From the NCBI RefSeq assembly GCF_009834025.1, contig NZ_CP047156.1, positions 1,116,001 to 1,180,000 on the forward strand: DNA of 64,000 bases. Direction: 5' to 3'. This DNA comes from Epidermidibacterium keratini (GTDB lineage Bacteria > Actinomycetota > Actinomycetes > Mycobacteriales > Antricoccaceae). Position numbers and translations under genes: made by a program. How positions within the stretch are numbered: position 1 is the stretch's first letter; every line of letters begins with the position of its first letter. Positions 1 through 64,000 of the stretch are shown here, piece by piece. Below the pieces are notes generated by a model that saw only the letters and a program-made list of their open reading frames with translations, was not told the origin of the DNA and ran no database searches.

Positions 1-884
1 GTGTGCTTGCTCGAGAGCGCAGCCCGATCGTTGCCGAAGCCCTTGTGGAAGCCGGCATGCTCGATCAGCCAGGCAGCGGAGGTCTTGACCATGCCGTCGT
101 CGGCCGGGTACGTCGGAGCACCCTCCGGCAGAGCGATCGCCGGCAGGATCGGGTTGGTGAAGAACGACCCCGCGCTCCACGTGTCATGGTCGGCCGCATC
201 GAGCACCATGCCCTTGCCGCCGCGCAGGCCGAGCACCGCCTCGCGGACGGCGCCCAGTGGTGCCGACTCCCCCGCCGTGACGCCGAGTGTGCGCGCGAGC
301 TCGGCGTACCTCACCGGCGCCGACTGCTCGGAGCGTGCGAGCTCGAACGTCACGGCGAGTACGACGTACCGGTGGGCGTACTTGAAGATGCTGCTGCGGT
401 AGCCAAAACCGCATTCGGCGGCGCTGAGGGTGCGGCGCTCGTGGCGTTGCCGGTCCCACACGTCGACGCTGATGAGTACGTCGGAGGTCTCCGCGCCGTA
501 TGCCCCGACATTCTGGATCGGCGTCGCACCGACCAGCCCCGGGATGCCGGACATCGCCTCGAGCCCCGACCAGCCTGCCTCGACGGCGCGGGCCACGAGC
601 TCGTCCCAGCTCTCGCCTGCGGCGACGCGCACAGTGACGCGGTCGGCCGACTCCTGGGCGTCGATGCCGGTGTGTCCGATGCCGATCGTCGTGCCTGGGA
701 AGCCGTCATCGCTGACCACCAGGTTGCTGCCGCCGCCGAGCAGCAGGATGGCATCGCCTGCATCTTCGGCGGATTGGACGGCATCGACGAGCTCGTCTTC
801 GCTCGTCGTACGGGTGAGGTTTGTCGAGCCTCCGACGCGCAGGGTGGTGTAGTCGGCGAGCGCCGCGCGCTCGGCCGTGCTCAT
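1..884 (-). CDS. murB: UDP-N-acetylmuramate dehydrogenase MurB (3' end outside window)
   Basis: Reduces UDP-GlcNAc-enolpyruvate to UDP-MurNAc with NADPH and bound FAD, an early cytoplasmic step of peptidoglycan synthesis. Reading leftward from the ATG at 884, 294 codons are open to the window edge. Visible family motifs are LLGGGSNLVVSDDG (FAD binding), SGIPGLVGATPIQNVGAYG, and AGSFFTNP, which carries the catalytic serine. The distal glutamate region is cut off by the window. The start lies two bases after the stop of the DUF2516 gene, so the two are probably co-transcribed. The HTH-hbhA-DUF2516-murB order matches the M. tuberculosis Rv0474-Rv0482 neighbourhood (established knowledge). Confidence 0.95.
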   Translation of the reverse strand, partial: MSTAERAALADYTTLRVGGSTNLTRTTSEDELVDAVQSAEDAGDAILLLGGGSNLVVSDDGFPGTTIGIGHTGIDAQESADRVTVRVAAGESWDELVARAVEAGWSGLEAMSGIPGLVGATPIQNVGAYGAETSDVLISVDVWDRQRHERRTLSAAECGFGYRSSIFKYAHRYVVLAVTFELARSEQSAPVRYAELARTLGVTAGESAPLGAVREAVLGLRGGKGMVLDAADHDTWSAGSFFTNPILPAIALPEGAPTYPADDGMVKTSAAWLIEHAGFHKGFGNDRAALSSKH

Positions 885-888
885 GCGA

Positions 889-1176
889 TCACCAGCGGTA
901 GCCGCCCTGCTGGATCTCGCGCACCGCCGGCCGCACGTCGGCGAGATAGACGCCGACCGCGACCATTGCCGGCAGCCCGAGGAACGTCAGGAACCCGACG
1001 AAGAACAGCACCAGCCCGCAGACCGCCGGGATGGCGACCCACGCGGCTTTGTTGAGCTTGTCGGCGGCCGTGAAGGCAGCGGCGGGGCGCGTGAGTGCGT
1101 CGATGAACGCCCACAGGGCGAGCGCGACTCCGATCCAGCTCAGCCCAAGGGAGATGTAGGCCTCAACAACAAGCAC
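889..1176 (-). CDS. DUF2516 family small membrane protein
   Basis: A 95-residue protein with three hydrophobic segments: about residues 5-27, 45-65 and 66-82. A charged stretch between the first two contains AADKLNKAAW, and the tail ends in QQGGYRW. Size, layout and position between hbhA and murB match the actinobacterial DUF2516 family, as in M. tuberculosis Rv0476. The molecular function is unknown. It is transcribed leftward after hbhA, but a strong hairpin at 1229-1264 lies between the two, so it may have its own promoter. It ends two bases before murB starts. Confidence 0.8.
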   Translation of the reverse strand: MLVVEAYISLGLSWIGVALALWAFIDALTRPAAAFTAADKLNKAAWVAIPAVCGLVLFFVGFLTFLGLPAMVAVGVYLADVRPAVREIQQGGYRW

Positions 1177-1228
1177 GCCACCACTCTACGTGGCAGCACC
1201 GACTCGCGGTGCTCACGTGCCGAGATGC

Positions 1229-1264
1229 GATGGTGCCCGCCTCCGTGAGGAGACGGGCACCATC
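1229..1264 (-). terminator. Hairpin downstream of hbhA
   Basis: GATGGTGCCCG (1229-1239) and CGGGCACCATC (1254-1264) are perfect 11-bp arms. The loop can form a further CTCC/GGAG pairing. It lies 36 bases beyond the hbhA stop and has no T-tract, as is common for actinobacterial terminators. Confidence 0.6.
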
Positions 1265-1299
1265 GGGTACTTCAGGTGGTTCAGCTGGTTGCGTGCCAG

Positions 1300-2253
1300 C
1301 TAGCTGTTGCTCTGCGAGGAGTCCGAGCTCGACGAGGTCGAGCTGCTCGCCGGCGACGACGTGCTCGACGTGGTCGAGCTGCTCGAGCTGGTCGAGGACG
1401 GGGTGCTCTTCGCCGGGGTGCTCTTGGCCGCAGTCGACTTGGCCGGCGCCTTCTTCGCGGGCGCCTTCTTGGCCGGAGCCTTCTTCGCCGCGGTCTTCTT
1501 GGCCGGGGCCTTCTTGGCCGGCGTCTTCTTCGCGGTCGACTTCTTGGCCGGAGCCTTCTTGGTCGCCTTGCGGGTGGCGGCAGCCTTCTTGCCGGCAGCG
1601 CGGCGGGTCGGGCTCTTGCCCTCGGTCAGGTCGTCCTCGATGTCATCGGCGGTACGACGGGCCTGGCGAGCGGTCGCCGTGGCGGCACGCTGCACGCGGC
1701 CGGCGGTGTCCCGAGCGAGCTCGGAGGCATCGTCGTACGCCTTCTGCGTGCGGTCCTGTGCCTCGAGCACGGCTTCCTGGCCGCGGTTGATGAGTGCGAC
1801 GGTGTTGCTGGTCGCCTCGTCGGTGGCCTCGGTGATGCGCTTGACGACCGGGTTGTCCTGCACGCCGCTGCTCAGCTCGCGGACCAGCTTCTGGCCGCGC
1901 TTGGACAGGTCGGTGTAGATCTTGTTGGCGGTGGCGACGTAGTCCTTGATGAACTTCTGCACGTCGTCGGAGTCAACGCTCTGCGCCATCTTCGGCAGCG
2001 ACTCGGCGCGCTTGCGGCCCTCGGCCATGGTCTGCTCGAAGTCCTCGCGGAACGCGGCAATGCGCTCGATCAGGCCCTCGCGGTACTCATCGATCTGGGC
2101 CTGGGTGCGCTCGGCGAGCTCCTTGGTCTGCTCGAGCAGCAGGTCGTTGAGGCCAACCAGCGCGTAAAACGGCTTACGGCCCTCTTCGGCGGCCTTGCGG
2201 GTCTCGGTGAGGACCTGCTCGGCGTACGACTTGACGTCGTCGGCGATGCTCAT
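1300..2253 (-). CDS. hbhA: HbhA-like heparin-binding protein with Lys/Ala/Pro tail
   Basis: 317 residues. The first ~190 are charged and alpha-helical (coiled-coil-like, beginning [20 protein letters not shown]). A repetitive tail of KKAPAKK-type units at about residues 225-285 resembles histone H1 or the heparin-binding tail of mycobacterial HbhA. A Ser/Thr-rich end of about 35 residues follows, longer than I know from HbhA. Roles described for the family include surface adhesin and lipid- or nucleoid-associated protein; which applies here cannot be told. A GGAGGA ribosome site precedes the ATG, and the gene overlaps the upstream HTH gene by four bases (ATGA). Confidence 0.8.
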
Positions 2254-2609
2254 GGGGTCTCCTCCTTGTCGTTCTCCTTGCAGAACGACTGGTAGATGTC
2301 GACGAGCACCTGCTTCTGGCGCTCGCTCAGGACCGGGTCAGCGAAGATCGCGTTCTCCACCGACCGGTCACCGGCGCGGTCTTCCATCAGACCCGCCTTG
2401 ACGTAGAGGGTTTCGGCCGAGATGCGCAGTCCCTTGGCGATCTGTTGCAGGATCTCCGCGCTCGGCTTACGCAGACCGCGCTCGATCTGCGACAGATACG
2501 GATTGCTGACGTCGGCTAGCTCGGAGAGCTGTCGCAGCGAGACCTTTGCTTGCTCGCGCTGCTCGCGAATGAAATCGCCGAGCTGGTTCAGCGGCGCCAG
2601 GTTGGCCAT
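2250..2609 (-). CDS. XRE-family HTH regulator paired with hbhA
   Basis: 119 residues with an N-terminal XRE helix-turn-helix (about 11-70: [20 protein letters not shown], then [18 protein letters not shown]). A short C-terminal helix holds [15 protein letters not shown]. It resembles the regulator encoded just before hbhA in mycobacteria (Rv0474). The start has a GGGAGGG ribosome site. It is coupled to hbhA by an ATGA overlap, so regulator and target are probably one unit and autoregulation is plausible. The promoter must lie in the 2610-2893 region shared with the divergent kdp operon. Confidence 0.85.
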
Positions 2610-2648
2610 CCGTCCCTCCCGTCGTGGTGCTTACAACGGTATGCGCGT

Positions 2649-2793
2649 GCGCTAACTATTGCAAGCAGGATGGATGCGATCCACACCACGTGCGGTGCGT
2701 TGTGCCCCGATAACGGGCGCAGAGCGGGGCACAACCCACCGCGCGTCGCACCGGGCGCTAACAACGCGCTAATGCTGCCGGCACCGGCGTTAA
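2649..2793. promoter_or_regulatory. Phased GCG(C/T)TAA repeats and inverted repeat upstream of kdp
   Basis: The divergent hbhA-regulator/kdp spacer (2610-2893) holds no further gene. GCGCTAA occurs at 2649-2655, 2755-2761 and 2766-2772, and GCGTTAA at 2787-2793. The spacings (106, 11, 21) are close to multiples of a helical turn, as expected for direct-repeat sites of an OmpR-type regulator such as KdpE. Between them, GTTGTGCCCCG (2699-2709) and CGGGGCACAAC (2725-2735) form perfect 11-bp inverted arms with a 15-base gap. Which protein binds is inferred. Confidence 0.5.
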
Positions 2794-2893
2794 TGGCCCG
2801 ATAACGACCCTTCCCCGAGTACGCCGCCCGGCGGAGAGTGAGCGACGGCTCGCTCGTCCGAGCGGGCACTTCGCACTCAGCAAAGGAAAGTTC

Positions 2894-2977
2894 GTGCTCG
2901 ACATCGTCTTCCTCGCCGTCGGCGCCGCGACGTTCGCGGCGGCCGCCGCCCTCGTGAAGGCGGTGGCCAAGCTGTGA
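2894..2977 (+). CDS. 27-residue membrane peptide at head of kdp operon
   Basis: GTG start (LDIVFLAVGAATF follows) and a TGA at 2975. One hydrophobic helix is followed by a short basic end, VKAVAKL. AAAGGAAAG lies just upstream as a ribosome site. The stop overlaps the GTG of kdpF (GTGA), the same arrangement that links kdpF to kdpA, so translation appears coupled. I know of similar unnamed mini-ORFs ahead of kdpF in other bacteria but cannot cite a function. It could be a small Kdp subunit, a translational leader for kdpF, or both. Confidence 0.6.
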   Translation: MLDIVFLAVGAATFAAAAALVKAVAKL

Positions 2978-3066
2978 GCGCCGCCGTCGCCGTCGTGAGC
3001 ATGGTGCTCACCGTCCTGCTGTTCGGCTACCTGATCTACGCCGTACTGCACGCGGAGGATATGTGA
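2974..3066 (+). CDS. kdpF: KdpF, small subunit of K+-transporting ATPase
   Basis: A 30-residue single-helix membrane peptide whose core, LLFGYLIYAVLHAEDM, is the KdpF signature (E. coli KdpF has LLLGYLVYALINAE). KdpF stabilises the KdpABC complex. GTG start at 2974 and TGA at 3064-3066. It overlaps the preceding mini-ORF and kdpA by four bases each. Confidence 0.9.
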   Translation: MSAAVAVVSMVLTVLLFGYLIYAVLHAEDM

Positions 3067-4718
3067 GCCCCGACCTTCGCTACGCCCTGATCCAGGGCGC
3101 CATCATCATCGCGGTCATCGCGATCGCCTACCGCCCGCTTGGGTCCTATCTGGCCCGCGTCTTCACCGCCAAGGACGACCTCGTTGTCGAACGCTGGCTC
3201 TACCGCACCCTCGGCGTCGACCAGCACGCCGACCAGCGGTGGACGGCGTACGCACGTAGCGTTTTGGCGTTCTCGTTTGCGTCTTTTGTTGCGCTGTATG
3301 CGATCTTGCGCGTTCAGCCAGTGCTGCCCGACCCCCTTGGCGCCGACTCGCAGCACCCCGCGCTGGCCTTCAACACCGCCGCGTCCTTTACCGCTAACAC
3401 CAACTGGCAGTCCTACTCCGGCGAGACGTTGGGGTACGCCGCCCAGATGGCCGGCCTGACCGTGCAGAACTTCGTCTCCGCAGCGGTCGGCATCTGCGTC
3501 GCGATCGCGCTGGTGCGCGGGCTGTCACGCACGGGCACCGACCGGCTCGGCAACTTCTGGCGCGACCTGGTGCGCTGCATGGTCAGGGTGCTGCTGCCGA
3601 TCTCGCTGGTGGGCGCGACAGTCTTCATGCTCGCCGGCGTGATTCAGAACTTCTCTGCTGTGGACGTTGCCGGAATCACCGGTCAGGGCGCTCTGGTCCC
3701 CGGGGGTCCCGTGGCATCCCAGGAAGTCATCAAGCTGCTCGGGACCAACGGCGGTGGGTTCTTCAACGCCAACTCGGCACATCCCTTTGAGAACCCCAAT
3801 GTCTTCACCAACCTGCTCTCGATCGTCCTGATCTTGCTGATCCCGTTCTCACTGCCGTCGGCATTCGGCCGGATGACCGGCAAACCCAAGCAGGGTCTGG
3901 CGATCGCCGCCGTCATGGGCACCATCGCCCTCGGCTCCTGGACGGTCACTCTGGCCAGCGAGCTGTCGGCGAGCGGTGCCGCGGCACAGGCGGCCGGTGC
4001 GGCACTGGAAGGCAAGGAGCTGCGGTTTGGGGTGAGCGGCGCCAGCATCTTCAGCACCGCAACCACCTTGACCTCGACCGGCGCCGTCGACTCGATGCAC
4101 TCCTCCAATACACCGCTCTCCGGTGGGATGTTGATCCTCAACATGGCGATCGGCGAAATCGCTCCCGGCGGCGTGGGCTCTGGCCTCTACGGGATGTTGG
4201 TCGTCGCCATCCTCGCGGTCTTCGTCGCCGGGTTGATGGTGGGGCGTACGCCGGAGTTCCTCGGCAAGCAGATCGGCGCGCGCGAGATGAAGCTCGTCGC
4301 GCTCTACATCCTCACCACGCCAGCGCTTGTGCTCGTCGGCACCGCGGTCGCGCTCACGCTTCCTTCGGTGCGCGAGGCGATGTCGGCCGACGGACCGCGC
4401 GGCCTCACCGAGGTGCTTTACGCGTTCACCTCAGCCTCCAACAACAACGGCAGCGCGTTTGCCGGGCTCGGTGCCGACATCCCGTTCCTGAACACCGCGC
4501 TCGGTCTCGCCATGCTTATCGGCCGCTTTGTGCCGATAGTGCTCGTGCTCGCACTCGCCGGCGCGTTCGGCAGCCAACGCCTCCGTCCGACGACCGACGG
4601 AACGCTGCGCACGGTCGGTCCGCTGTTTGTCGGGCTCACCGTCGGCGTCGCCGTCATCGTTGCCGGCCTCACCTTCTTTCCGGCGCTCGCGCTCGGACCA
4701 CTCGCAGAAGGGCTCTAA
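3063..4718 (+). CDS. kdpA: Potassium-transporting ATPase potassium-binding subunit KdpA
   Basis: 551 residues, the usual length for KdpA, the channel-like subunit that selects and conducts K+ in the KdpFABC P-type ATPase. About ten hydrophobic segments are visible. Selectivity-filter type motifs are TNGGGFFNANSAHPFENPN near residue 225 and the NNNGSAFAGLG loop near 460. TPEFLGKQIGAREMK is a further family block. The GTG start overlaps the kdpF stop. kdpB follows after nine bases. Expression is expected at low external K+ through the KdpDE pair encoded downstream. Confidence 0.97.
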   Translation: MSPDLRYALIQGAIIIAVIAIAYRPLGSYLARVFTAKDDLVVERWLYRTLGVDQHADQRWTAYARSVLAFSFASFVALYAILRVQPVLPDPLGADSQHPALAFNTAASFTANTNWQSYSGETLGYAAQMAGLTVQNFVSAAVGICVAIALVRGLSRTGTDRLGNFWRDLVRCMVRVLLPISLVGATVFMLAGVIQNFSAVDVAGITGQGALVPGGPVASQEVIKLLGTNGGGFFNANSAHPFENPNVFTNLLSIVLILLIPFSLPSAFGRMTGKPKQGLAIAAVMGTIALGSWTVTLASELSASGAAAQAAGAALEGKELRFGVSGASIFSTATTLTSTGAVDSMHSSNTPLSGGMLILNMAIGEIAPGGVGSGLYGMLVVAILAVFVAGLMVGRTPEFLGKQIGAREMKLVALYILTTPALVLVGTAVALTLPSVREAMSADGPRGLTEVLYAFTSASNNNGSAFAGLGADIPFLNTALGLAMLIGRFVPIVLVLALAGAFGSQRLRPTTDGTLRTVGPLFVGLTVGVAVIVAGLTFFPALALGPLAEGL

Positions 4719-4727
4719 CCCACCGCC

Positions 4728-6812
<2,085 letters not shown>

Positions 6813-6820
6813 GAGCTGTC

Positions 6821-7396
6821 ATGTCCATGCTCATCAAGCATCTCGGTATCGGCGTTCGGGCGGTCGCCGTACTCACGGTGATCTTCGGCATCGCCTACCC
6901 GCTGGCGATGTGGGGAATCGGCTCGCTGCTGAACCGCGACGGAACAGCAGGCTCGATCATCTCCGTCGATGGCCAGCAGGTAGCCAGCGCGCTCATCGCT
7001 CAGGACACCAGCGGACCTCAGTGGTTCCACCCGCGACCGTCCGCGGCCGGCGACGGCTACGACACGACCGCGTCTGGCGGCAGCAACCTGGGCACGGGCA
7101 GCGACGAGCTGCTCGCGTTGGTCGAGGAGCGCAAGCAGGCCGTTGCCGATGAAGAAGGCGTTACGCCGCAGGAGGTCCCGGCCGATGCCGTCACCGCGAG
7201 CGCCAGCGGACTCGATCCGCACATCTCCCCCGAGTACGCCGATCTGCAGGTGCCGCGCGTCGCCGCTCAGAACGGGCTGTCGGAAGTGGACGTGCGCAAG
7301 CTGGTCGCGGAGAACTCCTCCGGCGGTGTGATCTCGCCGAAGGTCGTCAACGTGGTCACCCTCAACGTCGCGATCTCTGAGAAAGTGAACGGGTAG
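6821..7396 (+). CDS. kdpC: Potassium-transporting ATPase subunit KdpC
   Basis: 191 residues: one N-terminal transmembrane helix (VRAVAVLTVIFGIAYPLAMW, about 11-30) and an extracytoplasmic domain with family motifs WFHPRPSAAGDGYD, ASGSNLG-like GGSNLGTGS, and DAVTASASGLDPHISPEYA. KdpC stabilises the complex and affects nucleotide affinity of KdpB. A GGAG site lies just upstream of the ATG. It is the fourth gene of kdpFABCDE. Confidence 0.95.
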   Translation: MSMLIKHLGIGVRAVAVLTVIFGIAYPLAMWGIGSLLNRDGTAGSIISVDGQQVASALIAQDTSGPQWFHPRPSAAGDGYDTTASGGSNLGTGSDELLALVEERKQAVADEEGVTPQEVPADAVTASASGLDPHISPEYADLQVPRVAAQNGLSEVDVRKLVAENSSGGVISPKVVNVVTLNVAISEKVNG

Positions 7397-7414
7397 CCGT
7401 ATCGGAAGGAATCC

Positions 7415-9943
7415 ATGACCGAAACCTCGAGGCCCGGGACGCTGCGCGTCTACCTCGGTGCGGCTCCCGGCGTGGGCAAGACCTACGCGATGCTCAACGA
7501 GGGTCGGCGGCGGCGCGATCGTGGCACCGACGTAGTCGTCGGGTACGTCGAGACGCATGGCAGAGCCAAGACGGCCGACGCTGCAGCGGGTTTCGAGGTG
7601 GTGCCGCGCACGTCGCTGACCTACCGCGACGCCGCGCTGGAGGAGATGGATACCGACGCGATCATCGCGCGCCACCCTCAGGTTGCGTTGATCGACGAGC
7701 TCGCGCACAGCAACGCACCCGGCTCACGCAATCCCAAGCGGTGGCAGGACGTCGAGCAGATCCTCGCGGCCGGGATCGACGTCATCACCACCCTCAACGT
7801 CCAGCACCTGGAGTCGCTCGGCGACGTCGTCACCACGATCACCGGAACCCGCCAGCGCGAGACGGTCCCGGACGCCGTCGTACGCCGAGCCGCCCAGATC
7901 GAGCTCGTCGACATGTCGCCGGAGGCGCTGCGACGTCGGATGGCGCACGGCAATATCTACCGCCCCGAACGCATTGACGCGGCGCTTGCCAACTACTTCC
8001 GGGTCGGCAACCTCACCGCGTTGCGCGAACTTGCCCTGCTGTGGCTGGCCGATCGCGTCGACGAGGTGCTTCAGCGCTACCGCACCGACCACAACATCGA
8101 CTCGGCCTGGCCGGCCCGCGAGCGGATCGTGGTCGCGGTGACACCCGACGAGTTCAGCCAGAGCCTGATCCGCCGCGGCGCGCGAATCGCCGCGCGGGCG
8201 TCGGCGACTGAGCTCATGGTCGTCTTCGTGCAGGTCGGTGACGGTGTGCGCCGGTCATCGCCCCTGCAGATCGAGCAGCTACGTCAGATCACCGAGGCGC
8301 TCGGCGGCACGTTCCACGAGGTTGTCGGCGACGACGTCGCGGAGGCGCTGCTGTCGTTTGCCCGGGGCGCCAACGCCTCGCAGATCGTGATCGGTACGTC
8401 GCGGCGCAACCGGATCGCCTCCGCGCTCTCACCGGGCGTGGGTGACGCGGTCGTGCGCGATGCCGGGCAGATCGACGTGCACACCGTCTCACGCCCTCCC
8501 ACCACGAACCGAGCGCGCCGCGCGAGCCCTCCTCGACTGGGCCGCACCCGACGGCTGTGGGGGTGGGTCCTCGGCATTGCGCTCCCGGTGTTGCTGACCG
8601 GCGTACTCGCGGTGACTCGCAACGGGCACGAGTTCACCACGGACGTGCTGCTCTATCTGCTCGTCGTCGTACTCGTTGCCATCGTCGGTGGGCGGTGGCC
8701 AGCCGTTGCCGCTGCCGTGCTGGGCAGCCAGCTGCTGAACTACTTCTTCACTCCCCCGCTCTACACGTTGAGCATCGCGGGGTCATCCAACATCATCGCG
8801 CTCGCGGTGTTTCTCATTGTCGCGGTCGCGGTGGCGGCGGTGGTCGACCAGGCGGCGCGCACAAGGCGCCAGGCGCAGATCGCCCAAGGGCGCGCCGACA
8901 CCCTCAGTTCGCTGGCGCGGCAGGTGCTGCGCGGCCAAGGCGGCACCACCCGGCTGCTGGAGACGATGCGTGAGTCGCTTGAGCTCGACGAAGTGCACCT
9001 GGACGTGCGAGAAGCGTCCGCCGCGAGGCAAGACATGACCTGGCAGACCGTCGCGTCTGCCGGGCCGGTTGGCCATGGGCAGCCTGACGTGATTCAGGCC
9101 GGTGACACAGTGCGCCTGGTCTTCAGTGGGCCGTCGGTGGCGGCGCACGACCGGCAGGTGTTGGAGGCCTACGCCTCGCACGCGGCTGCCCTGCACGAGC
9201 ACGAACGACTGCTCGCGGATGCAACCGAGGCCCGAGCTGCCGCTGCGGGCAACCAGATGCGGCTGTCGGTGCTCGCCGCCGTATCCCATGATCTGCGTAC
9301 GCCGATCGCCACGATCAAGGCCGCCGCTGGGACGCTTCGCCATCCTGGCCCGCACCTGGACGATGGCGATCGCGCCGAGCTGCTCGAGGACATCGACGTC
9401 TCGGCCGACAATCTCGCCGGGCTCGTGGGTAACCTGCTCGACATGAGCCGGCTGCAGACCGGCTCCCTGCGTCCGCTGATCCGGCCGAGCAACATCGACG
9501 CCGTCGTACTCGCCGCTCTGCGCCAGATCCCCGGCTCCGACGCCGTTGAGGTCGACATCGCCGAAGACCTCCCCGCGGTCGACACCGACCCCGGGCTGCT
9601 GGAGAGGGTCGTTGCCAACGTCGTCCACAACGCGCTGCAGTACGCCGCCGGCAGCCACATCGCGATCCGCGCGAGCGTGATCGGCACCCGCGCCGAGATC
9701 CGAGTCTCCGACGGCGGGCCCGGCGTACCCGACGCACGCAAGGCGGACCTGTTTGCCGCGTTCTGGCGCCTCGACGATGCGCCGAGCGGGTCCGGGCTGG
9801 GCCTGGGGCTCGCGGTAGCGTCCGGGTTCATGACAGCGATGGACGGCGACCTCATTGCCGAGGACACCCCGGGAGGCGGGCTCACGATGGTGCTGCAGCT
9901 GCCGGTATGCGCCGCCGGGTCGGAGGCCGAATGCGCGTCCTGA
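7415..9943 (+). CDS. kdpD: Sensor histidine kinase KdpD
   Basis: 842-residue K+/turgor sensor. Domains in order: KdpD N-terminal domain with Walker A GAAPGVGKT (residues 15-23); a universal-stress-like domain (about 230-365); a DUF4118 block of four helices (about 380-485); a GAF-like linker; HisKA with phosphoacceptor His625 in VSHDLRTP; and an HATPase domain with DGGPGVPD and SGLGLGLAV. An AGGAAT ribosome site lies upstream. It phosphorylates KdpE, whose ATG lies inside the last 13 bases of this gene. The domain set is complete. Confidence 0.96.
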   Translation: MTETSRPGTLRVYLGAAPGVGKTYAMLNEGRRRRDRGTDVVVGYVETHGRAKTADAAAGFEVVPRTSLTYRDAALEEMDTDAIIARHPQVALIDELAHSNAPGSRNPKRWQDVEQILAAGIDVITTLNVQHLESLGDVVTTITGTRQRETVPDAVVRRAAQIELVDMSPEALRRRMAHGNIYRPERIDAALANYFRVGNLTALRELALLWLADRVDEVLQRYRTDHNIDSAWPARERIVVAVTPDEFSQSLIRRGARIAARASATELMVVFVQVGDGVRRSSPLQIEQLRQITEALGGTFHEVVGDDVAEALLSFARGANASQIVIGTSRRNRIASALSPGVGDAVVRDAGQIDVHTVSRPPTTNRARRASPPRLGRTRRLWGWVLGIALPVLLTGVLAVTRNGHEFTTDVLLYLLVVVLVAIVGGRWPAVAAAVLGSQLLNYFFTPPLYTLSIAGSSNIIALAVFLIVAVAVAAVVDQAARTRRQAQIAQGRADTLSSLARQVLRGQGGTTRLLETMRESLELDEVHLDVREASAARQDMTWQTVASAGPVGHGQPDVIQAGDTVRLVFSGPSVAAHDRQVLEAYASHAAALHEHERLLADATEARAAAAGNQMRLSVLAAVSHDLRTPIATIKAAAGTLRHPGPHLDDGDRAELLEDIDVSADNLAGLVGNLLDMSRLQTGSLRPLIRPSNIDAVVLAALRQIPGSDAVEVDIAEDLPAVDTDPGLLERVVANVVHNALQYAAGSHIAIRASVIGTRAEIRVSDGGPGVPDARKADLFAAFWRLDDAPSGSGLGLGLAVASGFMTAMDGDLIAEDTPGGGLTMVLQLPVCAAGSEAECAS

Positions 9944-10602
9944 TCATCGAGGACGAGGTGCCATTGCGGCGCGCGCTCGGCATCAACCTGCGCAGCAATG
10001 GCTACGACGTGCTGCTGGCCGCGAATGGCGCAGAAGGCCTGGCACATGCGGCATCCGAGCATCCCGACGCCGTCATTCTCGACCTCGGTCTGCCCGACAT
10101 CGACGGCATGGAGGTGATCGAGGGCATCCGGGGGTGGAGCGGCGTACCTCTGATCGTGCTGTCGGCACGGCATACCTCGCAGGAGAAGGTGCGGGCTCTC
10201 GATGCCGGGGCTGACGACTATCTTACGAAGCCGTTCAACATGGACGAGCTGCTCGCGCGAGTACGGGTCGCCGTACGCCGCGCCCCTGCCGCCGGAACCG
10301 AGTCCACGGTCCGCACCGCCGACTTCGAGATCGACCTAGCGGCTAAGCAGGTGATCCGCGACGGGACGTCGGTGCGCCTCACGCCGACCGAGTGGGCGAT
10401 CGTCGAAACGCTCGTGCGGCACCCGCGCGAGCTGGTGAGCCAACGTCAGCTGCTGCTGGACGTGTGGGGTCCGGCGTACTCGTCGGAAACTAACTACCTG
10501 CGGGTGTATCTCACGCACGTGCGCCGCAAGCTCGAGCCCGACCCCCGGCGTCCGCGGTACTTCATCACCGAGCCCGGAATGGGCTACCGCTTCGAGCCCT
10601 GA
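9931..10602 (+). CDS. kdpE: Response regulator KdpE
   Basis: 223 residues: receiver domain with acidic pocket EDE, phosphoacceptor Asp51 (ILDLGLPD) and TKPF, then an OmpR-type winged helix (ETNYLRVYLTHVRRKLE and GMGYRF). I chose the ATG at 9931 (MRVLIIEDE); an in-frame ATG at 9907 would add eight residues not typical of the family. It overlaps kdpD by 13 bases. It is expected to activate kdpFABC, probably through the phased repeats at 2649-2793. Confidence 0.95.
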   Translation: MRVLIIEDEVPLRRALGINLRSNGYDVLLAANGAEGLAHAASEHPDAVILDLGLPDIDGMEVIEGIRGWSGVPLIVLSARHTSQEKVRALDAGADDYLTKPFNMDELLARVRVAVRRAPAAGTESTVRTADFEIDLAAKQVIRDGTSVRLTPTEWAIVETLVRHPRELVSQRQLLLDVWGPAYSSETNYLRVYLTHVRRKLEPDPRRPRYFITEPGMGYRFEP

Positions 10603-10667
10603 GTTCCGCCTCTCGCGTTTTCGGTGGTTGAGCCGGCGCGAGCCCCCTGGCCACGGCCCGTCACCTA

Positions 10668-10728
10668 TCTCGGTGGTTGAGCAGTGAGGAGCGCCAGCGA
10701 CGAACGTCCGTCGAAACCACACCGCGAG
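10668..10728. repeat. Dispersed intergenic repeat, copy 1 (GGTGGTTGAGC type)
   Basis: Starts TCTCGGTGGTTGAGCAGTGA and ends near CGTCGAAACCAC; imperfect ends GGTGGTT/AACCAC are complementary. A truncated copy of its left end (TCGGTGGTTGAGC) lies at 10621-10633. A diverged copy in the opposite orientation is at 15101-15156. The gap between the convergent genes kdpE and def (10603-10887) otherwise holds the inverted repeat at 10769-10863 and no gene. Confidence 0.7.
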
Positions 10729-10768
10729 CTCCCCTGCCAAGGTGGCCACGCGGGCGTGCCAGTCCGTC

Positions 10769-10863
10769 GGCGAAGGTGGGTCCTCCCTCGGGCATATCCA
10801 GCCTCGCTCGTTCCTCGCTCGGCGGCCAGGCCCATCCATCCCTCGGGCGGACCCACCTTCGCC
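10769..10863. repeat. 95-bp element with 15-bp terminal inverted repeats between kdpE and def
   Basis: GGCGAAGGTGGGTCC (10769-10783) is perfectly complementary to GGACCCACCTTCGCC (10849-10863). Each arm is followed or preceded by CCCTCGGG, and the interior carries a CCTCGCTCG duplication. It lies between two convergent genes, so it could act as a bidirectional terminator, but its length suggests a non-autonomous dispersed repeat. Confidence 0.65.
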
Positions 10864-10887
10864 TCCTTCACGCCCCGCGAGGCGCGG

Positions 10888-11460
10888 TCAGACGTCTTCG
10901 GCTTCGAGGACTGCCGGATCCCAGCTGGTGATGCCGTCCTGGCCCCAGCCGCGGGAGCGTACGGCGCGTTTGGACTCGCGCTTGTAGCGGCCGACAAGCC
11001 GGTCGAGGTAGAGGTAGCCGTCGAGGTGGTCGGTCTCGTGCTGCAGGCACCGGCCGAGGAAGCCCGTGCCCTCAACGGAAACTTCGTTGCCGTCGAGATC
11101 GGTTCCGGTGACCTTGGCCCAGTCGGCGCGCGCGGTCGGGAACGCCTCACCGGGTACCGACAGGCACCCTTCCCAGTCGTCGTCGGGATCGGGCATTCCC
11201 TCAGAACGTTCGCTCGTCTCGAGCACCGGGTTGATGACGTGCCCGGTGTGCATCACACCATCTTCGTCGGGGCAGTCGTATACGAACACGCGCAGGTCGA
11301 CACCGACCTGGTTCGCGGCAAGCCCGACGCCTTTAGCCGCGGCCATCGTCTCGAACATGTCGTCGATGAGAGTGCGCAGGTCGTCGTCGACCTGCTCGAT
11401 CGGGCGGGTCGGCTTATGCAGGACGGGGTCGCCGACGATGACGATGGGACGGACGGTCAT
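10888..11460 (-). CDS. def: Peptide deformylase
   Basis: 190 residues. Removes the formyl group from the initiator methionine of nascent proteins, using a metal ion. All three family motifs are intact: GVGLAANQ (44-51), EGCLS with the metal ligand Cys99, and HETDH (141-145) with two histidine ligands and the catalytic glutamate. A C-terminal extension of about 30 basic residues ([16 protein letters not shown]) is common in actinobacterial forms. It lies alone, eleven bases downstream of a methyltransferase on the same strand, and converges with kdpE. Confidence 0.95.
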
Positions 11461-11471
11461 GGAAGGCGATG

Positions 11472-12287
11472 TTACTGAGGTGAGTACGCCGCCGGCCGTG
11501 CGAGTACCTCACCGTGTGGCACGAGGAACCATGCGTCGGGTTGCTCGCCCCACCGACGAAACGCCGTACTCAGCTCCTCGAGCTCGGCCTCATCGGTGAT
11601 GGCGAGGGCCTGCTCGTGGAAGTTCGAGTGCAGGATGCGGTCTGCCCACAGCCCCGACCACCAGCTGACCTCGTCCGGCGATGCATAGCACCACACCGAA
11701 GCAGTCGTCTCGATCTCGGTCAAGCCGGCCTGCAACGCCCATGACTTCAAGCGCCGTCCGGCATCCGGCTCTGCGCCGATCGCGCGGGCGGTCTGCCGAT
11801 AAATCGCCTGCCATCGCTGCAATCTAGGTTCGTCGGGAAACCAGGTCATGGCACCGTAGTCGGCATCGCGTACGGCGACGACACCGTCTGGCGCGCACAC
11901 CCGAGCCATCTCGCGCAGGGCCGCTACCGGGTCGGTGAGGTGCTGCAGCACTTGGTGGGCGTGCACCACATCAAACTCGCCATCGGCGTACGGCAGGTCG
12001 TAGACGTCCCCGGCCTCGAACGTGGCGTTTTCCAGGCCTTCGGCGTTGGCGCGTGCCTGCTCCAGCGGCCCGGGCACCGGCTCGAGCCCGACGACCCGCC
12101 CGTCGCCCACGAGGCGGGCAAAGTCGGCCGTGATGGTGCCGGGTCCACATCCCACATCAAGGACGCTCGTACCTGGCGTGAGGTTCGCGAGCAGATACGC
12201 CGCGGAGTTTTGCGCCGTACGCCAGGTATGCGACCGCAGGACACTCTCATGGTGACCGTGCAGGTAGGTCTCGGGGATCTTGCTCAT
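11472..12287 (-). CDS. Class I SAM-dependent methyltransferase
   Basis: 271 residues from [12 protein letters not shown]; the frame is open nine codons further upstream (to 12314), but that start is less typical. SAM-binding motif I is [16 protein letters not shown], followed by acidic VVGLEP and [26 protein letters not shown] and [12 protein letters not shown] are typical of the Methyltransf_11/UbiE-like group, whose substrates include quinones and other small molecules. The substrate cannot be told. It lies 11 bases upstream of def and may share a transcript. Confidence 0.85.
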
Positions 12288-12389
12288 ACGGTGAGCGTCC
12301 CATCGAGTGTCCATAATCTAAAACGCCGTCTCGCTATTTGGGCGCTATAATGGACCGCGTTAGCCGTACGCCCGTGGGAGGGTGGCGCC

Positions 12390-13124
12390 GTGCCTGACGC
12401 AATCTTCGAAAACCCCAGACTGGCGGCCGTCTACGATGCGCTCGATCCCGACCGCAGCGACCTCGACGAATACGCTCGTGTTGTTCTTGACGAGCTCGGC
12501 GCGACGCGTGTGCTCGATATCGGTTGCGGCACAGGAACTTTTGCGCTGCTGCTCGCCGCCCGCGGCCTTCAGGTGACGGGCATCGACCCCGCTACCGCAT
12601 CAATCGCGGTCGCGCGCGAGAAGCCTGGCGCTGGCGCCGTGATGTGGATCGTCGGAACAACCTCCGATCTGCCCCCGCTTCAGGTCGATGCCGCGACGAT
12701 GACCGCGAACGTTGCCCAGGTCTTCCTCGATGACGATGACTGGCTCGTGACGCTGCGCGCAGCGCGTTCCGCGCTGCGCCCGGGCGGGACGCTGGTCTTT
12801 GAAGCTCGGCGTCCGGAGGATCGCGCCTGGGAACGCTGGACGAAGGGAGCTAGCCGCCAGGTCGTGCCGGTGCCCGGCGTCGGCGACGTCGAAGACTGGG
12901 TGCAGGTCACCCAGGTCGATGGCGAGCTGGTGACTTTCGATTCGCCGACGATCTTCCATGCCGACGGCGAACGGATCGAGTCGACTTCAACCCTGCGCTT
13001 TCGCTCGCGCGAGGCGATCGAGCAGTCGCTCGTCGATGCCGGATTCGACGTGGCCGACGTACGCGACCTCGCCTACGCACCAGGGCGCTCCTGGCTGTAT
13101 CTCGCTCGACGACCAGCGAACTGA
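12390..13124 (+). CDS. Class I SAM-dependent methyltransferase
   Basis: 244 residues. SAM motif VLDIGCGTGTFALLLAARG near residue 40, then TGIDPATASIAVAREK. A late block with SALRPGGTLVFEARRPEDRAW and a beta-rich end (LRFRSREAIEQSLVDAGFDV) resemble uncharacterised actinobacterial methyltransferases. GTG start with GGGAGGG seven bases upstream. It is divergent from the methyltransferase at 11472-12287, with a spacer of about 100 bases that holds no other gene. Substrate unknown. The following 174 bases (13125-13298) hold nothing I recognise. Confidence 0.85.
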   Translation: MPDAIFENPRLAAVYDALDPDRSDLDEYARVVLDELGATRVLDIGCGTGTFALLLAARGLQVTGIDPATASIAVAREKPGAGAVMWIVGTTSDLPPLQVDAATMTANVAQVFLDDDDWLVTLRAARSALRPGGTLVFEARRPEDRAWERWTKGASRQVVPVPGVGDVEDWVQVTQVDGELVTFDSPTIFHADGERIESTSTLRFRSREAIEQSLVDAGFDVADVRDLAYAPGRSWLYLARRPAN

Positions 13125-13298
13125 CGCGTTAGGTCTTGCTGGTTCGTGGCGCTGCTGACCGAGGCGCGCTGCCGCCAGGCCGGTGAGCCGGGCTCGCTGG
13201 CCGGCCCGGACAGCCCGGCTCGTCGTGCCGGCAGCAAGCCGAGGCCTTGTCGATCGCCGGGCGTTACGACGCCCGCCACGCCGCCGCCGCTCGGTCGC

Positions 13299-14975
13299 TC
13301 ACCCTGCTCTGGCGAGGGTGGTGTGGACTTGGTGCCAGCGCCTGTGGGGGTCCCACCATTGGGGTCCTCGTACTTGGGGTAGGCCGTCGGTCATGCGGAT
13401 GTGCCAGCCGTTGTAGCCCAGGGTGCGGTGGTGGAACCAGCACAACAGCACGCCGTTGTCGGTGTGCGTCTTACCGCCGAGGGCCCAGTCGTGGACGTGG
13501 TGGATTTCGCACCACGCTGCTGGGGTGTGGCAGCCGGGGATGACGCATTCGCGGTCGCGGGCGATGATCGCGCGGCGCTGAGCTGCGTTGAAGACCCGAC
13601 CGGTGGTGTGGATTCCCACGATGCGTCCGGTCGCGAGGTGGATGACGCGTTGAATCACCCCGACGCAGGCGATGCGCTGCGCGGCGTGCCAGGAGGTGCG
13701 CACATCGAGCCCGTCCAGGTGGGCCCAACCGGACTGGCTCTCGAAGTCCTCAGCACTGATCGTGACCACCAGCGTGGGTGGCGCCCCGCCGAGGGTCGGG
13801 GCGTCTGCCGCTCCGGCGGCGAGGTTGAGGATGGCGGCGAGGGCGTCGTGGCGTTTCTGCGGGCTGGTTCGCTCGTCCGGCGGCGGCAGCTGCTCAGTCT
13901 GGGTGCCGTCACAGGTGCCACTGTCGTGGCCATCGAAGTCATGGCCATCGAAGCCGTGGCCATCGAGGCCGTGGCAGTCGCGACCGTCGTTGTCGGCGCT
14001 GTCACTGAGCGCTCTGTCATCGCACCCGGCTGCCGCCTCGCTGGTTGCCGTCACGTCGCTGACCGCGGCCGCTTCTTGGTCGAAGTTGACGTCGCCTTTG
14101 GTGCTGCGGGGGTTGATGATCGCGCTGAGGAGGCATTCGAGCTGGCTGGCGGTCTCGGGCATCAGGTGCCCGTTGATCGGTACCAGCCCGTCTTTGGGTT
14201 TGCCGAGGGTGAGGCCGCGTCGGGCCAGCGCGCGTTTCTCGGTGGGTTCGGCGCCGTCGGGGTCGGCGTAGGCGGTGATGCGCCGCGCCAGCGCTGCGAG
14301 GTCGTCCGCATCCAGCGGTGGAAGAGCTGCATCCGCGCCAGGGCAGTCGGCATCGACGCCGGCGTCGGTGTCCTCGCCGACGCCATCCCCGACTGTGGCG
14401 TTGTTGCCGTGGCCGCAGGCATACGCGGCGAGGATCTGGTCGGCTTCGGCCAGATCGTCGGTGGAGATCCGCGCCGCAGCCTCGGTGAGCGGTCTGGTGG
14501 CGGCCAGGAACGTCGCGGCGCTGATCGCGCCCTCACGCAGTGCAGCAGCCAGGTGCGGGAAACGTCCGGGCAGTAGCTGTCCGGTGGTCAGACAGCGTTC
14601 ACGACCGGTGACCTTCGCAGCCCCCATGAGTGTGCGCGCGGCCTTGCCACTGCACAGGGTGGCGGCGCGCACCAGCTCAGCAGCATCCTTCGCGCCCAGC
14701 CGTGTCGTCAACCGTTCATCGCGCGGCGCGGTGTTGCGCTCGTGCACTTGCTCGATTGCCGCCACCAGGAGCGCGTCCGATAGGCGGGCGTGTTGTCCGC
14801 CGAGCTTCAGGGTGGCGATCAGCTCGCGATCGGAGAGGGCTTCGGTGGCGAGGGCGGTCGTGGCGCGGCGTACGGCACGGGCGTAGACATCGCGTGCGGC
14901 GGCGAGTTCGCCGGCGACGCTGAGCTCCACGACCTGTTCGTTCATGTGTTCGATTAGATCAGTCGCCACTGACAT
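13299..14975 (-). CDS. DUF222 domain protein with C-terminal HNH nuclease motif (13E12-type)
   Basis: 558 residues from the ATG at 14975; the GTG at 15008 and the ATG at 14945 are equally possible, as none has a clear ribosome site. The N-terminal two-thirds is a helical DUF222 region. The end has the HNH motif: two Cys (CVIPGC), then CEIHHVHDWALGGKT, and NGVLLCWFHHR. This is the 13E12 repeat family, often many copies per actinobacterial genome. Nuclease activity is predicted and the biological role unknown. A low-complexity Gly/His/Asp stretch is encoded by the 15-bp repeats at 13926-13985, apparently a variable linker. Confidence 0.85.
   Translation of the reverse strand: MSVATDLIEHMNEQVVELSVAGELAAARDVYARAVRRATTALATEALSDRELIATLKLGGQHARLSDALLVAAIEQVHERNTAPRDERLTTRLGAKDAAELVRAATLCSGKAARTLMGAAKVTGRERCLTTGQLLPGRFPHLAAALREGAISAATFLAATRPLTEAAARISTDDLAEADQILAAYACGHGNNATVGDGVGEDTDAGVDADCPGADAALPPLDADDLAALARRITAYADPDGAEPTEKRALARRGLTLGKPKDGLVPINGHLMPETASQLECLLSAIINPRSTKGDVNFDQEAAAVSDVTATSEAAAGCDDRALSDSADNDGRDCHGLDGHGFDGHDFDGHDSGTCDGTQTEQLPPPDERTSPQKRHDALAAILNLAAGAADAPTLGGAPPTLVVTISAEDFESQSGWAHLDGLDVRTSWHAAQRIACVGVIQRVIHLATGRIVGIHTTGRVFNAAQRRAIIARDRECVIPGCHTPAAWCEIHHVHDWALGGKTHTDNGVLLCWFHHRTLGYNGWHIRMTDGLPQVRGPQWWDPHRRWHQVHTTLARAG
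13926..13985. repeat. 15-bp tandem repeat inside the DUF222-HNH gene
   Basis: Four units starting at 13926, 13941, 13956 and 13971, consensus (G/A)TGGCCATCGA(A/G)GYC, the last diverged. They encode repeating Gly-His-X-X-Asp on the minus strand. The period keeps the reading frame. Confidence 0.8.
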
Positions 14976-15100
14976 CACCGCGACGCAAACCAACCGAAAC
15001 TGCGACACGTGAGACGAATGGTACGAGTGGGGTGGTAGTGACGTTTTGCGTTACCGCATCGTTATAAACGGCCTTCGATTGCTGTCGTTCTTCGGCCTGC

Positions 15101-15156
15101 GGAGTGGTCTCGACAGACGCTCACTCGCTAACGCTCGCTCACTGCTCGACCATCGA
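15101..15156. repeat. Dispersed intergenic repeat, copy 2 (opposite orientation)
   Basis: GTGGTCTCGACAGACGCTCA through CACTGCTCGACCATC matches the reverse complement of the repeat at 10668-10728 along its length, with scattered changes. Right after it, 15155-15228 holds three degenerate ~25-base units sharing AAGGTCC/AAGTCCAG and CTCGA. The rest of the 15009-15231 gap shows no gene. Confidence 0.65.
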
Positions 15157-15231
15157 AAAGGTCCGACTCGACCGCCGGAAAGGTCCAGCCCGAGCGCGCC
15201 GATGAAGTCCAGCTCGAGCGCCAGAGTCGTA

Positions 15232-16281
15232 TTAGAGGTCGAGGCCGGTGTCGACTTTGGCGGAGTACTCGGCCGGCGGGCCGTCGCTGCTCGAGTCGTC
15301 GGCCTGATCAACGACGAGTACGTCGGCACCGTCGGGCACGTTGCGCTTGATGACGGCCAGCGCGACGGGACCGTCTTCGAAGTGCATCTCCGACGTGCCG
15401 ACAAAACCGACATCACGTCCATTAGCCATGACCCGCGCGCCGCGATGCGGCACGGTGTGCTGCGAACCATCGACGTGCAGCCGCACGAGGCGCCGCGGCG
15501 GGCGGCCGAGGTTGTGCACGCGGGCGACCGTCTCCTGCCCGCGATAGCAGCCCTTGTTGAGATGCACGGCCTTGTTGATCAGGCCGATCTCGTGCGGGAT
15601 GGTGCGGTGGTCGGTCTCCTTGCCCAGGCGCGGCCGCAGCTCGCCGACGCGCAGCGCCTCGTAGGCCATCATCCCGGCCGGCTCCACTCCAGCACCCCGT
15701 GCCGCAGCAACAAATGACGCGACCTGCTCGGAGGTGCCGAGTACGTCGTACTCCCCCGGCCAGGGCTTCGCCCGCAGGTAGCCGTACGGCGTACCCACCA
15801 CGAGACCGGCGTCGGGCACCGGCAGCTCCAGCGCGGACAAGATCTCAGCGGCGCGCGGGCCGACCAGGCTCACCATCGACAGCTCCGATGACCGGTCAGC
15901 GACCTCGACCCGCAGCATGAACCGCATCCGGTCGAGATAGTCCGCCAGCTCGGCTGCCTTGCCCGGTTCGGTGTCGATCCAGATCTCGTCACCGATCGCG
16001 GTGAACCACAGGTCCTGCTCGACATGCCCGTGCGGTGAGAGCACCAGGCCCTCGATCGCCGACATATCGGCGATGTCCTCCAGGTGCTGCGAGGTCAGCG
16101 AGTGCAGCCAGGAACGGCGGTCATCGCCGCTCACTACGACGAGCCCGCGGTTGGATCGGTCGACGAGTGCCACATCGCGGGCCATCCGCCGCTGTTCACG
16201 CAGCGGATCGCCGTAGTGTGCGGCCACTCCGCGATCGAAGTCGTCATCCTCGACTCGGCCATGCTGTTCCAACACCGTCAC
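15232..16281 (-). CDS. ygfZ: Folate-binding YgfZ/GcvT-like protein
   Basis: 349 residues. The YgfZ signature KGCYRGQE is present in NKGCYRGQETVARVHNLGRP. Folate-binding GcvT-like parts include RSWLHSLTSQHLEDI and LSPHGHVEQDLWF. The family assists folate-dependent maintenance or repair of iron-sulfur clusters and has lost glycine-cleavage catalysis. I chose the GTG at 16281 because GAGGAG lies five bases upstream on the coding strand; an upstream ATG at 16314 would add eleven residues without a ribosome site. It is divergent from the aminotransferase gene. Confidence 0.9.
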   Translation of the reverse strand: MTVLEQHGRVEDDDFDRGVAAHYGDPLREQRRMARDVALVDRSNRGLVVVSGDDRRSWLHSLTSQHLEDIADMSAIEGLVLSPHGHVEQDLWFTAIGDEIWIDTEPGKAAELADYLDRMRFMLRVEVADRSSELSMVSLVGPRAAEILSALELPVPDAGLVVGTPYGYLRAKPWPGEYDVLGTSEQVASFVAAARGAGVEPAGMMAYEALRVGELRPRLGKETDHRTIPHEIGLINKAVHLNKGCYRGQETVARVHNLGRPPRRLVRLHVDGSQHTVPHRGARVMANGRDVGFVGTSEMHFEDGPVALAVIKRNVPDGADVLVVDQADDSSSDGPPAEYSAKVDTGLDL

Positions 16282-16340
16282 GACTGCTCCTCTTGCTGCC
16301 TGGGCCGATATCAATGGTAGGTCGATGCGAGACTAGGGGC

Positions 16341-17249
16341 ATGACCACTGATCAGCCCGTGAGCACCGGACCCTGCTTTGTGAGCGCCCTGGAGTGGGAC
16401 GGCTCGTCCTGGTCAGTACGCCGACACGACCCGGCGGCACCGCTGCTGACCGCGTTCGACTTCGCAGCGGTCCGCGGCGATGGCGCGTTCGAGGCCATGC
16501 ACATCATGGACGGCACGGCCAACAAGCCCGAGCGCCACATGGAACGCATGGCTCGTTCGCTGGAGCACCTGGGCATCGCCGGTCCGGCGTACGCCGACTG
16601 GAAGGCGCTGATTGCCGACCTCGTCGCACAGTGGCCAGCGGGCATCGAGGGCGTGCTGAAGCTGGTGATCAGCCGGGGTCAGGAGGGTGGACCGAGCCTG
16701 GACATCCCCACGGCCTACGGCACCCTCGTGCCGATCGCGCCCGAGCTCATCGCCCAGCGCGCTGGTGGGATCGACGTCATCACGCTCACCTTCGGCTACT
16801 CGGCGCATCAGCGCGAAGAGGCCCCGTGGCTGCTCGGCGGCACGAAGTACCTCTCCTACGCGATCAATATGGCGGCCAAGCGTGAGGCAGCGCGCCGCGG
16901 CGCCGACGACGTACTGTTCGTCAGCTCCGACGGCGAGGTCCTCGAGGGCCCGAACTCCAGCATCATCTGGCTGACCGACGACACCCTGCACACCACCCCG
17001 GCCTCGACCGGGATCCTTCGGGGTACGACGCAGGAGCTGATCTTCAGCAAGGTGCTCGGCCGCGGCCTGCACACCAACGTGACCGATGCCGACGTGGCCG
17101 ACGTACTCGCCTCCGATGGGGCGTGGATGAGCTCGTCGACCCGTGGTGTCGCGGCGGTCAAGACGCTGGACGGTACGCCGATCGCCCAGTCGCCTAAGAC
17201 GACCCGCCTGCTGCAGGAGCTCTCGGGCCTGCCGATGCCGCCCGCGTAA
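16341..17249 (+). CDS. Class IV aminotransferase (aminodeoxychorismate lyase-like)
   Basis: 302 residues from the ATG at 16341. Fold-type IV PLP enzyme: the probable PLP lysine is Lys169 in GGTKYLSYAINMAA, followed by RGADDVLFVSSDGEVLEGP and the phosphate-binding end TGILRGTTQELIF. Best guess is 4-amino-4-deoxychorismate lyase (PabC), which makes p-aminobenzoate for folate. A branched-chain or D-amino-acid aminotransferase cannot be excluded. The divergent YgfZ neighbour is folate-binding, which fits a folate role. Confidence 0.8.
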   Translation: MTTDQPVSTGPCFVSALEWDGSSWSVRRHDPAAPLLTAFDFAAVRGDGAFEAMHIMDGTANKPERHMERMARSLEHLGIAGPAYADWKALIADLVAQWPAGIEGVLKLVISRGQEGGPSLDIPTAYGTLVPIAPELIAQRAGGIDVITLTFGYSAHQREEAPWLLGGTKYLSYAINMAAKREAARRGADDVLFVSSDGEVLEGPNSSIIWLTDDTLHTTPASTGILRGTTQELIFSKVLGRGLHTNVTDADVADVLASDGAWMSSSTRGVAAVKTLDGTPIAQSPKTTRLLQELSGLPMPPA

Positions 17250-17260
17250 GACGCTTCTGC

Positions 17261-17307
17261 GGTGGAAGCGGACACCCTACGAGCGCTCTAGGGTGTCCGG
17301 TTCCACC
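17261..17307. terminator. Bidirectional hairpin terminator, repeat family copy 1
   Basis: GGTGGAAGCGGACACCCTA (17261-17279) pairs with TAGGGTGTCCGGTTCCACC (17289-17307), 18 of 19 positions. It lies between the convergent aminotransferase and response-regulator genes. The same element recurs at 49031-49085. Confidence 0.85.
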
Positions 17308-17315
17308 GTGGATGG

Positions 17316-17948
17316 TTAGAGGAGGCCGCGCTTGTGGGCTTCGTTGACCGCCGCCGCGCGGTCGCGCACGCCGAGCTTGCCGAAGATGTGCATCAGGTGC
17401 GTCTTGACCGTGGTCTCGCTGACGTGCAGTCGCGTGCCGATCTGCCGGTTCGTCGCGCCTCCTGCGACCAGCTCCAAGACCTCATGCTCGCGCCGGCTGA
17501 GCGAGGCTGACCGTAACGGACCCACCCGTTGGACGAGATGGCCGGCCACGGAAGCGGTGATGACCGGGCGGCCACCGGCGGCCGCCAAGGTCGCCGATCG
17601 CAGCTCGTCGGCGGTCGCGTCCTTGAGGAGGTATCCGGTCGCGCCAGCCTCGATAGCCGGCAACACGTCGGTGTCGCTGTCAAAGGTGGTGAGTACGACG
17701 ATCCTCGTCTCCGGCCAGCGACGCCGGATCGCCGTGATCGCCTCGACCCCGCCCATCCGCGGCATCCGAAGGTCCATGAGCACGACATCGGCGACCTCGC
17801 GTTCGAGCCACGCGACCGCCTCCTTCCCATCGCCGGCCTCGCCGATCACCCGAAACCGCGGGTCGGATTCGAAGATCCCTCGGATTCCGTCCCGGACCAC
17901 GGGATGATCGTCGACAATTAGCACCCCGATGTTCACCTGTTCGCTCAC
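17316..17948 (-). CDS. NarL/LuxR-type response regulator of an ABC exporter
   Basis: 210 residues: receiver domain with VDDHP and phosphoacceptor Asp59 (VLMDLRMP), then a LuxR-type HTH (LSRREHEVLELVAGGATNRQ, then VSETTVKTHLMHIFGKLGV). The GTG start overlaps the sensor-kinase stop (GTGA). It is the last gene of a four-gene unit: ATPase, permease, kinase, regulator. It probably controls that exporter in response to a membrane or drug signal, as in LiaRS- or DesRK-like systems; the signal is not known. Confidence 0.92.
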   Translation of the reverse strand: MSEQVNIGVLIVDDHPVVRDGIRGIFESDPRFRVIGEAGDGKEAVAWLEREVADVVLMDLRMPRMGGVEAITAIRRRWPETRIVVLTTFDSDTDVLPAIEAGATGYLLKDATADELRSATLAAAGGRPVITASVAGHLVQRVGPLRSASLSRREHEVLELVAGGATNRQIGTRLHVSETTVKTHLMHIFGKLGVRDRAAAVNEAHKRGLL

Positions 17949-19228
17949 GCGGTGACCTCCGTGCAGACGGAGGGCACGACCGCACTGACCGTCGCGCCCT
18001 CCCCAGCGGCCGACTCGATCTCGAAGTAGCCGTCGAGCCGGTCGATCCGCTCACGCATCACGCCGATCCCATATCCCCCAGGTGATGCGGGAGGCGCGGC
18101 GATCTCAAAGCCCGTTCCGTCGTCGCGTACGTCGATCGCTACGGCGTCATCGAGGAAGGTGAGGTTCACGGCGACGGCCGACGCACTAGCGTGTTTCGCG
18201 ATATTGGCGAGCGCCTCCTGCGTGACGCGAAAGAGGGCGACCTCGGCATCCGGAGCCAGCGCTCGTGGGACCCCGGCAACGGCGTACTCGATGGGCATGT
18301 CGTGCAACTCGCCCCACTGCTTTGCCAGACGTGCCAAGGCATCCGAGAACCGGGGGCCGGTTAGGGCCTCCGGCCGCAGTGCCTGCACCGAACGGCGGGC
18401 CTCGCCCAGGCTCTCGCGGGCGAGCTGGTGGGCGATGTCTAGATGACGCGCCGCATCGGCGCCGGGCTGGCGCGATGCCTCGAGCTGGGCGACGACCCCG
18501 GCGAGCCCTTGCGCGATGGTGTCGTGGATCTCGCGGGCGAGGCGGGCGCGTTCGTCGGCGACCCCGGACTCCCGTGCCCGGCGGGCGACTTCTTCTTGCA
18601 GCTCAGCATTCTCGGCAAGCGTCGCTGCGAGCTGGCGGTTCGTCGCCTGAACTCGCGCGAGCACCCGGCGGCGTTCTTCATGACGCTCCTCCTGGGCGGT
18701 CGCCAGCTTGGTCATGCCGGCCGCGACCGCGAGATTGACCGCGAAGAGCGCGGCATACCCGAACCACACCCCGCCGCTGAGGTTTCTGAAGCCGCCCACT
18801 TGGGAGCCGGACAACTGTGCCGCCACGCAGCAGAACGCCATCCAGCGCGCCAGCGTATTCGCGAGCATCGGCGTGCGCAGGTAGTAGGTCCACGCGTAGA
18901 AGGCGAACCACGGACCGTTGACGACCAAGAAAGCGCTGATCGCTATCCCACCGGCGATGTAGATCAGCAATCTGCGCTGCCGCTCCTCGCTGATACCTCT
19001 TGGACGAGTCCACCACGCGTACTCCCACAGGACGGCGACGACGACCACGGCGAGGGTGACCGGCCGTTGAGCCGGTCCGGGATACTCGACGATCAGGTAC
19101 AGGATGGTCGACACCGCAAGCAATGCGTACGGCGCGAAGTTCAGGAAGCGCTCTTCTTGCTCGTCCGCCTTCGAGTGCGCGGCGAGCACATCGTCGTCGC
19201 TGCAGGCGGTCGGCGTCACGGCTCCCAT
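17945..19228 (-). CDS. Sensor histidine kinase (HisKA_3, NarL-partner type)
   Basis: 427 residues from MGAVTPTACSDDD. A longer frame to 19306 would run far into the permease gene, so the ATG at 19228 is preferred; it overlaps the permease stop by 13 bases. Five or six membrane segments (about 30-165) are followed by a coiled stretch. The dimerisation box ERARLAREIHDTIAQGLAG has the phospho-histidine near residue 232, and the ATPase domain has DDGTGF and GYGIGVMRERI. It is cognate to the regulator downstream. The sensing region has no extracytoplasmic domain, so the input may be membrane-borne. Confidence 0.92.
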   Translation of the reverse strand: MGAVTPTACSDDDVLAAHSKADEQEERFLNFAPYALLAVSTILYLIVEYPGPAQRPVTLAVVVVAVLWEYAWWTRPRGISEERQRRLLIYIAGGIAISAFLVVNGPWFAFYAWTYYLRTPMLANTLARWMAFCCVAAQLSGSQVGGFRNLSGGVWFGYAALFAVNLAVAAGMTKLATAQEERHEERRRVLARVQATNRQLAATLAENAELQEEVARRARESGVADERARLAREIHDTIAQGLAGVVAQLEASRQPGADAARHLDIAHQLARESLGEARRSVQALRPEALTGPRFSDALARLAKQWGELHDMPIEYAVAGVPRALAPDAEVALFRVTQEALANIAKHASASAVAVNLTFLDDAVAIDVRDDGTGFEIAAPPASPGGYGIGVMRERIDRLDGYFEIESAAGEGATVSAVVPSVCTEVTA

Positions 19229-19956
19229 CGGAAGAACCGTACCGCGAGCCCGCCGCAGGTCACTGCGTACGCCGCGAGGACCGGCAGCGTCCACCAGGTC
19301 GGCCACTCACCGGCCGCCGTCGCTGTCATCGCCTCCGTCGCTGCGCCGAGCGGACTGTAGCGCGCGATATCGGCGAGCACATCGGGCATCACCGGGATCG
19401 GAATCCACAGCCCGGCAAAGAACATCAGCGGAAAGAAGAGCATGGCGCCCACTGCCCCTGCCGTGCGCCCCGTCGGCACCAGAGCGGCGACGAGCACACC
19501 GATCGCGAGCAGCGCAGCGATGGCCAACAGCAAGGCGATCGCGAATCCGAGCGGCTGACGTGGCAGTGGTACGTCAAAAGCGAGGCGCGCAACGGCGAGA
19601 ACGAGCAGAGCCATGGCGATCGCGAGCCCGAGATACATCAGCAGCTGAGCACCGAGCATCCGCGCACTGCCGATCGGGGTCGTGGCGAGCCGCTTGAGAA
19701 TGCGCTGCTCGCGATAGCCGGCAATGACAGCGGGCATCGTCGAGACCGCAAGAAAAGCAAGGCTCATCAGGATGATCACCGGCGTGTAGTAGTTGATGAT
19801 CCGAACTCCGGTGCCGGGATCGGCCTCCCGCAACGACGGGATGGAGCCAAGCACGATCAGTAACAGGACCGGAAAGGCGACGATCCAGAAGAGCGCCGCC
19901 GGCTCGCGCAAGAACAGGCGGAGCTCACTACGCGTCAATGCGGTGGTCGCACTCAT
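19216..19956 (-). CDS. ABC-2 type transporter permease
   Basis: 246 residues with six hydrophobic segments, typical of ABC-2/DrrB-like exporters of lipids or drugs. The N-terminus SELRLFLREPAALFWIVAFP and GLWIPIPVMPD are family-like. The ATG follows the TAG of the ATPase gene directly, without a spacer. It functions with the upstream ATPase; the substrate is unknown. Its last 13 bases contain the start of the sensor kinase. Confidence 0.9.
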   Translation of the reverse strand: MSATTALTRSELRLFLREPAALFWIVAFPVLLLIVLGSIPSLREADPGTGVRIINYYTPVIILMSLAFLAVSTMPAVIAGYREQRILKRLATTPIGSARMLGAQLLMYLGLAIAMALLVLAVARLAFDVPLPRQPLGFAIALLLAIAALLAIGVLVAALVPTGRTAGAVGAMLFFPLMFFAGLWIPIPVMPDVLADIARYSPLGAATEAMTATAAGEWPTWWTLPVLAAYAVTCGGLAVRFFRWEP

Positions 19957-20946
19957 CTAGACAAGCTCCTTCTCGGTGTGGGGTTCGGCAGAGGCGTCGG
20001 GGTCGTTGCCGGTGATCGCAACGAACGCATCGTCGAGAGTGGCTTGCTGGAGGCGTACGTCGCGCGCGATGACACCGTCAGCGGACAGCTGGGTGAGCAC
20101 TTCCTGGGCGAGCTCGGCACCGCCGACGACAACGACATCGCCACCGTCGCGGTGCACCGACTCCACTGATGGCAGCCGTTGCAGCGAGCTCAGATCGCGG
20201 CCGTCGGCGGCAAGGCGCAGAGTGTGCGGCGCCGTGCTCATCGCGGCGATCGCCGCGGGGCTGTCGAGCGCGACGACGCGTCCACGCGCGATGATGGCGA
20301 GTCGGTCACACAGCCGCTGTGCTTCTTCCATGAGGTGGGTGACAAGCAGGATCGTCACGCCGCTGTCGCGTACCCGCTCGATCAACGACCAGGTCTCGCG
20401 GCGCGCCGCCGGGTCGAGGCCAGTGGTGAGCTCGTCCAAGACCGCGATCTGCGGGTTTCCCAGCAATGCCAGGGCAATCGACAGGCGTTGCTTCTGACCG
20501 CCGGAGAGCTTGCGGTACGGCGTCGACCACGCCTGCTGAACCCCGAGCTCGACGAGCAGCTCCCGCCCGTCACGAGGGGAGTCGTAGAACGTTGAGTAGA
20601 GCGTGATCGCCTCGCCGACGGTCATCTTCTCCGGGAGCGCCGCCTCCTGGAGCTGCACGCCGACCGCGTTGGTCAGCGCTCTGCGGTCCTGGAGCGGGTC
20701 GAGGCCAAGAACGTTGACCGACCCCGCATCGCGGCGGCGTAGGCCGACGACGCACTCGACCGTCGTTGTCTTCCCGGCTCCGTTTGGACCGAGAATCCCG
20801 AAGATCTCGCCCTTCTCGACAGTGAGCGACACGTCATCAACGGCGACCTTCTCGCCATACACCTTGCGCAGGTGGGAGATCTCGATAACTGGCATGCCTC
20901 GATACTTCCGCCGGGTGCGCCGAGGCGGTATCGGGAACTCCGACAT
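19957..20946 (-). CDS. ABC transporter ATP-binding protein (drug/lipid export type)
   Basis: 329 residues. Walker A GPNGAGKTTT, signature LSGGQKQRLSIALALLGNP, Walker B IAVLDELTTGLD, and a C-terminal region typical of DrrA/CcmA-like ATPases. I chose the ATG at 20946, which has GGAGGA seven bases upstream. An internal ATG at 20895 (MPVIEISHLRK) would match the usual family start but has a weak ribosome site, so about 17 extra basic residues (PRRTRRKYRG) may be real. First gene of the exporter/two-component unit. Confidence 0.9.
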   Translation of the reverse strand: MSEFPIPPRRTRRKYRGMPVIEISHLRKVYGEKVAVDDVSLTVEKGEIFGILGPNGAGKTTTVECVVGLRRRDAGSVNVLGLDPLQDRRALTNAVGVQLQEAALPEKMTVGEAITLYSTFYDSPRDGRELLVELGVQQAWSTPYRKLSGGQKQRLSIALALLGNPQIAVLDELTTGLDPAARRETWSLIERVRDSGVTILLVTHLMEEAQRLCDRLAIIARGRVVALDSPAAIAAMSTAPHTLRLAADGRDLSSLQRLPSVESVHRDGGDVVVVGGAELAQEVLTQLSADGVIARDVRLQQATLDDAFVAITGNDPDASAEPHTEKELV

Positions 20947-20950
20947 ACTC

Positions 20951-20972
20951 GCATCCTCCATTCGGAGGATGC
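20951..20972 (-). promoter_or_regulatory. Hairpin covering the exporter ribosome site
   Basis: GCATCCTCC (20951-20959) and GGAGGATGC (20964-20972) are perfect 9-bp arms around ATTC. On the minus-strand mRNA the Shine-Dalgarno GGAGGA is one strand of this stem, five bases before the ATG. It could hide the site or be a protein operator. Confidence 0.5.
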
Positions 20973-21084
20973 CCAGGGCGCAGGCGCGTCGCCTCATAAG
21001 GACGTATGTTGTTCAGCGAGTCGGCGAGAGCAGCCCCGCCGCACGCGCATCCCATCGTGGCAATCGCCCGCAGAGGAGCACCTC

Positions 21085-21939
21085 ATGACTGACTCCGAAG
21101 ACCGCAACCCAACCCCCGACCCGGCAGAGAATGACGCGTTCTTCCCGTCGCCGTACTCGCTGAGCCAGTACACGTCGAGCAAGACCGACTTCGACGGCGT
21201 ATCGGACCAGAAGTACGACGGCGGCAAGTGGAAGATCCTGGTGATCGCCACCCAGGAGCGCTACATGCTCATGCAGAACGAGACGTTCTTCTCCACCGGC
21301 AACCACCCCGTCGAGACGCTGCTACCCATCCATCACATGGCACAGGCCGGTTACGGGATCGACATCGCCACGATCGACGGCGATCCCGGCAAGTTCGAAT
21401 GGTGGGCGTTCCCGAAGGACGACGATGCGGTGAAGTCCGCATGGGAGGCGACCCGCGATGCCTTCAAGGACCCGAAGAAGCTGTCCGAGGTGCTTGAGGG
21501 TGGTCTCGATGACTACGCGGCCGTCTTCATCCCGGGCGGTCACGGCGCGATGAACGGCGTACCCTTCAGCTCCGAAGTCGGCACGGTGCTTGAGAGCTTC
21601 CTCAACAACGACCGGCTGATCATCACGCTGTGCCACGGTCCGGCGGCGTTGCTCACCGGCGGCATCGGACGCGACAAGAACCTCTTTGCCGGCTACAAGA
21701 TCGTCGCGTTCCCGGACTCGCTCGACCGCGGGGCCAACATCGACATCGGCTATCTGCCAGGCAAGATGCCCTGGGACTTGGGCGTAGCGCTGACCGACGC
21801 GGGCATCGAGATCGTCAACGACGACATGACCGGAGCCACCACGCGCGACCGCAACCTCCTCACCGGCGACAGCCCGCTGGCCGCCAACCAGCTCGGCAAG
21901 GACTCCGTCGCAGCACTGCTGGAGCAGTTCGGCGACTAA
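21085..21939 (+). CDS. hchA: Hsp31/HchA-like protein deglycase (DJ-1/PfpI family)
   Basis: 284 residues, the length of E. coli Hsp31. Family features: ALFPSPYSLSQ-like FFPSPYSLSQYT, catalytic glutamate in NHPVETLLPIHHM, the VFIPGGHGAMNGV strand, and the nucleophile elbow LCHGPAALLTG with the conserved Cys-His. Acts as a glyoxalase III or deglycase and as a holding chaperone under stress. The ATG at 21085 has GAGGAG upstream; the frame extends further but without family similarity. It is divergent from the exporter operon; the spacer is about 140 bases. Confidence 0.92.
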   Translation: MTDSEDRNPTPDPAENDAFFPSPYSLSQYTSSKTDFDGVSDQKYDGGKWKILVIATQERYMLMQNETFFSTGNHPVETLLPIHHMAQAGYGIDIATIDGDPGKFEWWAFPKDDDAVKSAWEATRDAFKDPKKLSEVLEGGLDDYAAVFIPGGHGAMNGVPFSSEVGTVLESFLNNDRLIITLCHGPAALLTGGIGRDKNLFAGYKIVAFPDSLDRGANIDIGYLPGKMPWDLGVALTDAGIEIVNDDMTGATTRDRNLLTGDSPLAANQLGKDSVAALLEQFGD

Positions 21940-21959
21940 GCCGCCACGACGTCGCCGGC

Positions 21960-23183
21960 TCAGCGACGAAGAGCGATGACGAGGGCGGCTATCGCGAATA
22001 ACGTGGCCGCGACGCCGAGCATCGGCAGGGTGCCCGTCGCCACCGCGGCGACGCCCGCGATCGGTGCGACGGCGACGATGACGGCGCGGTTCGCCGCGCG
22101 CATCGTGATGTTGACGCGTGCCTGCGCCTCGTCGGGTGTGCGCGTCTGCCGGTACGCCATCTCGTGCGAGTTGGATGCGCCCATTGCGAGGCCGTGCAGT
22201 AGCTGGCCCGCGCCGAGCAGCACTGTTGCAACGACCGGCGACGACGCGCCGAGCACGGCCGCGATCATCACGAGCACGGCGAGGGCAGACAGCGCGTGGC
22301 AGGCGGCCACGGTCGGCAGTGCGCCGATGCGCCGCCCGACGCGCCCCGTGATCGACGCGCCGATCACGGCGCCGACGCCCGCCGCCGCGAGTACGAGGCC
22401 GAAAGCGCCCGCGTCGAGCCCGAGCGTCGTGAGCGCGAACGGCGCGATGAGTACGCCGAGCATCGCATTCGCAGCGAACCACACGTGCGTCGCGATCGCG
22501 AGGCGAGTAAGGGCCGTGCCTCGGTAGACCAGGCGCATGCCCTCTCCGACGTCGGCGAGGATGCCTCGCACGGAACGCCGGCCGGCAGGCGGCGGCTCGT
22601 CAATGCGGACGCGTGCGACCGCGACCGCCGCGAACGCCGACGCGACGGCATCTACGAGCACTGCGAAGGGCGCACCGACGAGCCGCACGACGAGACCGCC
22701 GAGCGCCGGCCCTCCCGCCTGCGCCACGGCATCAGCCGTGTCGATGCGGGCATGCGCCGCCTGCAGCGCCGAACCCGGCACGAGTCGGGGAAGGAAGGCC
22801 ATCGATGCGGCGTCGTTCACGACCGTCGCGACGCCGTAGACGATGACAACCACCAGCAGCGCCGGAAGAGTGAGCGCGTCGAGCAACCAGAGCGCCGGGA
22901 TAAAGCCCAGCAGCAGGGCGCGCGCGGCGTCGCTCCAGATCATGACGGGCCGCCGCCGCATCCGGTCGACGAGCGCGCCGACGAGCAGCCCGACGACGAG
23001 GTACGGCAGCCAGCGCGCCGCGCTCAGCAGGCCCGTGTCGGCAGAATCGCCGCCGAGTGTGACGACGACGATCGTCTGCAGCGCGAGAAGCGTGACGTAC
23101 GTGCCGACGCTGGATGCCGATTCGGCGGCGAGCAGCCAGCGAAACGACCGCGGCAGCCGCGTGGGCTCACCGTCGGCTGCCAT
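21960..23183 (-). CDS. MFS transporter (EntS/MFS_3-like)
   Basis: 407 residues from MAADGEPTRL; an ATG six codons upstream (23201) is also possible. Twelve hydrophobic segments with the inter-helix motif RWLPYLVVGLLVGALVDRMR (motif A variant GALVDRMRRRPVM) place it in the major facilitator superfamily, near the EntS/TetV-like exporters. Substrate unknown. It converges with hchA, with 20 bases between the stops. A 78-base gap separates it from the amino-acid importer on the same strand. Confidence 0.88.
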   Translation of the reverse strand: MAADGEPTRLPRSFRWLLAAESASSVGTYVTLLALQTIVVVTLGGDSADTGLLSAARWLPYLVVGLLVGALVDRMRRRPVMIWSDAARALLLGFIPALWLLDALTLPALLVVVIVYGVATVVNDAASMAFLPRLVPGSALQAAHARIDTADAVAQAGGPALGGLVVRLVGAPFAVLVDAVASAFAAVAVARVRIDEPPPAGRRSVRGILADVGEGMRLVYRGTALTRLAIATHVWFAANAMLGVLIAPFALTTLGLDAGAFGLVLAAAGVGAVIGASITGRVGRRIGALPTVAACHALSALAVLVMIAAVLGASSPVVATVLLGAGQLLHGLAMGASNSHEMAYRQTRTPDEAQARVNITMRAANRAVIVAVAPIAGVAAVATGTLPMLGVAATLFAIAALVIALRR

Positions 23184-23261
23184 GCGTCCATCCAAGCGCA
23201 CGCGTCGGCCGACGTGGCGTGCAACCCCAGATATCTCAGCCTCGCCGCTGCCGCTGGTTCG

Positions 23262-24068
23262 TTAGAGCACCTTCGACAAGAACGCCTGGGTGCGCGCGTG
23301 CTGCGGGTTGCCCAGCACCTCACGGGGGTGCCCGGACTCCACGATGTAGCCGTCGTCCATGAACACCAGCGAATCACCGACCTCGCGCGCGAAGCCCATC
23401 TCGTGGGTCACCACGATCATCGTCATACCGGACTGGGCGAGCTCTTTCATGGTGTCGAGTACGTCGCCCACGAGCTCGGGGTCGAGCGCCGACGTCGGCT
23501 CGTCGAAGAGCATCAGCTTGGGCTCCATCGCCAGCGCGCGAGCGATGGCGACGCGTTGCTGCTGACCACCGGAGAGCTGTGAGGGATACATCTTCATCCG
23601 CTCGGCGAGCCCCACTCGATCCAGCAGCTCCTCGGCTTTTGCGGTCGCCTCGCGCCGCGACAGCCCGCCCACCTGGGTCGGTGCCTCCATCACGTTTTCC
23701 AGCGCCGTCTTGTGCGGAAAGAGGTTGAAGCGCTGGAAGACCATGCCGATCTGGCGGCGCTGCGCAGCAATGTCCTTCGGCTTCATCTCATACAGCTTGT
23801 CGCCACGCTGGCGATAGCCCATGAGTACGCCGTCTACCCAGAGCCGGCCGGCGTTGATCTGCTCGAGGTGGTTGATGCAGCGCAAGAACGTCGACTTGCC
23901 CGAGCCCGACGGCCCGATGATGCAAGCCACCTCTCCCTTGGCGACCTCCAGGTCGATCGAGCGCAGCACCTCGATGCTGCCGAAGCTCTTGGACACCTGG
24001 CTGGCGCGCACCATCGGCCCGCCCTCGGCGACCGGCTGCGGGGCGTCGTACTGGGCGGGGGCGCTCAT
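23262..24068 (-). CDS. Polar amino-acid ABC transporter ATP-binding protein
   Basis: 268 residues, GlnQ/ArtP family. Walker [12 protein letters not shown]-loop [13 protein letters not shown], signature [17 protein letters not shown], Walker [15 protein letters not shown], and the H-loop [10 protein letters not shown] are all intact. It energises uptake with the permease and binding protein encoded upstream. The ATG overlaps the permease stop (ATGA). The ligand cannot be told from the ATPase. Confidence 0.95.
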
Positions 24069-25084
24069 CCCTTAGGTCCGATCTGGTCGGGGGTCAGTGG
24101 CGGGGGCGCGTCGCCTACCGGCCCACCAGCGGCCGGAGCAGCCGAAGCCGCTGGCCGGCCACCAAGCCCGAGCCGTCGCCGCAGGCGCTGCAACGGCGTC
24201 GGCGGCTGCACCCGGTTGCTGCCTCGGCCGTAGTAGCGCTCGAGGTAGAACTGCCCGATCATCAACACGCTCGTGATGATCAGGTACCAGATCGCGGCCA
24301 CGATCAGCAGCGGAATCGGCCGGTACGTCGCATTCGCGATCGCGTTGGACTGAAACTGCAGCTCGAGGGTGAACGGCACCGCCAACACCAGCGAGGTGGT
24401 CTTGAGCATTGAGATGAACTCGTTGCCGGTCGGCGGCACGATCACCCGCATCGCCTGCGGCAGCACGATTCGCGACATCGTCTTGCCTCGCGGCATTCCC
24501 AGCGCCTGCGCCGCCTCCTGCTGGCCGGAGTCGACCGACAGCAGGCCGGCACGCACGATCTCAGACATATATGCCGCCTCGTTGAGCGCCAGGCCCAACA
24601 AGGCAGCCACAAACGGCGTGATGATGCTGCGCGTCGACCACTCGGCAAACGTCGGCCCAAACGGGATGCCGATGCCGATGGTGGGCAGCAGTACGCCGAG
24701 CAGACCCCAGAAGACCAGCTGGGTGTAGACCGGCGTACCGCGGAAGATCCACAGGTAGATCCACGACACCCACGACAGCACCGGGTTGTCGGACATGCGC
24801 ATGAGCGCGAGCGTGACCCCGACGACCAGCGCGATCGCCATGGCCCCGACCGCAAGGATCAGCGTGAAGCGGACACCGGCAACGATGCGCTTGTCGTAGA
24901 AGTACTGCGCCACGACATCCCATTGATAGTTGGGATTCGTGATGAGGTTGTTGACGAGCATCGCGGCCAGCAGGAGCAGGATCGCCACGAAGACCCAGCG
25001 CCCGGGATGGCGCAGTGGGATCGCCTTGATCTCATCGGCCGGCGCGCGCCGGTCGCCGCGGTGAGTGCTGCTGTCGTCGGCCAC
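24065..25084 (-). CDS. Polar amino-acid ABC transporter permease
   Basis: 339 residues, HisM/GlnP type. A cytoplasmic N-terminus is followed by a helix ([20 protein letters not shown]), then the permease domain with [17 protein letters not shown] and the EAA loop [20 protein letters not shown]. The Pro/Ala-rich tail ([18 protein letters not shown]) is an extension of about 40 residues. One permease gene suggests a homodimer. Lies 12 bases after the binding-protein gene. Confidence 0.94.
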
Positions 25085-25096
25085 GACCGCCTCTCG

Positions 25097-26011
25097 CTAC
25101 GCCGCCGGGTTGATCTGCGGGTCGTCCAGAGCGCCTTCGTCAGCGCTCCACTTCTTCAGGATCTCGTCGTACGTCCCATCCTTCTGCAGCGACTCCAGCG
25201 CGGCGAGTACGGCGTTCGCGAACTCGGTGTTGCCCTTCGGCAGCGCGATGCCGTAGGGCGCGGCGTCGTACATCTCGCCGACCTCGACAAGCTTGCCGTC
25301 GTTGCTGCGGATGGCGTCGATGACGACCGGCAGGTCGGCGAGCATCGCGTCGGCCTTGCCGGTGACGACGGCGGTGGTCGCATCACCCTGGCTGTCGTAG
25401 GGCTGGATCTCGATGGGCTGCTCACCGTCGGCGACGCACTTGTCCGAGCGTCCGGGCAGCTCCTCCTCCTGGACGGTGCCGACCTGGACGGCGACCGCCT
25501 TGCCGCACGCGGTGTCCGGCGTGATGTCCGAGCCCTCGGCCGCTGCCCACAGCGTGCCGGCGTTGTAGTAGCTGACGAAATCGACGACCTGCATGCGCTC
25601 TGCGTTGATGGTGAACGAGCTGATTGCCAGGTCGTAGGTCGAGCCAATCGAGGGGATGATGCTCTCGAAGGCCGCGGTCTCCGGCTCCATCTCGACGCCG
25701 AGCTTGTTGCCGATCGCCTTGATCAGGTCGATGTCCATGCCGATGATCGTCTTGCCGTCGGAGTCGATGTACTCATTCGGCGGGTACGTCGTGTCGGTGC
25801 CGACCGTCAGCGTGCCCTTGCTCTTGAGGTCGGCCGGCAGCATTCCCGCGGCCGCGTCGTCGACCTTGACGTCGTCGAGGTTGAACGAGCTCTCTTCGTT
25901 GGTCTTCGACTGCCCGTCCTCGTTGGTGGTACCGCCGCACGCGGAAAGCACGAGCCCGGCGGTGAGGGTGACAGCGGCCGCGGCGAGTGCGCGGCGAGAA
26001 CGGTGAAACAT
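25097..26011 (-). CDS. Polar amino-acid ABC transporter substrate-binding lipoprotein
   Basis: 304 residues, SBP family 3. The signal peptide ends in the lipobox LVLSACGG (Cys about residue 25), so it is a membrane-anchored lipoprotein. Family features: LTVGTDTTYPPNEYIDSDGK, GMDIDLIKAIGNKLGVE, and a C-terminal TYDEILKKW. This type binds glutamine, glutamate, arginine or similar amino acids. It is the first gene of a three-gene importer unit. Confidence 0.94.
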   Translation of the reverse strand: MFHRSRRALAAAAVTLTAGLVLSACGGTTNEDGQSKTNEESSFNLDDVKVDDAAAGMLPADLKSKGTLTVGTDTTYPPNEYIDSDGKTIIGMDIDLIKAIGNKLGVEMEPETAAFESIIPSIGSTYDLAISSFTINAERMQVVDFVSYYNAGTLWAAAEGSDITPDTACGKAVAVQVGTVQEEELPGRSDKCVADGEQPIEIQPYDSQGDATTAVVTGKADAMLADLPVVIDAIRSNDGKLVEVGEMYDAAPYGIALPKGNTEFANAVLAALESLQKDGTYDEILKKWSADEGALDDPQINPAA

Positions 26012-26150
26012 GAGACCTCCGAGGCAACGGTTAAGCGACGTTAATCGAACCTTAGGGCCTCACCCCGTCGCAGTCACGCATGCGCAGCGGGCACTTCGCA
26101 AAGTCGGTTGCGCGGTACGCCGGACCGGACGTACTTTCGTGGGACACAAG

Positions 26151-26353
26151 GAAGGAGGTGGTCCAAAAGTGAATTCTTTTAGGACTTGTGAGGTGGTCCT
26201 CCGCTAGCAGCGGACCCACGCTCGCCGTGGACGTTTCGTCTGCTGCGAATCCAACTGGACCACCCAATTCCCAGGCGCTGACCTAGTCCAGTCAGCCTGC
26301 GCCGCTCGCGGTGCAGAAGTGCCTGGGAATTGCCATGCCCGCATTTGCCCAGG
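26151..26353 (+). ncRNA. Structured leader RNA with upstream ORF and three-way junction
   Basis: The 456-base gap 26012-26467 contains a strong ribosome site (26151-26160), a 12-codon ORF (26169-26207) and a compact fold. P1 pairs CAATTCCCAGGC (26265-26276) with GCCTGGGAATTG (26321-26332). Inside it are P2, GCTGAC/GTCAGC (26277-26282, 26291-26296), and P3, CTGCGCCG/CGGTGCAG (26297-26304, 26309-26316), with only AAGT unpaired before P1 closes. CCCAGG at 26348-26353 duplicates the left P1 sequence and could compete for the right arm. GGTGGTCC occurs at 26157-26164 and 26192-26199 and can pair with GGACCACC at 26257-26264. This looks like a translation-coupled switch. I do not recognise a named RNA class. 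Confidence 0.6.
26169..26207 (+). CDS. 12-codon leader peptide ORF
   Basis: GTG AAT TCT ... CGC TAG encodes MNSFRTCEVVLR. AAGGAGGTGG, a near-perfect match to the 16S anti-Shine-Dalgarno, lies about ten bases upstream. Its last codons overlap one copy of GGTGGTCC, so a ribosome here would block that pairing. Too short to assign by itself; the ribosome site and the structure downstream are the support. Confidence 0.5.
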   Translation: MNSFRTCEVVLR

Positions 26354-26467
26354 TGAGAGCCAAAAAGCGCGAGCCTCTTTACGCGCGGAGTGCCGTGGGT
26401 CACAATGGGTCGCGACGCTGCCGCGTGGGCTGGGCCCACATCGGCATGCCCCCCGAAGGGAGGGACC

Positions 26468-26938
26468 ATGGCTACCGCCCCGGATGCCCGAAGCGTGCAC
26501 CATCGCCCGCACCAGCCGACTCGCGCGGGTGCACGGCTGCAAGCAGTGCCCGATCCCGCGCCGTCAGACCTCTACGGCCCGCAGCACACCGAGATCGAAC
26601 GATTGATCGGCGCCGTACGCCGCATCAGCACCGACGACGATCGCGCCGTGGAGCGGTACTGGTACAACCACCGCGGCGCCCAGCGGTTCGCCGCCCGTGG
26701 CGCCGCATCCCAGGTCGCCTCGGCGATGGGCCGTCTCGAAGCGCAGATCTTCGCCCGCCAGCAGGTGTGGGCGGCCTCGGACAACCTCTCACGCGATGCT
26801 GCTGGCGACGCCGCACACGCGCTCGCCGTACGCGACCTCATCGGCGAGACGTTTCCGCAGCAGGCCTACGACGAGCTGGTTGCTCCGTGGGCATCAGTCA
26901 TGGGTGGCGTGCATCCCGAAGACCACGCCGACAAGTAG
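26468..26938 (+). CDS. Unrecognised 156-residue helical protein downstream of the structured leader
   Basis: ATG at 26468 with GGGAGGG just upstream. The first ~40 residues are Pro/His/Ala-rich and probably disordered. The rest is charged and mostly helical (HTEIERLIGAVRRISTDDDR, then ERYWYNHRGAQRFAARGAAS, ending GVHPEDHADK). No membrane segment, signal peptide, Cys cluster or nucleotide-binding motif is seen. I do not recognise the family. The gene stands alone between the amino-acid importer (divergent) and the M18 peptidase (convergent), with a 450-base leader; its expression is probably controlled in that leader. Confidence 0.75.
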   Translation: MATAPDARSVHHRPHQPTRAGARLQAVPDPAPSDLYGPQHTEIERLIGAVRRISTDDDRAVERYWYNHRGAQRFAARGAASQVASAMGRLEAQIFARQQVWAASDNLSRDAAGDAAHALAVRDLIGETFPQQAYDELVAPWASVMGGVHPEDHADK

Positions 26939-26947
26939 CGCCTTCGC

Positions 26948-28207
26948 CTAGCTGCCAGACAGGTACGCCGTCAGGGCGTCGGTGAGCTGCCCAGGATCAG
27001 TGACCCCGCACATCTCACGCGCCGAGTGCATCGACAGCAGCGCAATCCCCACGTCGACGGTCGTGAGGCCAAGGCGGGTGGCAGTGAGCGGACCGATCGT
27101 CGACCCGCACGGCACCGCGTTGTTGGAGACAAACTCCTGCACGGGTACGTCGGCCGCTGCACAAGCCTGCCGCCACATCGCGATTCCCACGCCGTCACTG
27201 GCGTAGCGCTGGTTGGCGTTGATCTTCAGCAGAGGACCCGCGCCCGGCAGCGGCCGGTGCGTGGGGTCGTGCCGCTCGGGATAGTTGGGGTGCACGGCGT
27301 GCCCCGCGTCCGCTGACACACAGCTGGAGACCGCGAGCGCGCGCCGCAGCTCATCGGTGCCGCCGCCGAGCGCGGTCGTGATGGCCTGCAGTACGTCGGG
27401 CAGGATCGGCCCGCTCGCGCCGGAGCGAGTCTCGCTGCCGACCTCCTCGTGGTCGAACGCGATCAGGACCTCGACCTGCGGGCCGCCGTCGCTGGCCAGC
27501 AGAGCGGCCAGCCCGGCGTGCACCGATGACAGGTTGTCGAGGCGCCCGCAGGCCAAGAACTCCTCGCGCCCGCCAAAGACTGCGCCACGCTGCGTGTCGA
27601 AGGCGACGACGTCGTGGCCGGCGACATCACCGGCCGACAGTCCGGCAGCCGAGGCGAGGCGCTCGAGTACGTCGCCGCCGTCGATCCCCCACACCGGCTG
27701 CAGATGGGTCTGGCGGTTCAGCACCAGCCCGTCGTTGACCGCGCGGTCGAGGTGGATCGCCAGCTGCGGAATCCGCATCACCGCACCGGTGCGCACGAGG
27801 TGGGTGCCTCCGTCGCGGTCGACCAGCCGTCCGGCAAGTCCAAGGTCGCGGTCCAGCCACGAGTTGACCAGGGGCCCGCCGTACACCTCGACCGGGACTT
27901 GTTGCCAGCCATAGCTGGAAAGTTCGGGGACCGGCTTGAGCTTGAAGGTCGGCGAGTCGGTGTGCGCGCCAACGATCCGGAAGCCGGTCGTCGCGTCGGC
28001 GCCGGACGGGATGCGCCAGGCGACGACCGCGCCGTCGCGCACCAGCACGTAGCCGCCGGGATCGCCTGAGTACGGCTCGGACTCGTCGACCCGGACGAAA
28101 CCGGCGTCCTCCGCTCGGCGCGCTACCTCGTGTGCGGCGTGGTAGGACGACGGCGAGGCGCCAACGAAGTCCACAAGGTCACTGAGGTGCGCGGCGGGCT
28201 GCGCCAT
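26948..28207 (-). CDS. apeB: M18 family aminopeptidase (aspartyl aminopeptidase-like)
   Basis: 419 residues, a zinc aminopeptidase that removes N-terminal acidic or neutral residues in the cytoplasm. Metal-ligand motifs visible: VGAHTDSPTFKLKP, CGRLDNLSSVHAGL, FDHEEVGSETRSGA, and the end STIGPLTATRLGLTTVDVG plus LLSMHSAREM. Length matches the family. Its ATG shares one base with the nitrobindin stop (TGATG), so the two are co-translated. It converges with the 156-residue gene, with nine bases between stops. Confidence 0.94.
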   Translation of the reverse strand: MAQPAAHLSDLVDFVGASPSSYHAAHEVARRAEDAGFVRVDESEPYSGDPGGYVLVRDGAVVAWRIPSGADATTGFRIVGAHTDSPTFKLKPVPELSSYGWQQVPVEVYGGPLVNSWLDRDLGLAGRLVDRDGGTHLVRTGAVMRIPQLAIHLDRAVNDGLVLNRQTHLQPVWGIDGGDVLERLASAAGLSAGDVAGHDVVAFDTQRGAVFGGREEFLACGRLDNLSSVHAGLAALLASDGGPQVEVLIAFDHEEVGSETRSGASGPILPDVLQAITTALGGGTDELRRALAVSSCVSADAGHAVHPNYPERHDPTHRPLPGAGPLLKINANQRYASDGVGIAMWRQACAAADVPVQEFVSNNAVPCGSTIGPLTATRLGLTTVDVGIALLSMHSAREMCGVTDPGQLTDALTAYLSGS

Positions 28208-28773
28208 CAGCGAACCCGAGCCAGTCGTGCCGACAGGTGCGGCTGTAGCGGCTGACCTTCGGCCGCCATGTCGATGGCGTACATCAGCTCGCCCTCCACG
28301 ATGCCGTAGAGCCGCTTCTCGGCGGTGACTTCCTTCGCGGTCGCGGTGCGTGCGACGAGATCACTCGTTAGCTCCCAGCTGGTGGTCGTGCGCGCGAGCC
28401 CGACGTACACCGCGATGATCCCGCTCTGCAGCGCCATGATGACCTCGAAGTCGTCGCCGTCGGTGGGTCGCCACCACGCCATCTCGCGAGCGGCCGGACG
28501 CACGTAGTTTCCTTCGCTGTCAAGGATCCACGAGCGGGTGGTCATTCCGACGAAGGGCCGCCCGTCGTGGAAGAAGGTGATCTCCTGGCCGTAGTGGAAG
28601 CCCTCGATCGTCGGGTAGTCACCCTGGCCCTCGCCGCGCCACACGCCGATCAGGGGCAGCAGCGCCAGGCACTTCGGATTGATCTCAGGACCTTCGCGCA
28701 CGTCGACGGCATCGATCGGCAGGCCCTCAGGCAGCGGCACGTCCGCGGTACGCGGCTCCAGCGGCTCACTCAC
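28207..28773 (-). CDS. Nitrobindin (heme-binding FABP-like, peroxynitrite isomerase)
   Basis: 188 residues. The signature GVWRGEGQGDYPTIEGFHYG (GxWxGxG) and LFHRETGFW-like REMAWWRPTDGDDFEVIMA mark the nitrobindin/THAP4 beta-barrel, which binds ferric heme and converts peroxynitrite to nitrate. The usual C-terminal histidine ligand is probably in LQPHLSARLARV. The GTG start overlaps the stop of the preceding small membrane ORF (GTGA). Co-transcribed with the aminopeptidase. Confidence 0.88.
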   Translation of the reverse strand: MSEPLEPRTADVPLPEGLPIDAVDVREGPEINPKCLALLPLIGVWRGEGQGDYPTIEGFHYGQEITFFHDGRPFVGMTTRSWILDSEGNYVRPAAREMAWWRPTDGDDFEVIMALQSGIIAVYVGLARTTTSWELTSDLVARTATAKEVTAEKRLYGIVEGELMYAIDMAAEGQPLQPHLSARLARVR

Positions 28774-28871
28774 TTGCCCGGCTCCCGGGCGATGCGCACC
28801 GCCGAGTACAACGCAGCGGCACCACCGACGAGTACGGCGATGATCAGGACGCTAGTCAGTACGGCTTCCAC
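28770..28871 (-). CDS. 33-residue single-helix membrane protein
   Basis: GTG start at 28871; the core LTSVLIIAVLVGGAAALYSA is one transmembrane helix, followed by VRIAREPGK. Its TGA overlaps the nitrobindin GTG, which implies translational coupling and argues that it is a real gene. Function unknown; it might anchor a partner or serve only as a coupling ORF. Confidence 0.55.
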   Translation of the reverse strand: MEAVLTSVLIIAVLVGGAAALYSAVRIAREPGK

Positions 28872-28906
28872 GTGATCAGCCTAGCCGCGGGTGGTTCCCT
28901 CGCGGG

Positions 28907-29602
28907 TTATGCGCCAGACAGTGGCACGTCGTTTCCCTGCGCGTGCAAGATGATCGCGCCATCGCGAGCGGTGACGTCGGTGAGAGTGAGCCCACGGATC
29001 GCCGGCGGGAGCGGAAAGTTCACCCCTATCGCGTCGGCGACTGCGCCGATGACCGAACTCGGGATGGTGACGCCGGCCGCGCTCACGTCCTGGACGTCGA
29101 TGACAACCTGCTCGCCCTGCACCTGCACATCGGCGGTGACCTGCAAGTCGACGCTCGCACCTGCGATGTCGTACGTCGTCTCGAGCTGGACCGCCCCGCC
29201 TTGACCAGAGCTGACCGCGATCGGGCGCCCCGCGAGGTCGCTGAGGGTCTGCTCGGAGACGCTGACCTCGGCGGTGGCGCTGCGCGCCGTCGTCCCACTG
29301 ACGTCCTGGTTGACCAGCTTGCTGATGGGCAGGTCAATGCCGTTGAACGTCAACAGATAGTCGAGCTGGCCGATGTTGTCGGTGGGTACGCCGAGCGCCT
29401 CGACCCGCACCTCGTCATAGGTGCCGCGCACCGCCTGCACCAGGACCGAGAACCCGCCGATCGACACATCCGGGCGCTGCGGCAGCGACAGCCGCTGCTG
29501 CAGCGTGCTCGCCAGCACGCGCTCGGCGACCAGCCGAGCGGCGATATCGGCTCCGACCAGCAGCAGCGCCAGCACAAGGAGCCCGACGAGCAGTTTCTTC
29601 AT
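28907..29602 (-). CDS. LmeA-like phospholipid-binding protein (DUF2993)
   Basis: 231 residues from [10 protein letters not shown]; a longer frame to 29635 adds residues before the signal segment and is less likely. An N-terminal hydrophobic anchor or signal peptide (about 3-20) is followed by [20 protein letters not shown] and [20 protein letters not shown], typical of DUF2993. In mycobacteria LmeA is a periplasmic lipid-binding protein needed for lipomannan elongation (established knowledge). Divergent from glnR, with about 135 bases between. Confidence 0.85.
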
Positions 29603-29736
29603 GCGCTCCAGGTTGGCACAACCAGTCGATGCCAAGCGCCAGCGCCGAGTGGAGGAACCTCACACTGCACCGACACCGCTGTCGCAGTGAGGCGGTGGGT
29701 AAAATCAGTCCTCTTAGAGTCGGCGAGAGGACGCCC

Positions 29737-30492
29737 ATGGACATCACCTTGATGGCCAAGTCTGGGCGCGAGGCTGCCGACGTACTCCCATCCCTGGCCC
29801 TGCTCACGCACGACGTCCGTCTGGTCGAGCCCGACGTGTCGGTGCTGCTGGAGGCCGACGCCGGCGACATCGTCCTCGTCGATGCCCGTGCCGACCTCGC
29901 CGGTGCCCGCTCACTCGTGCGGATGCTGACAACGACCGGAGTCAGCGCTCCGGTGCTCGCCGTACTCGCCGAGGGTGGCCTGATCGCGGTCGCCGCTGAC
30001 TGGGGCATGGACGACTTCCTGCTCGATTCGGCGGGCCCGGCCGAGGTCGAGGCGCGGCTGCGTTTTGCCAGCACCCGGCGCACGGCGGTCGCCGAGGACG
30101 AGCTCGCGGTGGTGACCCGCGGCGATCTCACCATCGAGGAAGACTCGTACGCCGCGCGGGTCCGCGGTCGGTCGCTGGATCTGACCTACAAGGAGTTCGA
30201 GCTGCTGAAGTACCTCGCCCAGCACCCGGGCCGCGTCTTCTCGCGCGCTCAGCTGCTGCACGAGGTGTGGGGCTACGACTACTTCGGGGGCACCCGCACC
30301 GTCGACGTCCATGTGCGTCGCCTGCGCGCCAAGCTCGGCAACGAGCACGAGGCGTTGATCGGCACCGTCCGCAACGTCGGCTACAAGTTCGTCACCCCGC
30401 CAGAACCGCGGGACAAGTCACGCGAGCGAGCCGGCCGCGACAACGACGCCGAGGCACGGCCACCGGCTAACGAGAAGGAGCGAGTGGGATGA
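29737..30492 (+). CDS. glnR: Nitrogen regulator GlnR (atypical OmpR family)
   Basis: 251 residues from [15 protein letters not shown]. The degenerate receiver domain lacks the usual acidic triad and TKPF lysine motif, as in orphan GlnR proteins. The winged helix is strong: [48 protein letters not shown]. GlnR controls glnA, amt and other nitrogen genes in actinobacteria. The glnR-mshD-phosphate transport order is that of M. tuberculosis Rv0818-Rv0820. A TAAAAT hexamer at 29700-29705 could be its -10 element. It overlaps mshD by four bases. Confidence 0.92.
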
Positions 30493-31448
30493 GCGACGGC
30501 GCGACGTACTCGATCGAACCTGTCCTGGATGCCGACACGGCGGCGCAGGTCCGCGAGCTGGTCGCGCGCGCCGAGCAACGCGACGGCGTCTCCCCTATCT
30601 CCGAGCACCAGCTGCTGCGGGTGAGCGCGACCGACCAGTCTGCGCCGTGGCGCCACGTCATCGCCCGCGCCAGCGACGGCACGCTGGCCGGATACGCGAT
30701 CGTCGACCCGAGCGGCGATGACCCCGAGGCCGAGATCGTCGTCAACCCGGATCACCGTCGCGGCGGTGTCGGGCACGGGCTCATTCGTCAGATCCGTGAG
30801 ATCGCAGGCGGCCGGCCGGCACTGGTGTGGTCGCACGGCACCAGCGACGGCTCGCAGCTGTTTGCCGCCCAGCAGCACGCCGAGGCCACCCGCATTCTGT
30901 GGCAGCTGCGACGGCCCTCGAGCCCCCTTCCCGACAGCGAGCCGTCCTCGTCGGTGCGGATCCGCGCCTTCGAGCCCGGCGACGAGCAGCGGTGGGTCGA
31001 GCTCAACGCGGCGGCGTTCGCCCATCACCCCGAGCAGGGCTCCTGGACGCTCGATGACCTGCGGGCCCGCGAGCGTGAACCGTGGTTTGATCCGGCCGGC
31101 TTCCTGATCGCCGAGGCAACCGACCAGGGCGCTGGCGGCGTACCAGCGGGCGACATCGCGGGCTTTCACTGGACCAAGATCCACGGCCCGTCGACCGAGC
31201 AGCTCGCTGCCGACCCCTCACTCGCTCGCGAGGCGCTCGGCGAGGTCTACGTCGTCGGCGTCGACCCTCGCGCCCAGGGGCTCGGACTCGGTAAGGCGCT
31301 GACCATCGCCGGCGTTGCGCACCTGCAGGACCTTGGCATCCCCGAGGTGCTGCTGTACGTCGATGACTCCAACACCGCAGCGGTCGAAATGTACCGCGCA
31401 CTGGGCTTTAGTGAATTCAGCCGCGATACGCAATATCGCCTGACCTAG
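30489..31448 (+). CDS. mshD: Mycothiol synthase MshD
   Basis: 319 residues with two GNAT domains. The N-terminal one is degenerate (about 1-145; [14 protein letters not shown] is still visible). The C-terminal one is active-type (about 150-319; [20 protein letters not shown], then [20 protein letters not shown]). Acetylates Cys-GlcN-Ins with acetyl-CoA in the last step of mycothiol synthesis, so the organism uses mycothiol as its main thiol. The ATG overlaps the glnR stop. Confidence 0.95.
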
Positions 31449-31524
31449 TTCACTTACTGTCCATCTAAACAGCGATCTGTGGCTTGGCTCACGACAAGCT
31501 GAATTCACCTCGCGTTTACCCAGC
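31448..31524 (+). promoter_or_regulatory. PHO-box-like direct repeats upstream of pstS
   Basis: ATTCACCTCGC (31503-31513) and GTTTACCCAGC (31514-31524) are adjacent 11-bp units that fit the actinobacterial PhoP consensus G(G/T)TCAYYYR. A further pair, GTTCACTTACT/GTCCATCTAAA, lies at 31448-31469, starting in the mshD stop region. They support PhoP control of pstSCAB under phosphate limitation. The 31449-31651 gap holds no gene. Confidence 0.65.
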
Positions 31525-31651
31525 ACGGCGCGCCGCGTCACCTTCGATCTTTACCTTTCTCAAACGGGCAGGCGATACGAGCGTGCGCTCGGGTTGCGAG
31601 CGCTGCCCCCTCCCACAAGAGGAAAATCCACGACCCTGAAGGGACTTGTAG

Positions 31652-32755
31652 GTGAAGCGTTCACGTACCTACGCCATCGCCAGCCTTGCGGCCGTCGGCT
31701 CGCTTGCGCTGTCGGCTTGCTCGGACAACACCGCATCGGACTCGGGCTCCGGCTCCTCCGACGGCGGCAGCGGCAGCAGCATCGACTGCGGCTCGGGCGA
31801 CTTGGTAGCCAGCGGCTCGTCCGCTCAGGCAAAGGCCATCGACAAGTGGCAGGCCGACTTCTCCGGCGTCTGCCCCGACGTCACCGTCCAGTACGACCCG
31901 AGCGGTTCGGGCGCGGGCATCAAGGACTTCATCGCCGGCAAGAACGACATGGCCGGTTCGGACTCGGCGCTCAAGGAAGAGGAGCAGCCGGAGGCCGACG
32001 CTCGGTGCGAGTCGGGCAAGGCGATCCACCTGCCCATGGTCATCTCGCCGATCGCCGTGGTCTACAACGTCGAGGGAGTCGATGACCTGACGCTCAACGC
32101 TGAGGTCCTCGCGGGCATCTTCGGCGGCACGATCACCACCTGGAACGACCCGGCGATCACCGCGCTGAACCCCGACGCGACGCTGCCGTCGACCACGATC
32201 ACGACGGTCTTCCGCTCGAAGGACTCCGGCACCACCGACAACTTCACCAAGTACCTCGACGCCGCCGGCAACGGCAAGTGGACCTTCGGCACCGGTAAGG
32301 CGTGGACGGCTCCGGGCGGCCAGGGCGCTCCCGACTCGGCCGGCATCGCCGCCGCCGTGCAGGGCACCGACGGCTCGATCTCGTACGTCGACGGTCCGGA
32401 TGCCAAGGCCAACGACCTCTCGACCGCCAAGCTCGACTCGGGCTCCGGTGGCGTGGAGATCAGCGACGACTCGGTCGGCAAGGCCGTCGCCGCTGCGAAG
32501 CAGGAGGGCGAGGGCAACGACATCAAGCTCTCGATCGACTACGCGCTCAAGGAAGAAGGCGCCTACCCGGCCGTACTGGTGACCTACGAGATCACCTGCG
32601 AGAAGGGCCTGGACGCCGAGAAGGTCAAGACCGTCAAGTCGTTCCTGCAGTACGCCGCCACGGACGGTCAGGACTCGCTGAGCGACCTCGGCTACTCTGC
32701 CCTTCCAGATGAGCTCAAGAGCAAGGTGGAGTCGTCCATCGAGGCCATCTCGTAG
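31652..32755 (+). CDS. pstS: Phosphate ABC transporter substrate-binding lipoprotein PstS
   Basis: 367 residues. The signal peptide ends in lipobox LALSACSD (Cys about 23), then a Gly/Ser/Asp-rich linker. Phosphate-binding features: VASGSSAQAKAIDKWQADF, YDPSGSGAGIKDFIAGK, FRSKDSGTTDNFTKYL. It captures phosphate outside the membrane for the PstCAB importer. Separated from pstC by 125 bases with a strong hairpin, so it is probably made in excess over the membrane genes. Confidence 0.95.
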   Translation: MKRSRTYAIASLAAVGSLALSACSDNTASDSGSGSSDGGSGSSIDCGSGDLVASGSSAQAKAIDKWQADFSGVCPDVTVQYDPSGSGAGIKDFIAGKNDMAGSDSALKEEEQPEADARCESGKAIHLPMVISPIAVVYNVEGVDDLTLNAEVLAGIFGGTITTWNDPAITALNPDATLPSTTITTVFRSKDSGTTDNFTKYLDAAGNGKWTFGTGKAWTAPGGQGAPDSAGIAAAVQGTDGSISYVDGPDAKANDLSTAKLDSGSGGVEISDDSVGKAVAAAKQEGEGNDIKLSIDYALKEEGAYPAVLVTYEITCEKGLDAEKVKTVKSFLQYAATDGQDSLSDLGYSALPDELKSKVESSIEAIS

Positions 32756-32771
32756 CCTCTGTCTAGAGCCG

Positions 32772-32830
32772 AGACCGAAGTGCGCCGTACGCAGGCACCG
32801 CGAAGGGTCCTGCGTGCGGCGCACCGGTCT
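32772..32830 (+). terminator. Hairpin between pstS and pstC
   Basis: GTGCGCCGTACGCAGG (32780-32795) pairs with CCTGCGTGCGGCGCAC (32809-32824) with one G-U pair. The stem extends by AGACCG/CGGTCT (32772-32777, 32825-32830) past a two-base bulge. Probably a partial terminator or mRNA-stabilising stem that sets the pstS to pstCAB ratio. Confidence 0.65.
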
Positions 32831-32880
32831 GAGAACACCGCTTTACCCGTGACGTACGCCGACCGGTAAGAAGGATCACG

Positions 32881-33876
32881 ATGTCGACGACAACGGTCGC
32901 GCCTGACGGCGCAGGGACCGAAACACCACCACCGTCAAACCCCAACGGCGACGCCAAGGTTCGCATCGGCGACCGCATCTTCCGCGGGATGTCGGCCACC
33001 TCCAGCAGCCTCGTGCTGGTGATGATGGCCGCGATCGCGTTCTTCCTCGTCACGCGGGCGATCGGGGCCTTGTCGGTCAACGAGGCCAACTTCCTCACCT
33101 ACTCCCAGTGGAGCCCAGACGGCGATCCGTCGATGTTCGGCATCGCGGCGCTGGCCTTCCACACGCTGGTGACCTCGATCATCGCGATGGTCCTGGCGGT
33201 CCCGATCGCGGTCGGCATCGCGCTGTTCATCACGTTCTACGCCCCGAAGAAGCTGGCCGCGACCCTCGCCTACCTCGTCGACATCCTGGCCGCGGTCCCC
33301 TCGATCGTCTACGGCCTCTGGGGCGTCTTCTTCCTCGCGCCGCAGATGACCGGGCTGACGCTGTGGCTGGATAAGTACTTCGGCTGGACGGTCATCTTCG
33401 CCTACCGCCCGGAGAACATCCCGAACAACAAATCGGACTTCACCGCCGGCATCGTGCTCGCGATCATGATTCTGCCGATCGTCGCCGCGCTTGCCCGCGA
33501 GGTATTCAACCAGGTACCGCGCACCAACATCGAGGCGGCGTACGCGCTCGGTGCGACCCGCTGGGAAATGATCCGGATGGCGGTGCTGCCGTTCGGCCGA
33601 CCGGGCATCGTCTCGGCTTCGATCCTGGGCCTTGGCCGCGCGCTCGGCGAGACGATGGCGGTGGCCTACATCCTGTCGGCGGCGTACGACGTCAACGTAC
33701 ATATCACCGAGTCCGGCGGTATCACGTTTGCCTCCAACATCGCCCTGAAGTTCGGCGAGGCCGGCGATACCGGGACCGGGGCGCTGATCGCCTCCGGCAT
33801 GGTGCTGTTCCTGATCACGTTGATCGTGAACTCCATCGCTCAGGCCATCTTGCGGCGGGGAATGGTGAAGGACTAG
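32881..33876 (+). CDS. pstC: Phosphate ABC transporter permease PstC
   Basis: 331 residues with six membrane helices. Features: AIGVALFITFYAPKK-like VGIALFITFYAPKKL, LAAVPSIVYGLWGVFFLAP, and the EAA loop NIEAAYALGATRWEMIRMAV. Forms the phosphate channel with PstA. It ends RRGMVKD. An AAGGATCACG ribosome site lies just upstream. Confidence 0.95.
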   Translation: MSTTTVAPDGAGTETPPPSNPNGDAKVRIGDRIFRGMSATSSSLVLVMMAAIAFFLVTRAIGALSVNEANFLTYSQWSPDGDPSMFGIAALAFHTLVTSIIAMVLAVPIAVGIALFITFYAPKKLAATLAYLVDILAAVPSIVYGLWGVFFLAPQMTGLTLWLDKYFGWTVIFAYRPENIPNNKSDFTAGIVLAIMILPIVAALAREVFNQVPRTNIEAAYALGATRWEMIRMAVLPFGRPGIVSASILGLGRALGETMAVAYILSAAYDVNVHITESGGITFASNIALKFGEAGDTGTGALIASGMVLFLITLIVNSIAQAILRRGMVKD

Positions 33877-33884
33877 TTAGGGCC

Positions 33885-33935
33885 ATGGAAAACGCAAGCA
33901 CTCCGGCTATCGCGGATGGCGTGGTGAAGGACTGA
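33885..33935 (+). CDS. 16-codon ORF coupling pstC to pstA
   Basis: ATG at 33885 gives [16 protein letters not shown] and a TGA that shares one base with the pstA ATG (TGATG). The last eleven bases before the stop, GGTGAAGGACT, repeat the end of pstC. It may only deliver ribosomes to pstA. No start-site motif is strong. Confidence 0.35.
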
Positions 33936-35023
33936 TGACGACACAGACTGCCGGGCAGCAGCCCGGCTCAAGCAAGCAGCGAGCCAACTCGCTGCGCGGA
34001 CGGAAGCTCTCGACTCCGCTGGTGTGGGCGCTGCCGTTCGTCGCGATCGGCGTGACCGCGCTGCTGTTCTTGATCACCCCGCTGCAGGGCGCTGCCGGCT
34101 TCATCGTGAGCGCACTGCTGGTGTACGTCGTGATCCAGAGCGCCCTGAGCTTCGCCATCGAAGGCCCGCGTCAGGCCCGCGACCGGCTCGCCACGACGAT
34201 GATCTACCTCGCCTTCGCCTTGGCGATGCTGCCGCTGGTGCTGATCATCCTCTACACCGTCACGCGCGGCCTGCGCGCGATGAACATGACGTTCTTGACC
34301 CACTCGATGTTCACGATCTCCTCGGCCGAGCCCGGCGGCGGCGCGACCCACGCGATCGTCGGCACCCTGCTGGTGTCGCTGCTGGCCGCGGCGATCGCCG
34401 TACCCCTGGGCATCTTCACCGCGATCTACCTCGTCGAGTACGGCGGCAAGACCCGGTTTGGACGCTCGGTGTCCTTCTTCGTGGACGTGATGACCGGCGT
34501 GCCCTCGATCGTGTCGGGTCTGTTCATCTACGCGTTCTGGCTGCTCACCCTGGGCTTCCAGAAGTCCGGGTTCGCCGGGTCGCTGTCGCTGGTGCTGCTG
34601 ATGCTGCCTATCGTGATCCGCTCGACCGAGGAGATGCTGAAGCTGGTCCCCAGCGACCTGCGCGAAGCGTCGTACGCCCTCGGCATCCCGAAGTGGCGCA
34701 CGATCACCAAGGTGGTGCTGCCGACCGCACTGTCGGGCATCGTGACCGGCGTGATGCTGGGAATTGCGCGCATCATGGGAGAGACGGCACCACTGCTGCT
34801 GCTCGTCGGCGTGACCCCACGCATCAACAACGACCCGTTCAACGGGCAGATGTCGACGCTGCCGACGTTCGTCAACCAGTACTTCGGATTGGCGGCCGGC
34901 CAGGTCGACTCGCCCAACGCCGACCGCGCATGGGCCGCCGCCCTCACCCTGATCGGCCTGATCATGCTGCTGAACCTCGGTGCCCGCCTCATCGCCCGGT
35001 TCACCGGCGTCAAGCAGCGCTAG
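33935..35023 (+). CDS. pstA: Phosphate ABC transporter permease PstA
   Basis: 362 residues, with an N-terminal extension of about 60 residues carrying two extra hydrophobic segments, as in other actinobacterial PstA. Core features: [38 protein letters not shown], the EAA loop [20 protein letters not shown], and [15 protein letters not shown]. The start overlaps the preceding mini-ORF. Followed by pstB after 38 bases. Confidence 0.95.
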
Positions 35024-35061
35024 CCCACCAACCCGATAGCCCAACGTCGCAGAAGGACACC

Positions 35062-35838
35062 ATGAGCAAGAGCATCGAGGTCAAGGACCTCAACATCTAC
35101 TACGGCAGCTTCCTGGCGGTGAAGGACGTCTCGCTTCGGGTCGAGCCCCGCTCCATCACCGCGATGATCGGCCCGTCGGGCTGCGGCAAGTCGACCGTGC
35201 TGCGCAGCATGAACCGGATGCACGAAGTCATTCCGGGCGCCTACTGCGAGGGTGAGGTGCTGCTCGATGATCAGGACATCTACAGCGCCAACGTCGACCC
35301 GGTCAACGTGCGCCGCTCCATCGGCATGGTGTTCCAGCGCCCGAACCCCTTCCCCACCATGTCGATCTACGACAACGTGGTGGCCGGGCTGAAGCTGCAG
35401 GGTCGCACCAAGAAGAGCGAGACCGACGAGATCGTCGAGAAGTCGCTGCGCGGCGCCAACCTGTGGGACGAGGTCAAGGACCGGTTGAGCAAGCCGGGCT
35501 CGGGGCTGTCCGGTGGTCAGCAGCAGCGCCTGTGCATCGCCCGCGCCATCGCGGTCGAGCCCGAGGTCCTGCTCATGGACGAGCCGTGCTCGGCGCTCGA
35601 CCCGATCTCGACGCTGGCGATCGAGGAGCTCATGCAGAACCTCAAGGAGCGCTTCACGATCGTGATCGTCACCCACAACATGCAGCAGGCCGCGCGCGTG
35701 TCGGATATGACCGGCTTCTTCAACCTGAAGGCGACCGGGCAGCCCGGCGAGCTGGTCGAGTACGACGAGACGACGAAGATCTTCTCCAACCCCTCCAACA
35801 AGCGCACCGAGGACTACATCTCCGGCCGCTTCGGCTAA
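35062..35838 (+). CDS. pstB: Phosphate ABC transporter ATP-binding protein PstB
   Basis: 258 residues from [11 protein letters not shown], with AGAAGGA upstream. Walker [21 protein letters not shown]-loop [13 protein letters not shown], signature [17 protein letters not shown], Walker [17 protein letters not shown] and H-loop [12 protein letters not shown] are intact and typical of PstB. Last gene of pstSCAB; no phoU follows in this window. Confidence 0.96.
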
Positions 35839-35927
35839 GCAGCGCCACCGTCGCGATCTGCGATTCACAGGTACGACGTTGCTCACGCGGTGGTGCCGGT
35901 CCGCGACGACGCGAGTAGCGTGAAGAC

Positions 35928-36758
35928 GTGTATCGATTCCTGCTCAGTCCGAAGTGGATTGCCGGGCTGCTGGGCTTCTTGCTCGCGGCCGCAACCATGG
36001 TCTGGCTCGGCAACTGGCAGCTGGACCGCATGCACCAGAAGCGCGCCGCTAATGCGGCGATCACTGCGGCGGTCGAGGCCGATCCCGTCCCTGCCGGTGA
36101 AGTGATGCCCAGCAACGCCAGCGAGGCGGTGCCCTCGGACGAGCAGTGGCGCAAGGTCACCGTCACCGGCACCTACCTGCCCGAGCAAATGGTGCTGGTG
36201 CGCCAGCGCAGCTTCCCCGATGGCGTTGGACTCGAGATCGTCGTTCCGATGGCCGCCGACGACGGGGCGACGTACCTCATCTCCCGCGGCTACGTGCTCT
36301 CCTCCGGCGGCGCCGACGAGCTGCCGGACCTGCCGCAGACGCCGACCGGTGAGGTGACCGTGACCGGCTGGGTGCGCCCGGCGGTCGCCGTTGACTCCGC
36401 GGCCGCCGAGGTGTCGCAGATCGGCGGCATTGACAGCGTCCGCCGACTGGACTCGCAGACCGTCCAGGACGAGATGGGTCAGCCGATCTCATCCGGATAT
36501 GTGCAGGCGACGTCGGAGTCCGGTGACCCCGCCGCGATCGAACGGGTCCCGCTGCCAGAGCTCGACGATGGCCCGCACCTGTCGTATGCGATTCAGTGGT
36601 TCTTGTTTGCCGCCATCACCTTGATCGGATTCGGCTACGTCGCCAGGCGCGAGGCGATCGACCGACTGCTCGCCGACGACGAGGGCTGGGACGAGACGCC
36701 GACCGAGGTCGCTGAGGGCCCCGACCTTGTGAGCCAGGGCTCGGCCAAGGGGCGGTAA
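35928..36758 (+). CDS. SURF1 family protein (cytochrome c oxidase assembly)
   Basis: 276 residues: N-terminal helix (KWIAGLLGFLLAAATMVWLG) followed at once by NWQLDRMHQKRA, a large outer domain with VLVRQRSFPDGVGLEIVVP, then a second helix (YAIQWFLFAAITLIGFGYV). This two-helix layout with NWQL and QWF is the SURF1 signature. It helps insert heme a into oxidase subunit I. GTG start at 35928. Stands alone in the strand run between pstB and a PEBP-family gene. Confidence 0.92.
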   Translation: MYRFLLSPKWIAGLLGFLLAAATMVWLGNWQLDRMHQKRAANAAITAAVEADPVPAGEVMPSNASEAVPSDEQWRKVTVTGTYLPEQMVLVRQRSFPDGVGLEIVVPMAADDGATYLISRGYVLSSGGADELPDLPQTPTGEVTVTGWVRPAVAVDSAAAEVSQIGGIDSVRRLDSQTVQDEMGQPISSGYVQATSESGDPAAIERVPLPELDDGPHLSYAIQWFLFAAITLIGFGYVARREAIDRLLADDEGWDETPTEVAEGPDLVSQGSAKGR

Positions 36759-36800
36759 CGTCGAGGCGTCAGGACACCGACGCCGACATGGAGGTACGCC

Positions 36801-37352
36801 GTGCCAGGACCACTCGATCGCCCCACTGCCCCCGATCCCTACTCGTTGCTGCCGAAGGTCGACTCGTTCACCGTGACGAGCACCGACGTCACCGACGGCC
36901 AGCCGATGGGCCTGGATCAGGCGCATCCGATGGCCGGCAACCCCGATGCTAAGAACGCCTCGCCGCAGCTGTCGTGGGAGGGTGCGCCCGAGGGCACCAA
37001 GGGGTACGCCGTCACCTGCTTCGATCCCGACGCTCCGACCCCGTGCGGCTTCTGGCACTGGATCGTGCTCGATCTCCCAGCCGATGTGACCTCGCTGCCG
37101 ACCGACGCTGGTGCCGACGGCGCCACCTTGCCCGGCAACGCGTTCGCCGCCCGCAACGACTTCGGTTCCTGGGACTTCGGCGGCGCCGCGCCGCCGGAGG
37201 GTGACCCGCCGCACCGTTACATGTTCGTCGTACACGCCCTGGACACCGACAACCTCGGGGTCGACAAGGACGCGTCGGCCGCGTTCATCTCCTTCAACCT
37301 CGCCTTCCACACGCTGGCCCGGGCGATCATCTCCCCGACGTACCAGGTCTGA
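36801..37352 (+). CDS. YbhB/YbcL-family (PEBP, Raf kinase inhibitor-like) protein
   Basis: 183 residues. Ligand-site motifs are intact: [40 protein letters not shown], and [22 protein letters not shown]. Cytoplasmic, function in bacteria unclear; the family fold is that of phosphatidylethanolamine-binding proteins. GTG start with GGAGG upstream (36790). Confidence 0.93.
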
Positions 37353-37433
37353 GCACGCCCGCGGAATACGGCGGGTCGACCTGGTGTTTCGGCAGCGATT
37401 CACCACGTAACCCACGGAAGCGGAGACCACCCG

Positions 37434-38537
37434 ATGAGCACGAATCCCGACACGTCCACGACACCGACACGCCAGCTCGAGCTTGGCCTGGACACCTTCG
37501 GTGACCGCACGGTGGACGCCGACGGCGCGCCGTCGCCGTACGGGCAGGTGATTCGTGACGTCGTCGAGCAGGCCGTTCTCGCTGACCGCGTCGGCGTCGA
37601 CTTCATCGGGCTCGGCGAGCACCACCGCGACGACTTCGCGATCAGCTCGCCGGACATGGTTCTCGCCGCGATCGCGCCGCAGACCGAGCGCATCAAGCTC
37701 GGCACAGCGGTCACCGTGCTGTCGAGCGATGACCCGGTGCGAGTGGTCGAACGCTTCAACACCCTGGACGCCGTCTCGCGCGGGCGCGCGGAGATCATCC
37801 TCGGGCGCGGCTCCTTCACCGAGTCGTTCCCGCTGTTCGGCTTCGACCTCGCTGACTACGAGCGACTGTTTGAGGAGAAGCTGGAGATCTTCGCGCTCGC
37901 GCGTCACGGCGAGCCGGTGACCTGGAGCGGCAGCCACCGCAGCCCGCTGCAGGAGCAGCAGATCTTCCCGCTCAACGAGAAGTCCGACGGGATCACCGCG
38001 TGGATCGGCGTCGGCGGGTCACCGGAGTCCGTCGTACGCTCCGTGCAGAGCGAGATCCCCATGATGCTGGCGATCATCGGCGGCGATCCCGCGCGGTTCC
38101 TGCCGTACGTCGATCTCTACCACCGCGCCCAGCAGCAGCTCGGCGTCGGCCCGATGCCGCTCGGAACCCACTCCCCCGGTTACGTCGCCGAGACCGACGA
38201 GCAGGCCGCCGATGAGCTGTGGCCGAACTTCAAGGCCCAGCGTGACCGGATCGGTCGAGACCGTGGCTGGCCGCCGGTCACCCGCGAGGAGTACGAAGCC
38301 GAGATCGTCCAGGGCTCGCTGTACGTCGGCTCGCCGGAGACGGTCGCCGCCAAGATCGCCCGCACCGCAATGCTTCTTGGCCTCGACCGGTTTGACCTGA
38401 AGTACTCGAACGGGCCGATGTCGCAGCCGCAGCTGCTGAAGGCCATCGAGCTCTACGGCACCGAGGTGATCCCGCGGGTGCGCGAGATCATCGCCGAGAA
38501 CGCCGCCGCGACGACCGGCGCATCGGCTGCCGAGTAA
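37434..38537 (+). CDS. LLM class flavin-dependent oxidoreductase
   Basis: 367 residues. Luciferase-like TIM-barrel features: LELGLDTFGDRTVDADG, GVDFIGLGEHHRDDFAISSP, RIKLGTAVTVLSSDDPVRVV, and GSLYVGSPETVAAKIARTA. Uses reduced flavin with an unknown substrate. Preceded by an AAGCGGAGA site. It converges with a membrane-protein gene, with 18 bases between stops. Confidence 0.9.
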   Translation: MSTNPDTSTTPTRQLELGLDTFGDRTVDADGAPSPYGQVIRDVVEQAVLADRVGVDFIGLGEHHRDDFAISSPDMVLAAIAPQTERIKLGTAVTVLSSDDPVRVVERFNTLDAVSRGRAEIILGRGSFTESFPLFGFDLADYERLFEEKLEIFALARHGEPVTWSGSHRSPLQEQQIFPLNEKSDGITAWIGVGGSPESVVRSVQSEIPMMLAIIGGDPARFLPYVDLYHRAQQQLGVGPMPLGTHSPGYVAETDEQAADELWPNFKAQRDRIGRDRGWPPVTREEYEAEIVQGSLYVGSPETVAAKIARTAMLLGLDRFDLKYSNGPMSQPQLLKAIELYGTEVIPRVREIIAENAAATTGASAAE

Positions 38538-38555
38538 ACACATCACCCCGAGGCA

Positions 38556-39011
38556 TCAGCGCGGCAACGGCGATACCGAGCCGATGTCCCAGCCGAGGAT
38601 CGCCAGCGCGCCCACACCGCAGCCGACCGCGATGGTGAGCGAGGCGAGCGTTCCCACGATGAAGCGTTCGCTCGCGCCTTGCTGCTCGCGCAGCTCCGGA
38701 TACCGGCCGAGGCCCTTGATCGCTATGACGACGGCGATCAAGGCGGGTACGCCGGCGATGATCACCGCGGTCACGAAGAACCGCTCGAGGATGCCGACCC
38801 ACAGCCCACCGCGCAGCAGCGGCTGCGGGTCGGTGCCCTGGCTCGCGTCGAGCATCGGTGCGGTGCGCCCCGCGGGATCGCGCACCGTCTGCGGCTCACG
38901 GTTTTCCGGCGTCTTGGCCAGTCGCAGCACTGCCACGGTGACCGCCCAGCCACCGGCGACCGACACCAGCAGGGCAAGGACGATGACGAGGGTCTGCACC
39001 CACACGTTCAT
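38556..39011 (-). CDS. Small membrane protein partnered with SatD-like gene
   Basis: 151 residues with four hydrophobic segments (about 5-30, 70-96, 117-143; the third may be split). A hydrophilic loop between the first two contains REPQTVRDPAGR. Family not recognised beyond its pairing with a SatD-like gene; the streptococcal sat locus also pairs SatD with a membrane protein, SatE, but I cannot claim homology. The ATG overlaps the stop of the SatD-like gene (ATGA). Confidence 0.65.
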   Translation of the reverse strand: MNVWVQTLVIVLALLVSVAGGWAVTVAVLRLAKTPENREPQTVRDPAGRTAPMLDASQGTDPQPLLRGGLWVGILERFFVTAVIIAGVPALIAVVIAIKGLGRYPELREQQGASERFIVGTLASLTIAVGCGVGALAILGWDIGSVSPLPR

Positions 39012-39622
39012 CGCGTCCCGCTCCTCTCATCACCAGCGTCGTCGGCGGCCGCAAGCAACCGCTCGAGCAGAGGGTATCCGGCGTCCTCGACATCCACCGC
39101 TGCCGTGGCGAGCGCTTTGGAGACCGCTTGCGGCGAGATCGCGAGCGCCTGCGACGCGGCGCGCTGGGTGTCGTGCTCTCGCACCGCGTCGACGATCCGC
39201 CACTGGCTATCGGTGCGCCGCTCCAGCACGAGCCCGATCAACCGCACCAGCGCTTCGATCTCAGCGGCGTACGCCGGGCTCGATGCACTGCGGACGCTGA
39301 CCCGCACCGGTCCCGCGGTCTTCGCGGCCTCGACCGCCTCCCGCGCATCGACCAACGCCGGACCGCTCGCCTCGCGCACGGACCCTGGAAGCGGCCGGCG
39401 TACGGCGCCGATCCCCAGACCGGCTGACCACCCACCGTCGCGGATGACGATGTGCAGTGCGTCGATCACGGCAGCGGGCTCGCCTAGCAGCGCTTGGATC
39501 TCATCGCCGACGGTGCGTTCGAATCCGAGCTCTGCTGGGACCGCCGCGAGCTGGGTAAGAAGTTCGGGCACCGCGTCGGCGCCCGAGCGCGAGCGTCGCT
39601 GGTCGATCGTCAGCGCAAACAT
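39008..39622 (-). CDS. SatD-family protein with C-terminal HTH-like segment
   Basis: 204 residues from MFALTIDQRRSR, with GGAGG before the ATG. The start resembles the SatD opening (ALTIDQRRSRSGAD), followed by GDEIQALLGEPAAVIDALHI and RDGGWSAGLGIGAV. The C-terminal third has QRAASQALAISPQAVSKALA, which looks like a helix-turn-helix. It is probably a regulator of itself and the membrane gene downstream. The palindrome at 39650-39669 lies just upstream and could be its operator. Confidence 0.7.
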   Translation of the reverse strand: MFALTIDQRRSRSGADAVPELLTQLAAVPAELGFERTVGDEIQALLGEPAAVIDALHIVIRDGGWSAGLGIGAVRRPLPGSVREASGPALVDAREAVEAAKTAGPVRVSVRSASSPAYAAEIEALVRLIGLVLERRTDSQWRIVDAVREHDTQRAASQALAISPQAVSKALATAAVDVEDAGYPLLERLLAAADDAGDERSGTR

Positions 39623-39649
39623 GACCCTCCTTTCCAACAACCGTAAACG

Positions 39650-39669
39650 GTTGATAATCGGATATCAAC
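39650..39669. promoter_or_regulatory. Palindrome between the SatD-like gene and cobF
   Basis: GTTGATA (39650-39656) and TATCAAC (39663-39669) are perfect inverted arms around ATCGGA in an AT-rich patch. A third half-site, GTTGAT, lies at 39678-39683. Sits in the divergent spacer 39623-39734; candidate operator. Confidence 0.5.
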
Positions 39670-39734
39670 TTTTCACAGTTGATTGGGCCGGTGGGCCGGC
39701 CGGTGCACCCGATAGGAGCCGGTAGCCTCGCCTG

Positions 39735-40496
39735 GTGACTCGAACCCTCTTCGCCATCGGCATCGGCACCGGCGGGCTTCACCAGCTCACTCTCGAAGCC
39801 ATCGACGCGCTCGGGCAGCTCGATGCCGTCGTGGTCGCCGACAAAGGCGAAGAGAAGTCCGACCTTCTCGAGCTCCGTCGGCAGGTGCTCGAACGGCACG
39901 CGCCGCAGCATCCGACGGTCATCGAAGTCACCGACCCGACGCGCGGCGACGACGCGAGCCGAGACCGACCGGCCTACGAGGCAGCAGTGCGCGACTGGCA
40001 CGCGGCCCGGGTTGCGGCGTACGCCGAGCACCTCGCGGCGCTCCCCGACGATGCCACTGTCGGGTTCCTCGTCTGGGGAGATCCAGCGTTCTACGACTCG
40101 ACCTTGCGCATCATCGACGCGCTCGCCGAGCTGCTGCCGCTACAGGTGCGAGTGATCCCGGGAATCAGTGCGCCCCAGGCACTTGCGGCCGCACACGGCG
40201 TACCGCTCAACGCGATTGGCCGCTCGATCCACATCACGACCGGGCGCCGGCTCATCGCCGAATACTCCCCGCAGCTTGGCGATGTTGTCGTCATGCTCGA
40301 TGGGCACCTGCGCTGCCTCGAGCTGGCCGAGCGCTACGGCGACCTGCAGATCTACTGGGGCGCTTACCTTGGCGCGCCGCACGAGGAGCTTCTCGCCGGC
40401 CGGCTCGGCGACGTCGGCGACCAGCTGCGGCGCACGCGCGCTGCTCTTCGTGCGACGCACGGCTGGATCATGGACACCTACCTGCTGCGCGCCTAA
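39735..40496 (+). CDS. cobF: Precorrin-6A synthase (deacetylating) CobF
   Basis: 253 residues. The SAM-dependent methyltransferase of aerobic cobalamin synthesis: methylates precorrin-5 at C-1 with loss of acetate. Tetrapyrrole-methylase features: LFAIGIGTGGLHQLTLEAID, VGFLVWGDPAFYDSTLRII, VIPGISAPQALAAAHGVPLN. Its presence indicates the oxygen-dependent pathway. It lies about 9 kb from cobM-cobL and has no riboswitch of its own in the spacer. Confidence 0.92.
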   Translation: MTRTLFAIGIGTGGLHQLTLEAIDALGQLDAVVVADKGEEKSDLLELRRQVLERHAPQHPTVIEVTDPTRGDDASRDRPAYEAAVRDWHAARVAAYAEHLAALPDDATVGFLVWGDPAFYDSTLRIIDALAELLPLQVRVIPGISAPQALAAAHGVPLNAIGRSIHITTGRRLIAEYSPQLGDVVVMLDGHLRCLELAERYGDLQIYWGAYLGAPHEELLAGRLGDVGDQLRRTRAALRATHGWIMDTYLLRA

Positions 40497-40590
40497 GGCG
40501 TTCGGTGCTCGCGAAAACGTGGGCAAAATTCCGGACTCAATTCAGCAAAACTTCGCCCGACCAGTGCAGAAGTGAATAGAGTGAGATTTG

Positions 40591-40627
40591 GGAAGCAGCC
40601 CCCATGCCCGCCGGGCAGGTTGCTTCC
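40591..40627 (+). promoter_or_regulatory. Branched hairpin in leader of Asp23 operon
   Basis: GGAAGCA (40591-40597) pairs with TGCTTCC (40621-40627); an inner GCCC/GGGC stem (40606-40609, 40613-40616) sits inside. GGTGGTGGCCACC follows at 40659-40671. The 40497-40707 gap has no other gene; this may be the 5' untranslated region of the operon or the end of the cobF transcript. Confidence 0.4.
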
Positions 40628-40707
40628 TGCCCAGGTGGCCCTTCCGGGAGATCACCGGTGGTGGCCACCAGGAGCAATTGACCCACTACTTCGCGGAAGG
40701 AAAGCAC

Positions 40708-41211
40708 GTGACTGCTACCTCGAACCCCTCGAACTCATCGAACCAGAAGGACACCAAGCGGCCGGAGGGCGACGGCGCGGTATCGCGTCGTGAAGATGGC
40801 CGACTGGTCAACAAGAACGGCAAGATCTCCGTCGCCGACAACGTCGTGCAGAAGATCGCTGGCATGGCCACCCGCGAAGTACCCGGTGTACATGGCATGG
40901 GAAGCGGCGCCAGCCGCACCTTCGGCGCGATCCGCGAGCGCATCCCCGGCAGCAGCGGCCCGAACGTCTCGCAGGGCGTCTCGGTCGAGGTTGGCGAGAC
41001 GCAGGCCGCGGTCGATCTCGACATCGTCATCGAGTACGGCGTATCCATTGCCGATCTCGGCCAGGCGATCCAGCGCAACGTCAAGCAGGCCGTCGAGCGC
41101 ATGACCGGCCTTGAGGTCGTCGAGGTCAACGTCTCGGTCGATGATGTCTACCTGCCTCAGGAAGACAACAACAACGACAAGAACAACGAAGACGAGAAGC
41201 GGGTCTCGTAG
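40708..41211 (+). CDS. Asp23/Gls24 family envelope stress protein
   Basis: 167 residues from the GTG at 40708, with GGAAGGAAAG upstream. The disordered Ser/Asn-rich start is followed by the Asp23 core: GKISVADNVVQKIAGMATRE, VSVEVGETQAAVDLDIVIEY and GLEVVEVNVSVDDVYLPQED. In Firmicutes Asp23 is tethered to the membrane by AmaP and its loss triggers envelope stress. First gene of a seven-gene run ending in an AmaP-like gene. The stop shares a base with the next GTG. Confidence 0.9.
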   Translation: MTATSNPSNSSNQKDTKRPEGDGAVSRREDGRLVNKNGKISVADNVVQKIAGMATREVPGVHGMGSGASRTFGAIRERIPGSSGPNVSQGVSVEVGETQAAVDLDIVIEYGVSIADLGQAIQRNVKQAVERMTGLEVVEVNVSVDDVYLPQEDNNNDKNNEDEKRVS

Positions 41212-41636
41212 TGACTGAGCCCGTCGCTGCTGTGGTCGACGGCGTCGATGTTGACGCCGTCGCCGCAGCGGCGGTGGCGTGCGCGCACGTGCGCACGCTC
41301 GTCGCCAAGTCGGATGCCGACCAGGTCTCGACCTACACGCCCGGCCGAGTGATCGACGGCGTCCGGGTCGAGGACGATGCTGTGGTGCTGTCGGTGGAGA
41401 TTGCCTGGGACGCCTCGGCGGCCCAGGTCGCCGACGAGCTGGCTACCGCGGTCGCCGGGCTCATTGGCGACCGGCGGGTCGATGTCGTGATCGCCTCGGT
41501 GGCAGATCCCGGCCAGCCCGCCGACCTGCCGGAGCTTCCGGCGGCGAGCACGCCGGCGCAACCCACCATTTCGACTCCCCCGAACCGGCCAACCCCGCCG
41601 GCGAGCCCGACCCCACCGAGTACGCCAGACCGATGA
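41211..41636 (+). CDS. Asp23-like protein with Pro/Thr-rich tail
   Basis: 141 residues. A diverged Asp23-like domain (about 1-100; VIDGVRVEDDAVVLSVEIAW and DRRVDVVIASVAD) is followed by a low-complexity tail (PPNRPTPPASPTPPSTPDR). The assignment rests on secondary-structure resemblance and on the operon. GTG start overlapping the previous stop; its own stop overlaps the next ATG (ATGA). Confidence 0.65.
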   Translation: MTEPVAAVVDGVDVDAVAAAAVACAHVRTLVAKSDADQVSTYTPGRVIDGVRVEDDAVVLSVEIAWDASAAQVADELATAVAGLIGDRRVDVVIASVADPGQPADLPELPAASTPAQPTISTPPNRPTPPASPTPPSTPDR

Positions 41637-41881
41637 GCTCGCAGCTGCGGTCTGATGAGCGCGCTCGTCGGATCGCGTTCATCAAGGCGCACCACCCGGA
41701 CCGGGGCGGTGACCCGGCGTACTTCGTCGAAGGGCTCGCCGCCCTCGACGGCAACGCGCCTGCGAGTACCACCTCGCCGGTGCGGGTATCGGTACATCAT
41801 CGCCGCGGTCCGGTCCAGCAGATTATTGAGGCGCTACTGCGGCGCCTGCGCCCCCAGGCTCACCCACCGCGCGTGCGGTGA
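41633..41881 (+). CDS. 82-residue protein with J-domain HPD motif
   Basis: ATG at 41633 overlapping the previous stop. RRIAFIKAHHPDRGGDPAYF reads like helix II, the HPD tripeptide (HHPDRGGD) and helix III of a DnaJ J-domain, but the domain is cut to about 45 residues and helix IV is replaced by a basic tail (HHRRGPVQQIIEALLRRLRP). HPD is the DnaK-contacting motif in J-proteins. Inference: it may bring DnaK to the Asp23 complex at the membrane, or the likeness is coincidental. Confidence 0.65.
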   Translation: MSSQLRSDERARRIAFIKAHHPDRGGDPAYFVEGLAALDGNAPASTTSPVRVSVHHRRGPVQQIIEALLRRLRPQAHPPRVR

Positions 41882-41901
41882 GCAAGAAAGAGGAGACACA
41901 G

Positions 41902-42084
41902 ATGTCCATGACGCATGTAGGAACGTTGGTCGGCCTGGTCCTCGGGCTCGCCTTGGCGTTCGGGTCCTTCGGCCAGATGCTTATCGTCGCCCTCGGCGCC
42001 GCCCTCGGGTTCGGCGTCAGCAAGGTGCTGGCTGGGCAACTTGACCTGACCCCGTACATCGGCGGTCAGCGCACGAAGCGATGA
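41902..42084 (+). CDS. DUF2273-like small membrane protein
   Basis: 60 residues with two hydrophobic helices (VGTLVGLVLGLALAFGSFGQ and MLIVALGAALGFGVSKVLAG). DUF2273-type proteins regularly accompany Asp23/AmaP genes. The ATG at 41902 has AGGAGA ten bases upstream; a GTG at 41878 is a weaker alternative. Its stop overlaps the next ATG. Confidence 0.75.
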   Translation: MSMTHVGTLVGLVLGLALAFGSFGQMLIVALGAALGFGVSKVLAGQLDLTPYIGGQRTKR

Positions 42085-42512
42085 GCGCGCCGGTCGCTAC
42101 GCGGCCGGATGGGCACCTGATCGGGCATAACGAGCTCGGCACCATCAGCGTGAACCCGTCGGTCGTGAGCAAAGTTGCCTCACGCGCCAGCATCGACCTC
42201 CCCGAGGTCGGGGCCGCTCAGACACGCGTGTTGGGGCTCAGCGTGCCCGGCGCCGGGTTCATGGGAGGACGCGACACCGACCTCTCGGCCCTGCCGAAGG
42301 CCAGCGCCGATGTCAATGGCTCGGTCGCCTCGATCGACCTGCAGGTCGCGGTCCTGTGGCCGCACTCGGTCCGTGCGGTCTCTGAGAAGCTGCGCGCCCA
42401 GGTGATCGGTGAGGTCCAGCGCATCTGCAGTGTGGACGTCAGTGACGTGCAGATCGATGTCGTCGAGTTCGCCAGCACCATGGCGCGCCGTCCAGAACCC
42501 CGGGTGAGGTGA
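42081..42512 (+). CDS. Asp23/Gls24 family protein (third in operon)
   Basis: 143 residues. GTISVNPSVVSKVASRASID is the Asp23 opening, followed by DVNGSVASIDLQVAVLWPHS and VRAVSEKLRAQVIGEVQRIC. Ends in a short basic tail. ATG overlaps the preceding stop (ATGA). Several different Asp23 paralogues in one operon suggest a hetero-oligomeric layer. Confidence 0.85.
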   Translation: MSAPVATRPDGHLIGHNELGTISVNPSVVSKVASRASIDLPEVGAAQTRVLGLSVPGAGFMGGRDTDLSALPKASADVNGSVASIDLQVAVLWPHSVRAVSEKLRAQVIGEVQRICSVDVSDVQIDVVEFASTMARRPEPRVR

Positions 42513-42516
42513 ACAC

Positions 42517-43056
42517 ATGCGTATCGTCAACCGCATCCTCGGCCTGATCATCGCGGCCGCACTCGGCACCCTCGCCGTACTGGTCATCATCGAGGTCATC
42601 GCGTTCTACACCAACAACAAGACGCCCGCGCTGATCGACTACCGTCCGTGGCTGCAGTGGGCCGACTCCACCTCGTGGTCGGAGAAGGCTATTGCCATCG
42701 GCGGCATCATCGCCGCGGTGATCGGACTGATCTGGCTGTTCTTCGAGCTCAAGCCCGCCCGGATGAGCGCCGCGCAGGCCGAGTCGGTGACGCCCGGCGT
42801 CGAGACCTACTACACCCGCGGCGGCGTCGAGAACGCCGTGCGTTCGGCAGTGGATCGGGTCGATGGCGTACAGCGCGTGCGGGCCAAGGCGGGGCGCCGC
42901 AAGGTAACGGTCCTCGCGACCGCCGGTGCGCGCGAGGCCTCAGCGGCCAACCAGCTGCGACCGGCGGTGACCCAAGCGGCACAGGAGCGCGTCAACTCGC
43001 TCCAGCTGCTAAAGGCGCCCAAGGTCAAGGTCCGCATGCTGACGGCGAGGAAGTGA
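42517..43056 (+). CDS. DUF6286-type two-helix membrane protein of the Asp23 operon
   Basis: 179 residues: helices at about 5-30 (RILGLIIAAALGTLAVLVII) and 60-80 (IGGIIAAVIGLIWLFFEL), then a cytoplasmic AmaP-like domain (GGVENAVRSAVDRVDGVQRV). Domain name from memory of actinobacterial Asp23 operons. Probably one of two membrane anchors for the Asp23 proteins. Confidence 0.75.
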   Translation: MRIVNRILGLIIAAALGTLAVLVIIEVIAFYTNNKTPALIDYRPWLQWADSTSWSEKAIAIGGIIAAVIGLIWLFFELKPARMSAAQAESVTPGVETYYTRGGVENAVRSAVDRVDGVQRVRAKAGRRKVTVLATAGAREASAANQLRPAVTQAAQERVNSLQLLKAPKVKVRMLTARK

Positions 43057-43061
43057 TCGGA

Positions 43062-43637
43062 ATGCACGCAGACCGCACCAACCGCACCGTAAATATCCTG
43101 CTCGCTCTGATCCTGCTGGGCGGCGGCGTCGCCGTTGCACTACTGAGCTTCGGGGTCTTTGGCCAGCAGTCGGCAGACCGCAAGGTCACCGATAACGTCG
43201 TCTCGCAGTTCGTCGGCGATCAGGGCACCTGGTTCTGGCCGGTGGCCGCCGTCGTTGCACTGCTCGTGTTGCTGCTGTGCCTGCGGTGGATCATCGCGAT
43301 CCTCGCGAGCACGGACCGCGTCGGCGAGCTGATCGTCGGCGGCGACCGCTCGCACGGCCGCACCGTCCTGTCGACCGGCGCCGTCACCGATGCGCTCGTC
43401 ACCGAGGTGGAGGGCTACCGGGGAGTGTCGTCGGCATCGGCGCGCACCATCGGCAACGAAGCGCACCCGGAGATCGTGCTGCAGACGCGGCTCGACTCCA
43501 GCGCTGACATCGGCGATGTGCGCACCAAGATCGACTCCGAGGCCGCCGCGCACGTGCGCGAGGCGATGGACGATCCGCAGCTGCCGATCACCGTCGAGCT
43601 CAGCATGGACAACGACGCGGGTTCGCGAGTTCGCTAG
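43062..43637 (+). CDS. amaP: AmaP-like alkaline shock response membrane anchor
   Basis: 191 residues from the ATG at 43062, which has GAGGAA at a normal distance; the GTG at 43053 is too close to that site. Two helices (about 7-25 and 52-75) are followed by a cytoplasmic Asp23-binding-type domain ([20 protein letters not shown], then [17 protein letters not shown]). The last gene of the operon; its TAG overlaps the stop of the convergent cbiO in the sequence CTAG. Confidence 0.8.
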
Positions 43638-44476
43638 GACTCAGCCCGCTCCGCACCTCTCGATGCCGCCTCCCGCAATCGCACCACCAGGGAGGCGGCA
43701 TCGGTGATTCCGCGGGTCGACACTCCGAGCTCGGCCGCGATGTCCAGGACGGTCGGCGTACGGAGCCTGGCGCGCGCGATGAGCTCTCGATTGCCTAGTA
43801 CGTCGGCAATCTCGCCCTGATACACCGCGCCGTCGACAACGACCGCACCGATGTGCGCCCACGACAACGCGAGGTCGACATCGTGAGTCGCAATGACCAC
43901 CGTCGTGTCCGCAGCCTCCAAGCGAGCCAGCGCTCCCAGCATCTCCTGCACGCCGGCCGGGTCGAGACCTGCCGTCGGTTCGTCCAGCAACACCAGGCAC
44001 GGTCGCATCGCGACCGCTCCGGCAATCGCGACCCGCTTGCGCTGACCAAACGACAGCTCGTGGATCGGGCGGTCGGCAAGGTCGCTCAGCGCCAGCAGCT
44101 CAAGCGCCTCACCGACTCGGGCGGCAACCTCGTCGGGTGGCAGGTCGAGGTTCATCGGGCCGAACGAGACATCGCGCGCGACGTCCGCGGCAAAGAGCTG
44201 GTCGTCGGGATCCTGCAAGACCAACTGCACAGTACGCCGATGCGCGCGCAGCCCAGATCTGCTGCGGCGTAAGGGAACTCCGTCAACCCGCACGTCGCCG
44301 GACTCGACCGGGAGCGCTCCGGACAGTGCCCGCAGCAAGGTCGTCTTGCCCGAACCGTTGGCTCCGAGCAGCGCCACGCGACCCCCGGCCGGGATGACGA
44401 TGTCGGCACCGTCGAGCACGCGCCGCCCGGGATAGCCGACGACAAGGCCATTACCACTCAGGCTCAGATGCCCCAT
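43634..44476 (-). CDS. cbiO: Cobalt ECF transporter ATPase CbiO
   Basis: 280 residues from [14 protein letters not shown] at 44476, overlapping cbiQ by 13 bases. Walker [18 protein letters not shown]-loop [20 protein letters not shown] (ECF type), signature [17 protein letters not shown], Walker [17 protein letters not shown]-loop ATHDVD. Drives CbiMNQ cobalt uptake. Single ATPase gene, so a homodimer is expected. Last gene of cbiMNQO. Confidence 0.95.
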
Positions 44477-45228
44477 TGCCCACCGCCCCACGCACCAAGA
44501 CCGGCCACCGCGACGATGACGAACGCGCTGAGGAGCACGAAGGGCATCGAGGTCGCCTGCGAGCGCGGCAATGTCGGCAACGTGCCGTCGTACCCGCGAC
44601 CGGCCAAACCCTCCTCGAGGCGGCGAGCGCGGTCCCAGGAGCGCACCAAGGTCGCGGCGGTGAGTCCGCCCGCACTGTGCACCGATCGCCGATATCCGCT
44701 GTATCCCAGGCGTGCGGCCTGGGCTTCGCGGATCTGGCGGGTGGAGACCAGCAGCGTAAACACCATCCGGTAGGTCACGCTCGCGACCTCCACGCACGCA
44801 GCCGGAACGCCGATCCGGCGCATCGATGCCAGCAGGTCACCCATCGGGGTGGTCGCTGCGAGCAGGTAGACCCCGAGCGTGCCGGCCAGCGCGCGTCCGG
44901 CGAGCACGACGGCGTCGTACACCGACTGCTCAGTGATTGCGAGTGACAGCCCATCGTCGAGCTGGACGGTGACGAGCACGGTGAGCGAGCCGATGGCGAT
45001 GAAGGCCAACGGCGCGCGCAGGCTTCGAGCGAGCAGTCGTGCCGGTACGCGCGCAACCATCAGCAGCGCCACGAGCGCGCAGACTCCGGCGAGCACGACA
45101 CCCGGCCACGGCGGGAGCACCACCGCGCACGCGACCAGCCCGAGCGCGAGGAGCAGCTTCTCGGCGACTGGGCGCGTTCGCCACGGTGATGCCCAGGCCG
45201 CCTCGTCGATTGCCAGTCGCCCACTCAC
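44464..45228 (-). CDS. cbiQ: Cobalt ECF transporter transmembrane protein CbiQ
   Basis: 254 residues from the GTG at 45228, which overlaps the cbiN stop. About five membrane helices. ECF T-component motifs: [20 protein letters not shown] and the coupling helices [18 protein letters not shown] and [19 protein letters not shown] (Ala-Arg-Gly type). Joins the ATPase to CbiM. Confidence 0.93.
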
Positions 45229-45590
45229 CCGTCGGCTGCCTCTGGCTCTTCGGCATCGCGCAGCGCCGCAGCACGCCCCTCGTCGCGAGCCTGCTCGATC
45301 TTGCGGCGTGAGCGGAGCACCCCGACGGCGTACCCGACGACACCGGCGCCTATCGCGGCCTGGATCGCAAAGAGGCCCGACTCCAGCTCCGACGATGAGG
45401 GCGTGAACACGTTTTGCGCCCACGGCTGGTAGTCCGGGTTGGTTTGGTCGATGAGCTCGCTGGCTTTGCTGTCGGCACCGGCAAACCGTTCGTCGGCGGG
45501 GCCCGAGCGGGCCGAGCCGAGGAAGTACGCCGCACCGACGACGATGATGAGCGCGACAAACAGCAACAGGGTCGTCGTCCGCTTGCTCAT
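45225..45590 (-). CDS. cbiN: Cobalt ECF transporter component CbiN
   Basis: 121 residues: two helices ([20 protein letters not shown] and [20 protein letters not shown]) around an extracytoplasmic loop with [20 protein letters not shown]. The typical CbiN DxxA and NP-Y-PW motifs are recognisable in [12 protein letters not shown]. Its tail of ~25 charged residues is longer than usual. Loads metal into CbiM. Overlaps cbiM and cbiQ by four bases each. Confidence 0.93.
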
Positions 45591-46273
45591 GACGTCGCCT
45601 CGGACGTGGTGGGCGCCTTGTCCTTGAGTACGCCGAGGCGCACCAGCTCCGGGCGGGCGACCTCGCGGAGCACCCGGATGACGATCACGCCGACGATACC
45701 TTCGGCGATCGCCAGCGGAATCTGGGTGATGGCAAAGACTCCGAGGAACTTGCCCAGTGCGCCGACTACACCGCTGGTGACGTCTGGGTGGGCAAGCGCG
45801 AGCTGGATGGCGGTCGTGACGTAGGTCGAGAGGTCAGCCAGGGCCATCGCCGCGAAGATCGCCGCCGACAGCCCGAAGCGACGCACCGCGCGGTAGGCGG
45901 CGTACCCCACCCAGGGACCGACGATGCCCATCGAAAACACGTTGGCCCCCAGCGTGCTCAGCCCACCGTGGGCGAGCAGCAAAGCCTGAAACAGCAGCAC
46001 AATCGTGGACATAAACGCCATGACCGGGGGTCTGAAGAGTACGGCGCCGAGGCCGGTCCCCGTCGGATGGCTCGACGAGCCGGTGAACGATGGCAGCTTG
46101 ATCGCCGACAGCACGAACGTGAACGCCCCTGCCGCGCCGAGAAGGATGGTCGCTTCGGGATTCTCGCGGCGTATCCGGACGACGGCGCGGGCGCCGTACA
46201 CGACGAACGGGGTGCTCGCGGCGGCCCAGGCGACGGCTTGCCCGACCGGCAGATACCCCTCGGCGATGTGCAT
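45587..46273 (-). CDS. cbiM: Cobalt ECF transporter substrate-capture protein CbiM
   Basis: 228 residues starting MHIAEGYLP, the N-terminal metal-binding sequence of CbiM (Met1, His2 and later His ligands). Other motifs: [20 protein letters not shown] and [20 protein letters not shown]. The ATG at 46273 is fixed by the mechanism, since the N-terminus binds cobalt; the frame is open further upstream. GAGGAG precedes it and a cobalamin riboswitch lies in the leader. Confidence 0.96.
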
Positions 46274-46317
46274 GTGACTCCTCGGATGGCGCGTCCCGGC
46301 AGGAACTCTCAGGCGAA

Positions 46318-46405
46318 GCGATGCCGGCGTATCTGACTCACCGCAGTGCGGCTCACAGTGGCGCGACCGTCCCGGACTTGCACCGGGTTCCGTCGGCATC
46401 GCGCG
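46318..46405 (-). promoter_or_regulatory. Cobalamin riboswitch upstream of cbiM
   Basis: On the minus strand the core reads GGAACCCGGTGCAAGTCCGG then GTCGCGCCACTGTGAGCC and the B12-box part TGAGTCAGATAC. P1 can form between plus-strand 46318-46329 and 46392-46405. Stem sequences between here and the ATG (46285-46317) are the likely expression platform acting on the GAGGAG ribosome site. Represses cobalt uptake when cobalamin is sufficient. Confidence 0.92.
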
Positions 46406-46464
46406 TGCCGTTGACCATACGCGCCGGGCGGCCCCTCGCCTAACCGCGGATCGCGCTGGGCCTG

Positions 46465-47793
46465 CTAGATCGCCGAGACGCCGATCTTGTTTTCGCGGAA
46501 GGCGTCGACAAACAACGCGTAATCCGTGTGCACCGTGTCGGCGTACTCGACGCCGAAGTCCTGCAGCCACGTGATGAACTCGCGCCGCCTGCCCCGCACC
46601 GATGCGACGATCGCGTCCTCGACCTGAAACTCGACGAGGTCCTGGTCGCTGTCCTCGTCGGAGGCGCAGTGGATCTTGGCGGTGGCGCGCCCGAGATAGT
46701 CGACCACTTCGGCAATGTCGTCGGGTTCGGTCAGGTTGTCCCAGTCCAGATCCACCTCGTAGGGCGAGACCTCCGAGACCACGAACCCGGTGCCGTCGAT
46801 CTCGGTGTAGCCCAACAACGGATCGGTATGCACCTGCAGCGCGCGCTGGCTGACCATCGTGCGATGCCCTTCGTTTTCGAAGTAGCTCTCCACCGTCTTG
46901 CGGTCGACGAAGCGGCTCAACGCCGGTACGTTCGCCTGCTTCATCGACAGCACCACGTCGTTATCGAGCGCCTGGTTATAGCCCTCCACCAGCAGGCTGT
47001 ACGCCGGAAGGCCGGCGCTGCCGATCCCGAACCCGCTGCGGCCGACGATGTCATGCAGCTCGTAGAACAGCGCGCGGTCGTAGCGCTTGTCTTCGGGAAT
47101 CGTGCCGAGGTAGCGCTCGAACGCACTCACCACCTTCGCGCGTTCTTTGGCACCGAGGCGGCGTACTCCCGGCCCGTCACGGAAGACGCGCTGGCCGTCC
47201 TGCTCCTCGGTCGCCTGCACCAGCAGGTCGGCGCGGCGCCGTGCGCGGGCGGCGCGCAACGCGTCGTTGACCGCGCCGGAGGTGTTGTCGATCCGAAGCG
47301 CGAAGTCCTCGTCGTTCTCGACATCGGCGTAGACGTCGACCTGCGCGAGGTAGGAGCGCACGTAACGACCGATCAGCCGCCGGATCTCGTGCTCCGGCAG
47401 GGCCTTTTGCCAGCCGACGAGCGCCAGCGAGGCGACGAAGCGCTGCAGGTCCCAGGTGAAGTTGCCGAGATAGGCCTCGTCGAAGTCGTTGACATCAAAG
47501 ACCATCAAGCCGCTGGAGTTGAGGTAGGTGCCGAAGTTCTCGACGTGCAGGTCGCCGTGGATCCAGATGCGTCGCGCCTCGGCGTTGGCAAACGGGTCCT
47601 CGCGCGTGGTCATGTCGGCGAAGAAGAGGGCGGCCGAGCCTCGGTAGAACGAGTGCGGGTCGGAGGCCATCTTGCGGAACTTGGTGCGGAAGGCCGCGGG
47701 TGCCTTGCGGATCAGCGGCGCGAACGCGTCGTCGAGAACCTTGACGATCTTCTTGCTGCGCGCCGTGTCGGCCTTGCTAAGCGTGCTCTGCAT
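46465..47793 (-). CDS. DUF2252 domain protein (kinase-like fold)
   Basis: 442 residues. Family blocks: [38 protein letters not shown] (HGDxHxxNFG, reminiscent of the catalytic loop of aminoglycoside-phosphotransferase folds) and [19 protein letters not shown]. The motifs suggest a phosphotransferase, but no substrate is known. Transcribed leftward toward the riboswitch, with a 60-base spacer. Preceded by a DHFR-like gene on the same strand (24-base gap). Confidence 0.9.
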
Positions 47794-47817
47794 CGCTTCA
47801 TCCTGGCCTATCGGCGG

Positions 47818-48381
47818 TCATCGGCGATAGAGATTCAGCAACACCCCGCCGGGCAAGGTGCGCGAGGATGCCAGCTGGAATCGCTGCAGGTCTGCTGTCG
47901 CCGCCAGCGGCGTACCGCCGCCGATGAGCACCGGGCTGACCTTCAGGTGCAGCTCATCGATCTCCTCTGCCAGCATGCCTGCTGCCTGCCCGCCGCCACA
48001 GAGCCAGATATCCATGCCGTCTTGTGACTTCAGCTCGCGCACGAGCGCGACCGGGTCGGTGGGCACGTAGGTGACCACGGGGTCGCTCGGGAGGTCCGTG
48101 TGGCGAGTCAGGACGTAGTTGTCCAGGTGCGGGTACGCCGTCGTCAGGCCAGCATCGAGCGCGGGCTGCTGGGTGCGCCGGCCCATGACCACGGTGTCGA
48201 AATGCCGCGCCGGACCACTGACGCCGAGTGCGTCACGCACGTGGGTGGGACAGGTCTCGGGGTACTCAGCGAAGATCTCGGCCAGCAGCTCTGGCGACTG
48301 GCCGTAGAAGTCGACCTCGCCATGTGGCCCGGCGATGAAGCCGTCGACCGTGCTCGCAACGTAGTAGATGAGCTTGCGCAT
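47818..48381 (-). CDS. Dihydrofolate reductase-like protein (RibD C-terminal family)
   Basis: 187 residues: MRKLIYYVASTVDGFIAGPHG, FDTVVMGRRTQQPAL and MDIWLCGGGQAAGMLAEEID are the NADPH-binding fold of the YyaP/YwjB DHFR-like group. Substrate unknown. Divergent from a TetR gene with a strong palindromic operator between them, so it is probably the TetR target. Confidence 0.88.
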   Translation of the reverse strand: MRKLIYYVASTVDGFIAGPHGEVDFYGQSPELLAEIFAEYPETCPTHVRDALGVSGPARHFDTVVMGRRTQQPALDAGLTTAYPHLDNYVLTRHTDLPSDPVVTYVPTDPVALVRELKSQDGMDIWLCGGGQAAGMLAEEIDELHLKVSPVLIGGGTPLAATADLQRFQLASSRTLPGGVLLNLYRR

Positions 48382-48390
48382 GACACTCCA

Positions 48391-48444
48391 ACCGGAACGT
48401 TTGTTGTAGTTAAGGCTGCTCTAAACTACAACACCTGTTCCGGT
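48391..48444. promoter_or_regulatory. Nested palindromic operator between DHFR-like and tetR genes
   Basis: Outer arms ACCGGAAC (48391-48398) and GTTCCGGT (48437-48444), inner arms GTTGTAGTT (48403-48411) and AACTACAAC (48424-48432). All four are perfect and share one centre (between 48417 and 48418). This is a textbook TetR-type operator layout covering both divergent promoters. Confidence 0.8.
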
Positions 48445-48462
48445 TCATGGTGAGGGAGCGTC

Positions 48463-49029
48463 ATGGTTGCCAATCCTGCTCGTCGCGTGGCCCTCGCGGA
48501 CGCCGCGATCACGGTGCTGGGTGAGCAGGGCGCCCGCGGGCTCACCCACCGCGCGGTCGACGTACTCGCCGGGCTGCCGAAGGGGACGGCCTCGAACTAC
48601 TTCCCCTCACGCGCGGCGCTGCTGCTCGGCGCGGCCGAGCGCATCTTCGTGCGGCTCACGCCGGAGGACTCGCGGGTGGGCGAGATTGAGGCGTCCGCCG
48701 GCGACGACACGCTGGTCGACTACGTCCAGTACGTCCTCGAGCGGCTGCTGGCTGCGCCCCAGCTCGCGCTCGCGCTCATCGAGCTGCGCCTGGCGGCGGC
48801 GCGCTCTGCGGACGTCGCCGAGGTGATCGCGCCGTTCCTGCGAGCGGGACTGGCGGCCGACGTCGAGTTCCACCGCACGCATGGACTGTCTGGCGGGACC
48901 GACCGCGTCGTACTGCTGCACCACCTTGTGGACGGGCTGGTGCTGGACCGGCTCACGGTGCCGCTGCAGCCAGATCGCGACCCGGCCGACGTCGCCGCCG
49001 AGTTCGTGCGCGCCCTCCGCTCCCGCTGA
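48463..49029 (+). CDS. TetR family transcriptional regulator
   Basis: 188 residues. N-terminal HTH: RRVALADAAITVLGEQGARG, LTHRAVDVLAGLPKGTASNY and FPSRAALL. Ligand-binding C-terminal domain without recognisable ligand. Probably represses itself and the divergent DHFR-like gene through the nested palindrome. The hairpin at 49031-49085 begins two bases after its stop. Confidence 0.9.
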   Translation: MVANPARRVALADAAITVLGEQGARGLTHRAVDVLAGLPKGTASNYFPSRAALLLGAAERIFVRLTPEDSRVGEIEASAGDDTLVDYVQYVLERLLAAPQLALALIELRLAAARSADVAEVIAPFLRAGLAADVEFHRTHGLSGGTDRVVLLHHLVDGLVLDRLTVPLQPDRDPADVAAEFVRALRSR

Positions 49030-49030
49030 C

Positions 49031-49085
49031 CTGCGGTGGAACCGGACACCCTACGAGCGCCGTAGGGTGTCCGGTTCCACCGCAG
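49031..49085. terminator. Perfect 25-bp hairpin, repeat family copy 2
   Basis: Arms 49031-49055 and 49061-49085 are perfectly complementary with loop AGCGC; the core GGTGGAACCGGACACCCTA is shared with the element at 17261-17307. It terminates the tetR transcript and, on the other strand, lies inside the last codons of cobM. Confidence 0.85.
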
Positions 49086-49836
49086 ATGGCGACTCGGGGC
49101 TCTGGTGGCGGGAGCGGTAGAGGTGCGAGTCGACGAAGCCCTCGGCGTTCAGCGCCCAGCCGACCAGGATGATCGCGGCTTGACGCAGGCCGGCCGACTC
49201 GACCTGATCTGCGATGTCGGCCAACTTCCCGCGCAAGATGAGCTGCTCTGGCTGCTCGGCGTTGGCGACGACCACGACCGGGCAGTCCGCGCCGTACTCC
49301 TCGGCGAGCTCACCGGCGATGCGGCGGGTATGCCGGATCGCCAGGTGCAGTGCGAGAGTGGCACCGGTGCGGGCAAAGTTCGCGAGCGCCTCGGTCTGCG
49401 GCATCTTGGTCGAGTCGCGCTGCGCCCGGGTGAGTACGACGGACTGCGCGACCTCCGGCACCGTCAGCTCCTTGCCGATCAGCGCGGCCGCAGCGGCGTA
49501 CGCCGGGACCCCGGGGGTCACATCCCACGGCACGCCGGCCCGGTCGAGACGGCGGGCTTGCTCGGCGATGGCGGAGTAGACCGAGGGATCGCCAGAGCAC
49601 AGGCGCGCGACGTCGTGCCCCGCTTCGTGCGCGCGCACGGCGACGTCGATGATCTCGTCAAGGTTGAGGTGCGCGGTGTCGATCAGCTCGGTGCCCGGCC
49701 CGCAGTGCGCGAGGACGTCGTCGCCGATATAGGTGCCGGCGTAGAGGCAGACCGGTGAGTCCTGCAGCAGGCGCACGGCCCGCAGCGTGAGCAGGTCAGC
49801 AGCGCCGGGGCCGGCACCGATGAAGTGGACCGTCAT
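49051..49836 (-). CDS. cobM: Precorrin-4 C(11)-methyltransferase CobM
   Basis: 261 residues. MTVHFIGAGPGAADLLTLRA, CSGDPSVYSAIAEQ and VTPGVPAYAAAAALIGKELT are tetrapyrrole-methylase motifs; PEVAQSVVLTRAQRDSTKMP is CobM-like. Methylates precorrin-4 at C-11 with SAM. The ATG overlaps the cobL stop (ATGA). The last eleven residues (AVEPDTLRRS end) and the stop are encoded by the hairpin repeat, so the natural C-terminus has been replaced or extended. The enzyme core is intact. Confidence 0.93.
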   Translation of the reverse strand: MTVHFIGAGPGAADLLTLRAVRLLQDSPVCLYAGTYIGDDVLAHCGPGTELIDTAHLNLDEIIDVAVRAHEAGHDVARLCSGDPSVYSAIAEQARRLDRAGVPWDVTPGVPAYAAAAALIGKELTVPEVAQSVVLTRAQRDSTKMPQTEALANFARTGATLALHLAIRHTRRIAGELAEEYGADCPVVVVANAEQPEQLILRGKLADIADQVESAGLRQAAIILVGWALNAEGFVDSHLYRSRHQSPESPSAVEPDTLRRS

Positions 49837-51131
49837 CGCTCATCCCCCGCCGATCCGAGCGTTATTTCCGCCGATCCGAGCGTTAATTCGCTCGATCCGA
49901 GCGTTATTTCCGCCGACGGCGGCTTCGTCACGCTCCACTGCACGATCGGGCGGGCCGGCTTCCAGCCGCGCATCGAGCCCAGCGGCTCCAGCTCCTCGAC
50001 CTGCAGGCGCACGAGCTGCCCGCCGTACTCGCCGTGCGCAGCAAGCAGCAGTTGCTCGGACTCGATCGTCACCGCGTGGACGACGAGGCGACCGTGCGCG
50101 CGCAGCACGTTCCAGCATCGCGCGATGAGCTCGGTGCTCAGGCCGCCGCCGATGAACACCGCATCCGGCGGTGGCAGCTGCGCGATCGCGTCGGCGCTGG
50201 CCGCGACGGTCACCTCAAGGTCAGGGACGCCGAGCCGGTCGGCATTGCGCGCAATCCGCTGCGCGCGCTTCTCGTCACGCTCGATCGCGATCGCCCGGTT
50301 GCGCGGATGCTGGCGCGACCACTCGATTCCGATCGACCCGGACCCGGCACCGAGGTCCCACAGCAGCTCACCGGGGCGCGGGGCGAGCTGGGCAATCGCA
50401 CCGGCGCGCACGATCTGCTTCGTCAGCTGGCCATCGTTCTCGTACGCCGAATCCGGCAGCCCGGGCACCCGAGACAACCCGTCGTGGGCGGCGTCGCGGC
50501 GGACCTCGATGCAGCACAGGTGCAACCGCGGCGCGGCGATCGTGCCGGCCGGCTGCGCGGGAACGTCCGCGGCGGTCAGGTCCAGTCGCGACTCGTTGTC
50601 AGCCCCCAGGTCGCCGAGCACGGTGATCGTCGATGCGCCATACCCCTCCTCGACGAGAAGGCCGGCGATGCGTTGCGGCGCGTCGTCGCCGTGGGTGAGC
50701 ACGACGAGGCGTTCGTCGGGGGCAAGGTGCAGCCGCAACCGGTCCCACTTGCGACCGACAAGGGTGACGGTGGTCGACTCCTCAGCGCTCCAGCCCATCC
50801 GCGCACGGGCGAGCGCGACCGAGGACACGACCGGATGGATCCGGATCTCGTCGATGCCAACAAGATCGACGAACGTCGATCCGATCCCCGAGACCAGAGG
50901 GTCACCGCTGGCGAGTACGACGGCGCGTCGCCCGTCGATCCGGCAGACCAGACCCGGCAGCGCAGGGCGCAGCGGCGACGGCCACGGCACCCGCTCCTGG
51001 CCCTCGTGATCCGGCAGCTGATCTAGCAGACGGTCGCTGCCCACGACGATCTCGGCGTCGGCGACCATCGCGCGGACAGCCGGATCGCGCAGCGCTGCGC
51101 CGGCGGCGTCCACTCCCACGATGTCGATCAC
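49833..51131 (-). CDS. cobL: Precorrin-6Y C5,15-methyltransferase (decarboxylating) CobL, CbiE-CbiT fusion
   Basis: 432 residues. The N-terminal CbiE-type tetrapyrrole methylase (about 1-200; VVLASGDPLVSGIGSTFVDL) is fused to a CbiT-type methyltransferase (about 215-405; LLWDLGAGSGSIGIEWSRQH and DAVFIGGGLSTELIARCW). Methylates C-5 and C-15 and decarboxylates precorrin-6B. The last 27 residues (SAEITLG, SSELTLG, SAEITLG) are encoded by three 21-bp repeats at 49849-49911 and are unlike the family. Divergent from the chelatase gene. Confidence 0.94.
   Translation of the reverse strand: MIDIVGVDAAGAALRDPAVRAMVADAEIVVGSDRLLDQLPDHEGQERVPWPSPLRPALPGLVCRIDGRRAVVLASGDPLVSGIGSTFVDLVGIDEIRIHPVVSSVALARARMGWSAEESTTVTLVGRKWDRLRLHLAPDERLVVLTHGDDAPQRIAGLLVEEGYGASTITVLGDLGADNESRLDLTAADVPAQPAGTIAAPRLHLCCIEVRRDAAHDGLSRVPGLPDSAYENDGQLTKQIVRAGAIAQLAPRPGELLWDLGAGSGSIGIEWSRQHPRNRAIAIERDEKRAQRIARNADRLGVPDLEVTVAASADAIAQLPPPDAVFIGGGLSTELIARCWNVLRAHGRLVVHAVTIESEQLLLAAHGEYGGQLVRLQVEELEPLGSMRGWKPARPIVQWSVTKPPSAEITLGSSELTLGSAEITLGSAGDER
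49849..49911. repeat. Triple 21-bp repeat at the 3' end of cobL
   Basis: Units at 49849-49869, 49870-49890 and 49891-49911; the first reads GCCGATCCGAGCGTTATTTC plus C. Four changes at most between units. Period 21 keeps the frame. The same unit, also three times, is at 52443-52505. Confidence 0.9.
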
Positions 51132-51195
51132 AGCGCCCCAGGGTAGCCCCCGGACCGGCTGCCGACGAGACGGCTGTTCGTGAAAGACTTAGAGA

Positions 51196-51280
51196 TGGCC
51201 GCCGGGCGAGGAATTCGGTGCGATTCCGAAGCGGTCCCGCCACTGTGAGCGCTCACGCGCGAGCCAGGACGTCGCCGCGG
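51196..51280 (+). promoter_or_regulatory. Cobalamin riboswitch upstream of chelatase-cobB-cobA
   Basis: GAGGAATTCGGTGCGATTCC, then GGTCCCGCCACTGTGAGCG and the closing GAGCCAGGAC are the conserved cobalamin riboswitch blocks. The expression platform probably runs to the AGGAG ribosome site at 51341, with GC-rich pairing in 51280-51335. Placed in the divergent spacer; cobL-cobM on the other strand shows no such element. Confidence 0.9.
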
Positions 51281-51350
51281 CCGGTGCGCTCTGCCCGAGC
51301 GCGCCGCGAGATCCCGAACCGCGGGCGAGGCACCCGCATCAGGAGTCCCC

Positions 51351-53393
51351 ATGACCGAGTTCCACCCGCCGGTGGATGCGTCAACGTTCCCGTTCAGCGC
51401 CGTCGTCGGAGCCGACGACATGTCCCTCGCGCTCATCTTGACCTCGGTCTCGCCGGAGGTCGGCGGCGTACTCATCCGCGGCGAGAAGGGTACGGCGAAG
51501 TCGACCATCGTGCGCGCGCTCGCCCAAGTGCTTCCGACACAGCGCGTCGTCGAAGGCTGCCGCTTCGGCTGCGATCCGGCCGCGCCGGACCCGCGCTGCC
51601 CCGATGGCCCGCATCTCGGAGCGCGGTCGGTAGAGCGTGCCGCGCGACTGGTCGAACTGCCGATCGGGGCAAGTGAGGATCGCGTCGTCGGCTCGCTGGA
51701 CCTCGAGCGCGCGCTCTCGACCGGTGTCACGTCGTACGAGCCAGGCCTGCTAGCCAGCGCCAACCGCGGAATCCTCTACGTCGACGAGGTCAACCTGCTG
51801 CACGACCATCTCGTCGACCTGCTGCTGGACGCAGCGGCCATGGGGCGCTCCACCGTCGAGCGTGAAGGGTTCTCGGTCAGCCACGCCGCGCGCATCGTGC
51901 TCGTCGGGACGATGAACCCCGAGGAGGGCGAGCTGCGACCCCAGCTGCTCGACCGGTTCGGGCTCACCGTCGAGGTCGCCGCGCCGCGCGATGAGCAGCA
52001 GCGCACCGACGTCATCCGGCGCCGCCTCGCCTTCGATGCGGGCCCCGAGCGGTTTGTCGCCGAGTACGCCGATCAGCAGCGGGCATTGCGCGAACGCATC
52101 GTTGCGGCGCGCGACCGCCTGCCTCGCGTCCAGCTGTCTGATCGCGCCCTCGCCACGATCGCCCGGGTCTGCGCCGGGTTTGAGGTCGACGGGATGCGCG
52201 CGGACATCGTCACCACGCGCGCCGCGGCCGCGCACGCGGCCTGGCATGGGCGGGAGGAGATCACGCGGGGCGACATCCGCGCCGCCGCCCTGCTCGCGTT
52301 GCCGCATCGCCGTCGCCGCAACCCGTTTGACGAGCCAGGTCTCGACGAGCAGCTGCTCGACCAGCTCCTCGGCGATGACGACCCGCCACCTCCCCCACCG
52401 CCCGACGACCCCCCACCACCCGACGACTCCCCGCCCCCTCCCGCCGATCCGAGCGATAATCCCGCCGATCCGAGAGAAAATTCGCGCGATCCGAGAGAAA
52501 CCGCGCAGGACGCGACGGACGGCCAGTCCGCGGCATCCGATAAACCGGGAGCGGCGCCGACCGGAGTGGCCAAGCCCCGCGGTGCGACGTACTCACCGCG
52601 GCTGCTGACCGCCCGCGGTATCGGCGAGGGTGCCGCCGGAAAGCGCAGCCGAGCACTCACTGCCACCGGCAAGACGGTCGGGGTCAGCGAGTACGCCGAC
52701 GGCCGGCGCCTGCACCTGCCGGCCACACTTCGGGCGGCGGCGCCGCACCAGCACGCCCGCGGGCGCGACGGCGGCAAGCTGCTGGTGCACCCCCGCGACC
52801 TACGCCGCGCCCGCACCCAGGGCCGCGAGTCCAACCTCGTGCTGATCTGCGTCGACGCGTCCGGATCGATGGGCGCGCGCAAGCGGATGGAACAGGTCAA
52901 AACTGCTGTGCTGTCGCTGCTGCTGGATGCCTATCGGCGTCGCGACAAAGTGGCCGTGATTGCGTTTCGCGGCCGCGGCGCCGAGCTGCTGCTGCCGCCC
53001 ACGTCGTCGGTCGAGGCCGGGGCGCGACGGCTCGAAACTCTCCCGCATGGCGGCCGTACGCCGCTCGCCGAAGGCCTCGAGAGCGTGGCCCGGCTCATCG
53101 AGATCGAGCGGGTCCGCGACCCTAAGCGGCGTCCGCTCCTGGTGCTCGTCACCGACGGACGAGCCACGGCGGGAGACAACGCGGTGCGCCGCTCGCACCG
53201 TGCGGCCGCGCACCTCGCCGCAACCGGGCTCGACAGCGTCGTCATCGACTGCGAGACCGGCAAGATGCGCCTTGGGCTAGCCCGCCAGCTCGCCGTGCAC
53301 CTCGATGCCGAATACCTCCCGGTCGGCGACCTCGCCGCGCACGCCATTGTCGACGCGGTCGAGGCACGTGACCCCCGACCGCGGGCCGCCTGA
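51351..53393 (+). CDS. Magnesium/cobalt chelatase ATPase: BchI-like AAA+ and VWA domains
   Basis: 680 residues. AAA+ domain (about 12-320) with Walker A GEKGTAKST (44-52) and Walker B ILYVDEVNLL. A Pro/Asp-rich linker (about 340-430) contains the 21-bp repeat-encoded ADPSDNP-ADPRENS-RDPRETA. A von Willebrand A domain has the MIDAS motif DASGS at 502-506. This single-chain ChlI/ChlD type partners with CobN to insert cobalt into hydrogenobyrinic acid diamide in actinobacteria. cobN is not in the window. Start fixed by AGGAG after the riboswitch. Confidence 0.92.
   Translation: MTEFHPPVDASTFPFSAVVGADDMSLALILTSVSPEVGGVLIRGEKGTAKSTIVRALAQVLPTQRVVEGCRFGCDPAAPDPRCPDGPHLGARSVERAARLVELPIGASEDRVVGSLDLERALSTGVTSYEPGLLASANRGILYVDEVNLLHDHLVDLLLDAAAMGRSTVEREGFSVSHAARIVLVGTMNPEEGELRPQLLDRFGLTVEVAAPRDEQQRTDVIRRRLAFDAGPERFVAEYADQQRALRERIVAARDRLPRVQLSDRALATIARVCAGFEVDGMRADIVTTRAAAAHAAWHGREEITRGDIRAAALLALPHRRRRNPFDEPGLDEQLLDQLLGDDDPPPPPPPDDPPPPDDSPPPPADPSDNPADPRENSRDPRETAQDATDGQSAASDKPGAAPTGVAKPRGATYSPRLLTARGIGEGAAGKRSRALTATGKTVGVSEYADGRRLHLPATLRAAAPHQHARGRDGGKLLVHPRDLRRARTQGRESNLVLICVDASGSMGARKRMEQVKTAVLSLLLDAYRRRDKVAVIAFRGRGAELLLPPTSSVEAGARRLETLPHGGRTPLAEGLESVARLIEIERVRDPKRRPLLVLVTDGRATAGDNAVRRSHRAAAHLAATGLDSVVIDCETGKMRLGLARQLAVHLDAEYLPVGDLAAHAIVDAVEARDPRPRAA
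52443..52505. repeat. Triple 21-bp repeat in the chelatase linker
   Basis: Units at 52443-52463, 52464-52484 and 52485-52505, first GCCGATCCGAGCGATAATCC plus C. Same consensus as the cobL repeat but on the opposite strand relative to the gene. Encodes Asp/Pro/Arg-rich heptads in the linker between the AAA+ and VWA domains. Confidence 0.9.
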
Positions 53394-54835
53394 TGACCGC
53401 CGCACCGGTGAGTACGCCGCTGCCACGCGTGGCGATCGCTGCGCCTGCGTCCGGTCACGGCAAGACAACCGTCGCGACCGGCATCATGGCCGCGCTGCAC
53501 AACCGGGGCTGCGATGTCGCTGGCTTCAAGGTCGGCCCGGACTTCATCGACCCCGGCTATCACGGGCTCGCGACCGGCAAGCCCGGCCGCAACCTCGACC
53601 CGTTCCTGACCTCCGAAGAGCTCATCGCACCGCTCCTGCTGCATGGCGCGAGTACGCCGATCTCAGGCGATCCTGAGAAGATCGCCGATATAGCTGTGAT
53701 CGAAGGGGTCATGGGACTCTTCGACGGACGGATCGGCAGCGAAGGCTTTGCCTCAACCGCACACGTCGCCCGGCTCACTCGCACCCCGATCGTGCTCGTG
53801 CTCGACATCAGTCACATCTCTCGCACGGCAGGCGCGCTCGTGCACGGCCTCGCGACCTACGACCCGACAGTCGCGCTGAGTGGCGTCATCTTGAACAAAT
53901 CGGCATCCGCGCGCCACGACAAGGAAGTGCGCTCAGCCGTCGAGGCAGCCGGCATCCCAGTGGTCGGCGTACTCCCCCGCGATGCCGGGATTGCCGCTCC
54001 CTCACGGCATCTCGGGCTCGTGCCCGTCGAGGAACGCGACGAGGCGGCCGACACCATCGCGCTGCTCGCCGAACGAGTCGCCGACCACATTGACCTCGAC
54101 GCGATCGCAGCTATAGCGGCAAAGGCAGCACCACTGACCACGAAGGCATGGTCGCCCCACGACCACGTCACCCCTGTCTCACAAGCAAACCCGAGGATCG
54201 CGGTGGCCGGCGGACGCGCGTTCACCTTCCGCTACGCCGAGACCACCGAGCTGATGCGCGCAGGAGGACTCGAGCCGTTCATCTTCGATCCCACCGGTGA
54301 CGAGCCACTTCCCGACGATGTCGCAGGAATCTACCTAGGCGGCGGGTTCCCACAGGTCCACGCCGCTGCGCTCTCGCAGACCGCCGCCACCGACTCACTC
54401 GCGCATGCCGTACGCCGCGGCGTACCGACCGTCGCCGAGTGCGCGGGCTACCTCTACCTGAGCAGCACGCTGGACGGCCACCCGATGGCCGGCGTACTGC
54501 CCGCTCACGCGGCGATGGGACCGCGGCTCACCCTCGGCTACCGGCAGGCCATCGCGCCCACCGACTCGTTCCTCGCGCCGGCGGGCAGCCGGGTCACCGG
54601 CCACGAGTTCCACCGCACCGCCACGACCGTCGACATCTCACGCGGCGGTCCCGCGTGGCTGCTCGACGGGCAGGCGGATGGCATCGTCGCGGATCCCGCG
54701 GCACGTGGGCGCGCAACCGTCCACGCGTCGTACCTGCACACCCACTGGGCGGGACATCCCGAGCTCGCCCAGGCATTTGCCAACGCGGCCCACGAGTACG
54801 CCGCTCTGCATGTGGAGGTCCCCCGTGGAGCTTGA
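53393..54835 (+). CDS. cobB: Hydrogenobyrinic acid a,c-diamide synthase CobB
   Basis: 480 residues. The N-terminal ATP-binding domain has the P-loop ASGHGKTT (19-26) and KVGPDFIDPGYHGLATGKPG. The C-terminal glutaminase domain has the nucleophile Cys350 in AECAGYLYL and a late ITGHEFH-like TGHEFHRT. Amidates the a and c side chains with glutamine and ATP. The ATG shares one base with the chelatase stop (TGATG); the end overlaps cobA by 11 bases. Confidence 0.95.
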   Translation: MTAAPVSTPLPRVAIAAPASGHGKTTVATGIMAALHNRGCDVAGFKVGPDFIDPGYHGLATGKPGRNLDPFLTSEELIAPLLLHGASTPISGDPEKIADIAVIEGVMGLFDGRIGSEGFASTAHVARLTRTPIVLVLDISHISRTAGALVHGLATYDPTVALSGVILNKSASARHDKEVRSAVEAAGIPVVGVLPRDAGIAAPSRHLGLVPVEERDEAADTIALLAERVADHIDLDAIAAIAAKAAPLTTKAWSPHDHVTPVSQANPRIAVAGGRAFTFRYAETTELMRAGGLEPFIFDPTGDEPLPDDVAGIYLGGGFPQVHAAALSQTAATDSLAHAVRRGVPTVAECAGYLYLSSTLDGHPMAGVLPAHAAMGPRLTLGYRQAIAPTDSFLAPAGSRVTGHEFHRTATTVDISRGGPAWLLDGQADGIVADPAARGRATVHASYLHTHWAGHPELAQAFANAAHEYAALHVEVPRGA

Positions 54836-55787
54836 CCTTGCCGGACGTCGCGTCCTCGTCGAAGGACCGCGCGGTGCAGCGCTCATCTCCCGGCTGCTGA
54901 GCGCCGGCGCCCAGGTCAGCGTCAGTGATGCCTCGACGACCAGCGTGCGCGACCTCGTCGAACGCGGTCTGGTCAGCGAAGACACCACCGGCCCATTCGC
55001 CGCCGTACTCGCCGCCGATGCCTGGTCGCCCAGCTCTTCCGGTGCAACACAAAACGACGAGTACGCCGGCACGGTCACGCTCGTCGGCGGTGGGCCAGGG
55101 GACCCTGGTCTGCTCACGATCGCAGGTATACAGGCGATCCAGCGCGCCGACGTCGTGGTCTATGACCGACTCGCCCCGCTCTCGAGCCTGGACGAAGCAC
55201 CGGCCGACGCCGAACTAATCGACGTCGGCAAGATCCCGCGCGGCGAGTTCACGCCGCAGGAGCGGATCAACGAGCTGCTCGTCACACACGCCCAGGCAGG
55301 CAAACATGTCGTGCGCCTGAAGGGTGGCGACAGCTTCGTCTTCGGCCGCGGTGGTGAGGAATGCCAGGCATGCGTGGCCGCCGGGGTGCCGGTGCGGGTC
55401 ATTCCCGGCGTCACCTCAGCGGTCGCCGTACCCGAGCTCGCGGGGATCCCGGTCACCCACCGCACCGCGTCGCAGGGATTCGCCGTCGTCAGTGGGCACG
55501 TCCCACCAGGAGATCCGCGCGGCACCGTCGAGTGGTCGGCGTTGGCGCGTGCGGGTGTCTCCATCGTGGTGTTGATGGGCGTCGCCAACCTCGCGGCTAT
55601 CTGCGAGACGCTCGTCGACGCCGGGCTCGGCGCTGACACGCCGGCAGCAGTGATCGTCGACGGCGGGCTCGCCTCCCAGCAGGTGGTGCGTGCCGATGTC
55701 GCGACCCTCGCCAAGGCCGCGGCCGATGAGGGCGTGAGATCGCCTGCGGTCACGGTGATCGGCGCGGTCGCCGAGCTCGGCTTCTAG
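54825..55787 (+). CDS. cobA: Uroporphyrinogen-III C-methyltransferase CobA with degenerate N-terminal domain
   Basis: 320 residues from the GTG at 54825. The C-terminal ~240 residues are a complete SUMT: LVGGGPGDPGLLTIAGIQAI, VVYDRLAP, HVVRLKGGDSFVFGRGGEE, VIPGVTSAVAVPELAGIPVT. Makes precorrin-2, the entry to cobalamin and siroheme. The first ~75 residues (ELDLAGRRVLVEGPRGAALI) look like a shortened precorrin-2 dehydrogenase (CysG-type) domain lacking the glycine-rich NAD motif, so dehydrogenase activity is unlikely. Confidence 0.9.
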   Translation: MELDLAGRRVLVEGPRGAALISRLLSAGAQVSVSDASTTSVRDLVERGLVSEDTTGPFAAVLAADAWSPSSSGATQNDEYAGTVTLVGGGPGDPGLLTIAGIQAIQRADVVVYDRLAPLSSLDEAPADAELIDVGKIPRGEFTPQERINELLVTHAQAGKHVVRLKGGDSFVFGRGGEECQACVAAGVPVRVIPGVTSAVAVPELAGIPVTHRTASQGFAVVSGHVPPGDPRGTVEWSALARAGVSIVVLMGVANLAAICETLVDAGLGADTPAAVIVDGGLASQQVVRADVATLAKAAADEGVRSPAVTVIGAVAELGF

Positions 55788-55797
55788 ACCCTGCTAG

Positions 55798-56544
55798 CTA
55801 GCTCCGCAGCAGCGTGACGGTCCACGCGACCGCGTCATCGACACTGTCCACGGCCATGACGCCTTCGGGCACCGGTGGCCGGCGTACGACGACCACCGGG
55901 ATGTCGAGCTCGCCGGCCGCCTGGAGCTTGGCCTCGGTCATCGACCCGCCGGAGTCCTTCGTAACGAGTACGTCGATTCCTCGCGAGCGCAGGAGCTCTC
56001 GTTCGCTATCGAGCGAGTACGGTCCACGGCTGCGCAGCACCTCCCAGGACGTTGGCGCTGGCCACGACGGCTCCTCGACCAGCCGCACGAGGGTGTAACG
56101 GTCGGTCCACGACCTAAACGCGTCTAGCGTCTGACGGCCAGTAGTCAAGAAGGCCCTATCTCCCAGGCTTTCTGCGCTCCTGCGCGCATCATCAATGTCG
56201 CGCACCCAGTGCCAGCGCTCGGCGTCACGATGGCCACCCCAGCCCGGCCGCTGCAGACGCAGCAGCGGTACGCCGGCCACCTCGCACGCCGTAGCCGCGT
56301 GTGCGCTCATCCGCGCTGCGAAGGGATGGGTCGCGTCAACGACCGCGTCATAACCGGCGGCGCGAAGGTGATCCACGAGCCCGTCGACCCCACCGAAACC
56401 GCCGATTCGCACCTCGCCCTCCGGAAGCGCGGGGTTACTGACCCGACCCGCGAGGCTGCTCACCACAGGAACGTCACACGCGTGCAGAGCAGCAGCGAGA
56501 GCGCGCGCCTCAGCGGTCCCGCCGATGACGAGAACGCCAGACAT
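55798..56544 (-). CDS. cobK: Precorrin-6A reductase CobK
   Basis: 248 residues from MSGVLVIGGTAEARALAAAL. Further motifs: DAVVDATHPFAARMSAHAAT, AFLTTGRQTLDAF, and VTKDSGGSMTEAKLQAAGEL. Reduces precorrin-6A with NADPH. It converges with cobA, ten bases between stops. Its ATG lies one base after the murF stop, so it may be transcribed with murF and escape the riboswitches. Confidence 0.94.
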   Translation of the reverse strand: MSGVLVIGGTAEARALAAALHACDVPVVSSLAGRVSNPALPEGEVRIGGFGGVDGLVDHLRAAGYDAVVDATHPFAARMSAHAATACEVAGVPLLRLQRPGWGGHRDAERWHWVRDIDDARRSAESLGDRAFLTTGRQTLDAFRSWTDRYTLVRLVEEPSWPAPTSWEVLRSRGPYSLDSERELLRSRGIDVLVTKDSGGSMTEAKLQAAGELDIPVVVVRRPPVPEGVMAVDSVDDAVAWTVTLLRS

Positions 56545-56545
56545 A

Positions 56546-57865
56546 CTAGGAATCCAGCAGCCGCGTCGCCACTCGCTCAAGCGCCGCGACCCGGCTGCCC
56601 TTAACGAGTACGGCGTCACCCTCAGCCAGTCCGGACAGCGCGTCGAGTGCGCCGTCGACACCGCCCACGTGCACCGCATCGGGCCCGTAATCGGGCGCAT
56701 CGACCGCGACGACCGTCACGCCGGCTGCCGCGGCGCGCGCGGCGATCTGGCGATGCGCGGCAGCGGCGTCGTCGCCAAGCTCGGCCATGACGCCGAGTAC
56801 GGCGTACCTGCGGCCGGCGGCGATTGCGAGCAGCGCATCCAGACCGGCGTTCATCGAGGTCGGGTTGGCGTTGTAGGCGTCGTTGAGCACCATGACGCCG
56901 CCAGCACTCCGGTCAAGCTCCATGCGCAGCCCGGACACCGCCGCGCCGGCCAGCCCGGCGGCGATCGCGTCGAGCGGCACACCGACGCCACCCGCGGCGG
57001 CCGCGGCGGCCAGGGCGTTCATCAGCTGGTGCTCGCCGCGTGCCGCGAGCCGCACATCCGTTGTGCCCCAGGGCGTTCGCAGCTCAAACGACGGACGCAG
57101 CTGCGCATCGAGGGCGATGTCGCCAGCACTGACGTCGACGCCGGGACCCCGACCGAAGGTCAACACCTGCGCCTGGGTCCGCGAGCGCATCGCGATCGTC
57201 GCCTCCTGGTCGGCGTACAACACGGCCAGCCCGTCAGCGGGCAGCCCTTCGACGAGCTCGCCCTTGGCCTGCGCGACCGCCTCCAGCGAGCCAAACATCT
57301 CCAGGTGTACGCCGTCGACCCGGGTGACGACGCCGACGGTCGGCGAGGCGATCGAGCAGAGCAGGGCGATATGGCCGACGCCACGAGCGCCCATCTCCAG
57401 AACGGCCGCCTCCGCATCGTCCGGGGCGCCGGCGAGGGTGAGTGGCAGGCCAAGCTCGTTGTTGAAGGAACGCTCGCTGGCCGCAGTGCGGTAGGTCGTG
57501 CGCAGTACGGCGGCAAGCATGTCCTTGGTCGACGTCTTGCCGACGGACCCGGTCACCCCGATGACCCGTCCGGGGATGCGGGCGCGCGCCGCGCGGCCCA
57601 GGTCCATCAGCGCCTGGGCGGTGTCGGCGACCTCGATCATCGGCGCCACGACCGAGTCGACCGGACGGCTTGCCAGGTAGGCCGCGGCGCCGGCATCGAC
57701 TGCGGTCGCGACGAAGTCGTGCCCGTCGCGCTCGGCCACGATGGGCACAAACAGCTGACCGGGCACGATCGAACGTGAGTCGATGCTGGCGCCGTCGACC
57801 TCGATGTCGTCGCCATGCAGCTTGCCGTCGGTGGCCCGGGCTACCTCAGAGGTGGAGAATCGCAC
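56546..57865 (-). CDS. murF: UDP-MurNAc-tripeptide-D-Ala-D-Ala ligase MurF
   Basis: 439 residues from the GTG at 57865 (RFSTSEVARATDGKL follows). Mur-ligase features: SRSIVPGQLFVPIVAERDGH, the P-loop GVTGSVGKTSTKDML (about 100-115), ERSFNNELGLPLTL, and LNDAYNANPTSMNAGLDALL. Adds D-Ala-D-Ala to the peptidoglycan precursor; ddl, which makes that dipeptide, is 0.7 kb away on the other strand. Confidence 0.96.
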   Translation of the reverse strand: MRFSTSEVARATDGKLHGDDIEVDGASIDSRSIVPGQLFVPIVAERDGHDFVATAVDAGAAAYLASRPVDSVVAPMIEVADTAQALMDLGRAARARIPGRVIGVTGSVGKTSTKDMLAAVLRTTYRTAASERSFNNELGLPLTLAGAPDDAEAAVLEMGARGVGHIALLCSIASPTVGVVTRVDGVHLEMFGSLEAVAQAKGELVEGLPADGLAVLYADQEATIAMRSRTQAQVLTFGRGPGVDVSAGDIALDAQLRPSFELRTPWGTTDVRLAARGEHQLMNALAAAAAAGGVGVPLDAIAAGLAGAAVSGLRMELDRSAGGVMVLNDAYNANPTSMNAGLDALLAIAAGRRYAVLGVMAELGDDAAAAHRQIAARAAAAGVTVVAVDAPDYGPDAVHVGGVDGALDALSGLAEGDAVLVKGSRVAALERVATRLLDS

Positions 57866-58009
57866 CGTACGACGATACCGGCGCTTCCTGCACCCGGGTA
57901 CCGGCGGACTGGCACCACCGCCCGTCGGCGCGTTTTGGTCAAAGACCGGCGCCGGAGATGTCCACTTACGCCAAAGAAGCCACGGTCGGCAGACCGATAG
58001 TCTCGGCGA

Positions 58010-58564
58010 ATGTCTCGTAACCGGGCCGCGGCAGGTCCCGACAACGCGTGGGAGTCGGTGACCACGGACCGGCTGCACCTGCGCCGCCCCGTCGAGGCCG
58101 ATCGCGAGTTCTACCAGCGCGTGCACACCGACCCTCAGCTCTATCGGCATGCGCCACACTCTCGCGGCACCGACGAGTCGACGACGGCCGCATTCGACGA
58201 CATCCTGACCTACTGGGTGGAAAACGGGTTTGACTACTGGGTGGTCGTCGAACGATCGACCGACGAGCGCATCGGGTGGGCCGGGGTACGGCGCACCCCT
58301 AGGTTCCTGAACCTCTACTACCGCCTCATCGCGCAGGCGCACGGTCGCGGTCTCGCCGCCGAAGCGGCCCGCGCCGCCGTGTCCCTCGCCGGTGAGACCG
58401 AGCCGACCCTGCCGGTCCTGGCGCGCGTCAAGGAGCACAACGTGTCGTCGGTGCGCACCGCGATCGCCGCCGGACTCGTCCTGACCTCGGATCGCATCAA
58501 GCTCAGCGACGACCGCCGCGACGACCCGCCCTCGCTGGTCTTTGCCAGCCGGGTCGGCCCGTAG
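58010..58564 (+). CDS. GNAT family N-acetyltransferase
   Basis: 184 residues, RimJ/RimL type (TDRLHLRRPVEADREFYQRV, YWVVVERSTDERIGWAGVRR, GRGLAAEAARAAVSLA, then NVSSVRTAIAAGLVLTSD). Acetyl-CoA binding loop AHGRGLAAEAA is intact. Substrate unknown. Eleven bases upstream of ddl on the same strand. The spacer to murF (57866-58009) shows no gene. Confidence 0.88.
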   Translation: MSRNRAAAGPDNAWESVTTDRLHLRRPVEADREFYQRVHTDPQLYRHAPHSRGTDESTTAAFDDILTYWVENGFDYWVVVERSTDERIGWAGVRRTPRFLNLYYRLIAQAHGRGLAAEAARAAVSLAGETEPTLPVLARVKEHNVSSVRTAIAAGLVLTSDRIKLSDDRRDDPPSLVFASRVGP

Positions 58565-58574
58565 GCTGGGGCGC

Positions 58575-59705
58575 ATGTCGAGCACCCCATCCGCACCATC
58601 AGCACCCGAGCCACCGGCAGGCGAGCGCCTGCGGCTGCTCGTCCTGTTTGGCGGGATCTCCGCCGAGCACGATGTGAGCCGCACATCGGCCGCCCAGCTC
58701 CTGGCTGCGGTCGACCCACAGAAGTACGATCTCGTGCCGGTCGGCATCTCCCGCGAGGGCGAGTGGCTGCTGCAGGATGACGCCGTCGCCGCCATCGCCG
58801 CCGGGGCGGCGCTGCCGGACTCGTTGGAGACGACAGGTACGCCGGTCAACCCGATCGAGGTCGTCCGCGGGGACGGCCAGCTGCAGACCGTCGTACTCCC
58901 GCTGCTGCACGGACCGCACGGTGAAGACGGTGTCGTGCAGGGCTTGTTGGAGCTGTCCGGGGTGCCGTACGTCGGCTCCGGCGTACTCGGCTCGGCGGTG
59001 TGCATGGACAAGGCGATGGCAAAGACGGTCGCCGCACAGGCCCGGATACCGCAGGGCGAGTGGATCGAATACCACGACGGCGCCGACGAGTCCCCCGAGC
59101 AGCTGGCGCAGCGCGCGCTCGACCAGCTGAGCCTGCCGATCTTCGTCAAACCCTCCAACATGGGCTCCTCGGTCGGGATCAGCAAGGTGACCGACCCCGA
59201 CGAGCTCGGCACCGCGATCAAGGCCGCCCTGCAGTACGACGAGGTCCTGGTGCTGGAGTCGGGCGTGAACGGGCGCGAGATCGAGGTCGGCGTGCTCGGT
59301 GACCTTGAGCCAGACGCGTCGATCCCGGGCGAGATCATCCCCGGTGCAGACTTCTACGACTACGAGGACAAGTACGTGACCGGCGGCGCCGAGCTGCGCA
59401 TCCCCGCCGAGCTCAGCGCGGATGAGATCGCGACCGTGCAGGACCTCGCCAAACGCACCTTCCTCGCGCTGCGCTGCAGCGGCCTGGCCCGCGTCGACTT
59501 CTTCTACGACGAGGGCACGCCCGACCGGCCGGGGCGGGGCTGGCTGCTCAATGAGCCCAACACCATGCCCGGCTTCACGCCGTACTCGATGTATCCGAAG
59601 CTCTGGGAAGCCTCCGGCGTGCCGTACGCCGAGCTCGTCGACCGGCTCGTGCAGATCGCACTGCGCCGGCATGCCCGTCGCTCGAGCATTTCGACGTACC
59701 GCTAG
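58575..59705 (+). CDS. ddl: D-alanine-D-alanine ligase
   Basis: 376 residues from MSSTPSAPSAP. ATP-grasp features: LVLFGGISAEHDVSRTSA, HGPHGEDGVVQGLLELSGVP, VGSGVLGSAVCMDKAMAKTV, IFVKPSNMGSSVGISKV and LNEPNTMPGFTPYSMYPKLW. The conserved NTMPGFT end marks it as functional Ddl (D-Ala-D-Ala type, with Tyr expected earlier). Supplies MurF. Converges with the OYE gene, five bases between stops. Confidence 0.96.
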   Translation: MSSTPSAPSAPEPPAGERLRLLVLFGGISAEHDVSRTSAAQLLAAVDPQKYDLVPVGISREGEWLLQDDAVAAIAAGAALPDSLETTGTPVNPIEVVRGDGQLQTVVLPLLHGPHGEDGVVQGLLELSGVPYVGSGVLGSAVCMDKAMAKTVAAQARIPQGEWIEYHDGADESPEQLAQRALDQLSLPIFVKPSNMGSSVGISKVTDPDELGTAIKAALQYDEVLVLESGVNGREIEVGVLGDLEPDASIPGEIIPGADFYDYEDKYVTGGAELRIPAELSADEIATVQDLAKRTFLALRCSGLARVDFFYDEGTPDRPGRGWLLNEPNTMPGFTPYSMYPKLWEASGVPYAELVDRLVQIALRRHARRSSISTYR

Positions 59706-59710
59706 AACGT

Positions 59711-60802
59711 CTAGGACACGGCCGCGCGCTCGTATCGCGGGTAGTCGACATAGCCTGCGGGACCGGGCGTGTAGAGCCGCGCCTCGTCCATCGGATTCCA
59801 CGGCAGGTCGTCACGCAGCCGCGACACGAGGTCCGGGTTGCGCAGGAAGCCACGCCCAAATGACACCGCGTCGGCGAGGCCCGCATCGAGCACACGCTCG
59901 GCAGTACGCCGGCACGTCGCCTCGCGGTTTTCGCCGACGTTGGCGATGAGCCGACCCGACCAGAGCGGGCGCAGATCCTCGAGGGCGCAGTAGGAGTCGT
60001 TGTCGGTGAGGTGCAGATACGCCAGCCCATACCTATCCAGCTCGGCAACCAGCTGCCGGTAGAGCGGGCCCGGATCGGCTTCGACCATGCCGAACTGCGG
60101 GTTGCCCGGCGCAAGTCGGATGCCCACCCGATCGGCGCCCACCGCGTCGGCAAGGGACTCAATGAGCTCGAGAGCCAGCCGCATCCGCCCCGCGATCTGA
60201 CCGCCGTACTCGTCGGCGCGCAGGTTGGTGTTGTCGGCCAGGAACTGATGGGTCAGGTAGCTGTTTGCACCATGCAGCTCCACGCCGTCGAAGCCGGCGG
60301 CGATCGCGTTGCGCGCCGCATCTGCGTGCTCGGTGACGATCCGGGCGATATCTGCCTGGCTCAGCACGCTCGGCACCGGCGACGGCGCTTTGCCGCCCTC
60401 CGGCAGGTGCACCCACTCCGGGTCGGCGACCGCCGACGCTCCTGCGGGAACGCTGCCGTCAAACCGCGCGCCAGGATGACCTTTGCGCCCGCCGTGCATC
60501 AGCTGCGCGACGATCCGCCCACCCTCGACGTGGACGGCGTCGGTCACCGCGCGCCAACCGGACACGTGGCGAGCCGTCTCAAGTCCCGGCACGCGCCATT
60601 CGCTCTGCCCGGTACTGGCCGGCCACGTACCTTCGGTGATGAGCAGCCCGGCATCCGCGCGCTGGGCGTAGAACTGCGCCATCTCCGGGGTCGGCGTACC
60701 GTCCGGTTCGGCGCGCAGCCGGGTCATCGGCGCCATGACGACGCGGTTGGGCAGCGCGAGGCCGCCGAGGTCCATCGGTTCAAACAGTGCAGATTCGGTC
60801 AT
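59711..60802 (-). CDS. Alkene reductase, Old Yellow Enzyme family
   Basis: 363 residues from MTESALFEPMDLGGL. FMN/NADPH barrel motifs: LPNRVVMAPMTRLRA, ITEGTWPAS, AQLMHGGRKGHPGARF, AGFDGVELHGANSYLTHQFL and RADEYGGQIAGRMRLALE. Similar to NemA/XenB-type enzymes that reduce electrophilic alkenes, maleimides or nitro compounds. Divergent from a MerR regulator, probably induced by electrophiles through it. Confidence 0.93.
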   Translation of the reverse strand: MTESALFEPMDLGGLALPNRVVMAPMTRLRAEPDGTPTPEMAQFYAQRADAGLLITEGTWPASTGQSEWRVPGLETARHVSGWRAVTDAVHVEGGRIVAQLMHGGRKGHPGARFDGSVPAGASAVADPEWVHLPEGGKAPSPVPSVLSQADIARIVTEHADAARNAIAAGFDGVELHGANSYLTHQFLADNTNLRADEYGGQIAGRMRLALELIESLADAVGADRVGIRLAPGNPQFGMVEADPGPLYRQLVAELDRYGLAYLHLTDNDSYCALEDLRPLWSGRLIANVGENREATCRRTAERVLDAGLADAVSFGRGFLRNPDLVSRLRDDLPWNPMDEARLYTPGPAGYVDYPRYERAAVS

Positions 60803-60810
60803 GCCAACGA

Positions 60811-60844
60811 CGGTAAGATCTGACATGGACGTGAGGTTCAAGTC
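60811..60844 (-). promoter_or_regulatory. MerR-type promoter/operator between OYE gene and merR
   Basis: On the minus strand TTGAAC (60841-60836) and TTACCG (60816-60811) are separated by 19 bases, the long spacer typical of MerR-activated promoters. The imperfect dyad GACATGGAC/GTTCAAGTC (60822-60830, 60836-60844) lies within. The start would be close to the reductase ATG, so the mRNA may be leaderless. Confidence 0.5.
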
Positions 60845-60852
60845 GCAGAGGG

Positions 60853-61224
60853 GTGAGAGAAGTGCGCATCGGTGAGCTGTCTCGGCGTACCGCCGTGAGC
60901 GTGAGGTCGCTGCGCTACTACGAAGAGCAAGGTCTGCTGGTATCCGAGCGCACTCCAGGCGGTCATCGCGAGTACGCCGACGCTGCCGTCGACCGGGTGA
61001 TTCGGATTCAGGAGCTCTACGCCGCCGGACTGTCGTCGCGGGTCATCAACGAGCTGCTGCCGTGCATGCGCGATGTCGACGGTGGCCCGTCGGAGTCCGC
61101 GACCCCCTGGCTGGTGGAGGAGCTCTCGTCACAGCGCGGCCGGCTCAACGACGCAATCTGCGATCTACAGCGCAGCCGCGACGTGCTCGACGAGGTGATC
61201 GAGGCTGCGCGCGGCGAGAGCTGA
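60853..61224 (+). CDS. MerR family transcriptional regulator
   Basis: 123 residues. N-terminal winged helix RIGELSRRTAVSVRSLRYYE then GLLVSERTPGGHREYADAAV; a dimerisation coiled coil (about 80-118). No C-terminal Cys cluster; one Cys (LPCMRDVDGG) and one in ICDLQ could sense thiol-reactive ligands. A GTG three codons later (60862, MRIGEL) is an alternative start. Divergent from its probable target. Confidence 0.9.
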   Translation: MREVRIGELSRRTAVSVRSLRYYEEQGLLVSERTPGGHREYADAAVDRVIRIQELYAAGLSSRVINELLPCMRDVDGGPSESATPWLVEELSSQRGRLNDAICDLQRSRDVLDEVIEAARGES

Positions 61225-61227
61225 GCC

Positions 61228-61782
61228 CTACCTGCCGCGCAGCAGCCGACTCGGCGTGATGGACACCGCAAACGGCAAGATCGCATCCCACGTCTGAGCG
61301 TCGCCGATATCGGCGACAACGACGTACTCTCCGTCGACCAGCTCGCGCGCAACGAGCCGCAGCGTCGCCGGGTCGATGACCCAGTACGACGCGATACCGG
61401 CACGTCTGTAGCGCTCCAGCTTTACCGCGAGATCGATCCGCCGGGTGCCTGGCGACAGCACCTCGACGGCAAGCAGGGGTACGCCGGGGAGGTTTGTGCC
61501 CGAGAAGTCCGCGCGCAGGGCGACGACCACATCAGGCTCGACCACGGTGTCGTTGGCAAGGACCACATCAACGGGCGCGACAAGCACTCGAAGCGAGTCC
61601 GGTGCCGCATCGTCGAGCAGCCGCCACAGCCGCAGCGCCACTTCTTGATGGTCCGGGATTGGCGCGGCGTTCACGAGCAGTACGCCGTCGATGATCTCGT
61701 AGCGATGCCCGTCATCGGGCAGAGTTTCGAGATCGCGCTCGGTCCAGTGTCCCTGGACCTGCAACGTCTCCATGACACTCAT
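61228..61782 (-). CDS. Uma2 family protein (DUF820, PD-(D/E)XK nuclease fold)
   Basis: 184 residues from MSVMETLQVQ. Uma2 motifs: HRYEIIDGVLLVNAAPIPDH, VVEPDVVVALRADF, PLLAVEVLSPGTRRIDLAVK, and KLERYRRAGIASYWVIDP. The D-EVLS-K pattern resembles a PD-(D/E)XK active site; such genes are common in cyanobacteria and actinobacteria and their DNA target is unknown. It converges with merR, three bases between stops. Confidence 0.88.
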   Translation of the reverse strand: MSVMETLQVQGHWTERDLETLPDDGHRYEIIDGVLLVNAAPIPDHQEVALRLWRLLDDAAPDSLRVLVAPVDVVLANDTVVEPDVVVALRADFSGTNLPGVPLLAVEVLSPGTRRIDLAVKLERYRRAGIASYWVIDPATLRLVARELVDGEYVVVADIGDAQTWDAILPFAVSITPSRLLRGR

Positions 61783-61840
61783 CGTGCTCCCTCGTCCCTC
61801 GATCCGCCACCGAACCAAGGATGCAGCACGCGGCGACCAG

Positions 61841-61861
61841 GCCTGCGGGTTATCCGCAGGC
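61841..61861 (-). terminator. Hairpin downstream of rfbB
   Basis: GCCTGCGG (61841-61848) and CCGCAGGC (61854-61861) around GTTAT, a perfect 8-bp stem 20 bases beyond the rfbB stop. Confidence 0.55.
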
Positions 61862-61881
61862 AGGCACGACCGGGGGAGGAG

Positions 61882-62883
<1,002 letters not shown>

Positions 62884-62979
62884 CTAAGAGCAACCTTCAG
62901 GTGGTCAGCGGTGGAGCATCCAGGGTAACGGCTGGGCGCTGAGCCCCCGACGAGTACGCCGTACTGCCCTGCCGTCGGC

Positions 62980-63513
62980 TTAGTCGTCGTAGGTCTCGTC
63001 TTCGTCGAACCAGCCCACCGCAGCGCGGGCGAAGTCCTCGGGCTGCATCGCCTCAGCCCCCGCGGGCAGCGCGCCGACGACCGGCACGCCGGCGGCCGCA
63101 GCCAGGAAGCTGCGCGCCTCCTTGTATTTCGCGTCGTCGGTCGGAGCCTGATCGAGCACCAGACCGCTCGGCTCGATGCCGATCTCGCGAAGCTCGTCGA
63201 CCGCGTGTACGGCGTCCTCGGTGCTCGGACTGCAGGCAAGGTGCAGCACGAGATCGAGGTCGGCGTCCTCAGCGGCCTCGCAGATCGAGTAGACGTACTG
63301 GACCTGCGAGACTTCGGGTTCGAAGAAGACGATCACCAGCTCAAAGGCACCCGACAACGCGCTGATCGTCTCGGCGAAATCGGCCGGGTCGACGTCCGGC
63401 TCCTGGATTGCGCCCAGGTTGACCCGCGCCCCGCGTGCGCTGGCCGCGGCAGCCATCGCCGCCGCGATCACGTTGGGTCGTCCGCCGGCAGCCGCCACCA
63501 AGATGAGCGTCAT
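62980..63513 (-). CDS. Unrecognised 177-residue protein, possibly P-loop-less BioD/Pta-like domain
   Basis: 177 residues from MTLILVAAAGGRPNVIAAAM; the frame is open 32 codons further but that part is low-quality. The alternation of strands and helices, with VFFEPEVSQVQYVYSICEAA, HLACSPSTEDAVHAVDEL and IEPSGLVLDQAPTD, GVPVVGALPAG, is like the dethiobiotin synthetase or Pta N-terminal fold. The Walker A site is replaced by AGGRPN, with no GKT. No membrane segment. Function unknown; stands alone between rfbB and the kinase. The 63514-63727 spacer holds no other gene. Confidence 0.7.
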   Translation of the reverse strand: MTLILVAAAGGRPNVIAAAMAAAASARGARVNLGAIQEPDVDPADFAETISALSGAFELVIVFFEPEVSQVQYVYSICEAAEDADLDLVLHLACSPSTEDAVHAVDELREIGIEPSGLVLDQAPTDDAKYKEARSFLAAAAGVPVVGALPAGAEAMQPEDFARAAVGWFDEDETYDD

Positions 63514-63727
63514 CGGTGTCCGTCCTCTCCCGCGGCCCATGCCGCAGCACATGTGTGTCTCCCCCGCAGGCGGCGTACGCCCGCCCACGAGGTTACCGAA
63601 GGTCGGCATTGCTCGGCCGCGGCCGGAACCGGACGCCGCCCATCGGCCCCTAAGTACCCGGACGGGGCCGGCGACACTCTCCCCAGGTCCTACGATGGAT
63701 ACGCGTGCTCAATCGGAGAGGACAGCC

Positions 63728-64000
63728 GTGGAAGACCAGCTCATCGCGGGCCGCTATCGCGTGATCAGGACGATCGGGCGTGGCGGGATGGGTCACGTCT
63801 GGCTGTGCCGCGACGAGGTCCTGCGCCGCGAGGTCGCGGTCAAGCAGATCGGCGCGATGCCCGGTGACACTGGCGAGACCAATGCGCGGGCCATGCGCGA
63901 GGCGCGACTCGCGGCGTCGCTGAACCACCCCAACGCCGTGTCGATCTACGACGTCATCGAAGACCACGGCACGCCGTGGCTGGTGATGGAATACGTCCCG
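63728..64000 (+). CDS. Serine/threonine protein kinase (3' end outside window)
   Basis: 91 codons visible from the GTG at 63728, preceded by GGAGAGGA. Hanks-type kinase start: glycine loop RTIGRGGMGHVWLCRDEVL, the ATP-binding lysine in REVAVKQI, a helix-C glutamate (AMREARLAASLNHPN) and the hinge PWLVMEYVP. Likely a PknB-like membrane kinase, but the rest is outside the window. Confidence 0.93.
   Translation, partial: MEDQLIAGRYRVIRTIGRGGMGHVWLCRDEVLRREVAVKQIGAMPGDTGETNARAMREARLAASLNHPNAVSIYDVIEDHGTPWLVMEYVP

Follow-up and report, generated by a model that had tools for sequence, protein, structure and literature searches.

In leader-peptide attenuators, for example those of trp and whiB7, translation of a short ORF competes with RNA helices. 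Dual-function sRNAs, among them SgrS, SR1 and RNAIII, are free-standing RNAs with a short ORF. For S. aureus, the accessible part of one report describes an extended Shine-Dalgarno initiation in which the pairing with 16S rRNA is prolonged toward the start codon, along with sORFs and unusual start codons (PMC13009471). The closest described RNA to the locus studied here is Ms_IGR-5. In the accessible parts of the literature, this RNA has RNA-seq support in S. lividans (PMC8079986), is described as an sRNA transcription unit in S. avermitilis (PMC8780764), and is overlapped by ncMSMEG15794c in M. smegmatis (PMC10454040), while a review states that the sRNAs of the founding M. smegmatis study (Li et al.) were confirmed by northern blot and 5′ RACE (PMC4109619). 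Ribosome-protected reads on Ms_IGR-5 are reported for M. abscessus and M. smegmatis (PMC4974804); according to the authors of that report, ribosome footprints are common on many non-coding RNAs, so that footprints alone are weak evidence. The parts of these sources that were surveyed list Ms_IGR-5 as an sRNA and contain no function for it, nor any description of an ORF, a match to 16S rRNA or a knot. The predicted features that are new here are the ORF, the 13-nt complementarity to 16S rRNA, helix H2 and the pseudoknot.

The DNA analysed, called the window, is a stretch of 64,000 nucleotides from Epidermidibacterium keratini. The Rfam model of Ms_IGR-5, RF02471, matches it with an E value of 1.2e-11, covering model positions 1–184 of 184 with a score above the curated gathering score (Table 1). 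Judged by this covariance-model match, 26144–26319 is a member of the Ms_IGR-5 family, an actinobacterial sRNA. The first-pass annotation had matched the region to no named riboswitch, which holds in that no riboswitch family matches 25900–26700 even at E up to 1, but a named RNA family does match. The locus is an ordinary member of this known family; what gives it interest is the nature of the family as it now emerges.

Table 1 Positions of the RNA elements and neighbouring features in window coordinates
Feature	Position	Strand	Remarks
Promoter pattern of the RNA	26100–26137	+	AAA 26100–26102, TTG 26108–26110, TACTTT 26132–26137
Match to Rfam RF02471 Ms_IGR-5	26144–26319	+	63.1 bits, gathering 45, whole model 1–184
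Extended Shine-Dalgarno AAGGAGGTGGTCC	26152–26164	+	13 nt complementary to the 16S rRNA 3′ end
12-codon ORF VNSFRTCEVVLR	26169–26207	+	GTG to TAG; ORF in 127/127 non-redundant loci
Pseudoknot strand GGAC (codons 5–6)	26182–26185	+	pairs with P2-loop GUCC 26286–26289
H2, 5′ strand (ORF codons 8–11)	26192–26199	+	covarying with 26257–26264
Possible stem P4 around the stop codon and a variable hairpin	26202–26247	+	stem 26203–26205/26244–26246
H2, 3′ strand GGACCACC	26257–26264	+	directly before P1
P1, 5′ strand	26265–26276	+	12 perfect pairs with 26321–26332
P2 hairpin	26277–26296	+	stem 26277–26282/26291–26296; loop CTAGTCCA, holding GUCC 26286–26289
P3 hairpin	26297–26316	+	26297–26304/26309–26316, one G-U; from sequence and fold
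P1, 3′ strand	26321–26332	+	pairs with 26265–26276
Promoter-like motif GGTCACAAT	26398–26406	+	beyond the RNA, before the next gene
156-residue gene of unassigned function	26468–26938	+	neighbour outside the RNA; matched by neither Pfam nor NCBIfam (E up to 1)

A covariance search of the genome that contains the window finds one RF02471 copy. The model is matched in 4 of the 5 genomes of the window's family and, with strict filters, in 171 of the 200 genomes of the order and 192 of the 296 genomes of the class. Because 29 of the 200 and 104 of the 296 genomes have no match under these filters, the RNA may be dispensable there or lie below the sensitivity of the search. A second model, R1, was built with H2, P1 and P2 from 40 sequences including that of the window, which it scores at 130.2 bits against 63.1 for RF02471, as is to be read for one of its own training sequences. 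At E up to 0.001, R1 finds a match in 88 of 296 genomes of a phylum sample; 69 of the 88 lie outside the class, and the weakest matches are near the threshold. In viral contigs, a search with one exact pattern gave 0 copies of the RNA. Elsewhere in the window, an AdoCbl riboswitch aptamer match (RF01482) lies at 46318–46402 on the minus strand (52.2 bits, cut-off 50), and 5 kb away a second candidate cobalamin element (RF00174, Cobalamin riboswitch) lies at 51210–51270 on the plus strand with 41 bits.

For the counts given below, 145 loci were picked by the Rfam covariance model and not by motif, and were brought to 127 by k-mer similarity reduction and removal of sequences with N; the positions of the elements inside the loci were set by motif search. 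Another 120 named loci, which came from a search pattern including the motif itself, are excluded from all counts. Outside the class, 31 loci of the 69 matched genomes were inspected, namely the best-scoring ones and 20 chosen by hand, weak ones included; L287, lying inside the class, was excluded from this set.

The length of the Shine-Dalgarno stretch should be noted. The 13 nt of 26152–26164 can pair with the 16S rRNA 3′ end in an ungapped manner, and the pairing is kept in 1650 of 1651 cells (13 positions in 127 loci). Among 82 departures from the window's letter, 81 still pair with 16S rRNA, and 7 of the 13 positions are invariant, hence uninformative. At base 26165, the pairing is kept in 120 of the 127 loci. 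The sequence AAGGAGGTGRTCC occurs twice in the genome, at the RNA locus and opposite the 16S 3′ end. The near-perfect ribosome site described in the first-pass annotation lies where it was placed, and its 16S duplex is the best among 63,984 18-nt stretches of the window scanned with a 16-nt 16S tail at every second base on both strands: it reaches −29.0, the runner-up −21.9.

The 12-codon ORF proposed downstream of this site is likewise in place, its frame being kept in all 127 loci. It has 12 codons in 123 loci and 13 in 4, and codon 5 lies 12 nt from the start in 125 loci and 15 nt from it in 2. The start codons are TTG (76), ATG (30), GTG (20) and ATC (1), and the stop codons are TAG (113), TAA (9) and TGA (5). 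In the variable part of the ORF, stop triplets account for 0 of 383 in frame, and for 7 and 67 of 383 in the other frames. Codon 6 is T in 120 of the loci, and codons 8 and 9 are E and V in all, whereas residues vary at codons 5, 7, 10, 11 and 12. Codon 5 gives R, W, G or T and codon 7 gives R, C, S, G or E, while the bases GG and GAGGTG are constant, suggesting that base identity reflects constraint from the RNA and the reading frame constraint from translation. The residue variation at these five codons is compatible, too, with a frame conserved for the sake of the RNA, but the changing stops and the 3-nt indels argue against this.

Outside the class, 30 of the 31 inspected loci have an ORF of 10–15 codons ending at the same stop, 19 with ATG, GTG or TTG as a start and 11 with only CTG, ATT or ATC. 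Shuffling the variable part of these loci leaves such an ORF in 9.6 of them on average and in at most 19, and 0 of 1000 shuffles reach 30. With canonical starts only, the observed 19 compares with a mean of 5.6 and a maximum of 13 in the shuffles. The comparison of loci indicates that the ORF is under selection as a reading frame and is probably translated.

The base frequencies upstream of 144 of the 145 covariance-picked loci show an A-rich −43/−42, T-T at −36/−35 and T/A at −12/−11, as well as conserved T at −8/−7, G at −2 and ACAC at 0. The transcription start is likely to lie near 26142–26144. Within 25900–27000, a scan for a strict sigma-70 consensus gave no site and a scan for simple intrinsic terminators gave none. 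The RNA appears to have its own promoter pattern and would be transcribed here as a free-standing molecule of about 190 nt.

The fold of 26151–26360 has an energy of −95.4 kcal/mol (z −4.09), and 0 of 200 shuffles are as good. The perfect 12-bp outer stem and the two inner stems of the first-pass annotation are present in the window sequence, where only AAGT 26317–26320 is left over inside P1 beyond P2 and P3. Across the loci, P1 is paired in 94.4% of 1520 cells, and 217 changed on both sides against a shuffle mean of 58.5 (0 of 2000 shuffles as high); these shuffles, like those below, ignore relatedness, and their fractions are not probabilities. P2 is paired in 71.4% of 751 cells in the 127-locus alignment, with 105 changed on both sides against 46.0 in the shuffles (0 of 2000). 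P3 is variable in relatives and sometimes absent, as judged by eye. The possible stem P4 is partly supported: its three pairs are kept in 88%, 95% and 94% of cells, with U-G and U-A types at the third.

The last codons of the ORF and the segment before the three-way junction form helix H2. In the Rfam structure this helix is absent: that structure leaves the strand before the 3′ hairpin unpaired and joins part of the Shine-Dalgarno stretch to the ORF end. In other respects, RF02471 and the window agree in the start motif ACAC, the Shine-Dalgarno stretch, GUGAGGUGG and the 3′ hairpin. H2 is paired in 97.3% of 1016 cells, with 38 changed on both sides against a shuffle mean of 4.5 (0 of 2000); its pair types are reached by 1 of 2000 shuffles, and slid registers are only 25.5–69.6% paired. 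Covariation in homologues, the check that had been named for the fold, is found in P1, P2 and H2. In a second alignment (A1) of 40 of the 127 sequences, the whole structure including the knot is paired in 93.1% of cells, and none of the 500 shuffles or of the slides reaches it on any of the five measures.

Two competing pairings had been proposed for the window, and they fare differently from the stems. One was that two copies of GGTGGTCC, at 26157–26164 in the ribosome site and at 26192–26199 at the ORF end, compete for GGACCACC. The second copy is the strand paired in H2, but the first is paired in 74.2% of cells, which is not above shuffles, and it was rejected as a rival partner. Of the 127 loci, only the window's own carries the exact GGTGGTCC repeat at the ORF end. 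The other was that a second CCCAGG displaces the outer stem. This copy is present at 26348–26353, but a repeat of the P1-strand hexamer within 40 nt after P1 is only weakly enriched, in 23 of 127 loci against 10 of 124 for a control stretch.

The position of GGAC in the ORF should also be noted, since the P2 loop holds its complement. The GGAC/GUCC knot is paired in 508 of 508 cells, with 5 changed on both sides (0 of 2000 shuffles), and its pair types are not above shuffles (450 of 2000). Three of the four pairs are constant without covariation; all the covariation comes from the remaining pair, nearly all of it within a single family. This family (f41), where the informative variation of the knot lies, was sampled, and the RNA was found in 97 of its 120 genomes. 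Among 96 distinct sequences, GGAC/GUCC occurs in 77, GGAU/AUCC in 14, GGAU/GUCC in 1, GGAC/GUCU in 1 and GGAC/AUCC in 0; with the RUCC pattern used for reading, 3 of the 96 are unreadable, namely two of the 80 GGAC sequences and the mislocated L414. GGAU/AUCC is found in three genera that each also contain GGAC/GUCC, which is a tally of genera and not of events on a tree. The comparison supports the GGAC/GUCC knot as real in the family. H2 and P1 abut without a linker and could stack, and P2 may lie back along P1 with its loop meeting the ORF. In five outside-class loci (L303, L304, L308, L315 and L316), P2 is deleted or replaced, so that they are without the knot, while the ribosome site, H2 and P1 remain. 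The same five of the 31 read the motif, GGAGGTGG, in another frame to give a different peptide; the loss of the knot and the change of frame coincide.

A second partner of GGAC may exist in the ribosome site. Ribosome-site GUCC and ORF GGAC are paired in 98.8% of 508 cells, with 1 changed on both sides and 531 of 2000 shuffles as high. Of the 6 unpaired cells, 5 combine ribosome-site AUCC with ORF GGAC. In f41, however, GGAU is found in 4 of the 5 sequences with ribosome-site AUCC versus 11 of the 91 others. These counts hint that GGAC has two partners, the ribosome site and the P2 loop. A switch in which GGAC chooses between the two GUCC strands is possible, and it would be a competition like that of the first-pass annotation with other partners.

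Beyond P1, the motif TG[TC]CC occurs within 28 nt (window 26333–26360) in 60 of 127 loci, versus 5–10 of 123–127 in six control stretches; by eye, it does not follow the change to GGAU in the GGAU loci. In several of the loci L290–L297, strong inverted repeats after P1 resemble intrinsic terminators by eye, so P1 is perhaps not a terminator there.

The 156-residue gene that follows the RNA is flanked by genes for an amino-acid-type binding protein and an M18 aminopeptidase. The RNA had been read as a leader controlling this gene, and a cis-acting leader, attenuator or riboswitch, would suit its position directly before the gene on the same strand in 4 of the 5 family genomes. Elsewhere, however, no downstream gene is conserved. 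The nearest downstream ORF, chosen by a rule of similarity and length, lies on the same strand in 51 of 125 loci and on the opposite strand in 64, so that the convergent arrangement is slightly commoner (10 loci are without a call), and these ORFs fall into 27 cluster-and-strand classes, singletons being lumped, with no conserved identity. The gene itself is found in 5 of 150 order genomes, all in the window's family, versus 171 of 200 for the RNA, which is class-wide. Furthermore, G002, a genome of the window's family, keeps the gene, its neighbours and the promoter-like motif without the RNA, for which there is no match at the locus and none above 12.8 bits genome-wide. A motif like GGTCACAAT precedes the same gene in L032, L033 and L034, and in L322, which is without the RNA, it has the form GGTAACAAT as judged by eye. 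The sRNA transcription unit that the accessible part of the S. avermitilis report describes (PMC8780764) also speaks against a leader. The comparison points to an RNA independent of the next gene. The leader reading was rejected on the lack of a conserved downstream gene and on G002, and we regard it as highly improbable.

The reading that we consider probable is a free-standing Ms_IGR-5 RNA of about 190 nt with a fold gated by the ribosome. A 30S subunit would bind the 13-nt Shine-Dalgarno stretch and the 12-codon ORF would be translated, while the bases of the ORF would also serve as structure in the GGAC/GUCC pseudoknot and H2. Without a ribosome, the RNA would take a knotted form in which H2 stacks on P1 and the P2 loop docks on the ORF. 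A ribosome reading to the stop would open the knot and H2 and halt just beyond H2, freeing the C-rich H2 strand (UCACC) and the P2 loop (GUCC). Since the ribosome must open both elements, the anatomy suggests that the closed and translated states should exclude each other in the cell. As for an output in trans, the freed C-rich strands might pair with other RNAs, or the RNA might mainly capture 30S subunits; the fixed stop codon and the frame appear to speak for the freeing of strands or for a sensing role. An earlier proposal, that ribosome occupancy of the ORF or a ligand decides the fold and so the expression of the 156-residue gene, keeps the part on the ribosome, in that the frame is kept, the structure covaries and a ribosome should compete with it, and loses the control of the gene.

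Three other readings of a free-standing RNA bear on the ORF and its ribosome site. The RNA could be a ribosome decoy, in which the Shine-Dalgarno stretch holds 30S or 70S initiation complexes, the knot acts as a roadblock 13 nt after the start codon, and the ORF provides for turnover. The full complement to the 16S end, which is unique in the genome, kept across loci and the strongest such duplex in the window, would fit this, as would the ribosome-protected reads in mycobacteria given in the accessible part of PMC4974804. A pure decoy, however, needs neither a fixed stop nor a frame, and yet both are kept, so we consider a decoy unlikely, though not far-fetched. A dual-function sRNA with the 12-residue peptide as its product would account for the ORF in 127 of 127 loci, with T at codon 6 in 120 and with codons 8 and 9 always E and V. 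These codons are fixed as RNA, however: T at codon 6 gives way to M or I when the distant loop changes too, codon 7 can be any of five residues (R, C, S, G or E), and the five distant members use another frame for the same motif. We therefore think a peptide product very improbable.

The opposite reading, an ordinary non-coding sRNA in which conserved RNA motifs happen to create the ORF, accords with the filing of RF02471 as an sRNA in Rfam and with the RNA constraint on the 3′ half of the ORF. It is difficult to reconcile with stops that change among TAG, TAA and TGA and starts that change among TTG, ATG and GTG, with length differences of 3 nt, with the lack of in-frame stops against 67 of 383 in another frame, and with the shuffled control outside the class, in which 0 of 1000 reach the 30 of 31 observed. 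Such a by-product is, in our estimation, as hard to credit as the peptide.

The ribosome-gated reading can be carried further, tentatively and with low confidence, to a "ribosome meter" in which initiation by 16S pairing and termination toggle the RNA between the closed knot and the open form, tuning translation to free 30S subunits. The open form would expose strands resembling anti-Shine-Dalgarno sequences, the ORF would need no fixed peptide within its 10–15 codons, and GGAC, pairing with the GUCC of the ribosome site or that of the P2 loop, would perhaps be the lever. If a translated, knotted RNA indeed exists across much of Actinomycetota, it would rank with the broadly conserved bacterial RNAs. 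Footprints of ribosomes on an RNA taken to be non-coding would then be accounted for, and the RNA would offer a concrete structure for probing and allow a test of whether the translation of a meaningless ORF serves as a signal read by a stand-alone RNA.

The features described above were compared with those of known systems. Like leader-peptide attenuators, Ms_IGR-5 sets the translation of a short ORF against RNA helices. Unlike them, it has no conserved gene in cis and no run of special codons: neither the 125 loci nor G002 give an ORF conserved upstream of a regulated gene, and runs of one amino acid are found neither in the window's ORF nor in codons 4–12 of the 127 loci. As to mutually exclusive terminator and antiterminator helices, which it may or may not have, H2 and P1 are neighbours rather than alternatives, the rival pairing of the first GGTGGTCC copy is not conserved, and the simple scan lists no intrinsic terminator. 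With SgrS, SR1 and RNAIII, Ms_IGR-5 shares a free-standing RNA and a short ORF, which on comparative evidence is under selection and probably translated as in a dual-function sRNA; it differs in that the ORF would be part of a tertiary fold and that the frame rather than the peptide is conserved. RF01867 CC2171, a Caulobacter sRNA, has a consensus near its start, AAAGGAGGUGAUCCA, that likewise matches the 16S 3′ end, but the window scores 15.3 bits against its gathering score of 75 and does not belong to that family. The initiation described in the accessible part of the S. aureus report resembles that proposed here in the start-proximal extension of 16S pairing, the sORFs and the unusual starts (PMC13009471). 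There, extended pairing is common to many mRNAs, whereas here it would belong to one RNA, whose ORF is knotted and whose match to 16S rRNA spans 13 nt.
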